Virus record (IMG/VR): IMGVR_UViG_3300032157_000016
Span: 1-49,282 of that record
Source: a virus
Reading direction: 5' to 3' (one strand)
Length of the DNA: 49,282 nt
Position 1 is the stretch's first letter, and every line of letters starts with the position of its first letter. Shown here piece after piece: positions 1 through 49,282 of the stretch. The notes beneath the pieces were generated by a model, which did no database searches, was not told where the DNA came from, and worked only from the letters and a program-made list of their open reading frames with translations. The translations under genes were made by a program, and so were the position numbers.

Positions 1-105
1 GCAAGCGACGCATTTTTTCGCCAGGAAGGACCCGTGAAAAACAAGCGAAAATCTTATATGACATAACGGCACTGCCATATTGGCGGCTCGAAATCGCTTT
101 GCATT

Positions 106-312
106 TCACGACGTTGGCACGCCGTTTTGGCATACCACCTTCAACGGTTCGGCGAGCTTCACCTTCTCGCGAAGAACATCCACGCACGATTCGACGACAT
201 CCATGAGCGTTGCCTCTGGCTTGAAGCGGCTTAGGTCTACGTGAACCTCGATCGACGAATCGATTGACGCTTCGCCTTGCGTCACGCGGTATTGAGCCTT
301 GACGATTGTCAT
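106..312 (-). CDS. hypothetical small protein at the end of the late leftward run
   Basis: Encodes 68 aa starting MTIVKAQYRV. The family is not recognised. The start was chosen because its ATG overlaps the stop of the upstream 36-aa gene in an ATGA junction; an in-frame ATG 39 nt further upstream lies inside that gene. The protein is soluble with no membrane segment, mixed beta and helix, and contains the acidic segment DVVESCVDVLREK. It is the last gene of the leftward late cluster and is followed by about 105 nt to the window edge with no convincing gene (only a 16-codon micro-ORF and an ATG frame open to the edge). Confidence 0.6.
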   Translation of the reverse strand: MTIVKAQYRVTQGEASIDSSIEVHVDLSRFKPEATLMDVVESCVDVLREKVKLAEPLKVVCQNGVPTS

Positions 313-419
313 GGTTGAACCACCAAGCGAATGAACTGAATGTGAAGCCACGTGGCTAGCGAAAGCCCCGCCGCAATCAATGCGACTATCAAAAGCCTTC
401 CGAGAATCGTTTTGCTCAT
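309..419 (-). CDS. 36-aa single-pass membrane peptide
   Basis: Short ORF starting MSKTILGRLLIVALIAAG, 36 aa, with one hydrophobic helix over about residues 5-25. Its ATG overlaps the stop of the upstream gene (TGATG) and its own stop overlaps the next start (ATGA), so it is translationally coupled on both sides. This is the main support for it being real. The function is unknown. A single-pass peptide in a late phage operon could be a holin-like or superinfection-exclusion peptide, but no family was recognised. A peptide of the same length and type occurs at 11329-11439. Confidence 0.6.
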   Translation of the reverse strand: MSKTILGRLLIVALIAAGLSLATWLHIQFIRLVVQP

Positions 420-1087
420 CACGCCTTCCCCCTCACACTCGCAACACACTTGAACGCCCACGCTCGCCCGCTGTCATCATCGACGATAAACGCCACGTAT
501 TGCTTGTCCTCTTCGATCGCCGCATTGCCGGGGATATAACCCGCATAGTTGCCGCTAGAGCCAAGGCTGGCGAGCGTCACGCTTCCATTCGTAACGCTCG
601 TGCCTTCGATCGCTTGATGCAAGAACTCGCCCGCCTGCGGATCGTAGAGCGTCAACACGGGTTCGTAGTCGTTCTTAACGCCAGTGCCATCGGGGTTCAT
701 TACGCCCCGCAACTCAAAGTAATTCGACTGCCCGATATAGAGCGTTCGCGGCTCTTGGTCCCAGCCCTCGAAAAACACCTTGCAGGCAATACGGCGAGCG
801 TGCTGTAAGCCATCGTCGTCGATTTGTAGCGTGCAACGCCGATACCCAGTGTCGTCCGGCGTTAGACTCTCTAGGTCGCATTCCTTCGCGATAACGCCCG
901 TGTATTCGCCGTCGTCCGTGTTCGGCATCGCGGCATCACCATCGGTGATGGCATCGCCCGACGAATCAACCACGAGCATCGACAGCGTGAGGTCGTTGTC
1001 GAATTCTTCGTTATCGGCGCGCGTCACACCCGCAATGCGAATGTAGTTATCGCGCCGCATGTACAAGCTGAGTTCGTCTTTAGCCAC
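419..1087 (-). CDS. hypothetical late protein, probable virion or fibre accessory
   Basis: About 222 aa from a GTG that overlaps the stop of the upstream gene, with GGGGG upstream as a possible ribosome site. An ATG at 1060 (MRRDNYIRIAG) is an alternative start. The protein is acidic and beta-rich, with repeated Asp/Gly turns (for example TPDDTGYRR and EGTSVTNGS) and no signal peptide. This composition resembles Ig-like or fibre-accessory phage proteins, but no family is recognised. It sits in the coupled run behind the tailspike candidate, so a structural or adhesion role is inferred. Confidence 0.6.
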   Translation of the reverse strand: MAKDELSLYMRRDNYIRIAGVTRADNEEFDNDLTLSMLVVDSSGDAITDGDAAMPNTDDGEYTGVIAKECDLESLTPDDTGYRRCTLQIDDDGLQHARRIACKVFFEGWDQEPRTLYIGQSNYFELRGVMNPDGTGVKNDYEPVLTLYDPQAGEFLHQAIEGTSVTNGSVTLASLGSSGNYAGYIPGNAAIEEDKQYVAFIVDDDSGRAWAFKCVASVRGKA

Positions 1088-1460
1088 CGAACATAACCCC
1101 CGATTTTTCAAATTGGGGAATCAGGTTGACGTTCTCATAAATTGCCTTGAGGACAATCGTCTTGGCGGCATTCAAGCCGCGAATATACTCCGTCGAAATT
1201 GGCCCCGGTCCGCACCATCTTTCTTCTAGCGCCTTATCGATTTGACACAGAATGTCGCCAAGTGTCTTTTTGGCTGGCGTTACTTCACCGACCACCGGAT
1301 GAATTGGACTTGCATCCACAATCCCGTCGCCGCAATCGCTACCAATAGCGACGTCAAGAACGCAATCATGGAAATTCTTTTCAACATCGATATTCCTCCG
1401 CTCTAGCGACATCATCGCATCAAGGATTTGTGATCCTGCATCGTTTCTTCGGCGAAGCAT
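1080..1460 (-). CDS. hypothetical late protein
   Basis: 126 aa from the ATG at 1460 (MLRRRNDAG). A GTG directly upstream is also possible. The C-terminal half is helical (KKTLGDILCQIDKALEERW and later). No family is recognised. The start ATG overlaps, as TGATG, the TGA of a short frame reading SERVTVL that is not the frame of the annotated upstream gene, which suggests the upstream gene once ended here. A GAAAGGG motif 13 nt upstream of the start may serve as the ribosome site. Confidence 0.5.
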   Translation of the reverse strand: MLRRRNDAGSQILDAMMSLERRNIDVEKNFHDCVLDVAIGSDCGDGIVDASPIHPVVGEVTPAKKTLGDILCQIDKALEERWCGPGPISTEYIRGLNAAKTIVLKAIYENVNLIPQFEKSGVMFGG

Positions 1461-1465
1461 CACAA

Positions 1466-1483
1466 CACCGTCACCCTTTCACT
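1466..1483. repeat. 18-bp direct repeat, copy 1
   Basis: caccgtcaccctttcact occurs here and again at 1728-1745. On the minus strand both copies encode ERVTVL followed by a stop. Similarity extends about 20 bp further upstream of the tail (CCGGC and GAG stretches) with small indels. Confidence 0.85.
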
Positions 1484-1484
1484 T

Positions 1485-1718
1485 CTACGCTCTGCCGGAT
1501 TTTCTCATCACGCCGTAGGCGTCTAGTGCATCTAGCCCGCGAAGTTCCTTCAGTGGTTCGTCAAAAACGCTGCGTTCAAATTCAAGCCGAAGCCGAATTT
1601 CATCTATTGGTCTGCCCTTGATGCGAATGAACTCCGCCCGCTTCACATGCTTGATGTTGACCATGTCGACAATTCGACAGGAATCGTCCGCAGTTGGGCG
1701 AGGGATTGAAATGAACAT
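1485..1718 (-). CDS. hypothetical small protein, possibly frameshifted at its 3' end
   Basis: 77 aa starting MFISIPRPTADDSC, directly downstream of the tailspike candidate (stop at 1722, ATG at 1718). It is a compact mixed protein ending GVMRKSGRA. A change of frame at the AGAAAATCC stretch near its end would let translation continue to a tail ending SERVTVL, the same seven residues that end the upstream 727-aa protein. The gene is bracketed by two identical 18-bp copies that encode this tail, so it may be an inserted or duplicated segment. The function is unknown. Confidence 0.45.
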   Translation of the reverse strand: MFISIPRPTADDSCRIVDMVNIKHVKRAEFIRIKGRPIDEIRLRLEFERSVFDEPLKELRGLDALDAYGVMRKSGRA

Positions 1719-1721
1719 GAC

Positions 1722-3905
1722 CTAAAGCACCGTCACCCTTTCACTACCCCTCGCCGGCTTCACTCTCGCCGCCGCCGGTCGTGCTACGTTGACTACACTC
1801 TCGCCCGCAATCCGCTTCGGTCCCAACTCCGCCAAGAGCGGATTCATCAACACGCGATCGACGGGCAGCGGCAGCAAGAGCAAATCGCTTGGCGTGAGGA
1901 AATCCCTTGCCGGTGACGCCGCTTGCAGCCAGAACAAACCCGCCTGCGTCTGGCGATACTTGGGCGGCGTGAACGTCCCGCCGCTCCACCACGAGATCGC
2001 AGCGGCTTGGGCTTGCGTGTACGTGTTGAAGCTGCTGCCGGTGTGCTGAATCGAAAGCACGACCTGCGAGCCGTCGAGTCGATACGACAAGATGTTCGTG
2101 AACGTGTTGCCGAAGTCGTTGATGGTCGGCTTGTCGAGGTTGAGGCTAATCAAGGCGTTGTAGCTCGCCGCGCCTTGCAAGCCGGTCGTGTTCGACGGTG
2201 AACGGTCTAGTAGGGCGATGTCGCTAAATGTGTTGTCTCGAATCCGGTCCCAGTCCGTATTCTCGCCGGCTTCGTAAGCCAGCCGAATCGAGCACTCGTT
2301 GGCGATGATACGCCGGACCGTGTTTCGCAAAACCTCGTTGTCGGTCTGGTTCGGATTCGTGGCGAGCGCCAAGCCCCAGCCGGGGCACGCCATTCCCGCG
2401 CCGAATAGCACGAGATCCTCCAAGAGACAATCTTGCGTGCCGGTCATTTGAATCCCGGCCGCCGGCCAATCACGAAGCTGGCCGAACGGACCGACGCGAC
2501 CACGACGTAGAATCCAGTCGTTTCCGCCGATGCCACCGGCGCCGTAGCCCAGGATGCCCGTGTGGGCGTAGTTCTCAACCTCGAAATCCTCCAAGGTGAG
2601 TTCGTCGCAGCGATCGCCGCGGAGCATAGAATGCCCGGCTTGACCACGGAAGCGAAGCATGCGACCGAAGAATCGATCAGCCGTGCTTGCCAGGTCGAGA
2701 CCTTCGCTTGTGCCGGTGATCGTCGCGCCGCTTTGATTGTCGCTTTCGATGTACGGGAAATTCCGCTTACTCGGCTCCAGAACGGAATGTGAGAGACGGA
2801 AGTCATTGACGTCGACCGATACGCAACTGACGCTATCATCGGCATCGAGCGGCGATGTGCTGCCCGACCAGCCGTAGTCCTTGAACTCCGAATCGGCGGT
2901 CGGATGACTGACCGAGCATCCGCGATGCTGACCGATGTACGAACCGTGAATCCACGACTCGGCAGACGAGCTTGTGGCGATGCTGCTGAGCGCTAGAACC
3001 GACCCTTGATTGTAAATCCGACGACCACCGGATGCCGTTCGATAACCCAGCGTCCTAATATGCGCCCAAGGAAACAGCTTGCGGTAGCACGCGAACTGCG
3101 TTCCGACTTGGAATACGCCGGCGCTCGTTTCTTCCTTGCCTTGCTCGATGATAGGGTTCGTGCCGGGGTAGTTTCGTGCTACCAATCGCGTCAATTGCGT
3201 TGCCGTCGCACTGAGATTGCGCCAAGCCGTGCGTTTGGTCAGATAGTGCGTCCCGCCGTTCAGATACAGCGTCGTTTCCCGGCCGGCGCGGTTAAAGAAC
3301 CGATCGAACTCGTTGGCCGCGCCGTTGTTCCCCTCGTCGGTGTCCTCGATGTACGCGAACCGGGTCCAGGTGTATTGCTCCGAGCCGTTGAACAGGAACT
3401 GGCCGGGGAGCGGCGTGCCGTTCAGGTCCGCCAGTTGGTTGCTGCTGCCGCGCAATCGTCGCTTCGCCCCCGTGTCACTCGGATCGATCGAAATCACGTC
3501 CGTGCGCCCCGTCATCAGCCCTAGCGGGTCGTAGCCGCTCCACGGCAGGCGTTCGGGGAAGTCGAGCCAGTGCTTTAGAATCGCATCGAGCCATTCGTCC
3601 CGGTCGTGCAGCGTCAGCGTCGTGTCGATCGCCCACGAGCAATCGGCGCGGGCTTTGGCGATGAGATACGTCTTCGCTTCGCTAGTCAGCAGTGTCGGGT
3701 CAGCAACCCACGAGGCGAACAGCGTCGAGTAGGCAACGAAGTCATCGATAACGTCGGTGCGGAACCAGGCGCGGTTGATCGCCTTGACTTGGGCGAGGGT
3801 TAGGGCGTCGGGGGATGGAGACACACCGGCGCCGATTAGACCGCCGGTAATCATTTCGGCGATGCTGCCGGGGATGCCATAAGCGATGACGCCGCGGACG
3901 GCCAT
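1722..3905 (-). CDS. putative tailspike or tail fibre with a beta-helix-like domain
   Basis: 727 aa. Residues 1-150 are helical and may be the virion-attachment part. From about residue 150 to 620 there are many short turns rich in Gly, Asn and Asp (GNDWILRRGRVGPFG, TGTQDCLLEDLVLFG, NEVLRNTVRRIIAN), the pattern of right-handed parallel beta-helix (pectate-lyase-like) proteins. Known family behaviour: such domains form trimeric tailspikes that bind or cleave surface polysaccharide. No catalytic motif can be assigned by eye. Its start overlaps the upstream stop (TGATG). It ends in a short basic tail, PARGSERVTVL, that is duplicated downstream. The host-range role is inferred from fold and position. 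Confidence 0.65.
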   Translation of the reverse strand: MAVRGVIAYGIPGSIAEMITGGLIGAGVSPSPDALTLAQVKAINRAWFRTDVIDDFVAYSTLFASWVADPTLLTSEAKTYLIAKARADCSWAIDTTLTLHDRDEWLDAILKHWLDFPERLPWSGYDPLGLMTGRTDVISIDPSDTGAKRRLRGSSNQLADLNGTPLPGQFLFNGSEQYTWTRFAYIEDTDEGNNGAANEFDRFFNRAGRETTLYLNGGTHYLTKRTAWRNLSATATQLTRLVARNYPGTNPIIEQGKEETSAGVFQVGTQFACYRKLFPWAHIRTLGYRTASGGRRIYNQGSVLALSSIATSSSAESWIHGSYIGQHRGCSVSHPTADSEFKDYGWSGSTSPLDADDSVSCVSVDVNDFRLSHSVLEPSKRNFPYIESDNQSGATITGTSEGLDLASTADRFFGRMLRFRGQAGHSMLRGDRCDELTLEDFEVENYAHTGILGYGAGGIGGNDWILRRGRVGPFGQLRDWPAAGIQMTGTQDCLLEDLVLFGAGMACPGWGLALATNPNQTDNEVLRNTVRRIIANECSIRLAYEAGENTDWDRIRDNTFSDIALLDRSPSNTTGLQGAASYNALISLNLDKPTINDFGNTFTNILSYRLDGSQVVLSIQHTGSSFNTYTQAQAAAISWWSGGTFTPPKYRQTQAGLFWLQAASPARDFLTPSDLLLLPLPVDRVLMNPLLAELGPKRIAGESVVNVARPAAARVKPARGSERVTVL
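1728..1745. repeat. 18-bp direct repeat, copy 2
   Basis: Identical to 1466-1483, 262 bp away. Here it is the real 3' end of the 727-aa tailspike candidate gene. Together the two copies bracket the small gene at 1485-1718. Confidence 0.85.
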
Positions 3906-5242
3906 CAGCCTGCCCTCGTGATCGAGGTCGGATCTTCGGCGTCGTCGAGCGTATACGTCGCAGCGACCGTCGAATGATTGAATTTCTTGAGCGTTTTAGT
4001 AGTCGTTCCGCTCGTACTCGCCTCGCCAAGATGAGCCAGCGTTTCGCAGCACGCTTGAGCCAGCGTCGGCGCCGCCCCGTTTGTGCGGTAACTCTCGGTC
4101 ATCTGCGTCGTCAGAACGGCAGTTGCGTTCTCCGCGGCAGTCGGTAGGGCGTCGAGTTGCGTATCGAGGTTGGCGCTCGCTAGACCGACAGCAGTGCGAA
4201 TCCCGGCGGCATCGATGTCGGTAAATCCCGTGACACCAACGCCCTTGGCCAAGACGATATTCGTACCAGCGGTCAGCACGCGCGTCGCAACCGCCCACAC
4301 ATCCGCCGCCGAGTGCGTGGAGTAGCTCGCCGCCACAATCGTTCGCGCCTCAAATTCGGCGACGGTCGGAACGTCGAGTAATAGTGTCCGCAGGGCCGCG
4401 TTCCCGTGAGTGCCGCTATTGACGATGGCGTAAGCGTCCCCGGTTTGGGCAGTGCCCATATTGTCTCGAATCGCCTGCTGAGAATCCGTCGTATTGTCAT
4501 AAGCCCCCGCCCCGCTTCCCCAGTTCTGATTGATCCACCCCAGGGCGCTCGACAAGTCGGCGGCTGCGGCGGCATCCTTGCGGGCGAGCAATGCGACGAA
4601 CTGACGCAAAGACGTGATGTCTGCAATCGTGTCCAGGGTCAGCGTTGCCTCAGCGGAGTCGTTGTGAAACAGAGCGTGCCAGTTAGTGATAGCGTCGGCG
4701 GTGATCGCCGACCCGCCAAGGTGCGTAACATTCGCCTTCCACACGTCATTCGTCGCGTCGTAGTTCGTGGCGAAGTCGGTCGCAAACACCGTGTTCAGGT
4801 TCGTGATCGACGTGGCGGATGGCGTTCTCGCCAACACCGCCGCAATATCCGCCGACACGCTCGCCCCAGCCGGAGCGCCGAGACGGGCGAAACTATCGCC
4901 GGTCTGCGCCGTGCCGTATCCCGCCGCGCTCGCCGCAAACAAGGCGTCGTAAACCGCCTCCTCGATGACCTGCATCCGCACCGGAGCGCAGGCATTCGTC
5001 GTGTCATCAATGGCGACGGTCAGCAGCCCCACCGTATCCGTATCCGAGGTCGTCAGCACGAGGTCGTATGTCCCGGCGCTAACGTGCGTGAGCGTTGCCG
5101 AGCCGTTCAACGCCGCGAAGTTGCCCGTGGTTTTCTTGAGCTTGAAGTCGCCGACGACGCAATCCGTCACGGCCACGCCATCCGCATCCAGGACGGGGCC
5201 GATGGAAAGCTCCAACGCTGTTGATTGCCGTGCTGGGATCAT
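3905..5242 (-). CDS. fibre-like structural protein, Ala/Thr-rich
   Basis: 445 aa. The start MIPARQSTALELS was chosen because its ATG forms an ATGA overlap with the upstream stop. The N-terminal 110 residues look like an Ig-like or baseplate-type beta domain (GPVLDADGVAVTDC and later VSAGTYDLVLTTSDTDTVG). The rest is a long Ala/Thr/Asp-rich series of short helices with repeated phrases such as GTAQTGDSFARLG and GTAQTGDAYAIV. This layout is typical of phage fibre or neck-whisker shafts. No enzyme motif is seen. It lies between the LamG-like protein and the tailspike candidate, so a tail-fibre shaft or connector role is inferred. Confidence 0.6.
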   Translation of the reverse strand: MIPARQSTALELSIGPVLDADGVAVTDCVVGDFKLKKTTGNFAALNGSATLTHVSAGTYDLVLTTSDTDTVGLLTVAIDDTTNACAPVRMQVIEEAVYDALFAASAAGYGTAQTGDSFARLGAPAGASVSADIAAVLARTPSATSITNLNTVFATDFATNYDATNDVWKANVTHLGGSAITADAITNWHALFHNDSAEATLTLDTIADITSLRQFVALLARKDAAAAADLSSALGWINQNWGSGAGAYDNTTDSQQAIRDNMGTAQTGDAYAIVNSGTHGNAALRTLLLDVPTVAEFEARTIVAASYSTHSAADVWAVATRVLTAGTNIVLAKGVGVTGFTDIDAAGIRTAVGLASANLDTQLDALPTAAENATAVLTTQMTESYRTNGAAPTLAQACCETLAHLGEASTSGTTTKTLKKFNHSTVAATYTLDDAEDPTSITRAG

Positions 5243-6036
5243 GCTGCCCCTCCAATCAGAACCCGCCGCCGACGATTGCCTGCCGGTGCTGCCACCGACT
5301 GCGCCACCACTCTCCGCTTGATCCAATTAAGGGTCTGCGGGCTGCCGAGGCGAAGTTCGTTGTGAACGGACAGCATTTCGCTTGCCGACAGCACTCGCCC
5401 CCAAACCGACACGTAGGTAATTTTTCCAGGCCACGGACGATCGGCAGCCGCACGATTGCCGATGATGACGGGATTGGAGTTGGTAGCGATTGCCCCCGTG
5501 ACGGTGGTTGACCCACCGGCCAATCCATCCGAGTAAATAATCATGCCATTCGTTTCACCGCTGCGGTACGTTCCGCCAATGGTTCGCCAGTTGCCCGTCA
5601 CGGTCGGGACTGCCGGAGAGACTTGCAGATTGGTTCCGTTGATGAGGAACTGCGGGGTAGTTTGCGTGCCGTAGTTGATAGCAAATGAAGCCACGTCGTT
5701 TTTCGTGATGATGCGACCATTGCTAACCGCTCCAGATGCCCAGACTCGCGCGACAACCGTAAGTTCCGTAAGTCCGCTGACCGGCACGTCTCCACAGGTC
5801 ACGTAGTCGTTGCTGCCATCGAAGTCCAATGCCCCGAACAGACCGCTGCCCGCTGCCCCCACCCAATCAGTCGCCGGGTCCATGTTGGTGAGAACGCCCG
5901 TATTTCGACGGCAAAGATCAATCAACGTACTGCCGCCCATCAACCCCGGAACGCACAGCCAGCGCGAAACTAGACCGCGATTCAGCGGGTCTAGCCAGTT
6001 GATCGGGCACACCATGTCGAGGGCTGGGGCGGTCAT
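5239..6036 (-). CDS. LamG/concanavalin A-like lectin domain protein
   Basis: 265 aa. The core at about residues 60-225 reads as a LamG-like jelly roll: ALDFDGSNDYVTCGD, then LTVVARVWASG, GRIITKND, IYSDGLAGGS and the closing strand ITYVSVWGRVLSASEM. Known family behaviour: these folds bind glycans and are frequent in phage adhesion proteins. A basic C-terminus (RRRRVLIGGAA) ends at an ATGA overlap with the next fibre gene. A short N-terminal segment (PLNRGLVSRWL) resembles phage proteins in which such domains decorate tail tips or capsids. It is inferred to bind the planctomycete surface. Confidence 0.75.
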   Translation of the reverse strand: MTAPALDMVCPINWLDPLNRGLVSRWLCVPGLMGGSTLIDLCRRNTGVLTNMDPATDWVGAAGSGLFGALDFDGSNDYVTCGDVPVSGLTELTVVARVWASGAVSNGRIITKNDVASFAINYGTQTTPQFLINGTNLQVSPAVPTVTGNWRTIGGTYRSGETNGMIIYSDGLAGGSTTVTGAIATNSNPVIIGNRAAADRPWPGKITYVSVWGRVLSASEMLSVHNELRLGSPQTLNWIKRRVVAQSVAAPAGNRRRRVLIGGAA

Positions 6037-6662
6037 CAGGCGATGTTGTCGGAGTCGTGCGTGATGGCAATGGCTTTAATGTGACCATTCGCGCCAGTCG
6101 CCCCTTCGTGCGACCAGATAACGCGAAACGATTCCACCGACTCCAGGTTCAGGGACACAACGAAGCGGCTGGCGTCGTTCCAGATGACATCTGACGAGTC
6201 CTTTTGATTCGTCAAGCCATCTTCCAGCGTGATACTGGTATTCGTGACCTGCGTGCGTTCTGTCGCCCACTCACTGTCGGCGAGTGTGCCCGTATCTTGG
6301 ATGTAGAGTTCGTCGCCAACCGCGAATCCAGTCGTGCTTGCGACCGCCATGACGGTTTCTGCCACCGGCTCTGTTGCCGTCATGGCCTCGGTGTCCGGCG
6401 TCGTCCCCTTCGCGGTCAACGTAGCGACCGTGATCCAATGCTCGGTTGCCGTTCCGTCACCCGCATCGGGGCGAACCTGGACTTTGAATGATCCGGGATT
6501 CGTGTCAGCCGTCGCTTCGACGTAGCCGTGGTAGAGGAAGATCGTCGCCGCCCGCTTCGTGCGGCAGTCGATCGCCGACCCCACAATCGTCGTCGGATGC
6601 GTTGCCGCTTGATGCGCCAGCACTTCGACGGAATCAGTTTTGTTCGGCGTGACTGTGGACAT
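6036..6662 (-). CDS. hypothetical structural protein
   Basis: 208 aa, beta-rich, with no signal peptide. It contains a central GFAVGDELYIQDTGTLADSE segment resembling the DELYIQ-type strands of phage tail proteins, and a C-terminal strand VESFRVIWSHEG. No family is named with confidence. It is coupled to the LamG-like gene by a TGATG overlap and starts 3 nt after the upstream stop, so it belongs to the same fibre and adhesion run. Confidence 0.6.
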   Translation of the reverse strand: MSTVTPNKTDSVEVLAHQAATHPTTIVGSAIDCRTKRAATIFLYHGYVEATADTNPGSFKVQVRPDAGDGTATEHWITVATLTAKGTTPDTEAMTATEPVAETVMAVASTTGFAVGDELYIQDTGTLADSEWATERTQVTNTSITLEDGLTNQKDSSDVIWNDASRFVVSLNLESVESFRVIWSHEGATGANGHIKAIAITHDSDNIA

Positions 6663-6664
6663 GG

Positions 6665-7171
6665 TTAGCTAGGTAGATTGAGTGCGTCGATAACGTCTTG
6701 CGAAGTGATCGGCTGGTCGTAACCCAGAACGGCAGGACCGTTGCCGTCGGCGTCGATCGACGTGCCAGCGCCAGAAGTTTTCAGAAGCTTCTCGGCAACC
6801 GTTGCATCTCGCTGGCAATGCGAAAAGACAACGGCACGGTTCGCCAAGTCGGCAGCAGTGCCCTTCCAGCACTCAACGATGCCAGCGCGGATGCCAGCGC
6901 CAGAAGGATCGAAACCATTCTCGCCGTTGACTTCCTTGGACCGAGAAAGCCACGTCCAGATTCGATCCTTGCCGACCGAAAGATTGTCAACACGAGTCCA
7001 GTCAAAGCCGTTGTTGAAAATCTCCCGCTCGGAAACGAATGGTCGATAGACTTTGAACGCCGGGCTAGCGGTCGTATTCAATGCCGCCGCCGCCTCATGT
7101 TCTGTCATCGCTCCGGCATTCGCCAGCAGCCACGTTTTCAGGGTCGCCAATTGTTCGTTCGTTAGTGCCAT
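6665..7171 (-). CDS. conserved phage protein of unknown function
   Basis: 168 aa starting MALTNEQLATLKTWLLAN, with AGGAGGA upstream. The N-terminal helix and the central segment VDNLSVGKDRIWTWLSRSKE resemble a small protein seen near tail and lysis genes of many tailed phages. The family name is not recalled and no activity is known. The protein is soluble and lacks membrane segments. It is the first member of the fibre run after the membrane/coiled-coil gene, with a 66-nt gap upstream that may hold regulatory sequence, although no clear promoter is seen there. Confidence 0.65.
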   Translation of the reverse strand: MALTNEQLATLKTWLLANAGAMTEHEAAAALNTTASPAFKVYRPFVSEREIFNNGFDWTRVDNLSVGKDRIWTWLSRSKEVNGENGFDPSGAGIRAGIVECWKGTAADLANRAVVFSHCQRDATVAEKLLKTSGAGTSIDADGNGPAVLGYDQPITSQDVIDALNLPS

Positions 7172-7237
7172 CGCTCAGTCCTCCTATTCGTTCAACCACA
7201 ACTCTCGTCGCCGCTCGTGCCGTGACGGCGGGCGAAT

Positions 7238-7579
7238 TCATTCCTTACTCACCCGGTCGATCCGTTTCTCGGCGTCGCGGAGACGCTTTAAGGCGTCGTC
7301 CATGTCCGACTTCATTCGCTCCTGGTTGATGCTCAGTCGCTCGGCAACCAGTGTTAGCCGGTCGATAATCTCTCGCTGCTTCTCGATCGCTACTGCCCTC
7401 TGCCCGTTTTGTTCCTTCGATAACTCACTGGCTTGCTCGACTCGCAACCACGAGGCACATGCCACGAGCAGCAAGCCGATGATTCCGATCCACTGCCCCA
7501 CCGTGACCTTGATCGGGGTGGACGCCGTGATCGAGCCATTGCGATGCCGTGAGTCGTCACACGCTGCTGCGTCTGCCAT
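7238..7579 (-). CDS. membrane-anchored coiled-coil protein
   Basis: 113 aa. A polar N-terminus of about 25 residues is followed by one membrane helix (VTVGQWIGIIGLLLVACASWL, about 25-45), then a long charged coiled coil to the end (KEQNGQRAVAIEKQREII, RMKSDMDDALKRL). This architecture is common in phage holin-associated or spanin-like inner membrane components. GGAAGGGG lies 7 nt before the ATG. With no endolysin visible nearby, a role in lysis is inferred from topology only. Confidence 0.6.
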   Translation of the reverse strand: MADAAACDDSRHRNGSITASTPIKVTVGQWIGIIGLLLVACASWLRVEQASELSKEQNGQRAVAIEKQREIIDRLTLVAERLSINQERMKSDMDDALKRLRDAEKRIDRVSKE

Positions 7580-7599
7580 CGCTTGCCCCTTCCTTGGTT

Positions 7600-7651
7600 A
7601 AAAAACGGCGGGCCGCCTCGTCACACCAAACAAACACAACGACCCGCCGTT
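7600..7651 (-). terminator. intrinsic terminator closing the protease-peroxidase unit
   Basis: A 9-bp perfect stem (aacggcggg at 7604-7612 with cccgccgtt at 7643-7651) precedes a run of six T on the minus strand (7605-7600). The loop of 30 nt is long for an intrinsic terminator. A second hairpin (8-bp stem, 10-nt loop, 7664-7689) lies just upstream in the direction of transcription, and 7652-7726 holds no gene. Confidence 0.55.
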
Positions 7652-7726
7652 CTCCCGCCAAGCCATCCGCAAGCGACGGGCTGCGGATGACCGTGCTTCA
7701 ACATGACTCCGCCGAGTCCGTGTCTA

Positions 7727-8173
7727 CTAGCCGCTTGCCGAGCTACGGCTGATCGTCTTGCCGTTACGACGGACGACCGTCACCGCCTTCGACTTGCTGG
7801 CACCACCGCGATTACGAATCGGAGCCGTAGCGATACGAACCGGAGCGGCAAGCGCGCTCACCACGCCGCTGCTTTGATTGCACGTACCGCCAACGCACCC
7901 GCCTTGGGCCTGAGCCTGGACGCTCGCTTGCGGAGCCGGAGCGATAAACGCAACCTGCGGGCGAGCCGAACTAGCCGTCGCCGTAGCCGTCGCCGCACGC
8001 TGCGGACTCAAAGCCAAGCCTTGCAAGGCGCGAATCTGAGCCTCGATAGCCGCGTTCTGCACGCTTGCCGCGCTCGACGCGCTGCTCGACTGACTCTGAA
8101 CATTGCATCGCTGCGCACTCGCCTGGACGGCACAAGCCGCCAGCACAACCAGAGCTAAAACGAAACGAAACAT
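7727..8173 (-). CDS. secreted Ala/Ser/Gln-rich protein
   Basis: 148 aa with a clear Sec signal peptide (MFRFVLALVVLAACAVQASA, cleavage after residue 20). The mature part is low in complexity, rich in Ala, Ser and Gln, with a Gly/Cys cluster (GGCVGGTCNQSSG) and a basic C-terminus. Such proteins are common in planctomycete genomes and unusual in phages. GGAGGTG lies 5 nt before the start. It is the last gene of the unit that begins at 11439 and is followed by the terminator at 7600-7651. The function is unknown; an envelope role is inferred. Confidence 0.7.
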   Translation of the reverse strand: MFRFVLALVVLAACAVQASAQRCNVQSQSSSASSAASVQNAAIEAQIRALQGLALSPQRAATATATASSARPQVAFIAPAPQASVQAQAQGGCVGGTCNQSSGVVSALAAPVRIATAPIRNRGGASKSKAVTVVRRNGKTISRSSASG

Positions 8174-8194
8174 GGCACACCTCCAAAAAATGGG

Positions 8195-8980
8195 TTAATC
8201 CTTCACGCGCCCCAACGTGGACGCTATTTCTTCCAAGCACGACACGGCGCTCGCCGCCGTGGTAATCTCTCCTAATTCCCGACGCTGCTGAATGATCGCG
8301 TGAACCTGATCGATAAACGGTCGCCAGTTTTCCGACCGGCCGTCTAGCGCCGATCGAATGTGGCTCTCAACTTCCGACGCCACGTCCGCTCCCGGTTCGA
8401 CGTAGCCCCCTTGGATTCGATTGACGAGCGACCGCACGCTACCGGCGACCACTCGCGCGTCTGCCGTTCGCCCGTCGCCGCTCACGTGATCCAAGGCGGC
8501 CTGAGTCAGTTCGCCGACCGATAACGGCGGAGGCGGCACGAACGCTTGCGCGGCCACCGGCGCGGGCTGCTCTGTTGAGGCATCATTGATTTGCAGATTG
8601 GTGAACGACAGCGAATCTAGACAGACCAATCGCCCCTCGCCGGCCACCGTAACGATGACGTGGTAATCGCCATCGACGTTACTGTGAAAGCGGGCGCGTC
8701 GTCCGTCCGGGAACACGGTCAAGGCATTCGGGGTATCCGGCACGAGCCGCCACAGGGGGCGACCACATTCGCCTTGCACGTCAACGTGAAAGTAGCTCTC
8801 GACGCCTTGCAGCGTTTCACCGGGGCCGTAGACCTTCAGCGAAATCATGTCAACGCGATTGACCGGACGCAGGTAATTGATCCACCCGGCGTCGTAAGCA
8901 AACAGCGCGGCGATCCCCGCGCCGCCCAGCACGACGACGAGACCGACCAAACCAACGGCGATGGATAGCGTTCGCTTCAT
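8195..8980 (-). CDS. membrane-anchored protein with a beta domain
   Basis: 261 aa. An N-terminal membrane helix (about residues 6-29, IAVGLVGLVVVLGGAGIAALF) anchors an exported domain. Residues 45-130 look like an Ig/PKD-type beta sandwich (GVESYFHVDVQGECGRPLW, VDGDYHVIVTVAGEGR). A Pro-rich linker (VAAQAFVPPPPLS) leads to a helical C-terminal domain. No family is named. Its ATG overlaps the stop of the peroxidase gene (ATGA), so it is translated with it. It could be a periplasmic partner or an anchor for the protease and peroxidase. Confidence 0.65.
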   Translation of the reverse strand: MKRTLSIAVGLVGLVVVLGGAGIAALFAYDAGWINYLRPVNRVDMISLKVYGPGETLQGVESYFHVDVQGECGRPLWRLVPDTPNALTVFPDGRRARFHSNVDGDYHVIVTVAGEGRLVCLDSLSFTNLQINDASTEQPAPVAAQAFVPPPPLSVGELTQAALDHVSGDGRTADARVVAGSVRSLVNRIQGGYVEPGADVASEVESHIRSALDGRSENWRPFIDQVHAIIQQRRELGEITTAASAVSCLEEIASTLGRVKD

Positions 8981-10020
8981 GGCAGCGTCGGGGCCTCGAT
9001 CATCGGGTAACGTGATCCGCTAAAGCCTTCCTTCAGGAGCGTCGCCAGATACTTGCGCTGCGTGTCGGTCAGGTCCAGCGGCTTGATGCGTGGGTCCATG
9101 AATCGATCGCGTGTGCCATCGAACTTCATGCCGCCGGTCGAGTAGTGCAGCACGACCCGCTCGGTGGATTCCATTGCGCCGTGATGACCGTAGGGCGCGG
9201 TCTTTTCGTGGTCCCGTAGTGTCGGCGTCTTGAACGCGCGAATCATGGCGTTCGTGCGCAGGTTGCGTGGCACCTCGTTGAATCGCCCAACATCGAACTG
9301 ACCACGCGGCTGAATCAATCCCGCGTGTTCAAACCCGTTGTTGTGAAACAGATTGTCCGTCCACAGCGGCGGCTTGTGGCACGCCTTGCAGTTCGCTTTC
9401 TCGAAGATGCGATAGCCAACCTGAGCATCGGGCGAGAGGGCTTTCTTGTCACCCTTCTCGAATCGATCGATCGGGGCGTCGAAGCTCGTCACACTCGACT
9501 CAAATGCCGCCAGCGCGTAAGCCAAATTCGCCCCCGTGATCGCCGATCGGCTCGCCGTGTCGATGTTGAATGATTCCGTGAACAGCCGGACGTAGCCGGG
9601 GATCAGCTTCAACCGCTCCACCACGTCGGCGTCGTTTTGCGGATTGACCTGATTCGCCATCTCGTTCGGATTGGCGAGCGGCAACAGTGATTGCGTCGTC
9701 GTCGCCACCGTCCGTCCGTCCCAAAAGACGAGCGGCGTGTAACCCGAATTGATGATCGTCGGCGTGTGCCGATTGCCAACTCGACCGTCGATGCCGACCG
9801 CCAGGGCGCGACCATCCGCCCAGCCCTTGCGCGGGTCGTGGCAAGTCGAACAAGAGACCGATCCGTTTTGCGACAATCGCGGGTCAAAGAACAACTTCCG
9901 CCCAAGCTCGATATGCGAAGCACTCGGCTTGACGCCAAACGGCGCTGGCTGGGGCGGAACCTGAGCGCTTGCCGTGGAGGCGATGCATAGCGCAATGATG
10001 TAACCGACGCGACGGATCAT
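8977..10020 (-). CDS. di-heme cytochrome c peroxidase (CcpA/MauG family)
   Basis: 347 aa. Sec signal peptide at 1-19 (MIRRVGYIIALCIASTASA). Two c-type heme sites: CSTCH at 57-61 and CKACH at 211-215. Family landmarks are all present: GRKLFFDPRLS, the VFWDGR motif near residue 98, the NPNEM motif near 118, and the C-terminal TPTLRDHEKTAPYGHHGA motif. Length is normal (about 330-360). Known family reaction: reduction of H2O2 with electrons from a c-type protein, or (MauG) oxidation of a protein substrate; the site is the periplasm. Coupled on both sides (ATGA) to a subtilase and a membrane protein. A di-heme peroxidase in a phage is very unusual. Heme loading would depend on the host maturation system. 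Confidence 0.93.
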   Translation of the reverse strand: MIRRVGYIIALCIASTASAQVPPQPAPFGVKPSASHIELGRKLFFDPRLSQNGSVSCSTCHDPRKGWADGRALAVGIDGRVGNRHTPTIINSGYTPLVFWDGRTVATTTQSLLPLANPNEMANQVNPQNDADVVERLKLIPGYVRLFTESFNIDTASRSAITGANLAYALAAFESSVTSFDAPIDRFEKGDKKALSPDAQVGYRIFEKANCKACHKPPLWTDNLFHNNGFEHAGLIQPRGQFDVGRFNEVPRNLRTNAMIRAFKTPTLRDHEKTAPYGHHGAMESTERVVLHYSTGGMKFDGTRDRFMDPRIKPLDLTDTQRKYLATLLKEGFSGSRYPMIEAPTLP

Positions 10021-11009
10021 GCGACCCTCTTGCCGATGAAGTAACCACCGGGGAGGCTAAGCACCAACGTCCCGCAAACCCGATCGTCTTTCGGCTTCTC
10101 GCCGATCGCTTCCAATGCCTTGCGAGCGTTAATCAGTTTGAACTTCGTGCCGTTGACCGCATCGACGCTGTTGCGTGCCATGTGGTCCTCCGCGTCGGCG
10201 CTCGTATCGATCGCCGTGTCGCTGCCAACTTCCTTTTCCTTGCGGAGTGCCAGGGCGACGATTGCCGCCACGACGGGCGTAGCTTGGCTCGTGCCGGTCA
10301 TCACGCCGTATCGATTCCCCGGTAGGCAGCCGAGCATATCGACCCCCGGACCCAGGACACGCAGCCGGTCCGACCGGGACGTGAAGCGGGTGATCCGTCC
10401 GTCGTTGCCGAAGGCGCCGACCGGAAAGACGTTTGGCAATGCCGCTGGATAATTCAAAGCGTTGCCGCCGTCGTTCCCAGCCGCCGCCAGAACCGCCAGC
10501 GGGCGATTGGCTTGTTTGGCGTCGGTCGCAATCTCCGTCAACAGCGAAGCCAGACGGGGCATTCTGTCGGGACCGCCGAGCGACATCGAGATGACCCACG
10601 CCCCTTGATCGTATGACCAACGGACGCCCGCCATGATCGCTTCTTCGCTGCCGGCCCCGCTGTCGCCGAGCACCTTACCGCAGATCAGTTTGCACAACGG
10701 AGCGATGCCCCGAATGCCGATGCTATTCCCGGCTCGTGCGCCCACGAGAGAGGCGACGTGCGTACCGTGCCCGTGACGATCCTGCGCTCCCCAGCGGGAA
10801 CGAGTGAAGTCCTGGACGTTGTGAATCGCTCCGTCAAGGTCGGGATGCCCGGTGTCAACGCCGGTATCGAGAATCGCCACGCGGATGTTCTCGCCCTTCG
10901 ATGCTCGCCAAGCGTCTTCGATGCCCAATAGCGCATCGCTCCACGACACGGACTCCGAAAACGGAATCGTGCTCGGCGTGATTCGGACATCGGGCGGCAG
11001 ACCAATCAT
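10017..11009 (-). CDS. subtilisin-like serine protease (S8 family)
   Basis: 330 aa, a single peptidase S8 domain. Catalytic triad visible: Asp48 in AILDTGVD, His81 in HGHGTHVAS, Ser241 in GTSQATP; the oxyanion Asn is Asn179 in AAAGNDGG. There is no signal peptide and the pre-domain is only about 25 residues, so it may be made active in the cytoplasm or exported another way. The start ATG overlaps the upstream stop (TGATG) and the end overlaps the peroxidase start (ATGA). Known family activity: broad or selective proteolysis. In this position it could process the neighbours, attack the host envelope, or act in lysis. The activity call is firm; the role is inferred. Confidence 0.93.
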   Translation of the reverse strand: MIGLPPDVRITPSTIPFSESVSWSDALLGIEDAWRASKGENIRVAILDTGVDTGHPDLDGAIHNVQDFTRSRWGAQDRHGHGTHVASLVGARAGNSIGIRGIAPLCKLICGKVLGDSGAGSEEAIMAGVRWSYDQGAWVISMSLGGPDRMPRLASLLTEIATDAKQANRPLAVLAAAGNDGGNALNYPAALPNVFPVGAFGNDGRITRFTSRSDRLRVLGPGVDMLGCLPGNRYGVMTGTSQATPVVAAIVALALRKEKEVGSDTAIDTSADAEDHMARNSVDAVNGTKFKLINARKALEAIGEKPKDDRVCGTLVLSLPGGYFIGKRVA

Positions 11010-11326
11010 CAGCCGGAAATCTTCTTGAGCAACAGTTGAAAGATCAGTTGACCAATCGGCGACTCGTAGAAGTTCTTCAGCTTCTCGATCAACTTGCCGT
11101 CGCCGATCCGCTGCGCTTCCGCAATCGCCATGACCGAAGCTTCGTCGGGATATTCGCTGGCGATGACCGATGACAGAATCGGCACCAGCAAGTCGCCAAG
11201 CCGCTTCACACCGGACCAGTAGTTGTCGATTCCTTCGGCGTGGGTGATGTCCTCAACCGCCTCCACGATGTCGTCGAGTTGCGAGGCGAACGGCAAGAGT
11301 CGCGTGATGACGGCAAGCCAGGACAT
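11009..11326 (-). CDS. small helical protein with hydrophobic ends
   Basis: 105 aa. The start MSWLAVITRLLPF was chosen for the GGAG seven nt upstream; an in-frame ATG 42 nt earlier lies inside the 36-aa gene. The N-terminal helix is amphipathic, a segment LGDLLVPILSSVIAS is hydrophobic, and the C-terminus (PIGQLIFQLLLKKISG) is amphipathic and basic. This looks like a membrane-associated helper. The family is not recognised. It is coupled by TGATG to the protease gene, so it could be a holin-like or chaperone partner. Confidence 0.6.
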   Translation of the reverse strand: MSWLAVITRLLPFASQLDDIVEAVEDITHAEGIDNYWSGVKRLGDLLVPILSSVIASEYPDEASVMAIAEAQRIGDGKLIEKLKNFYESPIGQLIFQLLLKKISG

Positions 11327-11328
11327 GG

Positions 11329-11439
11329 TTAGCTCCAAGGGTAAAAGCGAATGCCGCAGACCCAGCACGCCAGACGCGCTAGCGCATCAACGAACAAGCC
11401 GATGGCGAGCGTCCAGCGGAGGGATGGTAGGCGGCTCAT
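11329..11439 (-). CDS. 36-aa membrane peptide, first gene of the protease-peroxidase unit
   Basis: Starts MSRLPSLRWTLAIGLF and has 36 aa with one hydrophobic segment (about 9-29, including LFVDALARLACWVCG) and a Trp-rich end. GAGAGGA lies 7 nt upstream of the ATG. It is the first gene after the strong promoter at 11524-11552 and ends 2 nt before the next gene. Length and topology match the coupled peptide at 309-419, although the sequences differ. The function is unknown. Confidence 0.6.
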   Translation of the reverse strand: MSRLPSLRWTLAIGLFVDALARLACWVCGIRFYPWS

Positions 11440-11523
11440 CAGACGGTCCTCTCACGTACTCGGCCATGCCGATACGTGGGGACCATGCCACCACGGGCGG
11501 GGAGAATTCCCGCCATTGACCGA

Positions 11524-11552
11524 ATTGTTGCCCCTCCGTGGGGCGTTGTCAA
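11524..11552 (-). promoter_or_regulatory. sigma-70-type promoter for the protease-peroxidase unit
   Basis: On the minus strand TTGACA (11552-11547), 17-nt spacer, AACAAT (11529-11524). The spacer contains the inverted repeat GCCCC-ACGGA-GGGGC, which could be an operator. The leader to the first ATG is about 78 nt. The stretch 11440-11558 holds no other gene. Confidence 0.7.
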
Positions 11553-11558
11553 GCCGAT

Positions 11559-11801
11559 TTATGCCGGCTCGAAGCGGTGCCCACAGAATTCATTCGGGTC
11601 TCGAAGCGTCGGACCATGAATCGCCATGTGCTTGGGAAAGCCACAAACCTTGCAGACGCCGCAGCGGCACCGCCGCCATCGGTCCCTAGTCGTGCAATCT
11701 TCGTAGCGAACCGGCATCGACCCCGCGCCTACATCCGATAAATCGGATTGGCGTTGATCAGTCGCTTTCCTAACATCATTAGGGGTTTCGGCGGCGGGCA
11801 T
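11559..11801 (-). CDS. small zinc-binding phage protein
   Basis: 80 aa. The start was chosen for GGAGA seven nt upstream; a second ATG at 11717 is possible. The C-terminal half contains a Cys-rich element, CRCGVCKVCGFPKHMAIHG, ending with CGHRFEPA, likely binding one zinc ion. This CxxCG-KHMAIHGP-CGH pattern recurs in small phage proteins; no function is known. It is preceded by its own promoter candidate inside the end of the CsrA-like gene. Confidence 0.7.
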   Translation of the reverse strand: MPAAETPNDVRKATDQRQSDLSDVGAGSMPVRYEDCTTRDRWRRCRCGVCKVCGFPKHMAIHGPTLRDPNEFCGHRFEPA

Positions 11802-11845
11802 CGATGTTCTCCGGCGACTACGGCTTAAGCCGCTATCTGCGTTTT

Positions 11846-11873
11846 ATTATTGAATCTCATCACCCAAAGTCAA
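11846..11873 (-). promoter_or_regulatory. promoter candidate with downstream palindrome
   Basis: On the minus strand TTGACT (11873-11868), 16-nt spacer, AATAAT (11851-11846). A perfect 12-bp palindrome, cggcttaagccg at 11821-11832, lies at about +6 to +17 and may be a regulator site or RNA hairpin. It would drive the zinc protein gene at 11559-11801. Confidence 0.55.
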
Positions 11874-12073
11874 TCCACCCGATCCGCCTCATCCCCGGTC
11901 GGCTGTCGCCTTGCCGGATTAACGTCGCTCCACGACTCTTCGCGCACCAACTCGATTCCATCAGGCAGGTCGATAGTCAACTCAACTCGCCGGTCGGCGC
12001 TGATCCGCAACGGCACGTAGCCCGGTATGCGAATCAACACAGCCTGCCCCGCCTTTCTGGTCAATGTCGGCAT
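11870..12073 (-). CDS. CsrA-like RNA-binding regulator
   Basis: 67 aa. The N-terminal strand LTRKAGQAVLI and the closing LPDGIELVREE match CsrA/RsmA (LTRxxGExxxI ... APxxxxVxREE), with strands between them of the expected size. Known family role: a small dimer that binds GGA motifs in mRNA leaders and blocks or stabilises translation. The C-terminal 20 residues are acidic and extra. AAGGA lies 7 nt before the ATG. As the penultimate gene of the early leftward run it could control the phage late switch or host mRNAs; that is inference. Confidence 0.75.
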   Translation of the reverse strand: MPTLTRKAGQAVLIRIPGYVPLRISADRRVELTIDLPDGIELVREESWSDVNPARRQPTGDEADRVD

Positions 12074-12106
12074 GTGCGCGTCCTTGTTGCGCGTGGAATG
12101 TCCTAG

Positions 12107-12427
12107 TCAGCCGCTTACCTTCTCCGCCGCTTCTCTAAATTTCTGCGCCACTTCTCGGCCACGACCTGCGTCGATGGCTTCAATGAATCTGGGATATACC
12201 GCACCAAGCTCATCGTAAATCCCATAGTGCCCATTCGTGATCCAAGCCGAACCTCGAAGGCACACGACAACTTTGGCCGGACAACCGCATCTAAGCCCGC
12301 CAGCGATGGGATCATCGCCGGGAGTGTACGAGTAATCGAACATCGTGTTTTCCGAGCACTTCACTCGTTGCCACGGCCATCGCTCCGCCGCGTCAGCCGC
12401 CAGTAGTAACTCAGCCTTAGTCAACAT
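12107..12427 (-). CDS. hypothetical early protein
   Basis: 106 aa starting MLTKAELLLAADAAERW. It has helical ends and a central Cys pair (LRCGCPAKVVVC) that could bind metal. The family is not recognised. It overlaps the upstream gene end by 7 nt. There is no signal peptide or membrane segment. Confidence 0.55.
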   Translation of the reverse strand: MLTKAELLLAADAAERWPWQRVKCSENTMFDYSYTPGDDPIAGGLRCGCPAKVVVCLRGSAWITNGHYGIYDELGAVYPRFIEAIDAGRGREVAQKFREAAEKVSG

Positions 12428-12720
12428 TGTTTGGGTTCCTTGTTTTTCGCAATCTCCGCATTCAACGCCTCGATCAACAGCGGCGACACCACAATCGTAT
12501 CTTTTGGCAAATGCTCGTTGACGATGAACCGCAGGCCGCTGAGCATCAGCCCTGCCATGAACGCCGCGTCACCCCGCTGGACTTCCGCTCGAAACTGATT
12601 GGCGACTCGCGTGAGGTTTTCGAGGCTGTAATCTTCGGGATTCCAGGGAGCATGCGTTGCGAACATATCGCATTCGCTCGGAAGCGTGATGTCGTCGAAG
12701 GTAAATGGTTTGAGGTTCAT
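12421..12720 (-). CDS. hypothetical early protein
   Basis: 99 aa starting MNLKPFTFDDITLPSEC, mostly helical, with a region ENLTRVANQFRAEVQRGDAA. No family recognised. Its ATG forms an ATGA overlap with the upstream stop, which supports the start. Confidence 0.6.
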   Translation of the reverse strand: MNLKPFTFDDITLPSECDMFATHAPWNPEDYSLENLTRVANQFRAEVQRGDAAFMAGLMLSGLRFIVNEHLPKDTIVVSPLLIEALNAEIAKNKEPKQC

Positions 12721-13028
12721 GGGTTTGCTCCATCATTCTCCGCACGCTGTGGGTTGAGGTTCCTCACAACAAATCCGTGCCACATGAACGGGCCGTCGTG
12801 AATGGTCCCGATGAATTCCGCTGACTCATGCGGCAGACCAAATCCGGTTCCGACAATGACAACCGCAATCGACTTCGGCGGCGCGTCAATATCGACGACA
12901 GCCCAAATGCAGGGCATACCACCAGGATCACGACCCCAATGTAAAATCCTCGCCCCTTTGGGCAGGTTGATGTTTACGACACACGGCAACTCTTCGCTGA
13001 TCGGATATTTGTAAATCTTGTGCAACAT
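12717..13028 (-). CDS. DUF7352-like phage protein
   Basis: 103 aa. The start ATG at 13028 overlaps the upstream stop (TGATG) and follows GGAGG. The sequence shows the pattern of a common small phage protein: IYKYPI at the start, INLPKGARILHWG, the strand CIWAVVD, VGTGFGLP and FIGTIHDGPFMWHGF at the end. The role of this family is unknown. Confidence 0.7.
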   Translation of the reverse strand: MLHKIYKYPISEELPCVVNINLPKGARILHWGRDPGGMPCIWAVVDIDAPPKSIAVVIVGTGFGLPHESAEFIGTIHDGPFMWHGFVVRNLNPQRAENDGANP

Positions 13029-14569
13029 CACTCACCTCCCTCCCCGCTCGCCGTCTCCCGAACCACCGACCGGGCGATGTCGGCGATGATCTCCGCGATC
13101 CCTTTTGCGTTAATCCAGCAATCGGCGTACATCGTGCCCAATCGCTTCGCGTAGTTTTCCAAGTCCACCGTCGCCTCTGCCGTGGCGGGAGCGGGTTGGG
13201 GTGTGAGCCATTCGATTGCCGGCGGGCACGTTTTGCTGTGCGGTCCGACTTGTTTTCCAAGGGCGTTATGAAACGTGTAAGGTTCTCTTGTGTCATCGTT
13301 CCAATCAATGACCCACCTAACCATCTGGTTGTCAACGAACAAAACCTCCTCAATTGGCATCTTCCCGATTTTCGGTGCCCCCTCCGGCCACGATCCCCGC
13401 CCTTCGCGTAAGCGAGCGAGTTCGGCGGTGAGACGATCGATCTCCTCCCGACGTGTTTTCGCAAGGTCGTTAAGGATGACGTTGAACCCCTCCACCTTTG
13501 AGATCTCGTCGGCTCGCTCGTTCGCAACTCGCCGCGATTCGTCAAGGCTGGTATCGAGTGTGTCGCACAGCTTCCGCAACCGCTCCACCTCCGCCCGCAG
13601 TTGCTCCGTCTCATCCTCGCCGGGCAGGGCGCTGAGGGCGTCGATGACGCGATCGGCGTAACCACCCCAAATGCAAACAAGTTCTGGATTGACTTTGCTG
13701 CCGCCTTCCCACGCCGTGACAATCAGTTCGCGATTCGCATTGTTCTTCGCCAATCTCCCGCGTGGCGCGGCGAGTTGCTGGCGAAGGTCGGCAATCGTCT
13801 TTTCATGGTCGTCGCGGGCTGTAACGATGTTGTCGTTCAATTGCATGATCGTCTTGAATGTGTCGCATCGACGATCGGACGCATCGCAACCATTTGACTT
13901 GAGGTCCTCCAATTCCTTCCTCGCCGCATCCCGCTCCCCAATCAACTCCGCAACCTTCGCCGCTTCGACGATGAGCTTTTGCCGGAGGTCGTCGCGTTCG
14001 GCGGCGGGGTTTCTGACCTGCTGCCACAACTCCAGATTGTCACGCTCTTTCTCGTTTCGCTGTTTCGCCAACTCGTTAATGCCTTCGACGATGGACATTT
14101 CACCGCTGGCCAGCTTGTCGCCGACATCCTTGCCAAGGGAATATGAGAGCCAGTGTACGGCTTCGCCCCGCTCCTTCTCCAACTCTGCAATCCTCGCCAC
14201 CAGCGTGCTGATACGTTCACAGTCCTCCCCCGTCCCTTGCGTCTCGGTCGCGGCGGAGAGTTCGTCATCGTCGCCAGCCAGCACATCGTTCAACCATTGC
14301 CGCTTCTGCTCCGTCGATGCGCTGGACGCAAGGTAAGTGTGAACGGCGGGGATGTCGGGGAGTTGATGTCGCTCCACTCGACCATCATCCTGGACGCGAA
14401 TTTGTTCGCCCCAGGTCCAGCAGTCATCGTCTACCGGCTTGCTGACCGTCACGCCGTCGCAGTAGGTGAGTCCGTACAGCTTTCCGCGATGCTCGAATGT
14501 TTCGACGCACCGCAGTCCACCGTACCACTTCGCTGTCCAAAACTGTCCCGCCGCCGTTGGAATTGTCAT
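13028..14569 (-). CDS. large coiled-coil early protein
   Basis: 513 aa. N-terminal 80 residues beta-rich (FWTAKWYGGLRC, GKLYGLTYCDG). Residues 110-400 are mostly charged coiled coil (for example ELEKERGEAVHW, LIGERDAARKELEDL, EQLRAEVERLRKLCDTL). After it comes a Trp-rich patch (VRWVIDWNDDT) and a helical C-terminus. No enzymatic motif is seen. Length is unusual for this run of small genes. A scaffold or host-interaction role is possible; nothing firmer can be said. It is coupled by ATGA to the upstream DUF4031 gene. Confidence 0.65.
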   Translation of the reverse strand: MTIPTAAGQFWTAKWYGGLRCVETFEHRGKLYGLTYCDGVTVSKPVDDDCWTWGEQIRVQDDGRVERHQLPDIPAVHTYLASSASTEQKRQWLNDVLAGDDDELSAATETQGTGEDCERISTLVARIAELEKERGEAVHWLSYSLGKDVGDKLASGEMSIVEGINELAKQRNEKERDNLELWQQVRNPAAERDDLRQKLIVEAAKVAELIGERDAARKELEDLKSNGCDASDRRCDTFKTIMQLNDNIVTARDDHEKTIADLRQQLAAPRGRLAKNNANRELIVTAWEGGSKVNPELVCIWGGYADRVIDALSALPGEDETEQLRAEVERLRKLCDTLDTSLDESRRVANERADEISKVEGFNVILNDLAKTRREEIDRLTAELARLREGRGSWPEGAPKIGKMPIEEVLFVDNQMVRWVIDWNDDTREPYTFHNALGKQVGPHSKTCPPAIEWLTPQPAPATAEATVDLENYAKRLGTMYADCWINAKGIAEIIADIARSVVRETASGEGGE

Positions 14570-14838
14570 TGGGTTTGCTCCGTTGTTTGTGGCTTGCTTC
14601 TCATCCTTTCAACTAGCTCACGCATCGACACTTCGACTGCACCAGCCGCAACGGCCAGCTTTCGCTTCGACAAGCAAATGTCGAAATGCTCCCGTGGCGT
14701 ACCCGCCTTTTGAATCCACTTGCGATTCACGCCGATCGTATCGACCATCGCAATTAGTTCCTCTCGCGTGTCGGCGATCATGTGGCACATCTTCATGCCG
14801 CCAAATGGCGCTTGCATATCGTCCACGTAAACAGCCAT
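14566..14838 (-). CDS. DUF4031 domain protein
   Basis: 90 aa starting MAVYVDDMQAPFGG. The family landmarks are visible: the N-terminal AVYVDD strand, HMIADTREELIAM, IGVNRKWIQKAGTPREHFD and SKRKLAVAAGAVEV. Known: DUF4031 is a small domain of unknown function found in phages and bacteria. The ATG is 1 nt after the upstream stop; an in-frame ATG 12 nt earlier is possible. Confidence 0.85.
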   Translation of the reverse strand: MAVYVDDMQAPFGGMKMCHMIADTREELIAMVDTIGVNRKWIQKAGTPREHFDICLSKRKLAVAAGAVEVSMRELVERMRSKPQTTEQTQ

Positions 14839-14839
14839 G

Positions 14840-15061
14840 CTACTTTTCATCCTTTCCGGCACTGGCGGAACATCGCGGACACAAATCGAGCGTCCTGAAA
14901 GCCGATCCGTCTTCAAATGGACGGCACGCCCACCCTGCGTTCCGCACCATTGCCGGAATGTTCGTTGTGACTGCTATTCGCTCGGTCATGTTGTTTGTCG
15001 TTTCAAGCACAACAATCACTCCGCATTCGTGACAGGTGATCTCAAGCAACATCCTTCGCAT
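14840..15061 (-). CDS. small zinc-ribbon protein
   Basis: 73 aa starting MRRMLLEITCHECG. Two Cys pairs, CHEC near residue 10 and CPRC near residue 62, would form a zinc ribbon. GGAGG lies 9 nt upstream of the ATG. The function is unknown. It is directly followed by the DUF4031 gene. Confidence 0.65.
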   Translation of the reverse strand: MRRMLLEITCHECGVIVVLETTNNMTERIAVTTNIPAMVRNAGWACRPFEDGSAFRTLDLCPRCSASAGKDEK

Positions 15062-15138
15062 CACCCACTCCCTCCATTCGTGTCAAGCGTGCCGGTCTCG
15101 GAGAATTGCCCGTCCCGCTACTCAATCTGACAGTGCTC

Positions 15139-15375
15139 TCACAACAACTTCTTTCCGCACACCGGACAGTAAGTGCAATGCACGGTCGGCAACGGCTTCT
15201 TGATCTTGCCGTCAATCTTTTCCAAGACCAACTGAAACACGGGACGACTCGTTGCCATCCTGTTTTCCATGTCGAGAAACATCTTCGTTGGAATGCGAGC
15301 GTTGGCCTTTTTCAACTCTTCGTTGACGAGGTCGGCACACTTGCATCCCATTGCTGATTTTGCGTGCTTCTTCAC
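15139..15375 (-). CDS. small Cys-containing phage protein
   Basis: 78 aa. A GTG start was chosen because AAGGAG lies 7 nt upstream and the GTG overlaps the upstream stop (GTGA); an ATG eight codons later is the alternative. It has an N-terminal CKC motif and a C-terminal CTYCPVCGKKL zinc knuckle. This layout is seen in small phage proteins of unknown role. The 77 nt after it to the next gene hold nothing convincing. Confidence 0.65.
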   Translation of the reverse strand: MKKHAKSAMGCKCADLVNEELKKANARIPTKMFLDMENRMATSRPVFQLVLEKIDGKIKKPLPTVHCTYCPVCGKKLL

Positions 15376-15809
15376 CGCTCCGCTCCTTGTTCGTTCGCAA
15401 TGCGAATAGACTCCGCTTTGACAACATCCAGCGCCGCTTCGTAAGCCTGCCAATGTTCAAACGTCGTATTTTGCGGGTCGCTGGGTGCTTCGATAAGCGT
15501 GGTTCCAAGCGATCGCAACATCGCCCTCCAGCGAATCTCGTTGCGGCATTGGGCGATGAGGGAGGACAGGGCGTTGCACGCATGAACGGCTAGCGTTGCG
15601 TCATCGCCGTCCAGCAGCCACTGCCTGTGGTTATTCATTCGCATCGTCGGAGCAAATCCAGCAACGGGCATCGCCGTCTTATGTCCATCCCCAGGAAGCG
15701 AGCCGCACGTCTCGTATGCGTCGATGATGGCAATCGCCCAAGACTTTTGCGTCGCCGCTTTATGTAATCGTTCCAACTCATCAAGCGTTTTGTCGTCAAC
15801 GTCGTTCAT
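15372..15809 (-). CDS. hypothetical early protein, Ea22-like pattern
   Basis: 145 aa starting MNDVDDKTLDELERLH. The opening helix followed by ATQKSW and the later NALSSLIAQCRNEIRW resemble the broad group of phage Ea22-like proteins (start ...W, then a listing helix). The match is weak. GGAGGA lies 6 nt upstream and the start overlaps the previous gene by 14 nt. Confidence 0.6.
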   Translation of the reverse strand: MNDVDDKTLDELERLHKAATQKSWAIAIIDAYETCGSLPGDGHKTAMPVAGFAPTMRMNNHRQWLLDGDDATLAVHACNALSSLIAQCRNEIRWRAMLRSLGTTLIEAPSDPQNTTFEHWQAYEAALDVVKAESIRIANEQGAER

Positions 15810-16164
15810 GATCTTCCTCCGGGTCTAGCCTGCCAACAAAAATCGGCACGCACTTGAATTCAAAGAACGCAGATCCCGCCTGCAATTCGTCGGCCCATCG
15901 CTGAACCACGATTTCGCTGTCGTTGATGTGCCCCGGCAGAATCACGATATGCCCATGCTCTTTGTCCCTCCGCTCCACGCCCCACATGCTCTGCCGATGC
16001 ACGTCGGGGCCGTCGGCGAGGTCGCACATGATCTTGAACAACGATTCGCAAGCGTCCGCAGGAACCGTCGCCAGTTGTGACCACGCTTCGACGGACTGCG
16101 ATTGAATCCAATCCATCCAGTCGAGGATTTCGTCTTGGTCGGTCTCTTTGATCCAAGGTCTCAT
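15796..16164 (-). CDS. hypothetical early protein
   Basis: 122 aa starting MRPWIKETDQDEIL. It is acidic with a Trp-rich first helix (EILDWMDWIQSQS) and a beta segment HGHIVILPGHINDSEIV. No family recognised. GGAG is 8 nt before the ATG. Confidence 0.6.
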   Translation of the reverse strand: MRPWIKETDQDEILDWMDWIQSQSVEAWSQLATVPADACESLFKIMCDLADGPDVHRQSMWGVERRDKEHGHIVILPGHINDSEIVVQRWADELQAGSAFFEFKCVPIFVGRLDPEEDHERR

Positions 16165-16178
16165 CGTGATTGCTCCAA

Positions 16179-16526
16179 TTAGAGTTCAACGCCCAACTGC
16201 TCAATCACAGCTTTTCGAGCGGCGATGCCGTCGGCGTAGCCCGGCTCGTGTTTGTGGATGTTCAACGCATCAAACCCGCTGACGAATGCAACGGTGTAGT
16301 CTCGCGACAGCCCGCATAGGTCAGCGAAGGCAAGCTCGCAGTCGTTCTCGTTGTCGGCTGCCTGACATACACCAAACGTCGCTCCGCTCGCCATTGCTAC
16401 TGCCGCCATGGCGCATCCGCATTGCACGCCGTCCTCCTTCGCGATCAAGGTGAATGAGCCGGCAATCGGCTTCAACCCCGTCTTCCGATACGCCTCCACA
16501 ACTTCACCAGGTTCAATGCGTTTCAT
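16179..16526 (-). CDS. hypothetical early protein
   Basis: 115 aa starting MKRIEPGEVVEAYRKTG, with GGAGAA 8 nt upstream (the reason for the start). A central CGCAMAAVAMASG segment is Ala/Cys-rich, and the C-terminal part (GYADGIAARKAVIEQLG) looks like a helix packed on an ancestral repeat. No family recognised. Confidence 0.65.
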   Translation of the reverse strand: MKRIEPGEVVEAYRKTGLKPIAGSFTLIAKEDGVQCGCAMAAVAMASGATFGVCQAADNENDCELAFADLCGLSRDYTVAFVSGFDALNIHKHEPGYADGIAARKAVIEQLGVEL

Positions 16527-16584
16527 GTTTGGTTCTCCGTTTGTCGTTTGTGCCACCGCACCAGCCGCACGTAAAGCTGACGGA

Positions 16585-16926
16585 CTACCTTCTAAACTGA
16601 ACGCTCACCTGCCCGTCGCGATACTCGACCCATACTGCATCTCGCCTGACGCCCATGCGCCGGCAAAGTGCTTCCTCTAGTGCCGCTACGTGGGCATCGC
16701 TGCTAGCCTCTTGTCGTTTCAGCTTGTCGTCTCTCGCACGCACTTCCGCTTGCAACGGATTCGGGATGCACTCGTGCCCGAACGCCATGCCGTAGCATTC
16801 GTGCGAGCCTTGCAGCGACTTGGCAATCGCGTCCCATTGCTCTGGCAGAAGCATGACGTTGACGCCTGCCTCGTCTATCGCGCATTGCGCCGCTTCCCGC
16901 CAGTACTCGTGATATGGGTCGCTCAT
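16585..16926 (-). CDS. hypothetical early protein
   Basis: 113 aa starting MSDPYHEYWREAAQCAIDEAG, placed at this ATG because AAGGAG lies 8 nt upstream and the ATG overlaps the previous stop (TGATG). A longer in-frame extension exists but runs through the upstream gene. It is helical, with LPEQWDAIAKSLQG and a C-terminal strand VWVEYRDGQVSVQF. The function is unknown. Confidence 0.65.
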   Translation of the reverse strand: MSDPYHEYWREAAQCAIDEAGVNVMLLPEQWDAIAKSLQGSHECYGMAFGHECIPNPLQAEVRARDDKLKRQEASSDAHVAALEEALCRRMGVRRDAVWVEYRDGQVSVQFRR

Positions 16927-17087
16927 CACTTCTCTCCTTGTCGCTTGTGGTATCGAATCAACTTGTCCCGCCGCACGCAGACCTGCCGCCCATTCGTCAC
17001 GAACATGGCGCGACCGTCCTTCGCGATGCCCATGAAGGTGCCGCGTTCGTTCGTATCGAGTCGGCGAGCGTGGGTGAGTGGGGTCAT
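16926..17087 (-). CDS. 53-aa basic protein
   Basis: Starts MTPLTHARRLDTNERGT and ends DKLIRYHKRQGEK. It is basic and beta-rich with MFVTNGRQVCVRRDKL. Its ATG forms an ATGA overlap with the ASCH-like gene and its stop a TGATG overlap with the next gene, so both boundaries are coupled. The function is unknown; its size and charge suggest a nucleic acid partner. Confidence 0.6.
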   Translation of the reverse strand: MTPLTHARRLDTNERGTFMGIAKDGRAMFVTNGRQVCVRRDKLIRYHKRQGEK

Positions 17088-17731
17088 GGGTTAATCCGCT
17101 GGAACGAGTAGATCCAGCACCAATCGTTGCGGTCCCAGGCATCTTTGCCGTAGGTGGAGTTCCACAACTCGCGAAACTCTTCGTCCGGCGTTTGCCCGTC
17201 TGGTCCACAAATCTCACCAAAGGATACGTAGGCGGGCGAGTATCTCCCGGCGCATCCTTCGGCAATCGCATCCTCTTCGCTGATACTTTGGATTCTCTCC
17301 ACCATCACGCTCTCCACGCGCAGGAAGATGCGTGCTGCCCAGCGTGGCATGTGGATGGAGGGACGCCATGAACGATAGCGACCTTCCGGCGACTTCTCGC
17401 CGTCGTAACCGTGAGGATCGTTGTGATAGTCTGCTCGATACATGATTGCCATGCCGGGCTTCAATGGCCCCGGCTCGGCTTGCCACGTCTCCCGCACCCA
17501 GATAACGTCGCCGGGTTTGGCAAGCGGCTTTGAGAACGTCCACGCATCGCTTACGCGAACTTCGCGAGTATCGCAATAGCCGTCTCCTTGAAACGGGATA
17601 CTAGTCGGTTGCTCGCCTTTTGCGGCGACACTTTCGTGCCACTTCACGATTCGCCTCGTCTGCGTCTTGCTCCCATCCAGCAACCTGGAAACCATCGTCT
17701 GCGAAAACAGCATCGGCACTTCACGGCTCAT
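17084..17731 (-). CDS. ASCH-superfamily phage protein
   Basis: 215 aa. Family features in order: LFSQTMVSRLLDGSKTQTRR (ASCH entry strand), PGDVIWVRETWQ, YRADYH, WRPSIHMPRWAARIFLRVES, ERIQSISEEDAIAEG and the closing WCWIYSFQRI. Known: ASCH domains have a PUA-like fold and are thought to bind RNA; this version is widespread in phages and unassigned. GGGA lies upstream of the ATG. Confidence 0.85.
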   Translation of the reverse strand: MSREVPMLFSQTMVSRLLDGSKTQTRRIVKWHESVAAKGEQPTSIPFQGDGYCDTREVRVSDAWTFSKPLAKPGDVIWVRETWQAEPGPLKPGMAIMYRADYHNDPHGYDGEKSPEGRYRSWRPSIHMPRWAARIFLRVESVMVERIQSISEEDAIAEGCAGRYSPAYVSFGEICGPDGQTPDEEFRELWNSTYGKDAWDRNDWCWIYSFQRINP

Positions 17732-17761
17732 GTTCGTTCCCTTTCCTGCGCTTTCGCGTAG

Positions 17762-18034
17762 TTAATCCAACTCATCCAAGTCCTGCGCCAACTCAAAACC
17801 TACCGGCGTCCCGTTCGCATCAAACTTGATAATGCTCACGTCCATCACCTTAGGTGACTTGAACTTGCTGCCGTACAAGAGACCCTTGACATGCGCGGGC
17901 AGCTTGCCGTCGTGCTGCTCGGCGAACGTCTTGGCTGCCGCGTGGTCGTGTGTGACGAACAGCGGAAAGTCGTTGTTGACGCATCGTAGTATCACAAGGT
18001 ATGTCGGTTGGGGTGGGAGTTTCGTCGCTTCCAT
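17762..18034 (-). CDS. hypothetical early protein
   Basis: 90 aa starting MEATKLPPQPTYLVIL. The ATG at 18034 was chosen as the first with a GAG ahead; upstream in-frame codons overlap a non-coding stretch. Beta-helix-beta pattern (YLVILRCVNNDFPLFVTHD, then AAKTFAEQHDG). No family recognised. Confidence 0.55.
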   Translation of the reverse strand: MEATKLPPQPTYLVILRCVNNDFPLFVTHDHAAAKTFAEQHDGKLPAHVKGLLYGSKFKSPKVMDVSIIKFDANGTPVGFELAQDLDELD

Positions 18035-18060
18035 GATTCTCGTCGGGGCGGGGGTTGGGG

Positions 18061-18354
18061 TTATCGAAACATCGCAAAGCCGTCGACCTCTTCGTCGATG
18101 CGAACACCGCAGCGAATCAACTCGATGCACTGGCTTCCTGTGATGATCTCGGCAACGTCATCGAGCGACGGTTCCAGATAGATTTCGTCGTGCGATGCGG
18201 CTGCCACCATATCGCTATCGCCGGGGCACAGTTCGTGTAACAACATGAACGCATTCATGTCCGGGCGAGGATGCCGCTTAGGCTCAACCCGCTCGAATCT
18301 GATGTACTCGTCGTTGTTCAGTTCCCACAGTTCTTTCATTTCGTCAGTCGTCAT
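18061..18354 (-). CDS. hypothetical early protein
   Basis: 97 aa starting MTTDEMKELWELNNDEY, with AGGAG 8 nt before the ATG. It is acidic, and contains LLHELCPGDSDMVAAASHDEI. No family recognised. Confidence 0.65.
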   Translation of the reverse strand: MTTDEMKELWELNNDEYIRFERVEPKRHPRPDMNAFMLLHELCPGDSDMVAAASHDEIYLEPSLDDVAEIITGSQCIELIRCGVRIDEEVDGFAMFR

Positions 18355-18373
18355 CTTCAGTCTCCTTTTGGGT

Positions 18374-18793
18374 TTACCCCGTGGCGGTGATCGCGGCGGG
18401 GGTGGAGGAAAAGTCTTCGTGCTTCCAACCGCCGCCGAGTTTCTTGGGAAGTGCGTAAGCACCCTTGAAAACAAACATCCAATGAACTTCCGCGGCGACT
18501 TTGACCTTGATCTTGCTTGCGTCCTCGAATAGTGGCTTGCCGTCGCTCCGGCACCCCTTGACCTCGTGGAACTCCACCGCTCCGTCCGCGGCGAGCACAA
18601 AGAAGTCGGGCGTGTATCGCGTCTTGTCGGCGAGCTTCAGCGACACGACCTCGAATCCGTAAGCCGCGATTTCTCCGGCGAGCAAAAGCATTTGCAAATG
18701 CTCGGCGTAGCGGGCTTCGGTTTTGTTCATCGTGCCGGGGACACGCTTGATACGCCCCCTGCCTTTCAAGCCAAATTGTTTTGCGTTTCGCAT
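18374..18793 (-). CDS. DUF1064-like PD-(D/E)XK nuclease
   Basis: 139 aa. Motif order fits a small PD-(D/E)XK nuclease: Glu26 in MNKTEARYAEHL, Asp63 in YTPDF, and Glu77-x-Lys79 in FHEVKG, followed by a helix KIKVKVAAEVHW. Known: DUF1064 proteins in phages are near replication genes and are proposed Holliday-junction or structure-specific nucleases. It is located just after the replication genes, in keeping with a role in recombination or DNA processing. Confidence 0.8.
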   Translation of the reverse strand: MRNAKQFGLKGRGRIKRVPGTMNKTEARYAEHLQMLLLAGEIAAYGFEVVSLKLADKTRYTPDFFVLAADGAVEFHEVKGCRSDGKPLFEDASKIKVKVAAEVHWMFVFKGAYALPKKLGGGWKHEDFSSTPAAITATG

Positions 18794-18811
18794 GGCGAAT
18801 CCGTTCGGGGG

Positions 18812-19462
18812 TTAGAACTCAACACTATCGTTGTACGCATCGAAAGCTGGCACGTAGTTCTCGCAACGGGTCGCGTCGTGCAGCCACGCCATAATCTGGT
18901 CAATCGCGTTGTCGAGCGTGCGGCGTCCGACGACTCGGCAATGCTTCGCTGGATCGTAGGTCGGGATGTTTCGCTTGGGATGTGATGGGCTTTTGGGATT
19001 CGCCCATTTCGTTTGCCGGTCTTGTGCGGCGGCACAATCGCAGAACGTAACCATCGTATAGACCGAGCCGCCCTTGAGTTCGCCTTTGCGAAGCTTGCCG
19101 ACCGTCTCGGTGTGCCAGCAATCGACCATCAACGAGTCGAGGCATATGCCGCACGCGAAGGTTTGCTCGCCGTCGACCGTTCGTCGCCCGCGTGGGTCGT
19201 GCCGTCGCTCGTTGACCGCGGCAAGAGCCGCCACACGGATCGCCTTGACTTGCTCCTCCACGTAGGTCGGTTGAGCGAGGTCGCCTTTGAGCATCGCCCG
19301 TGTTGCCCGCTTGGCTTCCTCCAGGTCGACGTCCTCGAATAGCTCCGCCCAGACGGCGCGAATCGCCTGCCAGTCTTCGCGGCGCCGGTTCGCCCAGTCC
19401 TTGACGCTGGGGAACGATGCTTGATGGAAGGCGAGCCAATTCGTGAATTCCGGTGGCGTCAT
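18812..19462 (-). CDS. putative helicase-loader-like replication protein
   Basis: 216 aa. The ATG at 19462 forms an ATGA overlap with the initiator gene. Residues 1-90 are helical with the pattern WAELFEDVDLEEAKRATRAML seen in G39P-type helicase loaders of phages. A Cys cluster follows (FACGICLDSLMVDC, later FCDC) and may bind zinc. The loader call rests on gene order next to the initiator plus this N-terminal pattern; sequence similarity was not measured. Confidence 0.55.
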   Translation of the reverse strand: MTPPEFTNWLAFHQASFPSVKDWANRRREDWQAIRAVWAELFEDVDLEEAKRATRAMLKGDLAQPTYVEEQVKAIRVAALAAVNERRHDPRGRRTVDGEQTFACGICLDSLMVDCWHTETVGKLRKGELKGGSVYTMVTFCDCAAAQDRQTKWANPKSPSHPKRNIPTYDPAKHCRVVGRRTLDNAIDQIMAWLHDATRCENYVPAFDAYNDSVEF

Positions 19463-20232
19463 TGGTTGGTTCCCAAAAATTCGGCGTTGCTCATGCGGTC
19501 GGAGGGGTCGTCCGTCTTCGCTGGTCCGGCGTCGATACGATTCCAGGCGGCTCGGTCGTCTGACCAGCATTCGCCGTTGAGCCAGGTCGAGGGCATCTTC
19601 ACGTAGTCGCCCCGCCCTTCGACGGATTCGGCGTACTCGGCGGCAGCGGCGATGATGGTTTCGGGATCCGCTTTCCGGACTGCCTTTGTCCACGCCTCTC
19701 GAGCTTTAGCTTTCGACTTCCGGCGTCCGGATGGGAAGGATTCCCAGAAGCGGTCGAACGCTGTGGCGGAACCCGTGCGAGCACAAATTCCGCTAGGATT
19801 AGAGGAAGGTAAGATTAAAGGATTAGAGGAAGTAAGAGCGCAATCCGACGTGGCATGTCGTGACATGTCATTACATGTCACGTTTTTGACGTAAGTGCCT
19901 TGCGTATCAACGGGTTGCGGAAAGTCGCCCGAAGGTTCGTGCGGGTGCGGCCGCTGATGCTTAGAGAACTCGTTGATCCACACAAACTGCCTTCCGTCCA
20001 CCTCGTAAAAGGTAAGTAATCTTTTGTCATGCAATGTCATGACAAGTCGTGACATGTCACAACGGTCGTATGGAAGCAGTTCCGCCTTCAATCTTTTGGG
20101 CTTCCATTCGAGCCGCCCATCGCGGTCTGCGACGGTCCAGAGACCGGCGAATAGGATCCGGGCTAGCGGTTCGCATTCGCCCAATTCCTCGTTGGTGAAA
20201 AAGCCCGGTTTGATTTGTCGCGTGCGTCCCAT
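19459..20232 (-). CDS. phage replication initiator (replisome organiser type)
   Basis: 257 aa. The N-terminal winged-helix pattern is clear: MGRTRQIKPGFFTNEELGEC, LARILFAGLWTVADRDGRLE, KRLKAELLPYDRCD and FVWINEFSKHQRPHPHE. Known: this N-terminal domain is common in phage initiators (lambda O-like role) that bind iterons and recruit helicase. The central 45 residues are low complexity (SSNPLILPSSNP). The C-terminal domain FDRFWESFPSGRRKSKAKAREAW recurs in similar replication proteins. Tandem decamers lie inside the gene, so the gene probably contains its own origin. Confidence 0.8.
   Translation of the reverse strand: MGRTRQIKPGFFTNEELGECEPLARILFAGLWTVADRDGRLEWKPKRLKAELLPYDRCDMSRLVMTLHDKRLLTFYEVDGRQFVWINEFSKHQRPHPHEPSGDFPQPVDTQGTYVKNVTCNDMSRHATSDCALTSSNPLILPSSNPSGICARTGSATAFDRFWESFPSGRRKSKAKAREAWTKAVRKADPETIIAAAAEYAESVEGRGDYVKMPSTWLNGECWSDDRAAWNRIDAGPAKTDDPSDRMSNAEFLGTNQ
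19796..20063. other. probable replication origin: decamer iterons and purine tract
   Basis: Two clusters of tandem 10-bp units with consensus ATGTCRTGAC: three units at 19855-19884 and four at 20024-20063 (first and last degenerate). Beside cluster 1 is a purine-rich stretch with a 14-bp direct repeat, aggattagaggaag at 19796-19809 and 19819-19832. Spacing of exactly one helical turn, purine asymmetry on one strand and location inside the initiator gene copy the plan of the lambda origin. Confidence 0.7.
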
Positions 20233-20268
20233 AGCTGCCGTCCTGTGCTTTCCTTGACCGTCCCCGGT

Positions 20269-20496
20269 CTACTTCGCCGCCACCTTACGCTGTCCTGGTT
20301 CCTTCCCACCCGCCTGCATCAGGTCGAGGTTCCGTTTCTTGATCGCCTCCGCCGCCGCCCGGACCTGCTCGTTGGCTGCCGCCTCGGTTCGTGGTCCGAT
20401 CGCCATACCGGACTTCAGTAGGTCGTCGACGTGGCTGTCGATCGTCGGCAGTCCAACCAAGTACGGTGCTTTCTCGTTGTGCTTGCGTCTTGCCAT
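20269..20496 (-). CDS. hypothetical small basic protein
   Basis: 75 aa starting MARRKHNEKAPYLVG. GGAGG is 6 nt before the ATG and the ATG overlaps the stop of the 27-aa gene. Predicted helix TEAAANEQVRAAAEAIKKR and a basic C-terminus. No family recognised; located between DUF2303 and the initiator. Confidence 0.65.
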   Translation of the reverse strand: MARRKHNEKAPYLVGLPTIDSHVDDLLKSGMAIGPRTEAAANEQVRAAAEAIKKRNLDLMQAGGKEPGQRKVAAK

Positions 20497-20579
20497 CAAC
20501 CACCTCCGCCAATCTCCGCCTCGCACGCTTCGCAACGTGGCGGAATCTCGGTCGTTGCTCCGCAGGTCGTGCAGGTCAT
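20496..20579 (-). CDS. 27-aa zinc-knuckle microprotein
   Basis: Starts MTCTTCGATTEIPPRCEACE: four Cys in a CxxC-x9-CxxC arrangement, ending in Gly repeats. GGAGG lies 7 nt before the ATG and the stop overlaps the next start (TGATG). The size and ribosome site support translation; the metal site is inferred from the Cys pattern. Confidence 0.6.
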   Translation of the reverse strand: MTCTTCGATTEIPPRCEACEAEIGGGG

Positions 20580-20649
20580 CTGGTTGCCTCCAAAGTCCCC
20601 GCCGCGACCAGCCGCCGTAAGTTGACGGCCGGCCGCGCAGGGTCCACGA

Positions 20650-21417
20650 TTAGGGTTTACCGAAAAGAACAGTCACCTTGGGCAACGCCTTAGCAATCGT
20701 CGTGCGAATGCCGGCGAGCGCTGTCGTCTTGGCGAGGTTGATTTCATCCGGCAACGGTTGCAGCCGGAATTTCTGCTGCTTGGCATCGACGTCGATATCG
20801 AGACCAATGACGACCGCCTTGTCTTTCGCGTCTTCGCCGGGATTGGCAAAGACGTTGACGGGTATAGTCAGGCTTTCGGCGAGGTCGCCGGCGCCGGTGA
20901 CTTCGTTCTCCACTGACTGACCCATCGACTCGCTGCCGTGCTGGATGTTCGCGTGACCGCTTGCGTGCTGCTTAAAGCTGATCTTGCGAACGGACGCCAA
21001 TAATGCCGCTGCACCGTTGGCACCGCGTAGCTCGCGACGCAGCAGACGAATTAGTGTCGGCTGGTCAAGCCACGAATTAGTTTCGAGTTTCGCCACCGCC
21101 TGAAACACCGCCGAATAAATCAGCGTCAGGGAAACCGTCTCGCGACGGTCGGCGTCGTCGATGACCAGTACAATGGTTTGGTCATTGATCCAAATCACCG
21201 GGGCCGTGTTCCACTTGTTCGCCGCAGTGATTAGATCATCGACCGACGATACGGCATGGCTCCGCAAAGGCGGCGGAACATCGCGGTCTACCAGCGTCCC
21301 GTTGTGCTCGATGACAACCTTGCGGCCGTCGCCGGGAACCGCGAACAGCGTCGCCCGCTTCTCGTTTGCTTTTGCTGTTGCCTGATCTGCAATGTATTGA
21401 ATCGCTTGCTGAATCAT
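20650..21417 (-). CDS. DUF2303 (YfdQ-like) phage protein
   Basis: 255 aa starting MIQQAIQYIADQATAKA; the ATG at 21417 was chosen for the AAAGGA upstream, over a longer in-frame form. Family elements: a VPGDGRKVVIEHN strand, DVPPPLRSHAVSSVDDLI, WNTAPVIWINDQTIVLVIDD and a C-terminal PVNVFANPGEDA. Known: DUF2303 is found next to recombination and replication genes of many phages; its function is unknown. The downstream half is helix-rich and ends at KVTVLFGKP. Confidence 0.8.
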   Translation of the reverse strand: MIQQAIQYIADQATAKANEKRATLFAVPGDGRKVVIEHNGTLVDRDVPPPLRSHAVSSVDDLITAANKWNTAPVIWINDQTIVLVIDDADRRETVSLTLIYSAVFQAVAKLETNSWLDQPTLIRLLRRELRGANGAAALLASVRKISFKQHASGHANIQHGSESMGQSVENEVTGAGDLAESLTIPVNVFANPGEDAKDKAVVIGLDIDVDAKQQKFRLQPLPDEINLAKTTALAGIRTTIAKALPKVTVLFGKP

Positions 21418-21451
21418 CGTTCTAAATCCTTTCGAGGTTGGGTTGGTTGGG

Positions 21452-21814
21452 TTATCGCTCGATGCGACCCGTCGCCGGGTTGATGTCATCGATCGTCGTT
21501 TGGTCGATGTCGTCAGGGCTGTTCGACGAATAGATCAGGTGCCCCTTGCGGTTTACGTTGAACTCGTAAGACTTGCTCTTACGTGTCGGAACCTTGCTCT
21601 TAATGGCGAACTCGCCGTTCGCTCCGTCGCAGGTTCCGTCTTCGCCGATGATCGGCGTCAGCTTGAATTCCAGCGACACGGTTCGCCCGTTCTTGTCGCC
21701 GGGACGGTCGATGCAGTCCATCACCGCGCGTTTGAGTTCGTGACCGAAAGCGACGAGCACTCGCCCGTCGTCAAGGTCTTTGAGGGAATCAAGGCTCAAC
21801 TGCATGAGAGGCAT
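21452..21814 (-). CDS. conserved phage protein next to DUF2303
   Basis: 120 aa starting MPLMQLSLDSLKDLDDGR; AAAGGAG lies 7 nt upstream. It has KNGRTVSLEFKLTPI and a strand SYEFNVNRKGHLIY. This kind of protein accompanies DUF2303 genes in other phages; no function is assigned. Confidence 0.65.
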   Translation of the reverse strand: MPLMQLSLDSLKDLDDGRVLVAFGHELKRAVMDCIDRPGDKNGRTVSLEFKLTPIIGEDGTCDGANGEFAIKSKVPTRKSKSYEFNVNRKGHLIYSSNSPDDIDQTTIDDINPATGRIER

Positions 21815-21841
21815 CGCAAACTCCTTTGTGAAACGAACAGT

Positions 21842-21919
21842 AAAAAAAGAACCCGGCGCGGCGTTGCCGTTCTCCCGAATAGCCGCGAGGCTGGGCTAAA
21901 CCTCGCCGCCGCGCCGGGT
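21842..21919 (-). terminator. strong hairpin and T-tract after the annealing-protein gene
   Basis: A 13-bp perfect stem (acccggcgcggcg at 21851-21863 with cgccgcgccgggt at 21907-21919) encloses a second 6-bp hairpin (21885-21906) and is followed on the minus strand by TC and then seven T (21848-21842). The T tract is on the minus side only. It could stop or attenuate transcription between 22000 and 21814. The remaining 80 nt up to 22000 show nothing. Confidence 0.75.
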
Positions 21920-21999
21920 GTTGGGGTTCAAAATCCCGCAGTTGTCGCCCACGCTGCGGGGCCGTGGTGGATAGTAGCTGACGAGTCAGCCGCCGCGAG

Positions 22000-23130
22000 T
22001 TACTTCGCCCGGTCGCCGCGGCTCGCCCGGATGTCTTCGATCTTGCGGTTGGCTTCTTCTTCCAGCCACGCCGCCTGCTCGTCCGTCACACGCGGGTCCG
22101 CCGCAAACCGCTTCTTGACGTCCTGGACCGTACCGACCGCGTTGGCGGCGTTCAGGGCGTCGTTGATTTCCTTCATCACGGCTTTGGAGTCGATAGCCTC
22201 CGTCGCCGGCTCAACCTTGTCGGCGAACGTCGTCGCCGTGTCGATTTCGGGCTGGGCGTTTAAGTCCTTCGCCTTGACCACGCGACCCGTGGCGGCTGGC
22301 TTTTCCTCCACGCCGAACGCCTCTTGCACCGTCGTCTCTTGTTCCTTCAGGGCGTTGTAGACGCCAGCCAGGCGAACCCGGTCGTCTCGCGTCCACTGCA
22401 TCCGGCGGGGTCGTCCGATGTAGTTCTCAACCATGTCCTCCGTGACGCCAAACTCGTGGAGGAACGTCGCCAGCATCTTGTTGATGGCGGTTTCGTCCAT
22501 GAACTCCGCGACCTTTTCGTCGCAGTAGTCAAAGAACCACGCCTTCAGGGCGGCATTGACGGAACGATTCACGACCTCGCGGATATAGCGGGACTTCTCC
22601 GCCTTCACCGTCACGTTGTAGAAGCGGTCCTCCGGGATGACGCCCACGCCGCCGCCTTTGTATTTCGACTGCTTGTAGCGACGGCTGACGATGCCGCTGT
22701 CGTGGTAGGTCCGCATCCGCTGAAAGTCGGTGAACGACGCGATGATCTTGATGGTGAACTCGTCGATGGGGATGACGTCGGCAACCACGCGGTTGTAGCC
22801 ATAAATCTCGGCGAACGCCTCCGCCGCCCGGACCGACAAGCCGCGTGCGATCTTTTGCCGTCCGCCGTCGCCGTCACTGCCGCACGGCTTTTCGTAGATC
22901 GCCTGTCGGGCGAAGTCGGGGAACGAATCAACAAGGTCTTTCAGGTCTTGCTTGATCCGCTCAAAGTTCCGCGGCGTCATCTTCGCCGCCGTCATCATTG
23001 TCTCGTTTTCCATCCGCAGCATTTGCATCGTCTCGGATTCACGCTGCGTCTGATCTAGCACCTGATCCATTAGGCTGTCGTCTTGATCCTGTGCGTTCCG
23101 TCCGTTCGGTTTCGTTGCGGTTGCGACCAT
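22000..23130 (-). CDS. putative single-strand annealing-type recombination protein
   Basis: 376 aa. Residues 40-215 form a conserved-looking block: MTPRNFERIKQDLKD, then ARGLSVRAAEAFAEIYGYN, VKAEKSRYIREVVNRSVNAALK, an order seen in phage annealing-type proteins (a G-SxRxAEA block and an NxxxxAA block). The C-terminal 100 residues are acidic with a helix-rich tail. The call is strengthened by the PD-(D/E)XK exonuclease directly upstream in the same operon, as in RecT/exonuclease pairs, but remains a family-level inference. GGAGG is 7 nt before the ATG. Confidence 0.5.
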   Translation of the reverse strand: MVATATKPNGRNAQDQDDSLMDQVLDQTQRESETMQMLRMENETMMTAAKMTPRNFERIKQDLKDLVDSFPDFARQAIYEKPCGSDGDGGRQKIARGLSVRAAEAFAEIYGYNRVVADVIPIDEFTIKIIASFTDFQRMRTYHDSGIVSRRYKQSKYKGGGVGVIPEDRFYNVTVKAEKSRYIREVVNRSVNAALKAWFFDYCDEKVAEFMDETAINKMLATFLHEFGVTEDMVENYIGRPRRMQWTRDDRVRLAGVYNALKEQETTVQEAFGVEEKPAATGRVVKAKDLNAQPEIDTATTFADKVEPATEAIDSKAVMKEINDALNAANAVGTVQDVKKRFAADPRVTDEQAAWLEEEANRKIEDIRASRGDRAK

Positions 23131-23132
23131 CG

Positions 23133-23984
23133 TTAAACCTCCACTTGGTAATCGGAATCTTCGTACTTAGCCCAACGTGGCTCCGGCAGCGAAAGAATGA
23201 AGTTGCCGCCATCCACGTCCCAATCATTCGTTGCGTATCGCATCGCCAAATCCCTCAGACCTTCACGAACCGACCGGCGACCGCGTTCCATGAACTCGTC
23301 GTTGAACTCGACTACGCGACAGGTATAGGGCGGAGTCTTTTCGACGGCGATGAAGTAGAACTCCGGTCGCTCGCCTAGCAACGCCTCAACTCCCATTTCG
23401 TAGAACGCCGCTTGCCGGTGATAGCCGTAGCGGTACGCATTCGCGGCGAACGCCGAAAGCTGGATCGATTGCGTCGTCTTCAGGTCCGCGACGACGTTCT
23501 TTTTAGAGTGCGGGTTGATCGTGCGAACGTCCATGCGGCAACGCAAATCGAACCCCGTCTCGTCGTCGTGCCACGTAATCGTTTCCTCACGCGACCCTTC
23601 CCACGAAAGAATGTCGGCGGCTGGCTTACGGCTGCGAACCGATTCGACCATCGCCATCACCTGCCGGTAGTCGTCGCGCTTAAGTTGAATCTTGTCGGCG
23701 TTCAAGCTAGACCACATTTTCCAGTTGCCGCCGCTTCGCTTGCCGTCGATGCTCAGCACTTCCGGCGGAATCTCCACAACCTTTTCGCCGCCCTCCATCA
23801 GCACGTCGTGCGCTGCCGAACCAATCGTGAACTCGTCACGACTATCCGGCGAATAAGTCTTGGCGATGAATTGGGCGTAGAATCGCGGCGGACTTTCGAG
23901 AAATACGCTCAGCATCGAATTGCTGATACGCTTCGTGTCCGCGTGGTATTCGTCGTTGCCAATTTTCAACGTCGTCGCGTTCAT
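23133..23984 (-). CDS. RecE/YqaJ-like PD-(D/E)XK exonuclease
   Basis: 283 aa; the ATG at 23984 forms an ATGA overlap with the upstream gene. Landmarks: GSAAHDVLMEGG (His59), Asp152 in RCRMDV, Asp167-x-Lys169 in VADLKTT, and the QxxxY element in HRQAAFY. Known family activity: 5' to 3' exonucleases that feed phage annealing recombination. The downstream partner is the annealing-type protein. Confidence 0.85.
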   Translation of the reverse strand: MNATTLKIGNDEYHADTKRISNSMLSVFLESPPRFYAQFIAKTYSPDSRDEFTIGSAAHDVLMEGGEKVVEIPPEVLSIDGKRSGGNWKMWSSLNADKIQLKRDDYRQVMAMVESVRSRKPAADILSWEGSREETITWHDDETGFDLRCRMDVRTINPHSKKNVVADLKTTQSIQLSAFAANAYRYGYHRQAAFYEMGVEALLGERPEFYFIAVEKTPPYTCRVVEFNDEFMERGRRSVREGLRDLAMRYATNDWDVDGGNFILSLPEPRWAKYEDSDYQVEV

Positions 23985-24238
23985 CGTTCTGTCCCCGCAA
24001 TCACTACCGCCACATCGCTGCCCGCTTCCCACCGCAACAACGGCATGAACCACGTAAAGCACTCGTTTGCATCCTCGTAAATCTCGATAACCTCCGCCTT
24101 CGGTCGCATCGCCCGCACGACCTCGACCGCCTGCTGCGGCGTCTCGGCGGCAACGAACTCGTGATGCTCGTCCACACGATGGCGGCAGTTGCACCAGTGG
24201 CAGCCGCCGGGGATTAGTGTTTTGGTGAAGTAGTCCAT
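23981..24238 (-). CDS. hypothetical small protein with Cys/His N-terminus
   Basis: 85 aa starting MDYFTKTLIPGGCHWCNCRHRV. The CHWCNC cluster and nearby His may bind zinc or another metal. GGAGG lies 8 nt upstream and decides the start. The rest is helix-strand with AEVIEIYEDANECFTW. No family recognised. Confidence 0.6.
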   Translation of the reverse strand: MDYFTKTLIPGGCHWCNCRHRVDEHHEFVAAETPQQAVEVVRAMRPKAEVIEIYEDANECFTWFMPLLRWEAGSDVAVVIAGTER

Positions 24239-24267
24239 TGGGGTTCCTCCGTTGAACGAATTGAATC

Positions 24268-25476
24268 CTAGAGATTCCATTCCGCTCGCCGGCGTTTCAT
24301 TAGGTCGAGATACTTTTCGTAAGCTCGCGAGCGATGCTGCGTGAAAGACAATCCCTTGCACCAGTAATCGTTGCGAAGAAGCGACTTGCAAACTCGCCGC
24401 CAACTAGGGACTTTGCGTGCTGCCTCTAGCTTCGGATCGGCTTCATCGGGAATCCCTTCGTCGTATCCGCGTTGCATCCACCAGCGACGAAAGACGGCGA
24501 CTTTGTTTCCGTAATGCTCGCGAGTTCGTGGCGGCATCGACGCAATCAAAAGTTTCGCGAAGCTTTCCCACGTATGCCCCTCCGGCTTGCTGATCGCGCG
24601 ATAGCCCGTCACGTTGCCGGTCTCTTGGACATACAACGCACCTCCGTTCGCGCCATTGACTCGTGCGACCACTCGCGCCCACGTATCCGGTTCGATCAAA
24701 TGAAACAGCCACAAGCCACGTCGCTGGTCGTCGCCGTAGGGCTGGCAGATTCGCATTTGATGAATCGTCAGCCCGGCTTTGTGCATCAATTCGTAAAGAC
24801 GATTCGACGGAGCCTCTTTGTTGCGTGCGTGCCACGTCCAAAGGTCTTGCGTTTTCCAATCGTAGAGCGGGTAGATGTTGTAGACGTTATCGACAACGAG
24901 CGTCGTCCACTGCTTGCCCTCGAATGGTTGCTTAGTCTTGCTGGCGATTGTCCGAAAGCGATTCAAGCTTTCGTCAGTTCGGATACCAACGAAGCACGCA
25001 CATGGCTTGCCTTCCGCATACCACTTACCGAACTCCGGCACGAACTCCTCGAACTCCATGCCGGGCCGAAAGAATGGAAAGAACCCCTTGTCGCTGATCG
25101 CTTGTTTCGGCAGCGGTCGAATCCATGCGGGGCGTTTTTCTTCATCCCAGCAAACCCAGTGCGTTTCGTAGACCGACACTGCGTTGCGAAGATGGATCGG
25201 CAGGCAAACCCAATAGGGTTCGCTGCAATCGTCATACGCATCGAAGCACGCTTGAACGTGTTCGATGGTGCATTTGTATTGACCCTCTAAGTCGATGAAC
25301 ATCATCCCGAACTTTCGGTTTCGCTTACGGGCTTCCTCTGCCACAAGATGCAACATGACCGTGGAGTCTTTGCCGCCAGAAAAACTGACGTAGACTTTCT
25401 CGAAACGATCGAACACGAAAGCGATCCGCTCGCGTGCCGCCGTTAGAACGTCAATCCCAACTGCTCGCTTTGGCAC
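24268..25476 (-). CDS. ibrA-like: IbrA-like PAPS-reductase-superfamily protein (DUF3440)
   Basis: 402 aa with the P-loop motif SFSGGKDST at 31-39 of the adenine-nucleotide alpha hydrolase fold. Downstream are IDLEGQYKCTIEHV, YWVCLPIHLRNAVS, WTTLVVDNVYNIYPLYDWKTQDLW and Cys-rich segments. A GTG start at 25476 was chosen because it gives the usual 7-residue lead to GIDVLTAARERI; an ATG at 25506 is possible. Known: IbrA belongs with IbrB as a two-gene module in E. coli and phages, of unsettled biochemistry. Here an IbrB-like gene sits nearby. Confidence 0.85.
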   Translation of the reverse strand: MPKRAVGIDVLTAARERIAFVFDRFEKVYVSFSGGKDSTVMLHLVAEEARKRNRKFGMMFIDLEGQYKCTIEHVQACFDAYDDCSEPYWVCLPIHLRNAVSVYETHWVCWDEEKRPAWIRPLPKQAISDKGFFPFFRPGMEFEEFVPEFGKWYAEGKPCACFVGIRTDESLNRFRTIASKTKQPFEGKQWTTLVVDNVYNIYPLYDWKTQDLWTWHARNKEAPSNRLYELMHKAGLTIHQMRICQPYGDDQRRGLWLFHLIEPDTWARVVARVNGANGGALYVQETGNVTGYRAISKPEGHTWESFAKLLIASMPPRTREHYGNKVAVFRRWWMQRGYDEGIPDEADPKLEAARKVPSWRRVCKSLLRNDYWCKGLSFTQHRSRAYEKYLDLMKRRRAEWNL

Positions 25477-25859
25477 AGTACGTCTCGCTTGTAGTCCCGT
25501 TCCCATTGCTTGATGACGCGCGTCGCTGCGGCGTTCGCCGCGTACTTCGTGTCGGTGTCGAGCGTGTTCCACGCCAGCCGTGTGCAACTCTCCGGGCAAC
25601 CGAAAACAAAGCAGCACGCGCTTTGACCGAGCCAGGCTCGGCGGTTAATTCCGAAGTTGCTTAAGTTCACAGCCGCCGCGATGGGCCACGCCGATACCGT
25701 CGCAAGCATTGCCGATCCTAGCGCCGCTTCGTCTGACAATAGTTCTCTCGCATGAGCCGCATACTTCGCCTCCTCATCGTCATCTTGCGGTGTGCGATAC
25801 ATGCCGTTGATCCAATCTTCCCACTTCCGATAGTGCTCAAAGACTTGCTGAATCGTCAT
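25443..25859 (-). CDS. hypothetical protein between IbrB-like and IbrA-like genes
   Basis: 138 aa starting MTIQQVFEHYRKWEDWIN, chosen for GGGGAGG 7 nt upstream. It has a Cys cluster SACCFVFGCPESC in the middle and a closing helix RVIKQWERDYKRDVL. The pattern is shared by phage proteins located beside IbrA/IbrB-type genes. It overlaps both neighbours, so the three genes form one translation unit. Confidence 0.65.
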   Translation of the reverse strand: MTIQQVFEHYRKWEDWINGMYRTPQDDDEEAKYAAHARELLSDEAALGSAMLATVSAWPIAAAVNLSNFGINRRAWLGQSACCFVFGCPESCTRLAWNTLDTDTKYAANAAATRVIKQWERDYKRDVLCQSEQLGLTF

Positions 25860-26670
25860 CGCCGACCTCCCCATCAAGCTCTAGGTTGTCTTCCTCGTTG
25901 ATGGCGTTCGGGTCGTCCGCTTCCCACGCTTCGCTGAACTCCCGATCGGCGAACATCTCCGCAAGCCCGGTGATCTGCGCAAGCCGCAACACTTCGTCGG
26001 GGTCCATGCCAAGCTCTTTGCCGATCTTGGCGTCCGACCAGTTGCGACGCTTTAACTCAATCACGATCTCGCTCATCGCGTCGATCTTGTGCTTGCCACG
26101 GGCGCGATTGTGCCGAATCGTTGCCGCGATCCGGTCGCCCCGATCTTCGCGTTGGTCCTGAATAACGACGACCGGCAAATAGGACTTCACCCGCTCACGA
26201 ACCGATTCACACTCTTTGCCGACTCGATTACGATGAAAGCCGTCGACTACCTCGAAAACGTCGTCGCGCTTCCACGAAACGATAGGTTGCGTGTACCCGT
26301 CCGCTTCGATGCTAAGTCGCAGCAATTCCATTTCGGGCGGTGCTACGCTGTTCGGGTTGTAGTCGTTCGATTGAACTTCATCGTTCGGAACCCACAACAC
26401 GCAATCGACAGGTTCGTTTGCGAATGGTCCAGCGGCGTGCAGCATCAGCTTGATTGCGTTCGACAATTCAACCTGTTGAGCCAGCGGCAGTGGTCGCAGT
26501 TCATCAATCAGTGGCTTGATCTGTTCGAGGTATTGCGTCATGTCTTTGGCGACTTCCGGCGCAGGGTCGAATATCGTCGCCTGCTTTGCCTTGCGTTTCT
26601 TCGCCATGTCGTGAACCTCCGGGGAGAATTCGATTCGTTTCGACACAGCTTTCATTTTAGTTGCAGTCAT
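25837..26670 (-). CDS. ibrB-like: IbrB-like ParB/Srx domain protein
   Basis: 277 aa. The ParB/sulfiredoxin-like core is visible: WVPNDEVQSNDYNPNSVAPP, SIEADGYTQPIVSW, then VVDGFHRNRVGKE (the GFHR motif, about 144-147). The helix-turn-helix-like WSDAKIGKELGMDPDEV and an acidic C-terminus follow. Known: ParB/Srx domains act as CTPases or nucleases, and in IbrB the pairing with IbrA is conserved. GGAAGA lies upstream of the ATG. Confidence 0.8.
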   Translation of the reverse strand: MTATKMKAVSKRIEFSPEVHDMAKKRKAKQATIFDPAPEVAKDMTQYLEQIKPLIDELRPLPLAQQVELSNAIKLMLHAAGPFANEPVDCVLWVPNDEVQSNDYNPNSVAPPEMELLRLSIEADGYTQPIVSWKRDDVFEVVDGFHRNRVGKECESVRERVKSYLPVVVIQDQREDRGDRIAATIRHNRARGKHKIDAMSEIVIELKRRNWSDAKIGKELGMDPDEVLRLAQITGLAEMFADREFSEAWEADDPNAINEEDNLELDGEVGDDDSASL

Positions 26671-26695
26671 CGTCGTCTTCCAAAAAGCCCTACGA

Positions 26696-26839
26696 TCAAT
26701 CCAATCGCTCCAACCGTCTCAGCCGTTCATCCAAAAAATCCCGCTCATCGAACCCAATCTCGTCATACTCGTCGTCGACGCTGTCGAGTTCCTCGTCGCG
26801 GTCGGACTGGCGCGCTTCGTCGTCGGTGAAGTCGATCAT
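26696..26839 (-). CDS. 47-aa acidic protein
   Basis: Starts MIDFTDDEARQSDRDEEL and ends RLRRLERLD; the Asp/Glu content is very high. Its ATG is 2 nt after the upstream stop. Acidic micro-proteins in phages often act as DNA mimics or inhibitors, but nothing here proves that. No clear ribosome site. Confidence 0.5.
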   Translation of the reverse strand: MIDFTDDEARQSDRDEELDSVDDEYDEIGFDERDFLDERLRRLERLD

Positions 26840-26841
26840 GG

Positions 26842-27120
26842 CTATTCGATCCCGCACGCTTTATCGATCATCATGTCGAGCGGAGAGCGTGGCTTAGATA
26901 GCAACTCTCTTGCGATCCGTCGCTTCTCTCGCTCCGCAAACCACTCGTCAAACTCTTCTTGCGACCGAAACTTCTTGGGGCAGCACGCACCCGATGGCGT
27001 GTCGCTTGTCCAAATCACTGCGAAGTAACGATCTGGCGCGTAGTTGTACGGAACCGTGCAATGACAGCCGAGCGTTGCCTTAATGTGGTCTCGCAGTTTT
27101 CGTGCGTCTTGAATCGTCAT
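26842..27120 (-). CDS. hypothetical early protein
   Basis: 92 aa starting MTIQDARKLRDHIKATLG, a form close to the MTIQ opening of the protein at 25443-25859. Contains YNYAPDRYFAVIW and the helix EEFDEWFAEREKR. No family recognised. Confidence 0.6.
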   Translation of the reverse strand: MTIQDARKLRDHIKATLGCHCTVPYNYAPDRYFAVIWTSDTPSGACCPKKFRSQEEFDEWFAEREKRRIARELLSKPRSPLDMMIDKACGIE

Positions 27121-27124
27121 CGTC

Positions 27125-27292
27125 TCAACTCGCCAGTTCGATGTTGCTCGGAATCTCAACTTCGATGTTCGTCGCCCCGCCGCGTTCCAATGCGTCCATC
27201 AACTCCTCAGCGTCCGCTTTCGTGTTGCGGTCCGACGACTTGCGGTCGCCGTCGATGTTGGTCCAGGAGACACGGAATGTGTCGGTGTTCAT
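27125..27292 (-). CDS. 55-aa protein
   Basis: Starts MNTDTFRVSWTNIDGDRK. It shows a strand-turn-helix pattern (FRVSWTNIDGD, AEELMDALERG) and ends IELAS. Its ATG forms an ATGA overlap with the previous stop, the main support. The function is unknown. Confidence 0.6.
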   Translation of the reverse strand: MNTDTFRVSWTNIDGDRKSSDRNTKADAEELMDALERGGATNIEVEIPSNIELAS

Positions 27293-27555
27293 ACCGTCCT
27301 CGCTTTCGCCGCTTTCTCGCGAAGTTTCTCGATAACCTGCTGGTACGATTGCTCGTGATGTCCTCGTTCGCCGAGATAGAACATCAGGGCTTTAGACAAC
27401 ATGCCCATTGCGACGGCGAAGGTTGTATCGCCACTGACGGCGAGCATGTCAGCAAATGCGTACAACAGCCTTGCGTCAGACTCCATCGTGTCTTGCATCC
27501 GCCGCAGGCGTTCCAGGTCGGCGAGGTCGTCAGTGAGGAAGTCGGGGGAGGACAT
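27289..27555 (-). CDS. hypothetical helical protein
   Basis: 88 aa starting MSSPDFLTDDLADLERL. All-helical with a central Met-rich segment (FAVAMGMLSKALMFYLG). GGAG lies 8 nt before the ATG. No family recognised. Confidence 0.65.
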   Translation of the reverse strand: MSSPDFLTDDLADLERLRRMQDTMESDARLLYAFADMLAVSGDTTFAVAMGMLSKALMFYLGERGHHEQSYQQVIEKLREKAAKARTV

Positions 27556-27558
27556 TGG

Positions 27559-27981
27559 TTAACTCCATGAACGATGTTTCTCGTGGATCGATTCAATGCC
27601 GTCGTACTCGTCGATTTCCCATTCGATGCCGTCCGGGATTTCAACCACCTTGAGTTTCGCAAACCTGTCGCTTGCCGCATTGCCAAGCTCTTCGACGGTT
27701 TGTACGACTAACGGATTCGCCCGCTGTTCGCGCTCCCACGTAGACCAATACCGACTGCCTATCAGTCGCCTCATCGCCGAATCAATCTCCGATTCGCTCC
27801 CGTCGAGATGGCTGTCAAAAATCACCATGCCCTCATTCTCTTCGTGCCGCTCATAAAGCCCGTTGTCGCCGCGACGTTCTTCTACGTACTTACGAATGGG
27901 TACGCCAAGCTGCCCAAGGCGTTCGTAGGCGGCATCGCTAAATCCGAATCCTCCGTAACAACTGTTGATGACGATCTTCAC
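27559..27981 (-). CDS. conserved phage protein of unknown function
   Basis: 140 aa from a GTG (AGGAG 8 nt upstream). N-terminal KIVINSCYGGFGFSDAA and C-terminal LKVVEIPDGIEWEIDEYDGIESI are hallmarks of a family frequent in tailed phages; the activity is unknown. Another typical element is the VVQTVEELG helix. Confidence 0.8.
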   Translation of the reverse strand: MKIVINSCYGGFGFSDAAYERLGQLGVPIRKYVEERRGDNGLYERHEENEGMVIFDSHLDGSESEIDSAMRRLIGSRYWSTWEREQRANPLVVQTVEELGNAASDRFAKLKVVEIPDGIEWEIDEYDGIESIHEKHRSWS

Positions 27982-28000
27982 TTGTTTAACTCCTAAGTTT

Positions 28001-28037
28001 CAAAACAACCCGGCTCATCATCCGATGATTCACCGGG
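28001..28037 (-). terminator. hairpin followed by a short T run
   Basis: On the minus strand CCCGG (28037-28033) and CCGGG (28013-28009) frame an inner ATCATC/GATGAT pair, followed by TTGTTTTG. Moderate terminator or attenuator between 28124 and 27981. The surrounding 28038-28123 contains no gene. Confidence 0.45.
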
Positions 28038-28123
28038 GCGGCATCGTGCCTCCGCCTTAATCCGTGTGGGCGGACTCCCTCACCTTTGTTCCTTCGTTCG
28101 CGAATCGATGTTGGGGGGTTGGG

Positions 28124-28864
28124 TTATGGGGTTGGCTGCCCGTATCCAATAAAGCGACCGCAGCGACCGCATACGAATCTGGTCCAGCCACGGCGGTCCT
28201 TGCCTTCTTCGACCTGAAGTTCAGTTGTTTGGTTTTGGCGACACGGGCAAAGCAATGTCTTGGCAAGCTGGTTGTCGTACACGTCACGAAGCGATCGCCA
28301 TTCCTCTTCTGCCATCCCGTATGGCGGCCAATCGCCGAGCAACGCCATTGCGGTCCTTGGCTCTTTCTCTTGCCGGACTCTATCTCGCACTCGCTTGGAG
28401 TTCTTAACGGCGATCGATTCACCATCACGAACCGACATATCGAGCGGCAATGCCTCCCATGTCGGTACGTCGTAAAACAACTCGCCCGACGCAACTTCTC
28501 GATTTGGAACTTCCTTGAGTCGTTGCTTGAATAAAGATTCCGGGAAGACGACGATGCCGGTTCGCAGGTCAGTTGCGAATGAAAACAGTAGCGTCCCTCT
28601 GCCGTACTTTCCTCTTCGTTCTGGCACGTGGACTGTGTTTCGAGGAAACTTGCCGGTAAGCCAGAAGCCCGACTCAGGAGAACGTCGCTCGACCTCGACC
28701 TTGAACTTCTCAAAGTCATTCTCGGCAACGCCATCGACACCAAACTTGCCGTCTTGATGATGGTGGTAGTCGTATCCATTTTCCCGCAGCCAAACTCGTA
28801 GTTCGCGTTCCGCTCGCGATGCCCACTCCGCCGTGGCTTCGCTGAACGGTTTTTGCTTTCCCAT
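28124..28864 (-). CDS. putative methyltransferase partner with C-terminal zinc ribbon
   Basis: 246 aa; the ATG overlaps the methyltransferase stop (TGATG). Residues 10-60 contain RELRVWLRENGYDY, GKFGVDGVAENDFEKFKVEVERRSP, an Asp-then-Glu-x-Glu pattern that might be a nuclease-like core. The C-terminus holds two Cys pairs (CPCRQ and CGRCGRFIGYG), a zinc ribbon. Coupling to the methyltransferase suggests a restriction-modification or DNA-recognition partner; no family is named and the nuclease idea is tentative. Confidence 0.55.
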   Translation of the reverse strand: MGKQKPFSEATAEWASRAERELRVWLRENGYDYHHHQDGKFGVDGVAENDFEKFKVEVERRSPESGFWLTGKFPRNTVHVPERRGKYGRGTLLFSFATDLRTGIVVFPESLFKQRLKEVPNREVASGELFYDVPTWEALPLDMSVRDGESIAVKNSKRVRDRVRQEKEPRTAMALLGDWPPYGMAEEEWRSLRDVYDNQLAKTLLCPCRQNQTTELQVEEGKDRRGWTRFVCGRCGRFIGYGQPTP

Positions 28865-29715
28865 CAACACAAAGTTCGCTGACCGGCTTTGCGCTCACTA
28901 ACGGTCAGCCCCATCATCCGTGTGGTTGCCAAATCGATTTGCGATTGGCGAATATCAACACCGATTCCATGTCTTCCCGAACGAACCGCTGCGGCAACCG
29001 TCGTCCCACTGCCGCTGAAGCAATCCAGTACGACGCCGCCAGGCGGGCAGAACGTGCGAACGTGAAACTCTGCGAGCCACTGAGGGAACGGCGCCTCGTT
29101 CTCGTGGGCGTCTTCCCAGCCGAGATGCCCTTTGCCGACAAGCCCGCTAATGACGTTGCCGGGATTCGTGATATCGGGGTCGTTGTAGACAACCGACTTT
29201 CGCTCACCGTCCTTGCCGCGATTCGTCGCCGTGCGAGGCGAATGGTATTTCGGCTTGCCTCCCATCGCCTTATTGTCTGCCCAAGGAAGTCGCCCGTTCT
29301 TGGTGGCACAGATGATTGGCTCCCAATCGTTTCGTAGCCAATCAGGTCCGCCGGTCCCCGGTATGCCGTGGCGATAGTAAACGCTCGGCTTGCGGAGTTT
29401 CGCCCCATTCAGGCGAAGCGAATTCATCAACAGGAACGGGGTCGCCGAATAAACGAAGTCGCTTGTAAATCCTTCGATGACCCAAGCGACTAGCCCCCGG
29501 CAAACCCGCAAGCATTCCATGAAGCGAACGGTTGCCCACTCGACCCAGGCATCGCCTTCGATGTCGAATTCCAGTTCTGCATAAAGCCGCTGCCCTTCGT
29601 AGGGCGGACTGGCGAAGACGAGATCGACCGAATCGTCTTCCAGCGGCAGCGATGCACAATCGCCACGCCAAAAGACGTACTGAGGCTCGGCGGATTTGCG
29701 GTCAATGCAGAGCAT
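28864..29715 (-). CDS. beta-class amino DNA methyltransferase
   Basis: 283 aa. Catalytic motif IV reads ASPPY (35-39), the SPPY form typical of N4-cytosine or N6-adenine beta-class enzymes. The AdoMet motif I, DCFSGSGTT (231-239), comes after it, the motif order of this class. The start ATG at 29715 lacks a good ribosome site; an in-frame TTG 27 nt upstream is also possible. Known activity: exocyclic amino methylation of DNA. It is first in the early leftward run, coupled to the gene at 28124. Confidence 0.85.
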   Translation of the reverse strand: MLCIDRKSAEPQYVFWRGDCASLPLEDDSVDLVFASPPYEGQRLYAELEFDIEGDAWVEWATVRFMECLRVCRGLVAWVIEGFTSDFVYSATPFLLMNSLRLNGAKLRKPSVYYRHGIPGTGGPDWLRNDWEPIICATKNGRLPWADNKAMGGKPKYHSPRTATNRGKDGERKSVVYNDPDITNPGNVISGLVGKGHLGWEDAHENEAPFPQWLAEFHVRTFCPPGGVVLDCFSGSGTTVAAAVRSGRHGIGVDIRQSQIDLATTRMMGLTVSERKAGQRTLC

Positions 29716-30004
29716 CGGGCGCAGCGTGAACCGGGGAACCAAGCACGACCGAAGTGAGCATCAATGCCCGTGGAATCAATTCCGGTCGTGCAAAAACCGT
29801 CCTGCAATGAAAGCAATCTGTTTGATGCACTCGGCCGGATTCGACACCGGCTGGCGGCAGCCACTCGGAGGGTCCAGTCCTCGCTGGCGATTGGGCAGAA
29901 CAAGCCGCCGGCTAATACCCAAAAACCTTCCCGTCCTTCCGGGATGCGAGTACACCAAACAGATTGCTAACACTGACCGAGCCGTCAGATTCGCCGAACT
30001 AGGC
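29716..30004. other. region without a convincing gene
   Basis: Two minus-strand reading frames of 60-90 codons exist here but have poor composition (Arg/Ser-rich) and no ribosome site. No clear promoter is visible within it. It lies between the terminator at 30005-30043 and the methyltransferase, so it may be a long untranslated leader of the early transcript. Confidence 0.5.
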
Positions 30005-30043
30005 AAAAAGAAAGCCCGTGATAACCGGGTGGTCATCACGGGC
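30005..30043 (-). terminator. terminator hairpin downstream of the repressor
   Basis: A 9-bp perfect stem, gcccgtgat (30014-30022) with atcacgggc (30035-30043), 12-nt loop, followed on the minus strand by TTTCTTTTT (30013-30005). It closes the repressor unit. It also begins almost exactly at the expected start of transcription from the promoter at 30048-30076. Confidence 0.8.
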
Positions 30044-30047
30044 GTCG

Positions 30048-30076
30048 AAGATAAAGTAAACTTTACGAACGGTCAA
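30048..30076 (-). promoter_or_regulatory. leftward promoter with operator (early)
   Basis: On the minus strand TTGACC (30076-30071), 17-nt spacer, TATCTT (30053-30048). The spacer carries taaagtaaactttacg (30052-30067), one mismatch from the site in the repressor promoter and placed at the same distance from -35 and -10. It would drive the early run from the methyltransferase onward. Confidence 0.7.
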
Positions 30077-30097
30077 CCCCCGTTCCTAAAGATTTTT

Positions 30098-30355
30098 TTA
30101 GCCAGCCGAGCGGCGGGGCTTTTTGTTGGGCGGAGAAAGCAACGTATCTACCGACACGTTAAGGGCTTCCGCAATGCGGCAAAGTAGCCCAGCACCGGGG
30201 ACGTGGACCCCGCGAATTACGTTAGAAATCGTCATTGCGTTCTCGCCGGTGGCGGTTGCGAGCTTGACTTGCGACCACCCGAGGCGTGCCAATTCAGCGC
30301 TGACGTTCGCCGCCACGTAGGCTTTCGTGTCGTCATCGGTAATCACGGTTGACAT
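30098..30355 (-). CDS. XRE-family repressor
   Basis: 85 aa starting MSTVITDDDTKAYVAANV. The helix-turn-helix is LGWSQVKLATATGENAMTISNVIRG (residues about 27-51); the rest is a short helical domain with IAEALNVSVDTLLSP. Known role of such small HTH proteins: phage repressors. The start is at the expected transcription start, 7 nt after the -10 box, so the mRNA is probably leaderless. A TTG start 36 nt upstream is possible but would begin inside the -35 box. Confidence 0.8.
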   Translation of the reverse strand: MSTVITDDDTKAYVAANVSAELARLGWSQVKLATATGENAMTISNVIRGVHVPGAGLLCRIAEALNVSVDTLLSPPNKKPRRSAG

Positions 30356-30362
30356 GCTCCGT

Positions 30363-30391
30363 AATCTAAAGGAAACTTTACGTTGTGTCAA
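30363..30391 (-). promoter_or_regulatory. repressor promoter with operator
   Basis: On the minus strand TTGACA (30391-30386), 17-nt spacer, TAGATT (30368-30363). The spacer carries taaaggaaactttacg (30367-30382), a near-perfect copy of the site at 30052-30067. Geometry is identical in both promoters. Confidence 0.7.
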
Positions 30392-30589
30392 ACATCCCCG
30401 GAGCGAAAACGCCGTTCAAAGTGGACTTTTCCCCAATGTCCACAAAGGCAGTGGAGGATAGCCCAAGGCAAGAACTAAAAACGCCTCTCGTGGCAACCGC
30501 TACGACCGGCGCAAACGGACACGGATTTAGCACGACGCCGACCCACCACGGAGGTATTTGTGAGTTAGATTCCCCACAAGGGGGCTGCA

Positions 30590-31498
30590 ATGAATTCGTA
30601 TGTCACGATGCCTTTGGGCGACTTCTTTCGCGATGTCTACTTGCCGCAAAAATTGCGGATTACATCGCCGAGCACGATCAAGCATTACGACCTCTGTATT
30701 CGTGCGCTCGGCGAAGCGGTGGGGCGAATCGCCACGCTCGGCGATCTAACGGATGGAAACATCGCAGCGGTTTTGCGGGCTTATGCTGCGAAGGGACTCT
30801 CGCCGCACACGATCGAACAGCGGCGGTCGTATCTGGTCGCTCTCGTCAATTGGGCGTCACGTCGGCAAATGCTCCCGTGGTGTACGTCGCTCGGCGAATA
30901 TCCGACGCCGACGCCGCAGCCGCGGGCGTGGACGCTCCTGCAAATGGAGATGCTGCTAGCCGCTTGCAAGCGAACGACTGGTGACTACCACGGCGTCCCG
31001 TGTCCGTTGTGGTGGCGAGCGTTCCACGGCGTCCTGTGGGACACAGGAGAGAGAACGTCGGCGGTCCTGTTCTGCGAATGGAATCACCTGGACGAATCGT
31101 CCGGGTCGCTTCGCGTGCCGCCGCACAATCGCAAGGGCGGACGTAAGGGCGAAGTCTATTACCTGAAGCGGGGGACGTTGCTACTCTTGGACAAGATCAA
31201 GCAGCCGGTTCGCGAACGCATCTTCCCGATGCCAGGCAAACGCGATTGTCAGGGGACGTTTTATTACCACTACTCCAAACTCCTCCGCCTCGCTGGTCTC
31301 CCCGACACCCGCTACGACAAACCCCAGCGAATCCGCCGGACGTTCGCCAGCTTCGTCGAAAAGGCGGGCGGGGACGCCACAAAGGCGCTCGGGCATTCGT
31401 CCCGCCGAGTGACGCTGGAGCATTACCTCGACCAGACGATTATCGACGCCCCTGCCCCCAACCTGTTGTTGCCACCTTTGGAGGACCCCACAACTTAG
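30590..31498 (+). CDS. int: tyrosine recombinase integrase
   Basis: 302 aa. The N-terminal SAM-like domain (about 1-95, TIKHYDLCIRALGEAVG) and the catalytic domain are both present. Active-site residues: Arg155 (TGERTSAV), Lys in HNRKGGRK (182-186), QRIRRTF near 246-251 in place of the usual HxLR, His269 in LGHSSRR and the nucleophile Tyr279 in EHYLD. The first catalytic His is Gln246 here. AAGGGGG lies about 5 nt before the ATG. It is divergent from the repressor across a 198-nt gap that likely holds attachment and control sites, though none can be pinned down. Known: site-specific integration and excision. Confidence 0.9.
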   Translation: MNSYVTMPLGDFFRDVYLPQKLRITSPSTIKHYDLCIRALGEAVGRIATLGDLTDGNIAAVLRAYAAKGLSPHTIEQRRSYLVALVNWASRRQMLPWCTSLGEYPTPTPQPRAWTLLQMEMLLAACKRTTGDYHGVPCPLWWRAFHGVLWDTGERTSAVLFCEWNHLDESSGSLRVPPHNRKGGRKGEVYYLKRGTLLLLDKIKQPVRERIFPMPGKRDCQGTFYYHYSKLLRLAGLPDTRYDKPQRIRRTFASFVEKAGGDATKALGHSSRRVTLEHYLDQTIIDAPAPNLLLPPLEDPTT

Positions 31499-31509
31499 CG
31501 ACAATCCGC

Positions 31510-31538
31510 TTGACCCCCACCCCACGGTCAATAATAAT
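31510..31538 (+). promoter_or_regulatory. promoter of the PEP-CTERM cassette
   Basis: TTGACC (31510-31515), 17-nt spacer, AATAAT (31533-31538), then a short leader to GGAGG and the ATG at 31570. It gives the cassette expression independent of the integrase. Confidence 0.65.
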
Positions 31539-31569
31539 CCGAGACGTGCTCTTTCTCCCGGAGGGTGCT

Positions 31570-32139
31570 ATGAAGGCGATTGCGTTGTGGGCTTGTTTTT
31601 GTGGGGTTTGTTGCGGGCAGTGGCGGGTGGAGAACCTCGTCACGACTGAGACCCTAGACGCGACACCCTATTATCTTTCCTTCGGCATCCCGGACCCGAC
31701 CGCCGACGCGACGTTCACGCCGCTGTGGAACGGCTGGCAGTTCAGCGTCGAAAGCACGAAAGCGTGCCTCGAATCGCCGCCGGGCTTCATCGGCAAAATC
31801 TGCCGCACCGGCGTCGCCTCGGTCGAGTTCGATATGGTCGTCGACACGCCGACCGAGTTTCGCTGGGAGCTGTGGCGGCATATCGAAGCGGGGCTGAACA
31901 TCGACAGCAACGGCGCCCGGTTCACGCCGCTCCGGGTTGCCGGCTGGGTCGACATCGACGACCTCGTGATGGTCCCCGCCGGGTCGTATCACTTCCGGGC
32001 AATCTCGATTCCCGCGACGGAGTACGGGCCGGAGTATGTTGACGCGACGCTGACGATTCCGGTGCCGGAGCCGGGGGCGGTTGGGCTGGCGGTTGCGGGG
32101 TTGTATCTCTTGGCGGCACGACGCCGATTTTCGCGGTAA
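31570..32139 (+). CDS. PEP-CTERM sorted secreted protein
   Basis: 189 aa. Signal peptide MKAIALWACFCGVCCG (short), an exported beta-rich domain (GWQFSVESTKACLE, VEFDMVVDTPTEFRWELW), and at the C-terminus VPEPGAVGLAVAGLYLLAARRR: the PEP motif, a membrane helix and a basic end. Known: PEP-CTERM proteins are sorted by exosortase in host envelopes. A phage copy with its own promoter next to the integrase suggests a lysogenic-conversion gene acting on the host surface. Confidence 0.85.
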   Translation: MKAIALWACFCGVCCGQWRVENLVTTETLDATPYYLSFGIPDPTADATFTPLWNGWQFSVESTKACLESPPGFIGKICRTGVASVEFDMVVDTPTEFRWELWRHIEAGLNIDSNGARFTPLRVAGWVDIDDLVMVPAGSYHFRAISIPATEYGPEYVDATLTIPVPEPGAVGLAVAGLYLLAARRRFSR

Positions 32140-32146
32140 GGATAGC

Positions 32147-32776
32147 ATGAACCGCGTCGTCACTTTCTCGATTCTCCTCATCGCTCTTGCCGTCGCCGCC
32201 GTTGCCGGGGTCTTTCTCTTTGAATGGTGGCGAGCCAGGCAGCCGGACGAACCGGCGACTATCGAAGTCGCCACCGTTCCAGTCGAGGCACAAGGCAAAA
32301 CCGCCGACGCGCCTTGGATCCCAGCTTTCACGCACGCCGCCAAGACTGGCGAAGCGTCGATGCGAATCACGAAAGCGACCATCGGGCTGTTGCCTCATCG
32401 CAGCATGACTGGCGACGAGATCGCCGGCGACAAGCCGCTGTTAGCCATTCACGTTCGCATCGAGAATCATTCGGCGAACAAGGTCATCGAGTACCGCGGC
32501 AGCCTGACCAAGCCGCCAGCGACATTGACGGATGAATTCGGCAACCGTTACGAGCCGCGCGGTTCGGTGCTGCTATTCGCCGAGGGTCAGCGCGGACAGG
32601 ATTCAGTCTATCCCGGCAAGCACGCCGACGACGTTTACGTGTTCGCTCCGCCAATCGACAAGGCAAAGACGCTGCGGCTAGAATTGAACGCCGAGCGGGT
32701 CGGGGCGAAGGGGGCGATTCGATTTGAGTTGCCGGTGGGCAAGGTGGAGAGAGTTAGCCCGATGATTGTGGAGTGA
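32147..32776 (+). CDS. membrane-anchored DUF4352-like protein
   Basis: 209 aa. Membrane anchor at residues 5-28 (VTFSILLIALAVAAVAGVFLF), a linker, then an exported Ig-like domain with LLAIHVRIENHSANKVIEYRG, LTDEFGNRYEPRGS and AKTLRLELNAERV, the pattern of DUF4352-type extracytoplasmic domains. It starts 7 nt after the PEP-CTERM stop. The function is unknown. Confidence 0.75.
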   Translation: MNRVVTFSILLIALAVAAVAGVFLFEWWRARQPDEPATIEVATVPVEAQGKTADAPWIPAFTHAAKTGEASMRITKATIGLLPHRSMTGDEIAGDKPLLAIHVRIENHSANKVIEYRGSLTKPPATLTDEFGNRYEPRGSVLLFAEGQRGQDSVYPGKHADDVYVFAPPIDKAKTLRLELNAERVGAKGAIRFELPVGKVERVSPMIVE

Positions 32777-32780
32777 GACG

Positions 32781-33008
32781 ATGATCGAAGTCACGCAAGA
32801 GACCAACGTAATTGCGACCGCCAACGGTATTGTCGTCGATCTATCGGGACCGTTTCGAGTTATGGTTCGTCATCTAGACGGGAGTTTCCGCGAACTGCAA
32901 TCTGGCGATGTAATCAACAAGAATGACGAGCTAGCGATATTGCCTCCCAATCAATCACCACCGGACCCCGCGCCGTCACCACCACGTTCGTCCGCTTCAG
33001 ATCCGTGA
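32781..33008 (+). CDS. small Pro-rich protein
   Basis: 75 aa starting MIEVTQETNVIATANGIVV; GGAG upstream. It has a beta-strand core (SGPFRVMVRHLDGSFRELQSGD) and a Pro/Ser-rich tail (PPNQSPPDPAPSPPRSSA). The last 95 nt overlap, in antisense, the end of the tail-module gene at 32914-33282. One of the two overlapped ends may be wrong. Confidence 0.5.
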   Translation: MIEVTQETNVIATANGIVVDLSGPFRVMVRHLDGSFRELQSGDVINKNDELAILPPNQSPPDPAPSPPRSSASDP

Positions 33009-33282
33009 TCGGTAATCGCATCCTCGCAATCTCATTGCACTCCGCCGTCGTCGCAAATCGACCGACACGCCAGCGGCTTAGGGTCCAGTGGAGCCAAGGC
33101 ACGTAGACCATCCGATTGCAGACGGCGATCTCGCGGGACTGGCGGCAGAGGTAGCGGACGGTGAGCGGTGATTCAAACCGCCAGCGTTTGATGCAGAGCG
33201 GACCGATACGCCAGATTCGACCCCGCTTCGCCCAACCGAACCAGCCGCGAATCGGCTGCGGAATGTCCGGCTCGTCAGGCAT
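32914..33282 (-). CDS. hypothetical tail-module protein
   Basis: 122 aa starting MPDEPDIPQPIRGWFGW, overlapping the upstream gene by 8 nt. It is Trp/Arg-rich (WAKRGRIWRIG, WLHWTLSRWRVGRF). No family is recognised. It is the last gene of the head-tail module. Its 3' end overlaps the plus-strand gene at 32781-33008 in antisense. Confidence 0.5.
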   Translation of the reverse strand: MPDEPDIPQPIRGWFGWAKRGRIWRIGPLCIKRWRFESPLTVRYLCRQSREIAVCNRMVYVPWLHWTLSRWRVGRFATTAECNEIARMRLPITDLKRTNVVVTARGPVVIDWEAISLARHSC

Positions 33283-34171
33283 CGACCGGACCTGTGATGT
33301 CGCCCAGGAAAGCAACCTCCGCCGTCACGGCTTCGATGTACGTGCCGTTCGTCCACTCAACCTTCTGTGCCGCTAGCTGGAGAAACCAGAAGTCGTCGGC
33401 GTTGGCGTAGTAATAGTAAACGGCACTTGCCACGCAGCCGCTGGCTCCGTTGATGGCGTAAATGGTGCGTAGCGGAGTCGCCGGCCCGGTTTGGTCACCG
33501 TTACTGTCGATCCAAAAGATATTGAAATGCTCTGAAGCATTATTGCCGGCGTCGCTTGCCGCCACGCCGGAGACGTGAAACACCAGGCGATAATAGCCTG
33601 TCTTTCTGAGCCGTATCGCACTTCCTCCAAGCTTAGTGAAATGCGTCGTGTTGAAGTTGTGAAAGGTGTTGATCGTCAACACCTGCTTGTTCGTGTTATT
33701 GGCGAGCGTCTGCCCGCTGTTGTAATCCGTTTCGAGGATACAGCGTGGTCGAGTTTCCGCCACCGTCAACGGAATCGCTACCCAGCCGGGAAGCTCGCGA
33801 TACTCGTCGTCGCCGGTGATTGTGCGGTCTCGTGCCAGCAACACCGTCGCGCCGTCGGGAATAGCTTCGCGGGCGGGGTTATAGATAATCTCTAAGTCTT
33901 CGTTGATGTCCGGCTCGGCGAGCGTGCCGTCTTCGTTGAACGTCTGAAGCCGCCCTTCGCCCTTGCCCATCTCCGTGCATTCGTCGCCGTCGTAGGTCCC
34001 TTCCTCGACTTCGCCGTAGACCTGCCCGATGCGAAACGCCGGGCTTGTGCTATTCGTCGCAATGTCCAGCAGCGCGCGCAGGCGATTGAGCGGCAGTCCG
34101 CCGAACATCGCTTTGAGACGCCGCAGCCAGGCGACGTCGGCCGCCGTCAGTGCGTAAAGTTGCTCACTCAT
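33275..34171 (-). CDS. distal tail protein with C1q/TNF-like domain
   Basis: 298 aa. The N-terminal 60 residues are helical (AADVAWLRRLKAMFGG). The C-terminal 150 residues look like a jelly roll of the C1q/TNF type (KTGYYRLVFHVSGVAAS, SEHFNIFWIDSNGDQ, ASAVYYYYANADDFWF). Such trimeric domains are common at phage tail tips and bind host receptors. Starts at a TGATG-like coupled junction with the next gene. Confidence 0.6.
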   Translation of the reverse strand: MSEQLYALTAADVAWLRRLKAMFGGLPLNRLRALLDIATNSTSPAFRIGQVYGEVEEGTYDGDECTEMGKGEGRLQTFNEDGTLAEPDINEDLEIIYNPAREAIPDGATVLLARDRTITGDDEYRELPGWVAIPLTVAETRPRCILETDYNSGQTLANNTNKQVLTINTFHNFNTTHFTKLGGSAIRLRKTGYYRLVFHVSGVAASDAGNNASEHFNIFWIDSNGDQTGPATPLRTIYAINGASGCVASAVYYYYANADDFWFLQLAAQKVEWTNGTYIEAVTAEVAFLGDITGPVDA

Positions 34172-34689
34172 TACGGGTCGGGATTCTCACGAGTGACCAT
34201 ATCGACGCCGACGCCGAGCGGATACGTGCCGCCGGTCCCCGCCGCCTGGACGTAAACGGCTTGGAAGTAATCCCCCTCTTCGACGTCGTCGTAGTTCGAG
34301 TCGATCGTAAACGCCACGGTCGTCGCATCGCTCGCCGGCGCGGCGTTCGTGACGGAATAGTTATTTGTCACGTCGACCGCCGACCCGGCGCGGACACGCT
34401 GAATTTTGACCGTCATCGAGCGGTCCGTAGACGGTCGCGCCGTCACGACGACATGCGCGCGAATCACTTCGCCGTCGCCCCCCGCACGTCCTAGAAACTG
34501 CGTCAGCGTCGCCCCGTTGGCGAGCGCCGATTGGGCGTGCCGGTAAGGGACTTGCTGTTTCATCGCCGTGGCTAGCCACAGTTGCGTCGTCACGTCGATG
34601 TTGTCGACGCTGTGCGGACCATCGGCGATTTGCAGCGATTGACCGGAGATCGGCCCCCGTGTCGAAACATAGTCCTGAAAATAAGGCAT
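34171..34689 (-). CDS. hypothetical tail protein
   Basis: 172 aa, beta-rich (RAHVVVTARPSTDRSMTVKI, DYFQAVYVQAAGTGG). The position between tape measure and tail tip genes implies a distal tail role. AGGTG lies before the ATG. No family named. Confidence 0.6.
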   Translation of the reverse strand: MPYFQDYVSTRGPISGQSLQIADGPHSVDNIDVTTQLWLATAMKQQVPYRHAQSALANGATLTQFLGRAGGDGEVIRAHVVVTARPSTDRSMTVKIQRVRAGSAVDVTNNYSVTNAAPASDATTVAFTIDSNYDDVEEGDYFQAVYVQAAGTGGTYPLGVGVDMVTRENPDP

Positions 34690-34697
34690 GTTAGCAC

Positions 34698-35597
34698 CTA
34701 GGAAATAAAGGGAACGCCGAGCGATCCGACCGGGCGGATGCGAAACGTCTTTGTTTGGGGGTTGGTTGCGGTCGTCGACAGAATTCCGCCGGCGCCGTCG
34801 AGGTTGACCGGCTGCTGCGGCTCGTTCTTTTCAGGTCCAAGCCGAATTGCCCGCTTGACCTTTTGACCGTTCACGGTCGTCAGGTAATTGAATCCGCGAT
34901 CAATCAGTTCCACGAAAGCCCAGTCGTGCGACGGATGAATCCAGACCTCATAAGTCGTCACGTAATAGCGGGTCCGCACGCCGGTCGTGCGGTTGACGTG
35001 GATTGCCGCTTCGCCTTGAATACCCGCGAGCAGCTTGCGACCCGCCGCCGTGCCCTGCTTGGACGTGTTCGGCTTGCGTGCTTCGTTGAGCGTTACCCGC
35101 TCAATCTGAATCGTCACCGGAATCGGCGGAGTATTTTGAAACGGGTCCTTCGCCGAGTTGATGAAATACTGCCCGTCGAGGTCCTTTTCCCGCCACTCTT
35201 CCACGGTCGTCGTGCCGTAGGAGAACTTCGGCCCGATCATGTTCGTGTCGGGGTCCTGCGGCTGCTGCTGCGACTGGGAAATGAACTCGTCGAAATCGTT
35301 GGGCGTATCGTCGCTCGCGTCGTTCGCGTCGGGCGTCTGATAACGTACCGTCACGATCCACCGAAACGACGTCTCGTCCTCTTCGCCTTCGATGTCGTAG
35401 CATTCGACACCGTCCATGCCGGGGTAGGTATCGCCGAAATCGATGCCAACTTCCGCGATGACTTCATCCAGGTCACATTCCTGGATATTCACGAGCGTCG
35501 TCGTGTATTTCCAGACGCGAAAGCGGCGCTCGTATTCCGATCGGTCGTTCGATGAACGGCCCGTGCGGCGTCGTAGTTCGCGGACTTTGAAAGCCAT
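34698..35597 (-). CDS. hypothetical tail protein downstream of the tape measure
   Basis: 299 aa. N-terminal basic (KVRELRRRTGRSSND), then a beta-rich core (SFRWIVTVRYQTPDA, VTIQIERVTLNEARK, TRYYVTTYEVWIHPSHD) with an acidic Gln-rich loop. Directly after the tape measure, where siphoviruses place distal tail and baseplate hub proteins. No family is named. Confidence 0.6.
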   Translation of the reverse strand: MAFKVRELRRRTGRSSNDRSEYERRFRVWKYTTTLVNIQECDLDEVIAEVGIDFGDTYPGMDGVECYDIEGEEDETSFRWIVTVRYQTPDANDASDDTPNDFDEFISQSQQQPQDPDTNMIGPKFSYGTTTVEEWREKDLDGQYFINSAKDPFQNTPPIPVTIQIERVTLNEARKPNTSKQGTAAGRKLLAGIQGEAAIHVNRTTGVRTRYYVTTYEVWIHPSHDWAFVELIDRGFNYLTTVNGQKVKRAIRLGPEKNEPQQPVNLDGAGGILSTTATNPQTKTFRIRPVGSLGVPFIS

Positions 35598-37294
35598 TAG
35601 AGGTTTGCCGCTCCCACTTGGGGCAAACGATGCAACTCACGCTCGATGTCGTTGAGGTTGCGGTTCGTTCGCCGGGCTTCCTCTAGTTGCCGCTCTTGAA
35701 TCGTCGTCGCTTCGTTGCCGCCGAAGCGTTGCTTTAGTGCTTCGTTGGCGAATTCCTGCGTTCCCTTCACGATGGCGTCGGGGAGCTTGTTCGATACAGC
35801 CATCGCGACGTTCTTCATTTCGTCGCGGATGCGCTTGAGCGATTCGGGTACGTTGTCGCCGTTCGCACCGCCGGTTGCGTCCGCTACGCGCGAAAGTAGT
35901 TCCTCCAGCTTCTTGCGAGCGGCAATCGTTTCCGGGCTAGGTCGCGAATGGAATCGCGTCCGCCCTTCGTTGATGGCGTCTTTCTTTTCCTTCTCAAGCT
36001 GCTCGTCCAGGATGCGAAAGCTCTTGCCCATTTCTTCCGCGGTCACAACGCCGCCCAGAAACGACAAGCCGCCGGCGAGCCGCTGGAACGACCGCTTGAG
36101 CGTGATGCCAAGATTGACGGACCCCTCGTGGCTGACGTTTGAGATGTCGTTCCAGAATTCTCGGAAAGCGTTTTTGATGCCGTCCAAGCCCTCGCGAAAG
36201 ATGACGACCAGCCCCTGCATGGCGATCTCGCCGGCCATCTCCATGTCGCCGCTCTTCAGGGCTTGCGTCACGCCGCCGAGCGTCGACTTGATGGCGTCGC
36301 CGATCGAACCGAGCGATTGGCGGATGCTGCTGGATTGAGACGCCCAGGCAGTGCCGACACCGGCCGCAGCGGTCACAAGCCAGCCAATAGGACCCATCGA
36401 GCCGAGAACCTTGACGATACCCGCGATGGCGCCGACGATTGACCCCAAGCCCGACAGCGCCGTCCCGACCAGCAGAGCCGCACCACCGAACGCCATCATC
36501 CCCGCCGCTGCCGCCAATAGCCCCGCCGCTAGTTCGGGATTCTGCCGCAGCCACACCGCGACGCCTTGCACGAGCGGTTGCACGATCTCGGCGACTTGCT
36601 TCATTGCTGGGATTAGCCCAGTCCCCAGGGCAATGACGCCCTGCTTGACCGTCTTCCAGAGCTTCGATAGGTCGTCGCCAAACGACTCCGCGTCAATCGC
36701 TTCCTGCATCGTCGTGGCGAGCGGCGCGAATTCCTTACGCAACTTTTGCAGGGCATCGATGCCGCCCTCAAGCGCCGGCAGGAGCATCGTGCCGCTCTTG
36801 CCGAAAATGTCCATTGCGATTGACGTTCGCAGGGCTTCATCTTCAACTTTGCTCAGCGCGTCGGCGATAAGTAGAAACTGCGTCTCGGCGTCCAGCTTGC
36901 GTAGTTCAGTTGCCGACAAGCCCAGCAAAGCGAACGCCTTATTGCCGTCGACGAGGCTCTGCTGCATCTTGCGAATCGACTTCTCGAACGTGTCGAGATC
37001 CGACCCGCTCTGTTCGAGCGCGTAGCCCATTGTCGAAAGGGACTCAACAGACACCCCCGTCCGTTGGCTCATTTCGAGCAAGGTCGATCCGGCGTCTGCC
37101 GCCGCCTTAGCCGCGGCGAAAAGCCCCGTCGTGGCGAGGGCGCCGAATCCGCCGATTCGCTTACCGATCGACGACAGTGACGTTCCCCAAGCCTTCAGTT
37201 TCGCCGACGCCGCTTTGAGACCGCGCATCATCGGCGAATCGTCGATGAACAATTCGACGGCTGCATGACCCGCTCTGATACTTCCGGTGGACAT
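35597..37294 (-). CDS. tape measure protein
   Basis: 565 aa. Typical of tape measures: starts with RAGHAAVELFIDDSPMMRGLKAASAKLKAWG, long amphipathic helices, a hydrophobic block (about 250-320, AGLLAAAAGMMAFGGAALLV, TALSGLGSIVGAIAGIV) and coiled coil near the C-terminus. Known role: sets tail length and is ejected with DNA. By the usual rule of about 1.5 angstrom per residue the tail would be near 85 nm. This length is an estimate. Confidence 0.85.
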   Translation of the reverse strand: MSTGSIRAGHAAVELFIDDSPMMRGLKAASAKLKAWGTSLSSIGKRIGGFGALATTGLFAAAKAAADAGSTLLEMSQRTGVSVESLSTMGYALEQSGSDLDTFEKSIRKMQQSLVDGNKAFALLGLSATELRKLDAETQFLLIADALSKVEDEALRTSIAMDIFGKSGTMLLPALEGGIDALQKLRKEFAPLATTMQEAIDAESFGDDLSKLWKTVKQGVIALGTGLIPAMKQVAEIVQPLVQGVAVWLRQNPELAAGLLAAAAGMMAFGGAALLVGTALSGLGSIVGAIAGIVKVLGSMGPIGWLVTAAAGVGTAWASQSSSIRQSLGSIGDAIKSTLGGVTQALKSGDMEMAGEIAMQGLVVIFREGLDGIKNAFREFWNDISNVSHEGSVNLGITLKRSFQRLAGGLSFLGGVVTAEEMGKSFRILDEQLEKEKKDAINEGRTRFHSRPSPETIAARKKLEELLSRVADATGGANGDNVPESLKRIRDEMKNVAMAVSNKLPDAIVKGTQEFANEALKQRFGGNEATTIQERQLEEARRTNRNLNDIERELHRLPQVGAANL

Positions 37295-37564
37295 CTAATC
37301 GCCCTTCGCCCAGGAAATTAACTCTTCGGTGGTCATCACCGGGAGTCGACTCCGCTGCTTGCGTTCGGCAAGCCGTAGCGGATTCAGTTCATTGGGTTGG
37401 ATGGGCCGTCCCAGAGCGGGCACGGACTTTGTACTAACCGACTGCATGATCGTGCGACACACGCCCATGAGTCCGTTTAAGTTTGTCGCCGCCGACCAAC
37501 TCGCCAGACCCCATTCGTGCTCCAGGCGGCCGTCGAGCATTTGCCACAGACGCCGCAGCGTCAT
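37295..37564 (-). CDS. tail assembly chaperone, second part
   Basis: 89 aa starting MTLRRLWQMLDGRLEHEWG. It follows the first chaperone with an ATGA overlap and precedes the tape measure, the place of gpT/GT-type chaperones. No frameshift signal was confirmed: the two genes are separately started here. Confidence 0.6.
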   Translation of the reverse strand: MTLRRLWQMLDGRLEHEWGLASWSAATNLNGLMGVCRTIMQSVSTKSVPALGRPIQPNELNPLRLAERKQRSRLPVMTTEELISWAKGD

Positions 37565-38076
37565 GCGGCTGGGGTCGACTCCAAGGATTCCTCCGACTCG
37601 ATAGGCTTGTTCGATCCATCCGCGATCCCACGAATCTTGGCACGGAAATTCGCTTCGATCTCGTCCATATCGATCGTCGCCAGCTTCGCCGTCGCTTCCT
37701 CCATCATCGCCGTCGTCAGCCGTTTGTTGTGGCTCAGCAGGTCCCGAATCAGCGGGCGTAGCTGAGCGTTGGGGAAAAAACCCACGGCAGCCTCCTCAAA
37801 GGCTTCCCTCGCTTTCTCCGCCACGTCGGCATCAAACGACGACTTGAATTCCTCGATCGAGACGTTGGCATTTTCCAACTGCTCACGCACGCAGACGTAA
37901 ATCGCCGCCGCCTGGTCGCGTGGGTTCATTTGGAATCGCCGCAGGTTCCGCAACTCAGGGAACCCATCGAGCAATTCAAAGACGTTCACGCCGGCGTCCT
38001 CCATCAACCGTTCTGCAATCAACAGGTCGATGACGACGCGCCAGGTTCGTTTCTTGGTGTCTACAAATGAGGGCAT
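37561..38076 (-). CDS. tail assembly chaperone, first part
   Basis: 171 aa starting MPSFVDTKKRTWRVVIDL (TAATG overlap with the upstream gene). Helical with VREQLENANVSIEEFKSSF and a Glu-rich end. Located between tail tube and tape measure, as in gpG-like proteins. Confidence 0.65.
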   Translation of the reverse strand: MPSFVDTKKRTWRVVIDLLIAERLMEDAGVNVFELLDGFPELRNLRRFQMNPRDQAAAIYVCVREQLENANVSIEEFKSSFDADVAEKAREAFEEAAVGFFPNAQLRPLIRDLLSHNKRLTTAMMEEATAKLATIDMDEIEANFRAKIRGIADGSNKPIESEESLESTPAA

Positions 38077-38501
38077 TATTTCGCCGTATCCGCCGATAGC
38101 GCGCCGAACTGAAGGATCTTGCCGCCGGCTTTGACGACGCCCAGGTGGTTGTAATACCAGCCGGTCGTGTAGTCCGCGGCTGTCACAGAACACTTGCCGG
38201 GGTTCGCCGATAGGAATACCGGCAGCCCCGCCGTGGCGAACGCCGACGTATCCATTTGCACTTCCGCACCGGGGAGGACGTAGCCTAGCGGTTGGTCATC
38301 GGCGGACGTCGTGACGGCGAGCGCTTGCACGGTATGCGCAGCGCCGGTTCCGTTCGCATCGGCGAGCTTGGCTTTGCCGTTGTCAGCCGCGTCGAAATAG
38401 ATGAATTCCCCAGCGTCGATGTCTTCGCCGGCGGTGCCCCATTTGACGTCGCTGCCGTTCTGCGGAATGACTTCGGCCGGAGTGACGGTAATATCAGCCA
38501 T
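38076..38501 (-). CDS. tail-region decoration-like protein, paralogue A
   Basis: 141 aa starting MADITVTPAEVIPQNGSD. Beta-rich: GEFIYFDAADNGKAKLADAN, DQPLGYVLPGAEVQMD, GLPVFLSANPGKCS. Shares LADAN and QPLxYV with the upstream protein at 38514-38948. Together they look like duplicated DUF2190-type cement or decoration folds in the tail region. No stronger call is possible. Confidence 0.55.
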   Translation of the reverse strand: MADITVTPAEVIPQNGSDVKWGTAGEDIDAGEFIYFDAADNGKAKLADANGTGAAHTVQALAVTTSADDQPLGYVLPGAEVQMDTSAFATAGLPVFLSANPGKCSVTAADYTTGWYYNHLGVVKAGGKILQFGALSADTAK

Positions 38502-38513
38502 GATGTTTGCTCG

Positions 38514-38948
38514 CTAATTTCCGTAGGCTGCCGCGGCTTCGGCAATTTGGACGGTTAGAATCGCACCGGCGGTGTCGACATGCCCGATGACGGTTGAAAA
38601 ACCGACCATCTTCGCGTCGTCCGATGAGCACATCGCGCCGGGCGTATCGCTCAAATACACGGTTTCGTTCTGCTCGCCGGTGGCGGTCGTCGAATCGATG
38701 CGAATACGTCCGCCGTTGCCGACGTAAGCCAATGGTTGACCGTCGCTGGCGTTATGTGCTGCGATGCCCTTGACTCGCCCGCAAATCGCCGCCGTCGCGT
38801 GGTTCGCATCGGCAAGCACTAGCTTGCCGGTCGATGGATCGTCAACGACGACTTGCCCGGCGGTAATCGTAGCGCCAGCGCGTCCGATTTCGCATGGCGA
38901 AAGGGCGATGACTTCGGACGCTGTGAGTGAATAGTCGCTGGCAGCCAC
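38514..38948 (-). CDS. tail-region decoration-like protein, paralogue B
   Basis: 144 aa starting MAASDYSLTASEVIALS. Same pattern as its neighbour (LVLADANHATAAICG, GQPLAYVGNGGRIRID, TVYLSDTPGAMCS). Tandem paralogue. Confidence 0.55.
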   Translation of the reverse strand: MAASDYSLTASEVIALSPCEIGRAGATITAGQVVVDDPSTGKLVLADANHATAAICGRVKGIAAHNASDGQPLAYVGNGGRIRIDSTTATGEQNETVYLSDTPGAMCSSDDAKMVGFSTVIGHVDTAGAILTVQIAEAAAAYGN

Positions 38949-38949
38949 G

Positions 38950-39390
38950 TTAGCTCACGGTGTAGGTCGTCGGATCGTTGTCGCTGTCGGTCGGCTTGAG
39001 AATCACGTCGCGAGTCTGCAAGCCGCGGATCTCGGCGCCCTGATTGAACTGCGTCACGACCATCGCCAGACGGGGTCCGGTCGCACCAGAGACGCTGATG
39101 AGCTGATTCAAGATGATGACGTCGACTTCGGTCTTGTTCTCGTATGCCGCCTTCAGGGCAACGAACGTGGCGTCGCTGGGATTCGCGCGAACCGTGAACG
39201 AAAGCGACCGGGAACGGAGCGTCGGCACGACCAACTCTTCTTCGACGTCGCGATGAGACGCATCGGCTTCGACCCGGCTGTCGTCGACCGTGATGTCGCC
39301 GACGCGCTTGAGCTTCGTCCACGACGGCGAGCCGTAGGTCGCGGCGTTGTAGTAAATGGTCTGCTGACGACCGAGAAGATAAGTAGGCAT
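38950..39390 (-). CDS. major tail tube protein
   Basis: 146 aa starting MPTYLLGRQQTIYYNAATYG. Beta-rich with GDITVDDSRVEADASHRD, SRSLSFTVRANPSDATFVAL and TRDVILKPTDSD, the usual order of siphovirus tail tube proteins (tube domain). Position before the chaperones agrees. The call depends on pattern and gene order. Confidence 0.75.
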   Translation of the reverse strand: MPTYLLGRQQTIYYNAATYGSPSWTKLKRVGDITVDDSRVEADASHRDVEEELVVPTLRSRSLSFTVRANPSDATFVALKAAYENKTEVDVIILNQLISVSGATGPRLAMVVTQFNQGAEIRGLQTRDVILKPTDSDNDPTTYTVS

Positions 39391-39403
39391 GTTGATTTAT
39401 GGG

Positions 39404-39907
39404 TTAGGCGGCTGCGCGGGCGCTTGCTTCCTGCCAATAGCGCGGCAACTGCTGTAACTGCTTGTCGAACGCCGGACGCATATACGGACGTGATTCGAGG
39501 ATGCCCGTTCCGCCGCGTGGCAAGCGAACGGTTCCGCCGTGTTCCAACTTGTGCGGGACGTCTTCGCCGTGGAAACCGGATAGTTTCGCCGGTCCAATCA
39601 CGACGCTGCGTCGACTCATGTCGAAGGCGTAGTAAATGTGATCCTTTAGCAAGCCCGTGCGGCTGTACGGCGGATCGCCGGGGCGGCTGACAATCGTGCC
39701 GTGGCGGACGACGCCGCGTGACCGCTTGGTCAGTTTCTTGGGGGCGTTGCGGATCGATCGCTTGGCGGTTTGCTTCGTTGCTCCGCCGAAACGACCCAAT
39801 ACACGCCGCTCCGTTGGTGCGAGAGCCGAAGCAATGGCACGACGATCAAAGAACCCCGCCTTGAGGTCTTTGAGCCGAAAGCCGAAATTGATGCCTTGCG
39901 TCGCCAT
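39404..39907 (-). CDS. HK97 gp10-like head-tail connector protein
   Basis: 167 aa; ATG at 39907 overlaps the upstream stop (TAATG). Basic with RPGDPPYSRTGLLKDHIYYAF, MSRRSVVIGP and LEHGGTVRLPRGG, which are hallmark segments of HK97 gp10-type connector/tail completion proteins. Known role: joins head to tail. Confidence 0.7.
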   Translation of the reverse strand: MATQGINFGFRLKDLKAGFFDRRAIASALAPTERRVLGRFGGATKQTAKRSIRNAPKKLTKRSRGVVRHGTIVSRPGDPPYSRTGLLKDHIYYAFDMSRRSVVIGPAKLSGFHGEDVPHKLEHGGTVRLPRGGTGILESRPYMRPAFDKQLQQLPRYWQEASARAAA

Positions 39908-40416
39908 TATTCTTCGTTTGCCGCCGGGTCCGCTCGGAAGACTTTGTAGGTTGCGTTTAGGACGGCAATCGCCATCCGTTGCGTTTCGAGATGTCCCTTG
40001 TGAACAAAAACGGGCCGCTGAATCGGGTCTTCGATAATCGCTTGATGACCACTCTCCGTGGTCAGTTCGGCCGCCTCCAAAACGTCTTCGATCTCCTCCG
40101 CCAAAAAGCAGAACTCGTCGACTTCCGTTGTCTCTTTGAGCGGGTCCTGCACGAGCTTGCTGTAAATGCAAACGAAAACAGGGACGAAGTGGTCGAGGTT
40201 GTCGCTTTGTTCGGCACGGGTGCGGTCGATGTTGTCGCCTAGGACGACCAACACCGACACGCCGTTCAACTTCTCCAGTTCGTTTTCGGTTCCGTTCGTT
40301 CCGTCGCCATACGGCAAGTGCCGCCGCTTCGCCGTGAACGCTAAACTAAAATCCTCTTCGCCGAGCATCGCGACGATGGCGTTCGCCAGTTGGATCGGCA
40401 TCGCCTTGGTCGCCAT
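39907..40416 (-). CDS. putative tail terminator or neck protein
   Basis: 169 aa starting MATKAMPIQLANAIVAML. Mixed with VSVLVVLGDNIDRTRAE and MAIAVLNATYKVFRAD. The order after the head-tail proteins and before the gp10-like gene fits a tail terminator; sequence alone does not prove it. Confidence 0.5.
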   Translation of the reverse strand: MATKAMPIQLANAIVAMLGEEDFSLAFTAKRRHLPYGDGTNGTENELEKLNGVSVLVVLGDNIDRTRAEQSDNLDHFVPVFVCIYSKLVQDPLKETTEVDEFCFLAEEIEDVLEAAELTTESGHQAIIEDPIQRPVFVHKGHLETQRMAIAVLNATYKVFRADPAANEE

Positions 40417-40422
40417 CGCCCA

Positions 40423-40794
40423 CTAACCGCTCTTTCTTTTCGTGTGAATCCGAATCATCGTCCGGGTCGAGTCCCCTTCGCGGAACACGGGTTCGCTTTC
40501 GGTAGGCAAAACCTGCCACACAATCGTGTCGCTGCCGAGTTCTTCGACGAAGGTATCGCCCTTGCGTGGTTCGTGTTGCCGTCCGTTGATGATGAGTTCC
40601 GATCGGTAAACGCAAAAATCACGCTCGTCGATGTTGGAATAAATGACGCCGTCGACTTCCTTCGGATTGCCGCCGCGGGCCGCAATCGCCGTCAGGTCGA
40701 CCGAATGTTGTCCACTCCAATAAACGAGGCTTCGGCCCATCGAACTCGACAGCCCGCGAGCGACCGCTTCGTCGATGCGGGTTTGTCGGTTCAT
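40423..40794 (-). CDS. head-tail joining protein
   Basis: 123 aa starting MNRQTRIDEAVARGLSS (TAATG overlap). Contains VIYSNIDERDFCVYRSELI and the closing DSTRTMIRIHTKR, similar in plan to lambda FII-like or head-tail adaptor proteins. Between capsid and tail genes. Confidence 0.55.
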   Translation of the reverse strand: MNRQTRIDEAVARGLSSSMGRSLVYWSGQHSVDLTAIAARGGNPKEVDGVIYSNIDERDFCVYRSELIINGRQHEPRKGDTFVEELGSDTIVWQVLPTESEPVFREGDSTRTMIRIHTKRKSG

Positions 40795-41765
40795 TACTGC
40801 TGTGCCAAACGAACGCCACCGCTCACGAGCACCGTTCCAGGCGAGTCGTCGGACGTCTTTTCCATGTGGGCAATCCAGACGTAAGGACCAGTGGCGAGAA
40901 TGAACGTCTTCGCCGCGCCGGTCGTTCCGTCCATGATTCGCACGCCGTCGACGTAGACCTTGACGTCGGACGGATTGCGACCGTCGATCCAGACCTCAAA
41001 CGGAGTGCCGGCGGTCAGGTCGAGCGTCGAATCCGCCGCCGCAACTGCCGTCGACCCGTCGTCGCTTTGGGCGTTGATGTTGGCCGAACCGCCGTCGATG
41101 TGAACCGCCACGCATTCCGCGACGGCATCGAAGTCGGTCGTACTGGTTCCGCTCGCCACGCCGAAGTTCAGGTCGCCAGCGGAGGCGTCGGCGTTGACCA
41201 CGACGTTGATGAGAAATTCGGCGATGAAGTTCGACCCGATGGCGAACGTCTTCTTGGACATCGCGTCGACGCACTGCGCTTCAGCGGTCGTCCCCAATTC
41301 GAGCCGAATCGCTCCCGCCAAGTTCTTGACGTTCGGGATTTCGACCGTGGTCGAACCGACAACGGTCTTGGTCACGACCGACGTGACGTGGTCGCGAGTC
41401 GAATCGAAGTAGTAGACTGGCTCGATATTGAACGCAACTTTCAGCGTCGTGTCCGTGCTGGCGGCATCGCCAACAGCCACACCAACGTAGAAGTCGCGGT
41501 CGCTGATCGCCTTGAAGGTTGCGGCGTTCGCCGAGTGGTCCCAATAGACCTTGCCGCCGTCCAGGATGACGACGCCGCTGGTCTTGGTGATCGTATAAAC
41601 GTCGCCGGGATTCACGGACAGCGCCGTCAGGTCGCCGGATGCGGCGTCGCGTTTGACGACACCCGCCCGGCCATCGCGGCATTGAATGACTTCGCCGCCG
41701 GTGATCGCAGCGTCGGCCGTGTAATCGAGGGCGCACCCATCTTGATAAAATTGAGCTTCGGGCAT
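40794..41765 (-). CDS. DUF2190-type capsid cement protein fused to lectin-like domain
   Basis: 323 aa. Residues 1-115 match the capsid cement (DUF2190) plan: GCALDYTADAAITGGEVIQC, GVVILDGGKVYWDHSANAAT and RDFYVGVAVGDAAS. Residues 130-323 look like a lectin/beta-sandwich (TVEIPNVKNLAGAIRLELGT, FIAEFLINVVVNADASAG, FEVWIDGRNPSDVKVYVDG). Known: cement proteins trim the HK97 capsid. The C-terminal domain would be displayed on the head. The ATG at 41765 follows AGGA. Confidence 0.7.
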   Translation of the reverse strand: MPEAQFYQDGCALDYTADAAITGGEVIQCRDGRAGVVKRDAASGDLTALSVNPGDVYTITKTSGVVILDGGKVYWDHSANAATFKAISDRDFYVGVAVGDAASTDTTLKVAFNIEPVYYFDSTRDHVTSVVTKTVVGSTTVEIPNVKNLAGAIRLELGTTAEAQCVDAMSKKTFAIGSNFIAEFLINVVVNADASAGDLNFGVASGTSTTDFDAVAECVAVHIDGGSANINAQSDDGSTAVAAADSTLDLTAGTPFEVWIDGRNPSDVKVYVDGVRIMDGTTGAAKTFILATGPYVWIAHMEKTSDDSPGTVLVSGGVRLAQQ

Positions 41766-41816
41766 GATCGTGATTCCTCAGGGAATTGGGTTCGTGTAAA
41801 TGGGGGTGCGTCAGGC

Positions 41817-43967
41817 TTATGCCGCGCCCTTGACCTTGAGACCGCCGCGGGCGTCTTGCTTCGTAACACCGAAGTCGAAATAACCACGCATCTGAACGCC
41901 GAGAACATTGAAGTCGGCGTCGGCGCTTTCGATGGTCGGGTTCTGCTGGCCGTTGAGGTAGCAAACCTCGATGACCGCGATGTCGGCCGGATCGCAGAGC
42001 AAATACCACTCGGTGTCCGTCGCCGTGATGTACCGCGACTTGAGCGGGATGTAGGCTCCGGCCCAAAGGTTCTGGCTCGGAATCTGTTCAGTCGTCGCCG
42101 CGCCGCCGGAGTTGAACGTGGTCGCCGCCATCAACTGGCGAGCGGCGTACCAGAGCGCCGGACCGACCAGCAGGATTCGCGGCTCGGCGCCGAGCGGTCG
42201 CCCGCCGTTGGCGATTGACGTGCTGCCGTCGTCGGTCTTGGCGTCCCACTTCTTGGAAGCGAGGTCGAGACCTGTTGCCGTCAGTGTCGACGTCGAACCC
42301 TTGAGGTAGTGCTGCGAAGGATCGGCGAAGAACGACGTATTCGCATTGAACGCCGTCCAGAAAACCGTATTGACCTTTTCGCCCGACTTGCGACCGAGCA
42401 TCGAGGGAATCTGAGTCAGCGCCCCCAGATCGTCGTTGATGATGTCCTGTCGAGTGACCGACATCATGCGGCCGTAAGTCTTCGCTTGGTTCGAGAACGA
42501 TTCCTCACTCAGCGTTCCGTGCTTCAGTTCACCAGTCGCCCCGACTTCCAAGAAGTCGCCGCCGTCGAGCATCCGATAAGACGTGACCGCCTTGAAGTCG
42601 TTGACGCTTCGGACGCGAGAAATCGACTTGTACGTTTGCTCGACAAACGAGAATCCTTCCAAGAGAAACTTGTTCGCCGTGTTGGCGAAAATGCCCGGCA
42701 AGCTCAGTGTCGAGAACCCAGCACGGATCTGCGGCTGGAATGCGCATCGCAACAGCGACTCGATTCCGGGGTGGCTGTTCGGGAAGTGCCGGCCGTCATA
42801 CCCGCCGGCCCATGCCGCCTCAAGCATGACTTGCTTCAGGCTGGCACCGCGGGGGAAGTGTCGGTCGACAGCATCGAGCGTTTCCGGCTTGAACCGCTTT
42901 TCGAGCGTCTTCAAGTTCTCTTGCCGACAGAACGCCGCCTCGATGACTTCCTGCGTGACGGTCCCACCGCCGGCGACATGAATTGCCGGAGCGGAACCAC
43001 GCGAGGCGCGAAGGAATTCGACTTCCGTCTTTTCGAGGCTCCAATTGCTGCTGACCGCCTTCGCGGAAAGCTCCTCATCCGCCTTGTACTGGACGGCGAG
43101 TTTGTCGATCGCCACACGCCGCTTGTCTTCGGCGAGTTCGGCACGGAGTTGGTCGATTTCCGACTTCGCCCCGCCAGCGTTTCCAGCCGATGCGATCAAT
43201 TGCTTGACCTCCGCCAGCGTGGGCGGATCTTCATCGGCAACCGCCGTGCCGGCAGCCTTGATCTCGTTGTCGTACTGCGCCTTGAGGACCGCCGTGACTT
43301 CGGCGCTCAGGTTGGTCGGGTCGATGCTCTTGGCTTTCAACCATGCGTCGAAGTTCATATCAGTCTGCTCCAATAGGCTTGCGGCGATGGTGGCGGACGT
43401 GATGCCCGCGTCGGCGCCGAGGGGTACAAAGGAAACTGCCCGCAAGGTCGTCTTGCGAGCCACGATGAGCGGGCCTTGAAAGTTGCGCCCGTTGACCTTG
43501 ACCGACGTGCCGGCTTCGACACGCTCGATCGATTGAATTGATGCGACGATCGACGCTTGCCAGGGGAATCCGTTCTTAGCGACAGCCCGGACTTCTTGCG
43601 CCGCTTCGCCGACACCGCTCACGATGCCGTCAATCTTGATTCGCTGTGCCGAGACCTGAATCGATTCGCTATGCCCGACGATCTGTGTCACGTCGTGATG
43701 GCGATCGACCGGGATACGCTGCGACGGGACCGACATGCCTTGCAGGTCGGCGACCACGGGATGGTAGAAGTTCGGCAGATTCAAGATCCCGCCCGTGTAG
43801 GCGGTCATCGAGAACGTCGGCAGCTTGTCCTCGCCGGCTGCCGCGACAATGTCGACCGGCTCGCCTGCCGAGCAGACGAGTTCGTTGGGCAGCTTTTCGG
43901 CAGCCGCGACGATCATCGAATTGTCGGGCAGCGATTGGTTACGCCGCCGCTTGGTGAATTTCTTCAT
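41817..43967 (-). CDS. prohead protease-scaffold-major capsid fusion (Mu-like)
   Basis: 716 aa. Residues 1-195 resemble a Mu I-type protease domain (LPTFSMTAYTGGILNL, RIPVDRHHDVTQIVGHSESI). Residues 200-330 are scaffold-like and helical (EIDQLRAELAEDKRRVAIDKL). Residues 340-716 are capsid-like with RAGFSTLSLPGIFANTANKF, GEKVNTVFWTAFNANT and GLDLASKKWDAKTD (Mu T-like). Known: Mu makes protease, scaffold and coat from overlapping or fused genes. Catalytic residues were not assigned. ATG follows the portal stop directly. Confidence 0.75.
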   Translation of the reverse strand: MKKFTKRRRNQSLPDNSMIVAAAEKLPNELVCSAGEPVDIVAAAGEDKLPTFSMTAYTGGILNLPNFYHPVVADLQGMSVPSQRIPVDRHHDVTQIVGHSESIQVSAQRIKIDGIVSGVGEAAQEVRAVAKNGFPWQASIVASIQSIERVEAGTSVKVNGRNFQGPLIVARKTTLRAVSFVPLGADAGITSATIAASLLEQTDMNFDAWLKAKSIDPTNLSAEVTAVLKAQYDNEIKAAGTAVADEDPPTLAEVKQLIASAGNAGGAKSEIDQLRAELAEDKRRVAIDKLAVQYKADEELSAKAVSSNWSLEKTEVEFLRASRGSAPAIHVAGGGTVTQEVIEAAFCRQENLKTLEKRFKPETLDAVDRHFPRGASLKQVMLEAAWAGGYDGRHFPNSHPGIESLLRCAFQPQIRAGFSTLSLPGIFANTANKFLLEGFSFVEQTYKSISRVRSVNDFKAVTSYRMLDGGDFLEVGATGELKHGTLSEESFSNQAKTYGRMMSVTRQDIINDDLGALTQIPSMLGRKSGEKVNTVFWTAFNANTSFFADPSQHYLKGSTSTLTATGLDLASKKWDAKTDDGSTSIANGGRPLGAEPRILLVGPALWYAARQLMAATTFNSGGAATTEQIPSQNLWAGAYIPLKSRYITATDTEWYLLCDPADIAVIEVCYLNGQQNPTIESADADFNVLGVQMRGYFDFGVTKQDARGGLKVKGAA

Positions 43968-43968
43968 A

Positions 43969-45426
43969 TCAGGCTGCGAGCATTTGGCGTCGCGTGATCT
44001 CGGCGTTTACGGCGTCGTCTTGCGCGTCTTGCGCGTCGGCGTTCGGCTTGGCTTTCGGGGCGGCTTGGTCGGTCGGCAGCTTGAGCGTCGTGCAAAGCTC
44101 GACCTCTTTCGCGCGCTGACGAATCTCCGGCTCCCAGTCTTTTCCGTCCTTCGCGTACTCAGCCGCGAGCGTTGTCAGATTGGCGTTGAGTCGCTCGACC
44201 TGTGATTGGCTTTCCTTCGATGGGTCAACGTGCTCGCGTCGATCCCAGTACCAGGTGTGATCCGTCTCGAATGTGCCGAGCTTGCGGAGCGATTCGTCGG
44301 CGAGCAAAGCCTCGTCGAGCCACATCGCGAAGAGTCGGTCGAGAATCTTCGTTTCCCAGTACGACCGCTCGACGTTGATGGCGAGCAAATAGTTCTGGTG
44401 ATCCATCCGACCGGACGAATAGTTGTGCATCGAAGCGTCGCCGGCGGCGATGACGTAGGGCATCGAGAGACAGCGCCCCGCTTCGGTGATGAGCGCCCGA
44501 CAGAACATCGCATACGTCGTCGTCGGGTGCTTGGCTTCCAGCTGCGTAAGCGTCGTGTTGTCGGGGACAACCATCAGCCCGCGATGCTCATAATTGATCT
44601 CTTGCCAGGGGCTGTCGGTTCCCGCCGAGTCGTCAGCAGCGACCGTGGTCGAAAGAACGCCCGCCGGGCTAGCGGCGAACTCCGCCGCGCCAATCGTCGC
44701 CAGTGTGAACCGCCGCAACTGCGGCATGAGCACAAGCGCCGGGGTGATTTCTGGAACGCCGCGGACTTGTCCAGGGCGGTCACAGCGGAACAAATGGAAA
44801 ACGTCTTTCGCCTCGTAGGGCGTGCCGTTCTGATTGCTGAAGTTCAGCCCGGTCATATCGCCGGGGTGCGGGATGACCGTGTATTTCGTGGGGTTGCCGA
44901 AGCGGTCGAACTCGATGCCGTCCGCATAGTTCGGGCGGAATTCGGCGAGCGGGCTGGCGACTTGCTCAGCTTCCAAAAGCCGAATGTCGAGCTTGACCGG
45001 ACCGAGAAGATTCTGGTTCGTGATGGCGAGTGCGAACGCCTCGCCGTCTTGCCCCTTGGCGATACGCATCGTGCGGAGCTTTTCGGGCAAGCCGATCGCC
45101 TTGCACCACCGTGAGAACGCCCGCTCGATTGCCGTGTCGACGTCGCTGTCGCCCGATTGCATTTGCAGCCGGGGACCAGTGCCGATCGTGTCGTCGGCGA
45201 GTGTATTGAGCATCCCGCGAAGCCAGCAGTTGTTCGCCGTCTCGTATCGCGAGCGGTCCCGTAGGACTTTGCGAACAGCGGGATTATTGGCTTGGGCAGC
45301 GGAGAGACCATCCGCCAGGGTCCAGTGGTTCTTGTTCGCGCCGGACGACTGCGCGGCGTCGTACTTTGCGACGATGGTTTGTCGTCGAAAGAGACCGGCA
45401 ATCGCTTTGATGGCGCGAGTGAACAT
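43969..45426 (-). CDS. lambda-type portal protein
   Basis: 485 aa. Family elements: ANNCWLRGMLNTLADDTIGTG, KLRTMRIAKGQDGEAFALAIT, LFRCDRPGQVRGVPEITPAL, EAGRCLSMPYVIAAGDASMHN and YSSGRMDHQNYLLAINVERS. Known role: dodecameric DNA gate at the head vertex. The start overlaps the upstream stop (TGATG); the C-terminus is Glu/Asp/Ala-rich. Confidence 0.9.
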   Translation of the reverse strand: MFTRAIKAIAGLFRRQTIVAKYDAAQSSGANKNHWTLADGLSAAQANNPAVRKVLRDRSRYETANNCWLRGMLNTLADDTIGTGPRLQMQSGDSDVDTAIERAFSRWCKAIGLPEKLRTMRIAKGQDGEAFALAITNQNLLGPVKLDIRLLEAEQVASPLAEFRPNYADGIEFDRFGNPTKYTVIPHPGDMTGLNFSNQNGTPYEAKDVFHLFRCDRPGQVRGVPEITPALVLMPQLRRFTLATIGAAEFAASPAGVLSTTVAADDSAGTDSPWQEINYEHRGLMVVPDNTTLTQLEAKHPTTTYAMFCRALITEAGRCLSMPYVIAAGDASMHNYSSGRMDHQNYLLAINVERSYWETKILDRLFAMWLDEALLADESLRKLGTFETDHTWYWDRREHVDPSKESQSQVERLNANLTTLAAEYAKDGKDWEPEIRQRAKEVELCTTLKLPTDQAAPKAKPNADAQDAQDDAVNAEITRRQMLAA

Positions 45427-45626
45427 CAACCGAGGGCGGACGGAGGACAGAGCTTGGAGAAGCGGATGCCGCGGTTCGTGTTGTTGGCAGCCGCTTCGTT
45501 GGCTTTGAGATACTTGTCCGCGTCAATCAATTCGCTGAGCCGATGCTCACTCACCGAGCCGTTGTCGTTCGATGCGGCTGCCGGTCCGGCTGCCACTTCC
45601 TCGATCGTGTCGGTGAGGTCGGGCAT
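45426..45626 (-). CDS. small pre-portal protein (gpW position)
   Basis: 66 aa starting MPDLTDTIEEVAAGPAAASND. The pattern SEHRLSELIDADKYLKANEA and the closing RGIRFSKLCPPSA are shared with small proteins directly upstream of the portal in many phages. Known only by position: a head-assembly or connector partner like lambda gpW. Confidence 0.7.
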   Translation of the reverse strand: MPDLTDTIEEVAAGPAAASNDNGSVSEHRLSELIDADKYLKANEAAANNTNRGIRFSKLCPPSALG

Positions 45627-45805
45627 GGCTTCGTGCGGATGCGAAACGAGAAATCTCTATTTCGACTTATACGCACGCACGAACCACCTGCAATACGACG
45701 GCAGGTGCGATGAGAGATAATCCGCAAAGAACCGCCACATATGGCGTTGATGCGAAAAATAGTTATGATGCGTGCTGTGAATTACCGCCTATCGGGAGAA
45801 ACAGA

Positions 45806-46102
45806 ATGCCGCACTCACCCGCGCCGTGGAGACTGGCCGACTGCGACCAAGACATTAGCCGCGATATTGTCGAGTCGAGCGACGGAGACAGGATCGCAAT
45901 ACTATGTGAACACGACACTGGCGAGGATGCGTGGGAGCGGGACGGGGCGAACAAACGCCTCATTGTCGCCGCACCTGATCTGCTTGAAGCATGCAAATCG
46001 GCGTTGCGTGTCCTTCGCTGTCATTGCGCCAACGGCGATGATGGCCAAGAATATCAAGCGATCCAGAAACTAGTTGGCGCGATTGCGCTAGCGACCATCT
46101 AA
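45806..46102 (+). CDS. small phage protein of the AAPDLLEA family, opposite strand
   Basis: 98 aa starting MPHSPAPWRLADCDQD; GGGAGAA 6 nt upstream. Core VESSDGDRIAILCEHD and KRLIVAAPDLLEACKSALR match a widespread family of small phage proteins of unknown role. It is on the plus strand inside the minus-strand head module, so it is a likely added gene. Its end overlaps the end of the GIY-YIG gene by 15 nt. Confidence 0.7.
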   Translation: MPHSPAPWRLADCDQDISRDIVESSDGDRIAILCEHDTGEDAWERDGANKRLIVAAPDLLEACKSALRVLRCHCANGDDGQEYQAIQKLVGAIALATI

Positions 46103-46741
46103 TGCCGATCGTGCAGCGTCAATTTCGGAGCGACGATAGCACTCCTTGCCGCGTTTGCGAATTGCGTTTGCGGAGATTGCCTTTAAGGCCGATCGCGCCC
46201 TGACGATTGTCGTTCCAAGCTGTCGCGATGCTTCGTTGATGGAAACAAGATCGTCAAAGTATCTCTTGGTCCCGGAGATTGTTCCGCGTCCTCCGCCGTT
46301 CAGCGGAGGATCGTAGAAGAAGACGTAGAAATGTTCAACTCGATTGATCTCCGATTCAGGGAATTCTAAATATGAAATCCCGTCGCCTGGCTTGATAATG
46401 TTGTGCGAAGCACAAACTCGCTGAGATAGATTGATTGATTTTCCTACGTACACAATCTGGTAGCTGCCTTCGTAAAAGCGCCAGAGGAAATAGATTCCGC
46501 TGACGCTTGGCATGTTTACGACATCTCCCGCTTCGTGGCACCACTTCGTCACAAAGCTCGGCATTGGCGCTGGCCGCAGTGCCGTTGACGTTAAGGCGGC
46601 GAGGTTCTCTGTCTCTCGCTCCGTTTCGATCTCCAAGTCGTCTCGCCTCTGGCTTAGTTCGGCCACTTGCTTCCTGAGAGTCGCCGCTTTGTCGCTCAGT
46701 TTTTCGACGCGAGCCTGTATCTTCTTGATTTCTGGATGCAT
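46088..46741 (-). CDS. GIY-YIG endonuclease
   Basis: 217 aa. N-terminal coiled coil (KIQARVEKLSDKAATLRKQV), then the GIY-YIG domain: GIYFLW (82-87), VYVGKS (97-102) and Arg108. Catalytic Glu may lie in SEINRVEHFYVF. The C-terminus has helices with KRGKECYRRSEIDAA, possibly DNA-binding. Known: homing or free-standing endonucleases of this class spread themselves. GGAGAT precedes the ATG. It sits between terminase-associated genes and the portal. Confidence 0.8.
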   Translation of the reverse strand: MHPEIKKIQARVEKLSDKAATLRKQVAELSQRRDDLEIETERETENLAALTSTALRPAPMPSFVTKWCHEAGDVVNMPSVSGIYFLWRFYEGSYQIVYVGKSINLSQRVCASHNIIKPGDGISYLEFPESEINRVEHFYVFFYDPPLNGGGRGTISGTKRYFDDLVSINEASRQLGTTIVRARSALKAISANAIRKRGKECYRRSEIDAARSALDGR

Positions 46742-46787
46742 GTTAAAATCTCCGTATTAGTCGGTCGACATTTTAGCCGTTCGCGAA

Positions 46788-46991
46788 CTACTGACCAATC
46801 CTCGCTTCCCGCGTCGTGAACGCGCGGTTGCAATGGCGGCAGATACGCTTGCGCACGATAACGCCGCCGGGGTTCGGCGTGCTGTCGTAAACCCGATGAT
46901 GACAGCATCCGCACGACGGGCAGGGAATTCCCTTCGGCGCGTCCTTGTCGCGTTCTTTCTCTTCGCGAGCCTCTTCCATGCTCGTGCTCAT
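46788..46991 (-). CDS. NrdR-like zinc-ribbon protein
   Basis: 67 aa starting MSTSMEEAREEKERDKD. Zinc-ribbon: CPSC (24-27 region), later CRHC with FTTREARIG. This is the same plan as the N-terminus of NrdR (two CxxC pairs and FTTxE). The ATP-cone of NrdR is absent. The ATG forms an ATGA overlap with the upstream stop. Could be a small transcription or packaging regulator; inferred. Confidence 0.7.
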   Translation of the reverse strand: MSTSMEEAREEKERDKDAPKGIPCPSCGCCHHRVYDSTPNPGGVIVRKRICRHCNRAFTTREARIGQ

Positions 46992-47212
46992 TTCCGTAGA
47001 TGCGGCGGCATTTCCGCAAACTCCAAAAGTTGTCGACACCGCACAATCGCCTTGCCCGCAGCAAGTCTTGCGGTGAATCCGAAAAAGGACCGACCAGTCA
47101 GCCGAATCGGTTCTCCGTGACCCGAAAACATCGGCGCGAAAACGACCCACGACCATCGTTTGAAAAACGACACGCGGTCTGGCGATACACCAAAAAAGAT
47201 TGGTTCTTTCAT
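46988..47212 (-). CDS. 74-aa protein coupled to terminase
   Basis: Starts MKEPIFFGVSPDRVSFFKRW, ends PPHLRK. Basic with Phe-rich beta pattern (RSFFGFTARLAAGKAIV). Both junctions are ATGA overlaps (terminase before, zinc-ribbon after). Its end HLRK repeats that of the terminase. No family recognised. Confidence 0.6.
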   Translation of the reverse strand: MKEPIFFGVSPDRVSFFKRWSWVVFAPMFSGHGEPIRLTGRSFFGFTARLAAGKAIVRCRQLLEFAEMPPHLRK

Positions 47213-49242
47213 TTCCGCAAATGCTCCGGGATGGTCCACTTCTTCTTGGCGGCTGGCTTAGTGGAGTTCGGCAACGTGCTGCCGACAATCGACGCCGCGA
47301 CCGCGCAGCCCACGAGGCAGTCAAATAGATGGTTATCCGGGGCGTTTGGCGGCGATTTCCAGACGTCGACTTGCCGGTCGCCGTCCTTCTTGCGTGTGCA
47401 GATTTCCGCCGTGCAGTGGTCGGCAATCATTCGGTGGACGTCGGGCTTATTGCCCCACAGCGAAAGACACCCCTTGTCCCCCATCGCCGTGGCGAACCGA
47501 GAATGGATGAACGATTTCCAGTAGTTCGTATCGAACATGACGTGCTGCGTCGTCCGCTTCAGACCCGTCACGATTCGCCAGCGGTGCCCGACTCTAACGC
47601 CCGGCTGCTTGGTCCACTCCGCCATCGGGCGCGCAGTCGGGCCGATGCCTTTACCTCGGGACGGCAAGAGAATCGAAGCGTAGGGCGACGTCCGGCAGAA
47701 CGCCGTGATAGTCTCGTCGAGAACGCCCTCGCTCACGTCCACGAGGATCTTCGATAGCCGCAGCACACCGCCGCCGACCCGCTGATATTCCTTCTTGGCG
47801 AGCTGGTCCACGAGCGCCGTCAAGCCGCCGTGAATCGTGCCTTCTAGCCCTGCCCCTTTGAATAGCTGCGCGAGGTTTCGCTTCGCGTTGCGATAAACGA
47901 AGTATTGGGCTTTCTGGTCGGGGAAGCAGCCATAATCGACCACGTAGCCCGTGAAGTCGTCTTTCCATCCGACCATCGCGTAGTAGAGAACGCGATGCTG
48001 CACGTCGATGAACGCCGTCAGGTGGTTGACGTCGGGAGAGATTTTCCAGCGGTCGATGCCGTTGGTCTTGGTAGCGATGGCGTCGGCGGTGACGGCGCCC
48101 TCCGATTGGGCGTCGATGATGGGTTCGTTCTGGTATTCGGCGAAGTAGGCGGCGTCGCCGATGTCCCAGCGGATTTGATATTGATGGTGCAAGGCGGAAA
48201 CGTCGTCGGCGCCCTTGCGTTCCTCCCATGCGACCGACGCCCCCTCGTGCATCGCGGCGAAGTTCTGGCGAACAAACTCCGCCGCCGCTTCCTTCCCTTG
48301 GTCGACTCGAATCTGCCGGCACTCTTCCCACAGGTCTTCCCGTTTCGGCCAGGCGTAGACGCTCTTGGTTCGCTCCCCTTGCCACTGCGGTGACTTGGCG
48401 TTGTCAAGGATCGTGTCGGCGAGGTCGCCCTGCCGGATGACCGTGCAGGGGATTAGGATCGCCGTTCGCTTGCCCGGACCCGCTAGGCCGGCGATGGCAC
48501 CGTTGATGACGGCAAGGCGTTCCAGGCATTGACTCGGCGAGCGTGCGGACTGGTCGGTCTGCGGGTCGTCGACGATGACCAGCGACGGGCGGACCGCCGT
48601 GCCGTCCGGGGCGAAGTGCATCGGTCCCCGAATCTCGCCGGTGATGCCGCAGTAACGAATCAGAACGCCGCTCGATTTGCTCCCTTCGATGGTTGGGAAG
48701 ATGATTTGGTCGGCGGTCCAACTGATATTGGTATTCTTGCCGTCGACGGTCTGCCCGGTGCAACGCCGAGCCTCGCCGCGGAGTTGGCGAATCGGATAGC
48801 AGACTTCCGGGAAGTCTTCCATCAACAGGTCGTTGTATCGAAGCTGATACTTTAGGTTGACGAGGTTGCGGGCGCTCGAATCCGCCGTCGCATTGACCAA
48901 CTGAATGTAGAGATGCCGACCAGTCAACGCCGCCCACAATGACGCCATCAGTGCGATCGTCGTCTTGCCGGACCCACGCGGCATCGCTTCGGCGAACATC
49001 TCGCGATCGATAACGACGCGCTGAACCTTTTCCAGAATCTTCAGGTGGTCTGGCGACCACGGGAGCGAAAAGACTTCAGGGAAGTAGGTCGTACAAAAGA
49101 ACGCGAAGTCGTTCTCTGCTTGCGCACGCCGCGCAGGATCGACGATCGGCGGGATTGAACCGATCTCTTGACCGGCTGCGGTTTGAGCAGCTTGGCGATT
49201 GCGAGCGGACTCGCGATGCAGGTCGTAAGCGGTGCTAGTCAA
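47209..49242 (-). CDS. large terminase subunit (TerL)
   Basis: 677 aa from a TTG start (a stop lies three codons upstream; no ATG was found near). The ATPase domain has Walker A in PRGSGKTT (88-95) and Walker B in LVIVDDPQTD (221-230); the nuclease domain contains AFIDVQHRVLYYAMVG and YVVDYG. Known role: packages DNA into proheads and cuts it. The gene begins 40 bp from the right edge and no small terminase was recognised. No good ribosome site precedes the start; the first codon is uncertain. Confidence 0.9.
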   Translation of the reverse strand: MTSTAYDLHRESARNRQAAQTAAGQEIGSIPPIVDPARRAQAENDFAFFCTTYFPEVFSLPWSPDHLKILEKVQRVVIDREMFAEAMPRGSGKTTIALMASLWAALTGRHLYIQLVNATADSSARNLVNLKYQLRYNDLLMEDFPEVCYPIRQLRGEARRCTGQTVDGKNTNISWTADQIIFPTIEGSKSSGVLIRYCGITGEIRGPMHFAPDGTAVRPSLVIVDDPQTDQSARSPSQCLERLAVINGAIAGLAGPGKRTAILIPCTVIRQGDLADTILDNAKSPQWQGERTKSVYAWPKREDLWEECRQIRVDQGKEAAAEFVRQNFAAMHEGASVAWEERKGADDVSALHHQYQIRWDIGDAAYFAEYQNEPIIDAQSEGAVTADAIATKTNGIDRWKISPDVNHLTAFIDVQHRVLYYAMVGWKDDFTGYVVDYGCFPDQKAQYFVYRNAKRNLAQLFKGAGLEGTIHGGLTALVDQLAKKEYQRVGGGVLRLSKILVDVSEGVLDETITAFCRTSPYASILLPSRGKGIGPTARPMAEWTKQPGVRVGHRWRIVTGLKRTTQHVMFDTNYWKSFIHSRFATAMGDKGCLSLWGNKPDVHRMIADHCTAEICTRKKDGDRQVDVWKSPPNAPDNHLFDCLVGCAVAASIVGSTLPNSTKPAAKKKWTIPEHLRK

Positions 49243-49282
49243 GAGGAATCAAAAACAAAGAAACATTATTGACTAAATACGC

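Follow-up and report, generated by a model that had tools for sequence, protein, structure and literature searches.

We analysed a 49,282-nucleotide stretch of viral DNA (IMG/VR record IMGVR_UViG_3300032157_000016, hereafter the window). It is a phage record, with genes for TerL, a portal protein, a fusion of capsid and protease, and a tape measure protein. Its minus strand carries the following genes and elements, given from the highest to the lowest coordinates:

11524..11552, minus strand: promoter-like site TTGACA-17-AACAAT, not above chance
11329..11439, minus strand: putative membrane peptide of 36 aa, an ORF with an AGAGG-like ribosome site; weak, position not conserved
11009..11326, minus strand: small helical protein of 105 aa, recovered by leave-one-out HMM, with a hydrophobic/amphipathic C-terminal helix; directly before the protease
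10017..11009, minus strand: subtilase (S8) of 330 aa, PF00082 1.2e-42, no signal peptide
8977..10020, minus strand: di-heme peroxidase of 347 aa (CCP_MauG family), exported, PF03150 3.2e-47
8195..8980, minus strand: membrane-anchored protein of 261 aa, leave-one-out HMM 9.2e-49; start overlaps the peroxidase stop
7727..8173, minus strand: small secreted protein rich in Ser and Ala, having 4 Cys and an N-terminal signal, leave-one-out HMM 1.4e-11
7585..7670, minus strand: intrinsic terminator hairpin, dG -40.6, z -4.2, 18-bp stem followed by U6
7238..7579, minus strand: spanin- or holin-like protein of 113 aa with TM and coiled coil, immediately beyond the terminator; found again alongside the module elsewhere

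The six minus-strand ORFs reported in a preliminary description of this DNA, from the membrane peptide to the secreted protein, are all present, as are the coupled starts it described (TGATG between the helical and subtilase genes, ATGA between the subtilase and peroxidase genes and again between the peroxidase and anchored-protein genes), and the proposed terminator is supported by the stem, U-tract and folding energy listed above. The promoter proposed at the other end is no better than chance: the TTGACA-17-AACAAT site exists, yet promoter-like sites number 4 against 1.9 +/- 1.3 in shuffles, and a second, equally good site lies at 11873. The most likely start codon of the helical gene is ATG 11326, with its GGAG ribosome site, and not GTG 11368. 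The 36-aa peptide matched no family in searches, and the only similar membrane ORF seen (45 aa) is in contig G041, where it follows the helical gene and so lies on its other side.

The same description regarded these genes as self-contained and suggested looking for the protease and peroxidase pair, with its small genes, in other genomes. When this search was run, the window's gene order (small helical protein, signal-less protease, exported di-heme peroxidase, Ig-like anchored protein, secreted protein, TM/coiled-coil protein) was found again in eight other IMG/VR phage contigs, giving at least nine that are otherwise dissimilar: matches between the window and the others are confined to module genes, except for a few replication or structural genes that the window has in common with two of them. 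The preliminary description would have been refuted had the genes occurred together nowhere else; instead, one order recurs in contigs that otherwise have next to nothing in common with the window. This supports a self-contained unit, and we conclude that the six-gene block is a real working unit. It is apparently undescribed, and literature searches found no published phage module with these genes. The coupling recurs as well, with a 4-nt overlap between the peroxidase stop and the anchored-protein start at all seven loci where the two genes are directly adjacent. Its place relative to the structural genes varies among the contigs. In L132 and L133 the unit has portal/MuF genes on one side and capsid or fibre genes on the other, and the presence of several such copies in or beside the structural cluster suggests late expression; the GC3 of the unit equals that of late structural genes. 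A lectin-like (LamG/BNR) gene adjoins the unit in L133. The protease slot is exchangeable and the heme slot is replaceable too.

The small proteins are divergent. In leave-one-out HMM searches the helical family ranked first in 8 of 10 loci with weak E-values (0.0016 to 21); the window's own copy ranked first among 470 window ORFs at E 0.36. The C-terminal helices of these proteins are hydrophobic or amphipathic, with maximum hydropathy of 1.15-2.17, which does not make them clear transmembrane holins, and no holin match was found in PHROG. By the same approach a homologue of the secreted protein ranked first in 6/9 loci. A gene similar to the TM/coiled-coil gene accompanies the unit in six other module contigs, and we therefore count it as a member even though it lies past the terminator; its family ranks first in 7/8 loci, again with weak E-values. 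These proteins show weak matches to Rz-like spanins (2.4e-4 for the window copy against PHROG 89, and 2.2e-4) and also weak holin matches; no o-spanin was identified for the module.

The window's protease belongs to Peptidase S8, scoring 146.7 bits against a PF00082 cut-off of 21.8, and the catalytic D48, H81 and S241 and the oxyanion N179 are invariant in the six phage subtilase copies. Its PDB matches are subtilisins and intracellular proteases (1e-38 to 3e-40), and like intracellular subtilisin proteases (ISPs) it combines a short N-terminal extension with the lack of a signal peptide. Unlike ISPs, whose N-terminal LIPY/F pattern is [LVI]-[IFLV]-P-[YFH] (PMC6220982), five of the six phage copies carry LPP[YD], outside that pattern. 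The S8 domain is up to 38% identical to Bacillus and Moorella phage subtilases, but in the one region of Moorella phage MTATph1 that was inspected no peroxidase or anchored partner was seen. Subtilases had been described as hardly ever reported in phages, which proved incorrect: 39 phage records match, a phage family (PHROG 3677) exists, and viral contigs hold 412 confirmed candidate stretches. Nothing was confirmed when the peroxidase or the subtilase of the window was used as a single-protein query against viral contigs, and alignments were needed; a two-sequence subtilase scan recovered G041 only. We also discarded the notion that a subtilase implies a peroxidase, which is present at only 4 of 80 viral subtilase loci, all of them already known.

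Across the nine contigs the protease slot is occupied by six S8 subtilases, one S53 kumamolisin, one cysteine protease and one unclassified protein. The kumamolisin (G042) has a PDB match at 3.7e-71; a LEPR-like motif in the same contig (ETLESRLMLS) had no NCBIfam match. The L132 protein has a homologue in MW202816.1 that is annotated as a cysteine protease and whose gene overlaps by 10 nt with a true Amidase_2 gene (PF01510 1.5e-19), i.e. a lysis context. We rejected a metalloprotease assignment for the L138 protein, which was based on an HExxE motif alone and had no Pfam, NCBIfam, PHROG or PDB match; its single-sequence model (pLDDT 32) was useless. Such a mix of catalytic classes in one slot suggests that what is required is proteolysis itself.

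The peroxidase is a CCP_MauG family member, with 161.3 bits against a PF03150 cut-off of 25.6 and two heme motifs, CSTCH and CKACH, and the nine module enzymes form one clade in a tree of 24 sequences. The rarity of such enzymes in phages, asserted alongside that of subtilases, was confirmed. Five matches in a phage collection reduced to one real phage, C48C1, with at least one other record being plain Salmonella DNA and the rest looking mislabelled. L092 was set aside: the contig resembles a prophage, and the peroxidase at its end appears to be a gene of the host. In fold, heme motifs and top PDB profile scores the enzyme resembles bacterial cytochrome c peroxidases (CcpA/MacA; PDB 4aal, 9qdt), but it belongs to a phage-only clade with its own gene context, and in place of their Met-ligand segment, which was not seen, it has a Tyr. 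The heme of MauG is Tyr-His ligated and that of canonical peroxidases Met-His (PMC6405878), and Tyr293 of the window enzyme, a candidate heme ligand, aligns with the Tyr of MauG's EHYVRGG. The best NCBIfam models are MauG of TTQ maturation (6e-66) and MbnH (1e-48). Unlike MauG, the enzyme scores half the curated equivalog cut-off (TIGR03791, 222.5 against 443.85 bits), has no methylamine dehydrogenase, and is tied to a protease and an Ig-like anchor. The unit is also reminiscent of the MbnH-MbnP pair, in which a MauG-like enzyme gene adjoins an envelope partner gene, and a Deinococcus homologue follows an MbnP gene; unlike that pair, its enzyme scores 165.9 bits against the 362.85-bit cut-off of TIGR04039, and family searches found no MbnP or Pfam match for its neighbour.

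That neighbour, the anchored protein, is predicted to have an N-terminal TM helix, an Ig-like beta sandwich (47-129) and a C-terminal helical domain (AlphaFold mean pLDDT 81), for which Foldseek gave generic Ig-like matches only. Leave-one-out HMM searches place homologues at 11 loci, and the family also occurs beside subtilase or papain-like proteases without a peroxidase (L156, L157, L161, L163 and L167). The preliminary description took the whole unit to be envelope-directed. This fits the peroxidase, anchored and secreted proteins, which have N-terminal hydrophobic export segments; the protease lacks one in all nine contigs and by its sequence is not an exported enzyme. Classical endolysins also lack an export segment.

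From these sequence features we tentatively favour, at somewhat below even chances, the view that the unit is a conserved cassette by which the phage breaks or remodels the envelope of its host, most likely as a part of lysis, in which a protease would replace the peptidoglycan-cutting endolysin. The protease would build up in the cytoplasm; the helical protein, encoded just before it, might disturb the inner membrane or deliver the protease in a holin-like manner; the protease would then digest a protein-rich envelope, with the TM/coiled-coil protein acting as a spanin or holin. Meanwhile the di-heme enzyme, exported and produced jointly with the anchored Ig-like protein, might oxidise this partner, proteins of the envelope or the secreted Cys protein. 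We infer each of these steps, and likewise the identity of the host. Such a scheme parallels the holin-endolysin-spanin cassette, in that a membrane-active-looking small protein precedes a signal-less hydrolase, a spanin-like protein is encoded nearby, the enzyme slot swaps unrelated hydrolases, and one slot family, phrog_19005, has a member in another phage whose gene overlaps that of an amidase. It departs from that cassette in that the hydrolase is a protease and in three additional products: an exported heme enzyme, an anchored protein with an Ig-like domain, and a secreted protein. Searches of the window recognised no peptidoglycan hydrolase, and the other module records gave none of the families looked for. 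This absence carries no weight, since the searched families were also missing from 14 capsid-related control phages (PF05838 had no matching positive control) and unrecognised hydrolases may exist, and we dropped it as proof of lysis by protease. The lysis reading is weakened by the weak helical homology, the variable position of the unit, the unexplained use of a peroxidase in lysis and the L138 slot protein without a family.

Whether the target could be a protein wall depends on the host. Planctomyces envelopes are reported to be almost wholly disulfide-stabilised protein (PMC3035269), and a protease would be well matched to a wall of this type if the hosts are bacteria of that kind; that Planctomycetes contain peptidoglycan too (PMC5814848) counts against the idea. 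A hitherto undescribed lysis mode, in which proteolysis and heme-driven oxidation rather than peptidoglycan hydrolysis open protein-rich walls, perhaps of Planctomycetota, through the helical protein, an exchangeable protease and a di-heme enzyme that brings its own anchored partner, strikes us as rather unlikely. Literature searches found no papers on Planctomycetes phages in respect of protein-envelope lysis.

The coupling of the peroxidase and anchored-protein genes and the MauG and MbnH matches also suit a modification system, in which the di-heme enzyme oxidises the anchored partner or the secreted Cys protein, the protease trims a precursor, and the modified surface protein alters the infected cell. 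The subtilase is weakly similar to the peptide-maturation proteases QhpE and PatA, and the EHYVRGG Tyr is kept in 7/9 phage enzymes; the same Tyr, however, is common to many unrelated bacterial peroxidases, L137 and L138 lack the Trp between the hemes, and G041 and G042 have another residue in place of the Ig-like domain's conserved Trp. Given in addition the scores far below both cut-offs, a partner without a family match and a swapping of protease classes that would be odd for a specific maturation protease, we consider this explanation unlikely. Remodelling of the cell surface for superinfection exclusion, adhesion or aggregation, with the exported proteins and oxidase altering the surface and the protease removing receptors or defence proteins, is still harder to support: it would account for three exported proteins, one bearing an Ig-like domain of a type common in surface proteins, and for the adjoining lectin-like gene, but it is at odds with a signal-less protease and with the signs of late expression. 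An auxiliary metabolic role for the peroxidase gene, clearing periplasmic H2O2 among mostly unrelated passengers, seems improbable to us. The cytochrome c peroxidase structures nearest to it by profile would agree with this, as would unrelated CCP_MauG genes in the record of a Kyanoviridae phage and in about 25 viral contigs that are distant, but passengers would be lost, whereas order, coupling and anchored partner are kept across nine dissimilar contigs, and the anchored gene persists without the peroxidase. Finally, a virion entry protease that cuts a proteinaceous surface layer, the remaining genes aiding assembly or display, is very improbable despite the position of the unit in L132 and L133 and the much longer proteins (1125 positions) of PHROG 3677, the subtilase domain's best phage match, because a virion would have no use for exported and anchored partners, the unit keeps no fixed place with respect to tail genes, and no fusion to structural domains was seen.

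Phage lysis of bacteria with protein-reliant envelopes is little studied. With its exchangeable protease and MauG-like enzyme, a conserved cassette of this kind would offer a directly testable system of lysis or envelope remodelling, and would give a possible new use for di-heme enzymes as well as genetic markers for finding such phages.

The window derives from a tailed phage, with minus-strand terminase, portal, capsid/protease fusion and tape measure genes at 49 to 35 kb; a search for an end repeat in the 49,282-base record found none. Its protease-peroxidase unit occupies the minus strand from 11.4 to 7.2 kb, and ORFs together with family matches upheld the six-gene order given in the preliminary description, as did three successive junctions the proposed coupled starts and a strong hairpin (z -4.2) the proposed intrinsic terminator. 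The promoter placed upstream is present as a sequence but does not rise above chance.

Genes of the unit in the window, in order, all on the minus strand
36-aa peptide, first gene
Helical protein, 105 aa, start ATG at 11326
Subtilase (S8), 330 aa
CCP_MauG di-heme enzyme, 347 aa
Ig-like membrane-anchored protein, 261 aa
Secreted protein, 148 aa
TM/coiled-coil (TM/CC) protein, 113 aa, directly beyond the terminator hairpin

GC3 of the unit (0.66-0.78) matches that of the window's structural genes (0.73-0.77), and recent acquisition is therefore not apparent. Just upstream lies a CsrA-like ORF (11873-12073, minus strand; PF02599 0.006, below cut-off), as at one further unit, L138 (8080-8280, plus strand; PF02599 4e-16), and these ORFs are possibly post-transcriptional regulators carried by the phages. 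Elsewhere, the window encodes a PAPS-reductase-type auxiliary gene (24268-25617, minus strand; phrog_2302 2e-84) adjoining ParB-like and exonuclease VIII-like genes.

Alignment-based scans showed that the unit recurs in eight more distinct IMG/VR contigs, which were retrieved via the peroxidase and so are no gauge of the protease's frequency apart from that enzyme.

Gene content of the unit in eight further contigs (L131, an identical copy of L132, is left out of counts)
G041 (3300005680_000114): helical, S8, peroxidase, extra gene, anchored, secreted, TM/CC
G042 (3300045257_000102): helical, sedolisin, TM/CC, other genes, peroxidase, anchored, secreted
L132 (3300021952_000010): helical, cysteine-protease-like, peroxidase, anchored, secreted, TM/CC; flanked by a MuF-like gene on one side and putative scaffold/capsid genes on the other
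L133 (3300007769_000065): S8, TM/CC, peroxidase, anchored, secreted; follows portal; no helical gene found
L135 (3300019458_000063): helical, S8, peroxidase, anchored, secreted; plus TM/CC
L136 (3300048597_000624): helical, S8, peroxidase, anchored, secreted; plus TM/CC
L137 (3300031576_000023): helical, S8, peroxidase, anchored, secreted
L138 (3300028830_000319): helical, unclassified 271-aa protein, peroxidase, anchored, two secreted proteins

Beyond the unit, only a handful of diverged genes for replication or structure link the window to G041 and G042, and no match at E 1e-3 links it to the other six loci. Leave-one-out HMMs recovered the peroxidase in 9/9 loci (E at or below 5e-68) and ranked the anchored protein first in 11/11 (E 5e-51 to 4e-11) and the secreted protein first in 6/9. 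The helical protein ranked first in eight of ten loci among 52-612 ORFs (E 0.0016-0.38), and at seven of eight loci the TM/CC protein did so too (E 0.002-0.33); because these E-values are weak, both families rest on position and rank rather than significance. At all seven loci where peroxidase and anchored genes directly adjoin, stop and start overlap as ATGA/GTGA.

In all nine phages the di-heme enzyme has both heme motifs and belongs genuinely to CCP_MauG. The nine enzymes group as a single clade (support 84/93, 86% of bootstraps) when 15 further sequences, none of them planctomycete, are included in the tree. Orthology to MauG or MbnH was rejected on curated cut-offs. Seven of the nine enzymes carry a Tyr at the position of EHYVRGG in Methylobacterium MauG, whose six-coordinate heme is Tyr-His ligated, canonical peroxidases being Met-His ligated (PMC6405878), and we infer that this Tyr may be the heme ligand. 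A separate and very distant CCP_MauG protein (21-24% identity) occurs in about 25 viral contigs (L093-L119), several of them large, and, unannotated, in the 156-kb Kyanoviridae phage C48C1 (OQ984149; locus L087, 7740-9161, about 470 aa); no subtilase accompanied the distant gene in five records checked. Four phage-collection entries, AFYI01000003 (where ccmA adjoins the peroxidase gene), AGRM01000003, OR850884 and OR845265, apparently hold host di-heme peroxidase DNA and are probably bacterial DNA filed as phage.

The protease position is exchangeable. Six slot proteins are S8 proteases with intact triads, and that of G042 is a kumamolisin-type S53 enzyme with pro-domain (PDB 1t1e, 3.7e-71; Pfam pro-kumamolisin). 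The L132 protein belongs to phrog_19005; its sole phage-collection relative (MW202816.1, 34% identity) carries a cysteine protease annotation, and the relative's gene shares 10 nt with an Amidase_2 gene. The L138 protein matched nothing in family searches and has an HExxE motif; that it is a protease would be a guess. The heme gene varies too: at L141 (3268-7526) helical and subtilase genes precede two secreted CxxCH proteins in place of the di-heme peroxidase, and one of the two weakly matches a cytochrome c domain (PF13442 1.4e-4). At L156, L157, L161 and L163 (large phages) and at L167, the anchored family stands beside a subtilase with no peroxidase. L157 (2748-8523) and L161 (2886-8520), from 93-190 kb phages, have two helical-protease units each, one with a subtilase and the other with a papain-like protease (PF00112 0.006 to 0.013, below cut-off), with the anchored family present and a 492-aa protein adjoining. 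Protease, helical and anchored protein thus make up the common core, with the di-heme enzyme marking one branch.

Judged by simple hydropathy, all nine slot proteins lack an N-terminal export segment and the peroxidase, anchored and secreted proteins have one (the L135 peroxidase has a hydrophobic N-terminal stretch), so that the protease is predicted to be cytoplasmic and the other three periplasmic or further out. For the anchored protein the predicted structure (pLDDT 81) consists of a TM helix, then an Ig-like sandwich (47-129), then a C-terminal helical domain; its N-terminus resembles a cleavable signal in some loci.

An unexported protease after a membrane-active-looking helical protein, with a spanin-like TM/CC protein nearby, would amount to a lysis-type arrangement. 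It resembles a holin-endolysin-spanin cassette in these three components and differs in that its hydrolase would cut protein. Endolysins show exchange of catalytic classes at one position; such exchange at the protease slot is endolysin-like and fits poorly with the role of a dedicated maturation protease. Recognised endolysins were absent from the window and, for the families searched, from the other module records; this absence carries no weight, since three endolysin families were likewise missing from 14 capsid-related control phages.

Phage subtilases are already known, contrary to their supposed rarity, and PMC full text yielded no paper on this unit, on any phage module with a di-heme peroxidase, or on planctomycete-type hosts being lysed by proteases. 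To the extent that this could be checked, the unit is undescribed; it is made of known families and is best regarded as a lysis or envelope cassette; a distinct oxidative-proteolytic mechanism seems rather unlikely. G042 encodes a protein (locus L126, 17437-18432) beginning MKLAYETLESRLMLS, with no NCBIfam match, whose N-terminus resembles the LEPR-xLLS motif of planctomycete surface proteins, a hint that may point to a planctomycete host. Planctomyces envelopes were described as consisting nearly wholly of protein with a high Pro and Cys content and disulfide cross-links (PMC3035269), but peptidoglycan has since been found in planctomycetes (PMC5814848). If the hosts are planctomycete-like bacteria, a protease together with an oxidising enzyme would make a sensible lysis kit.
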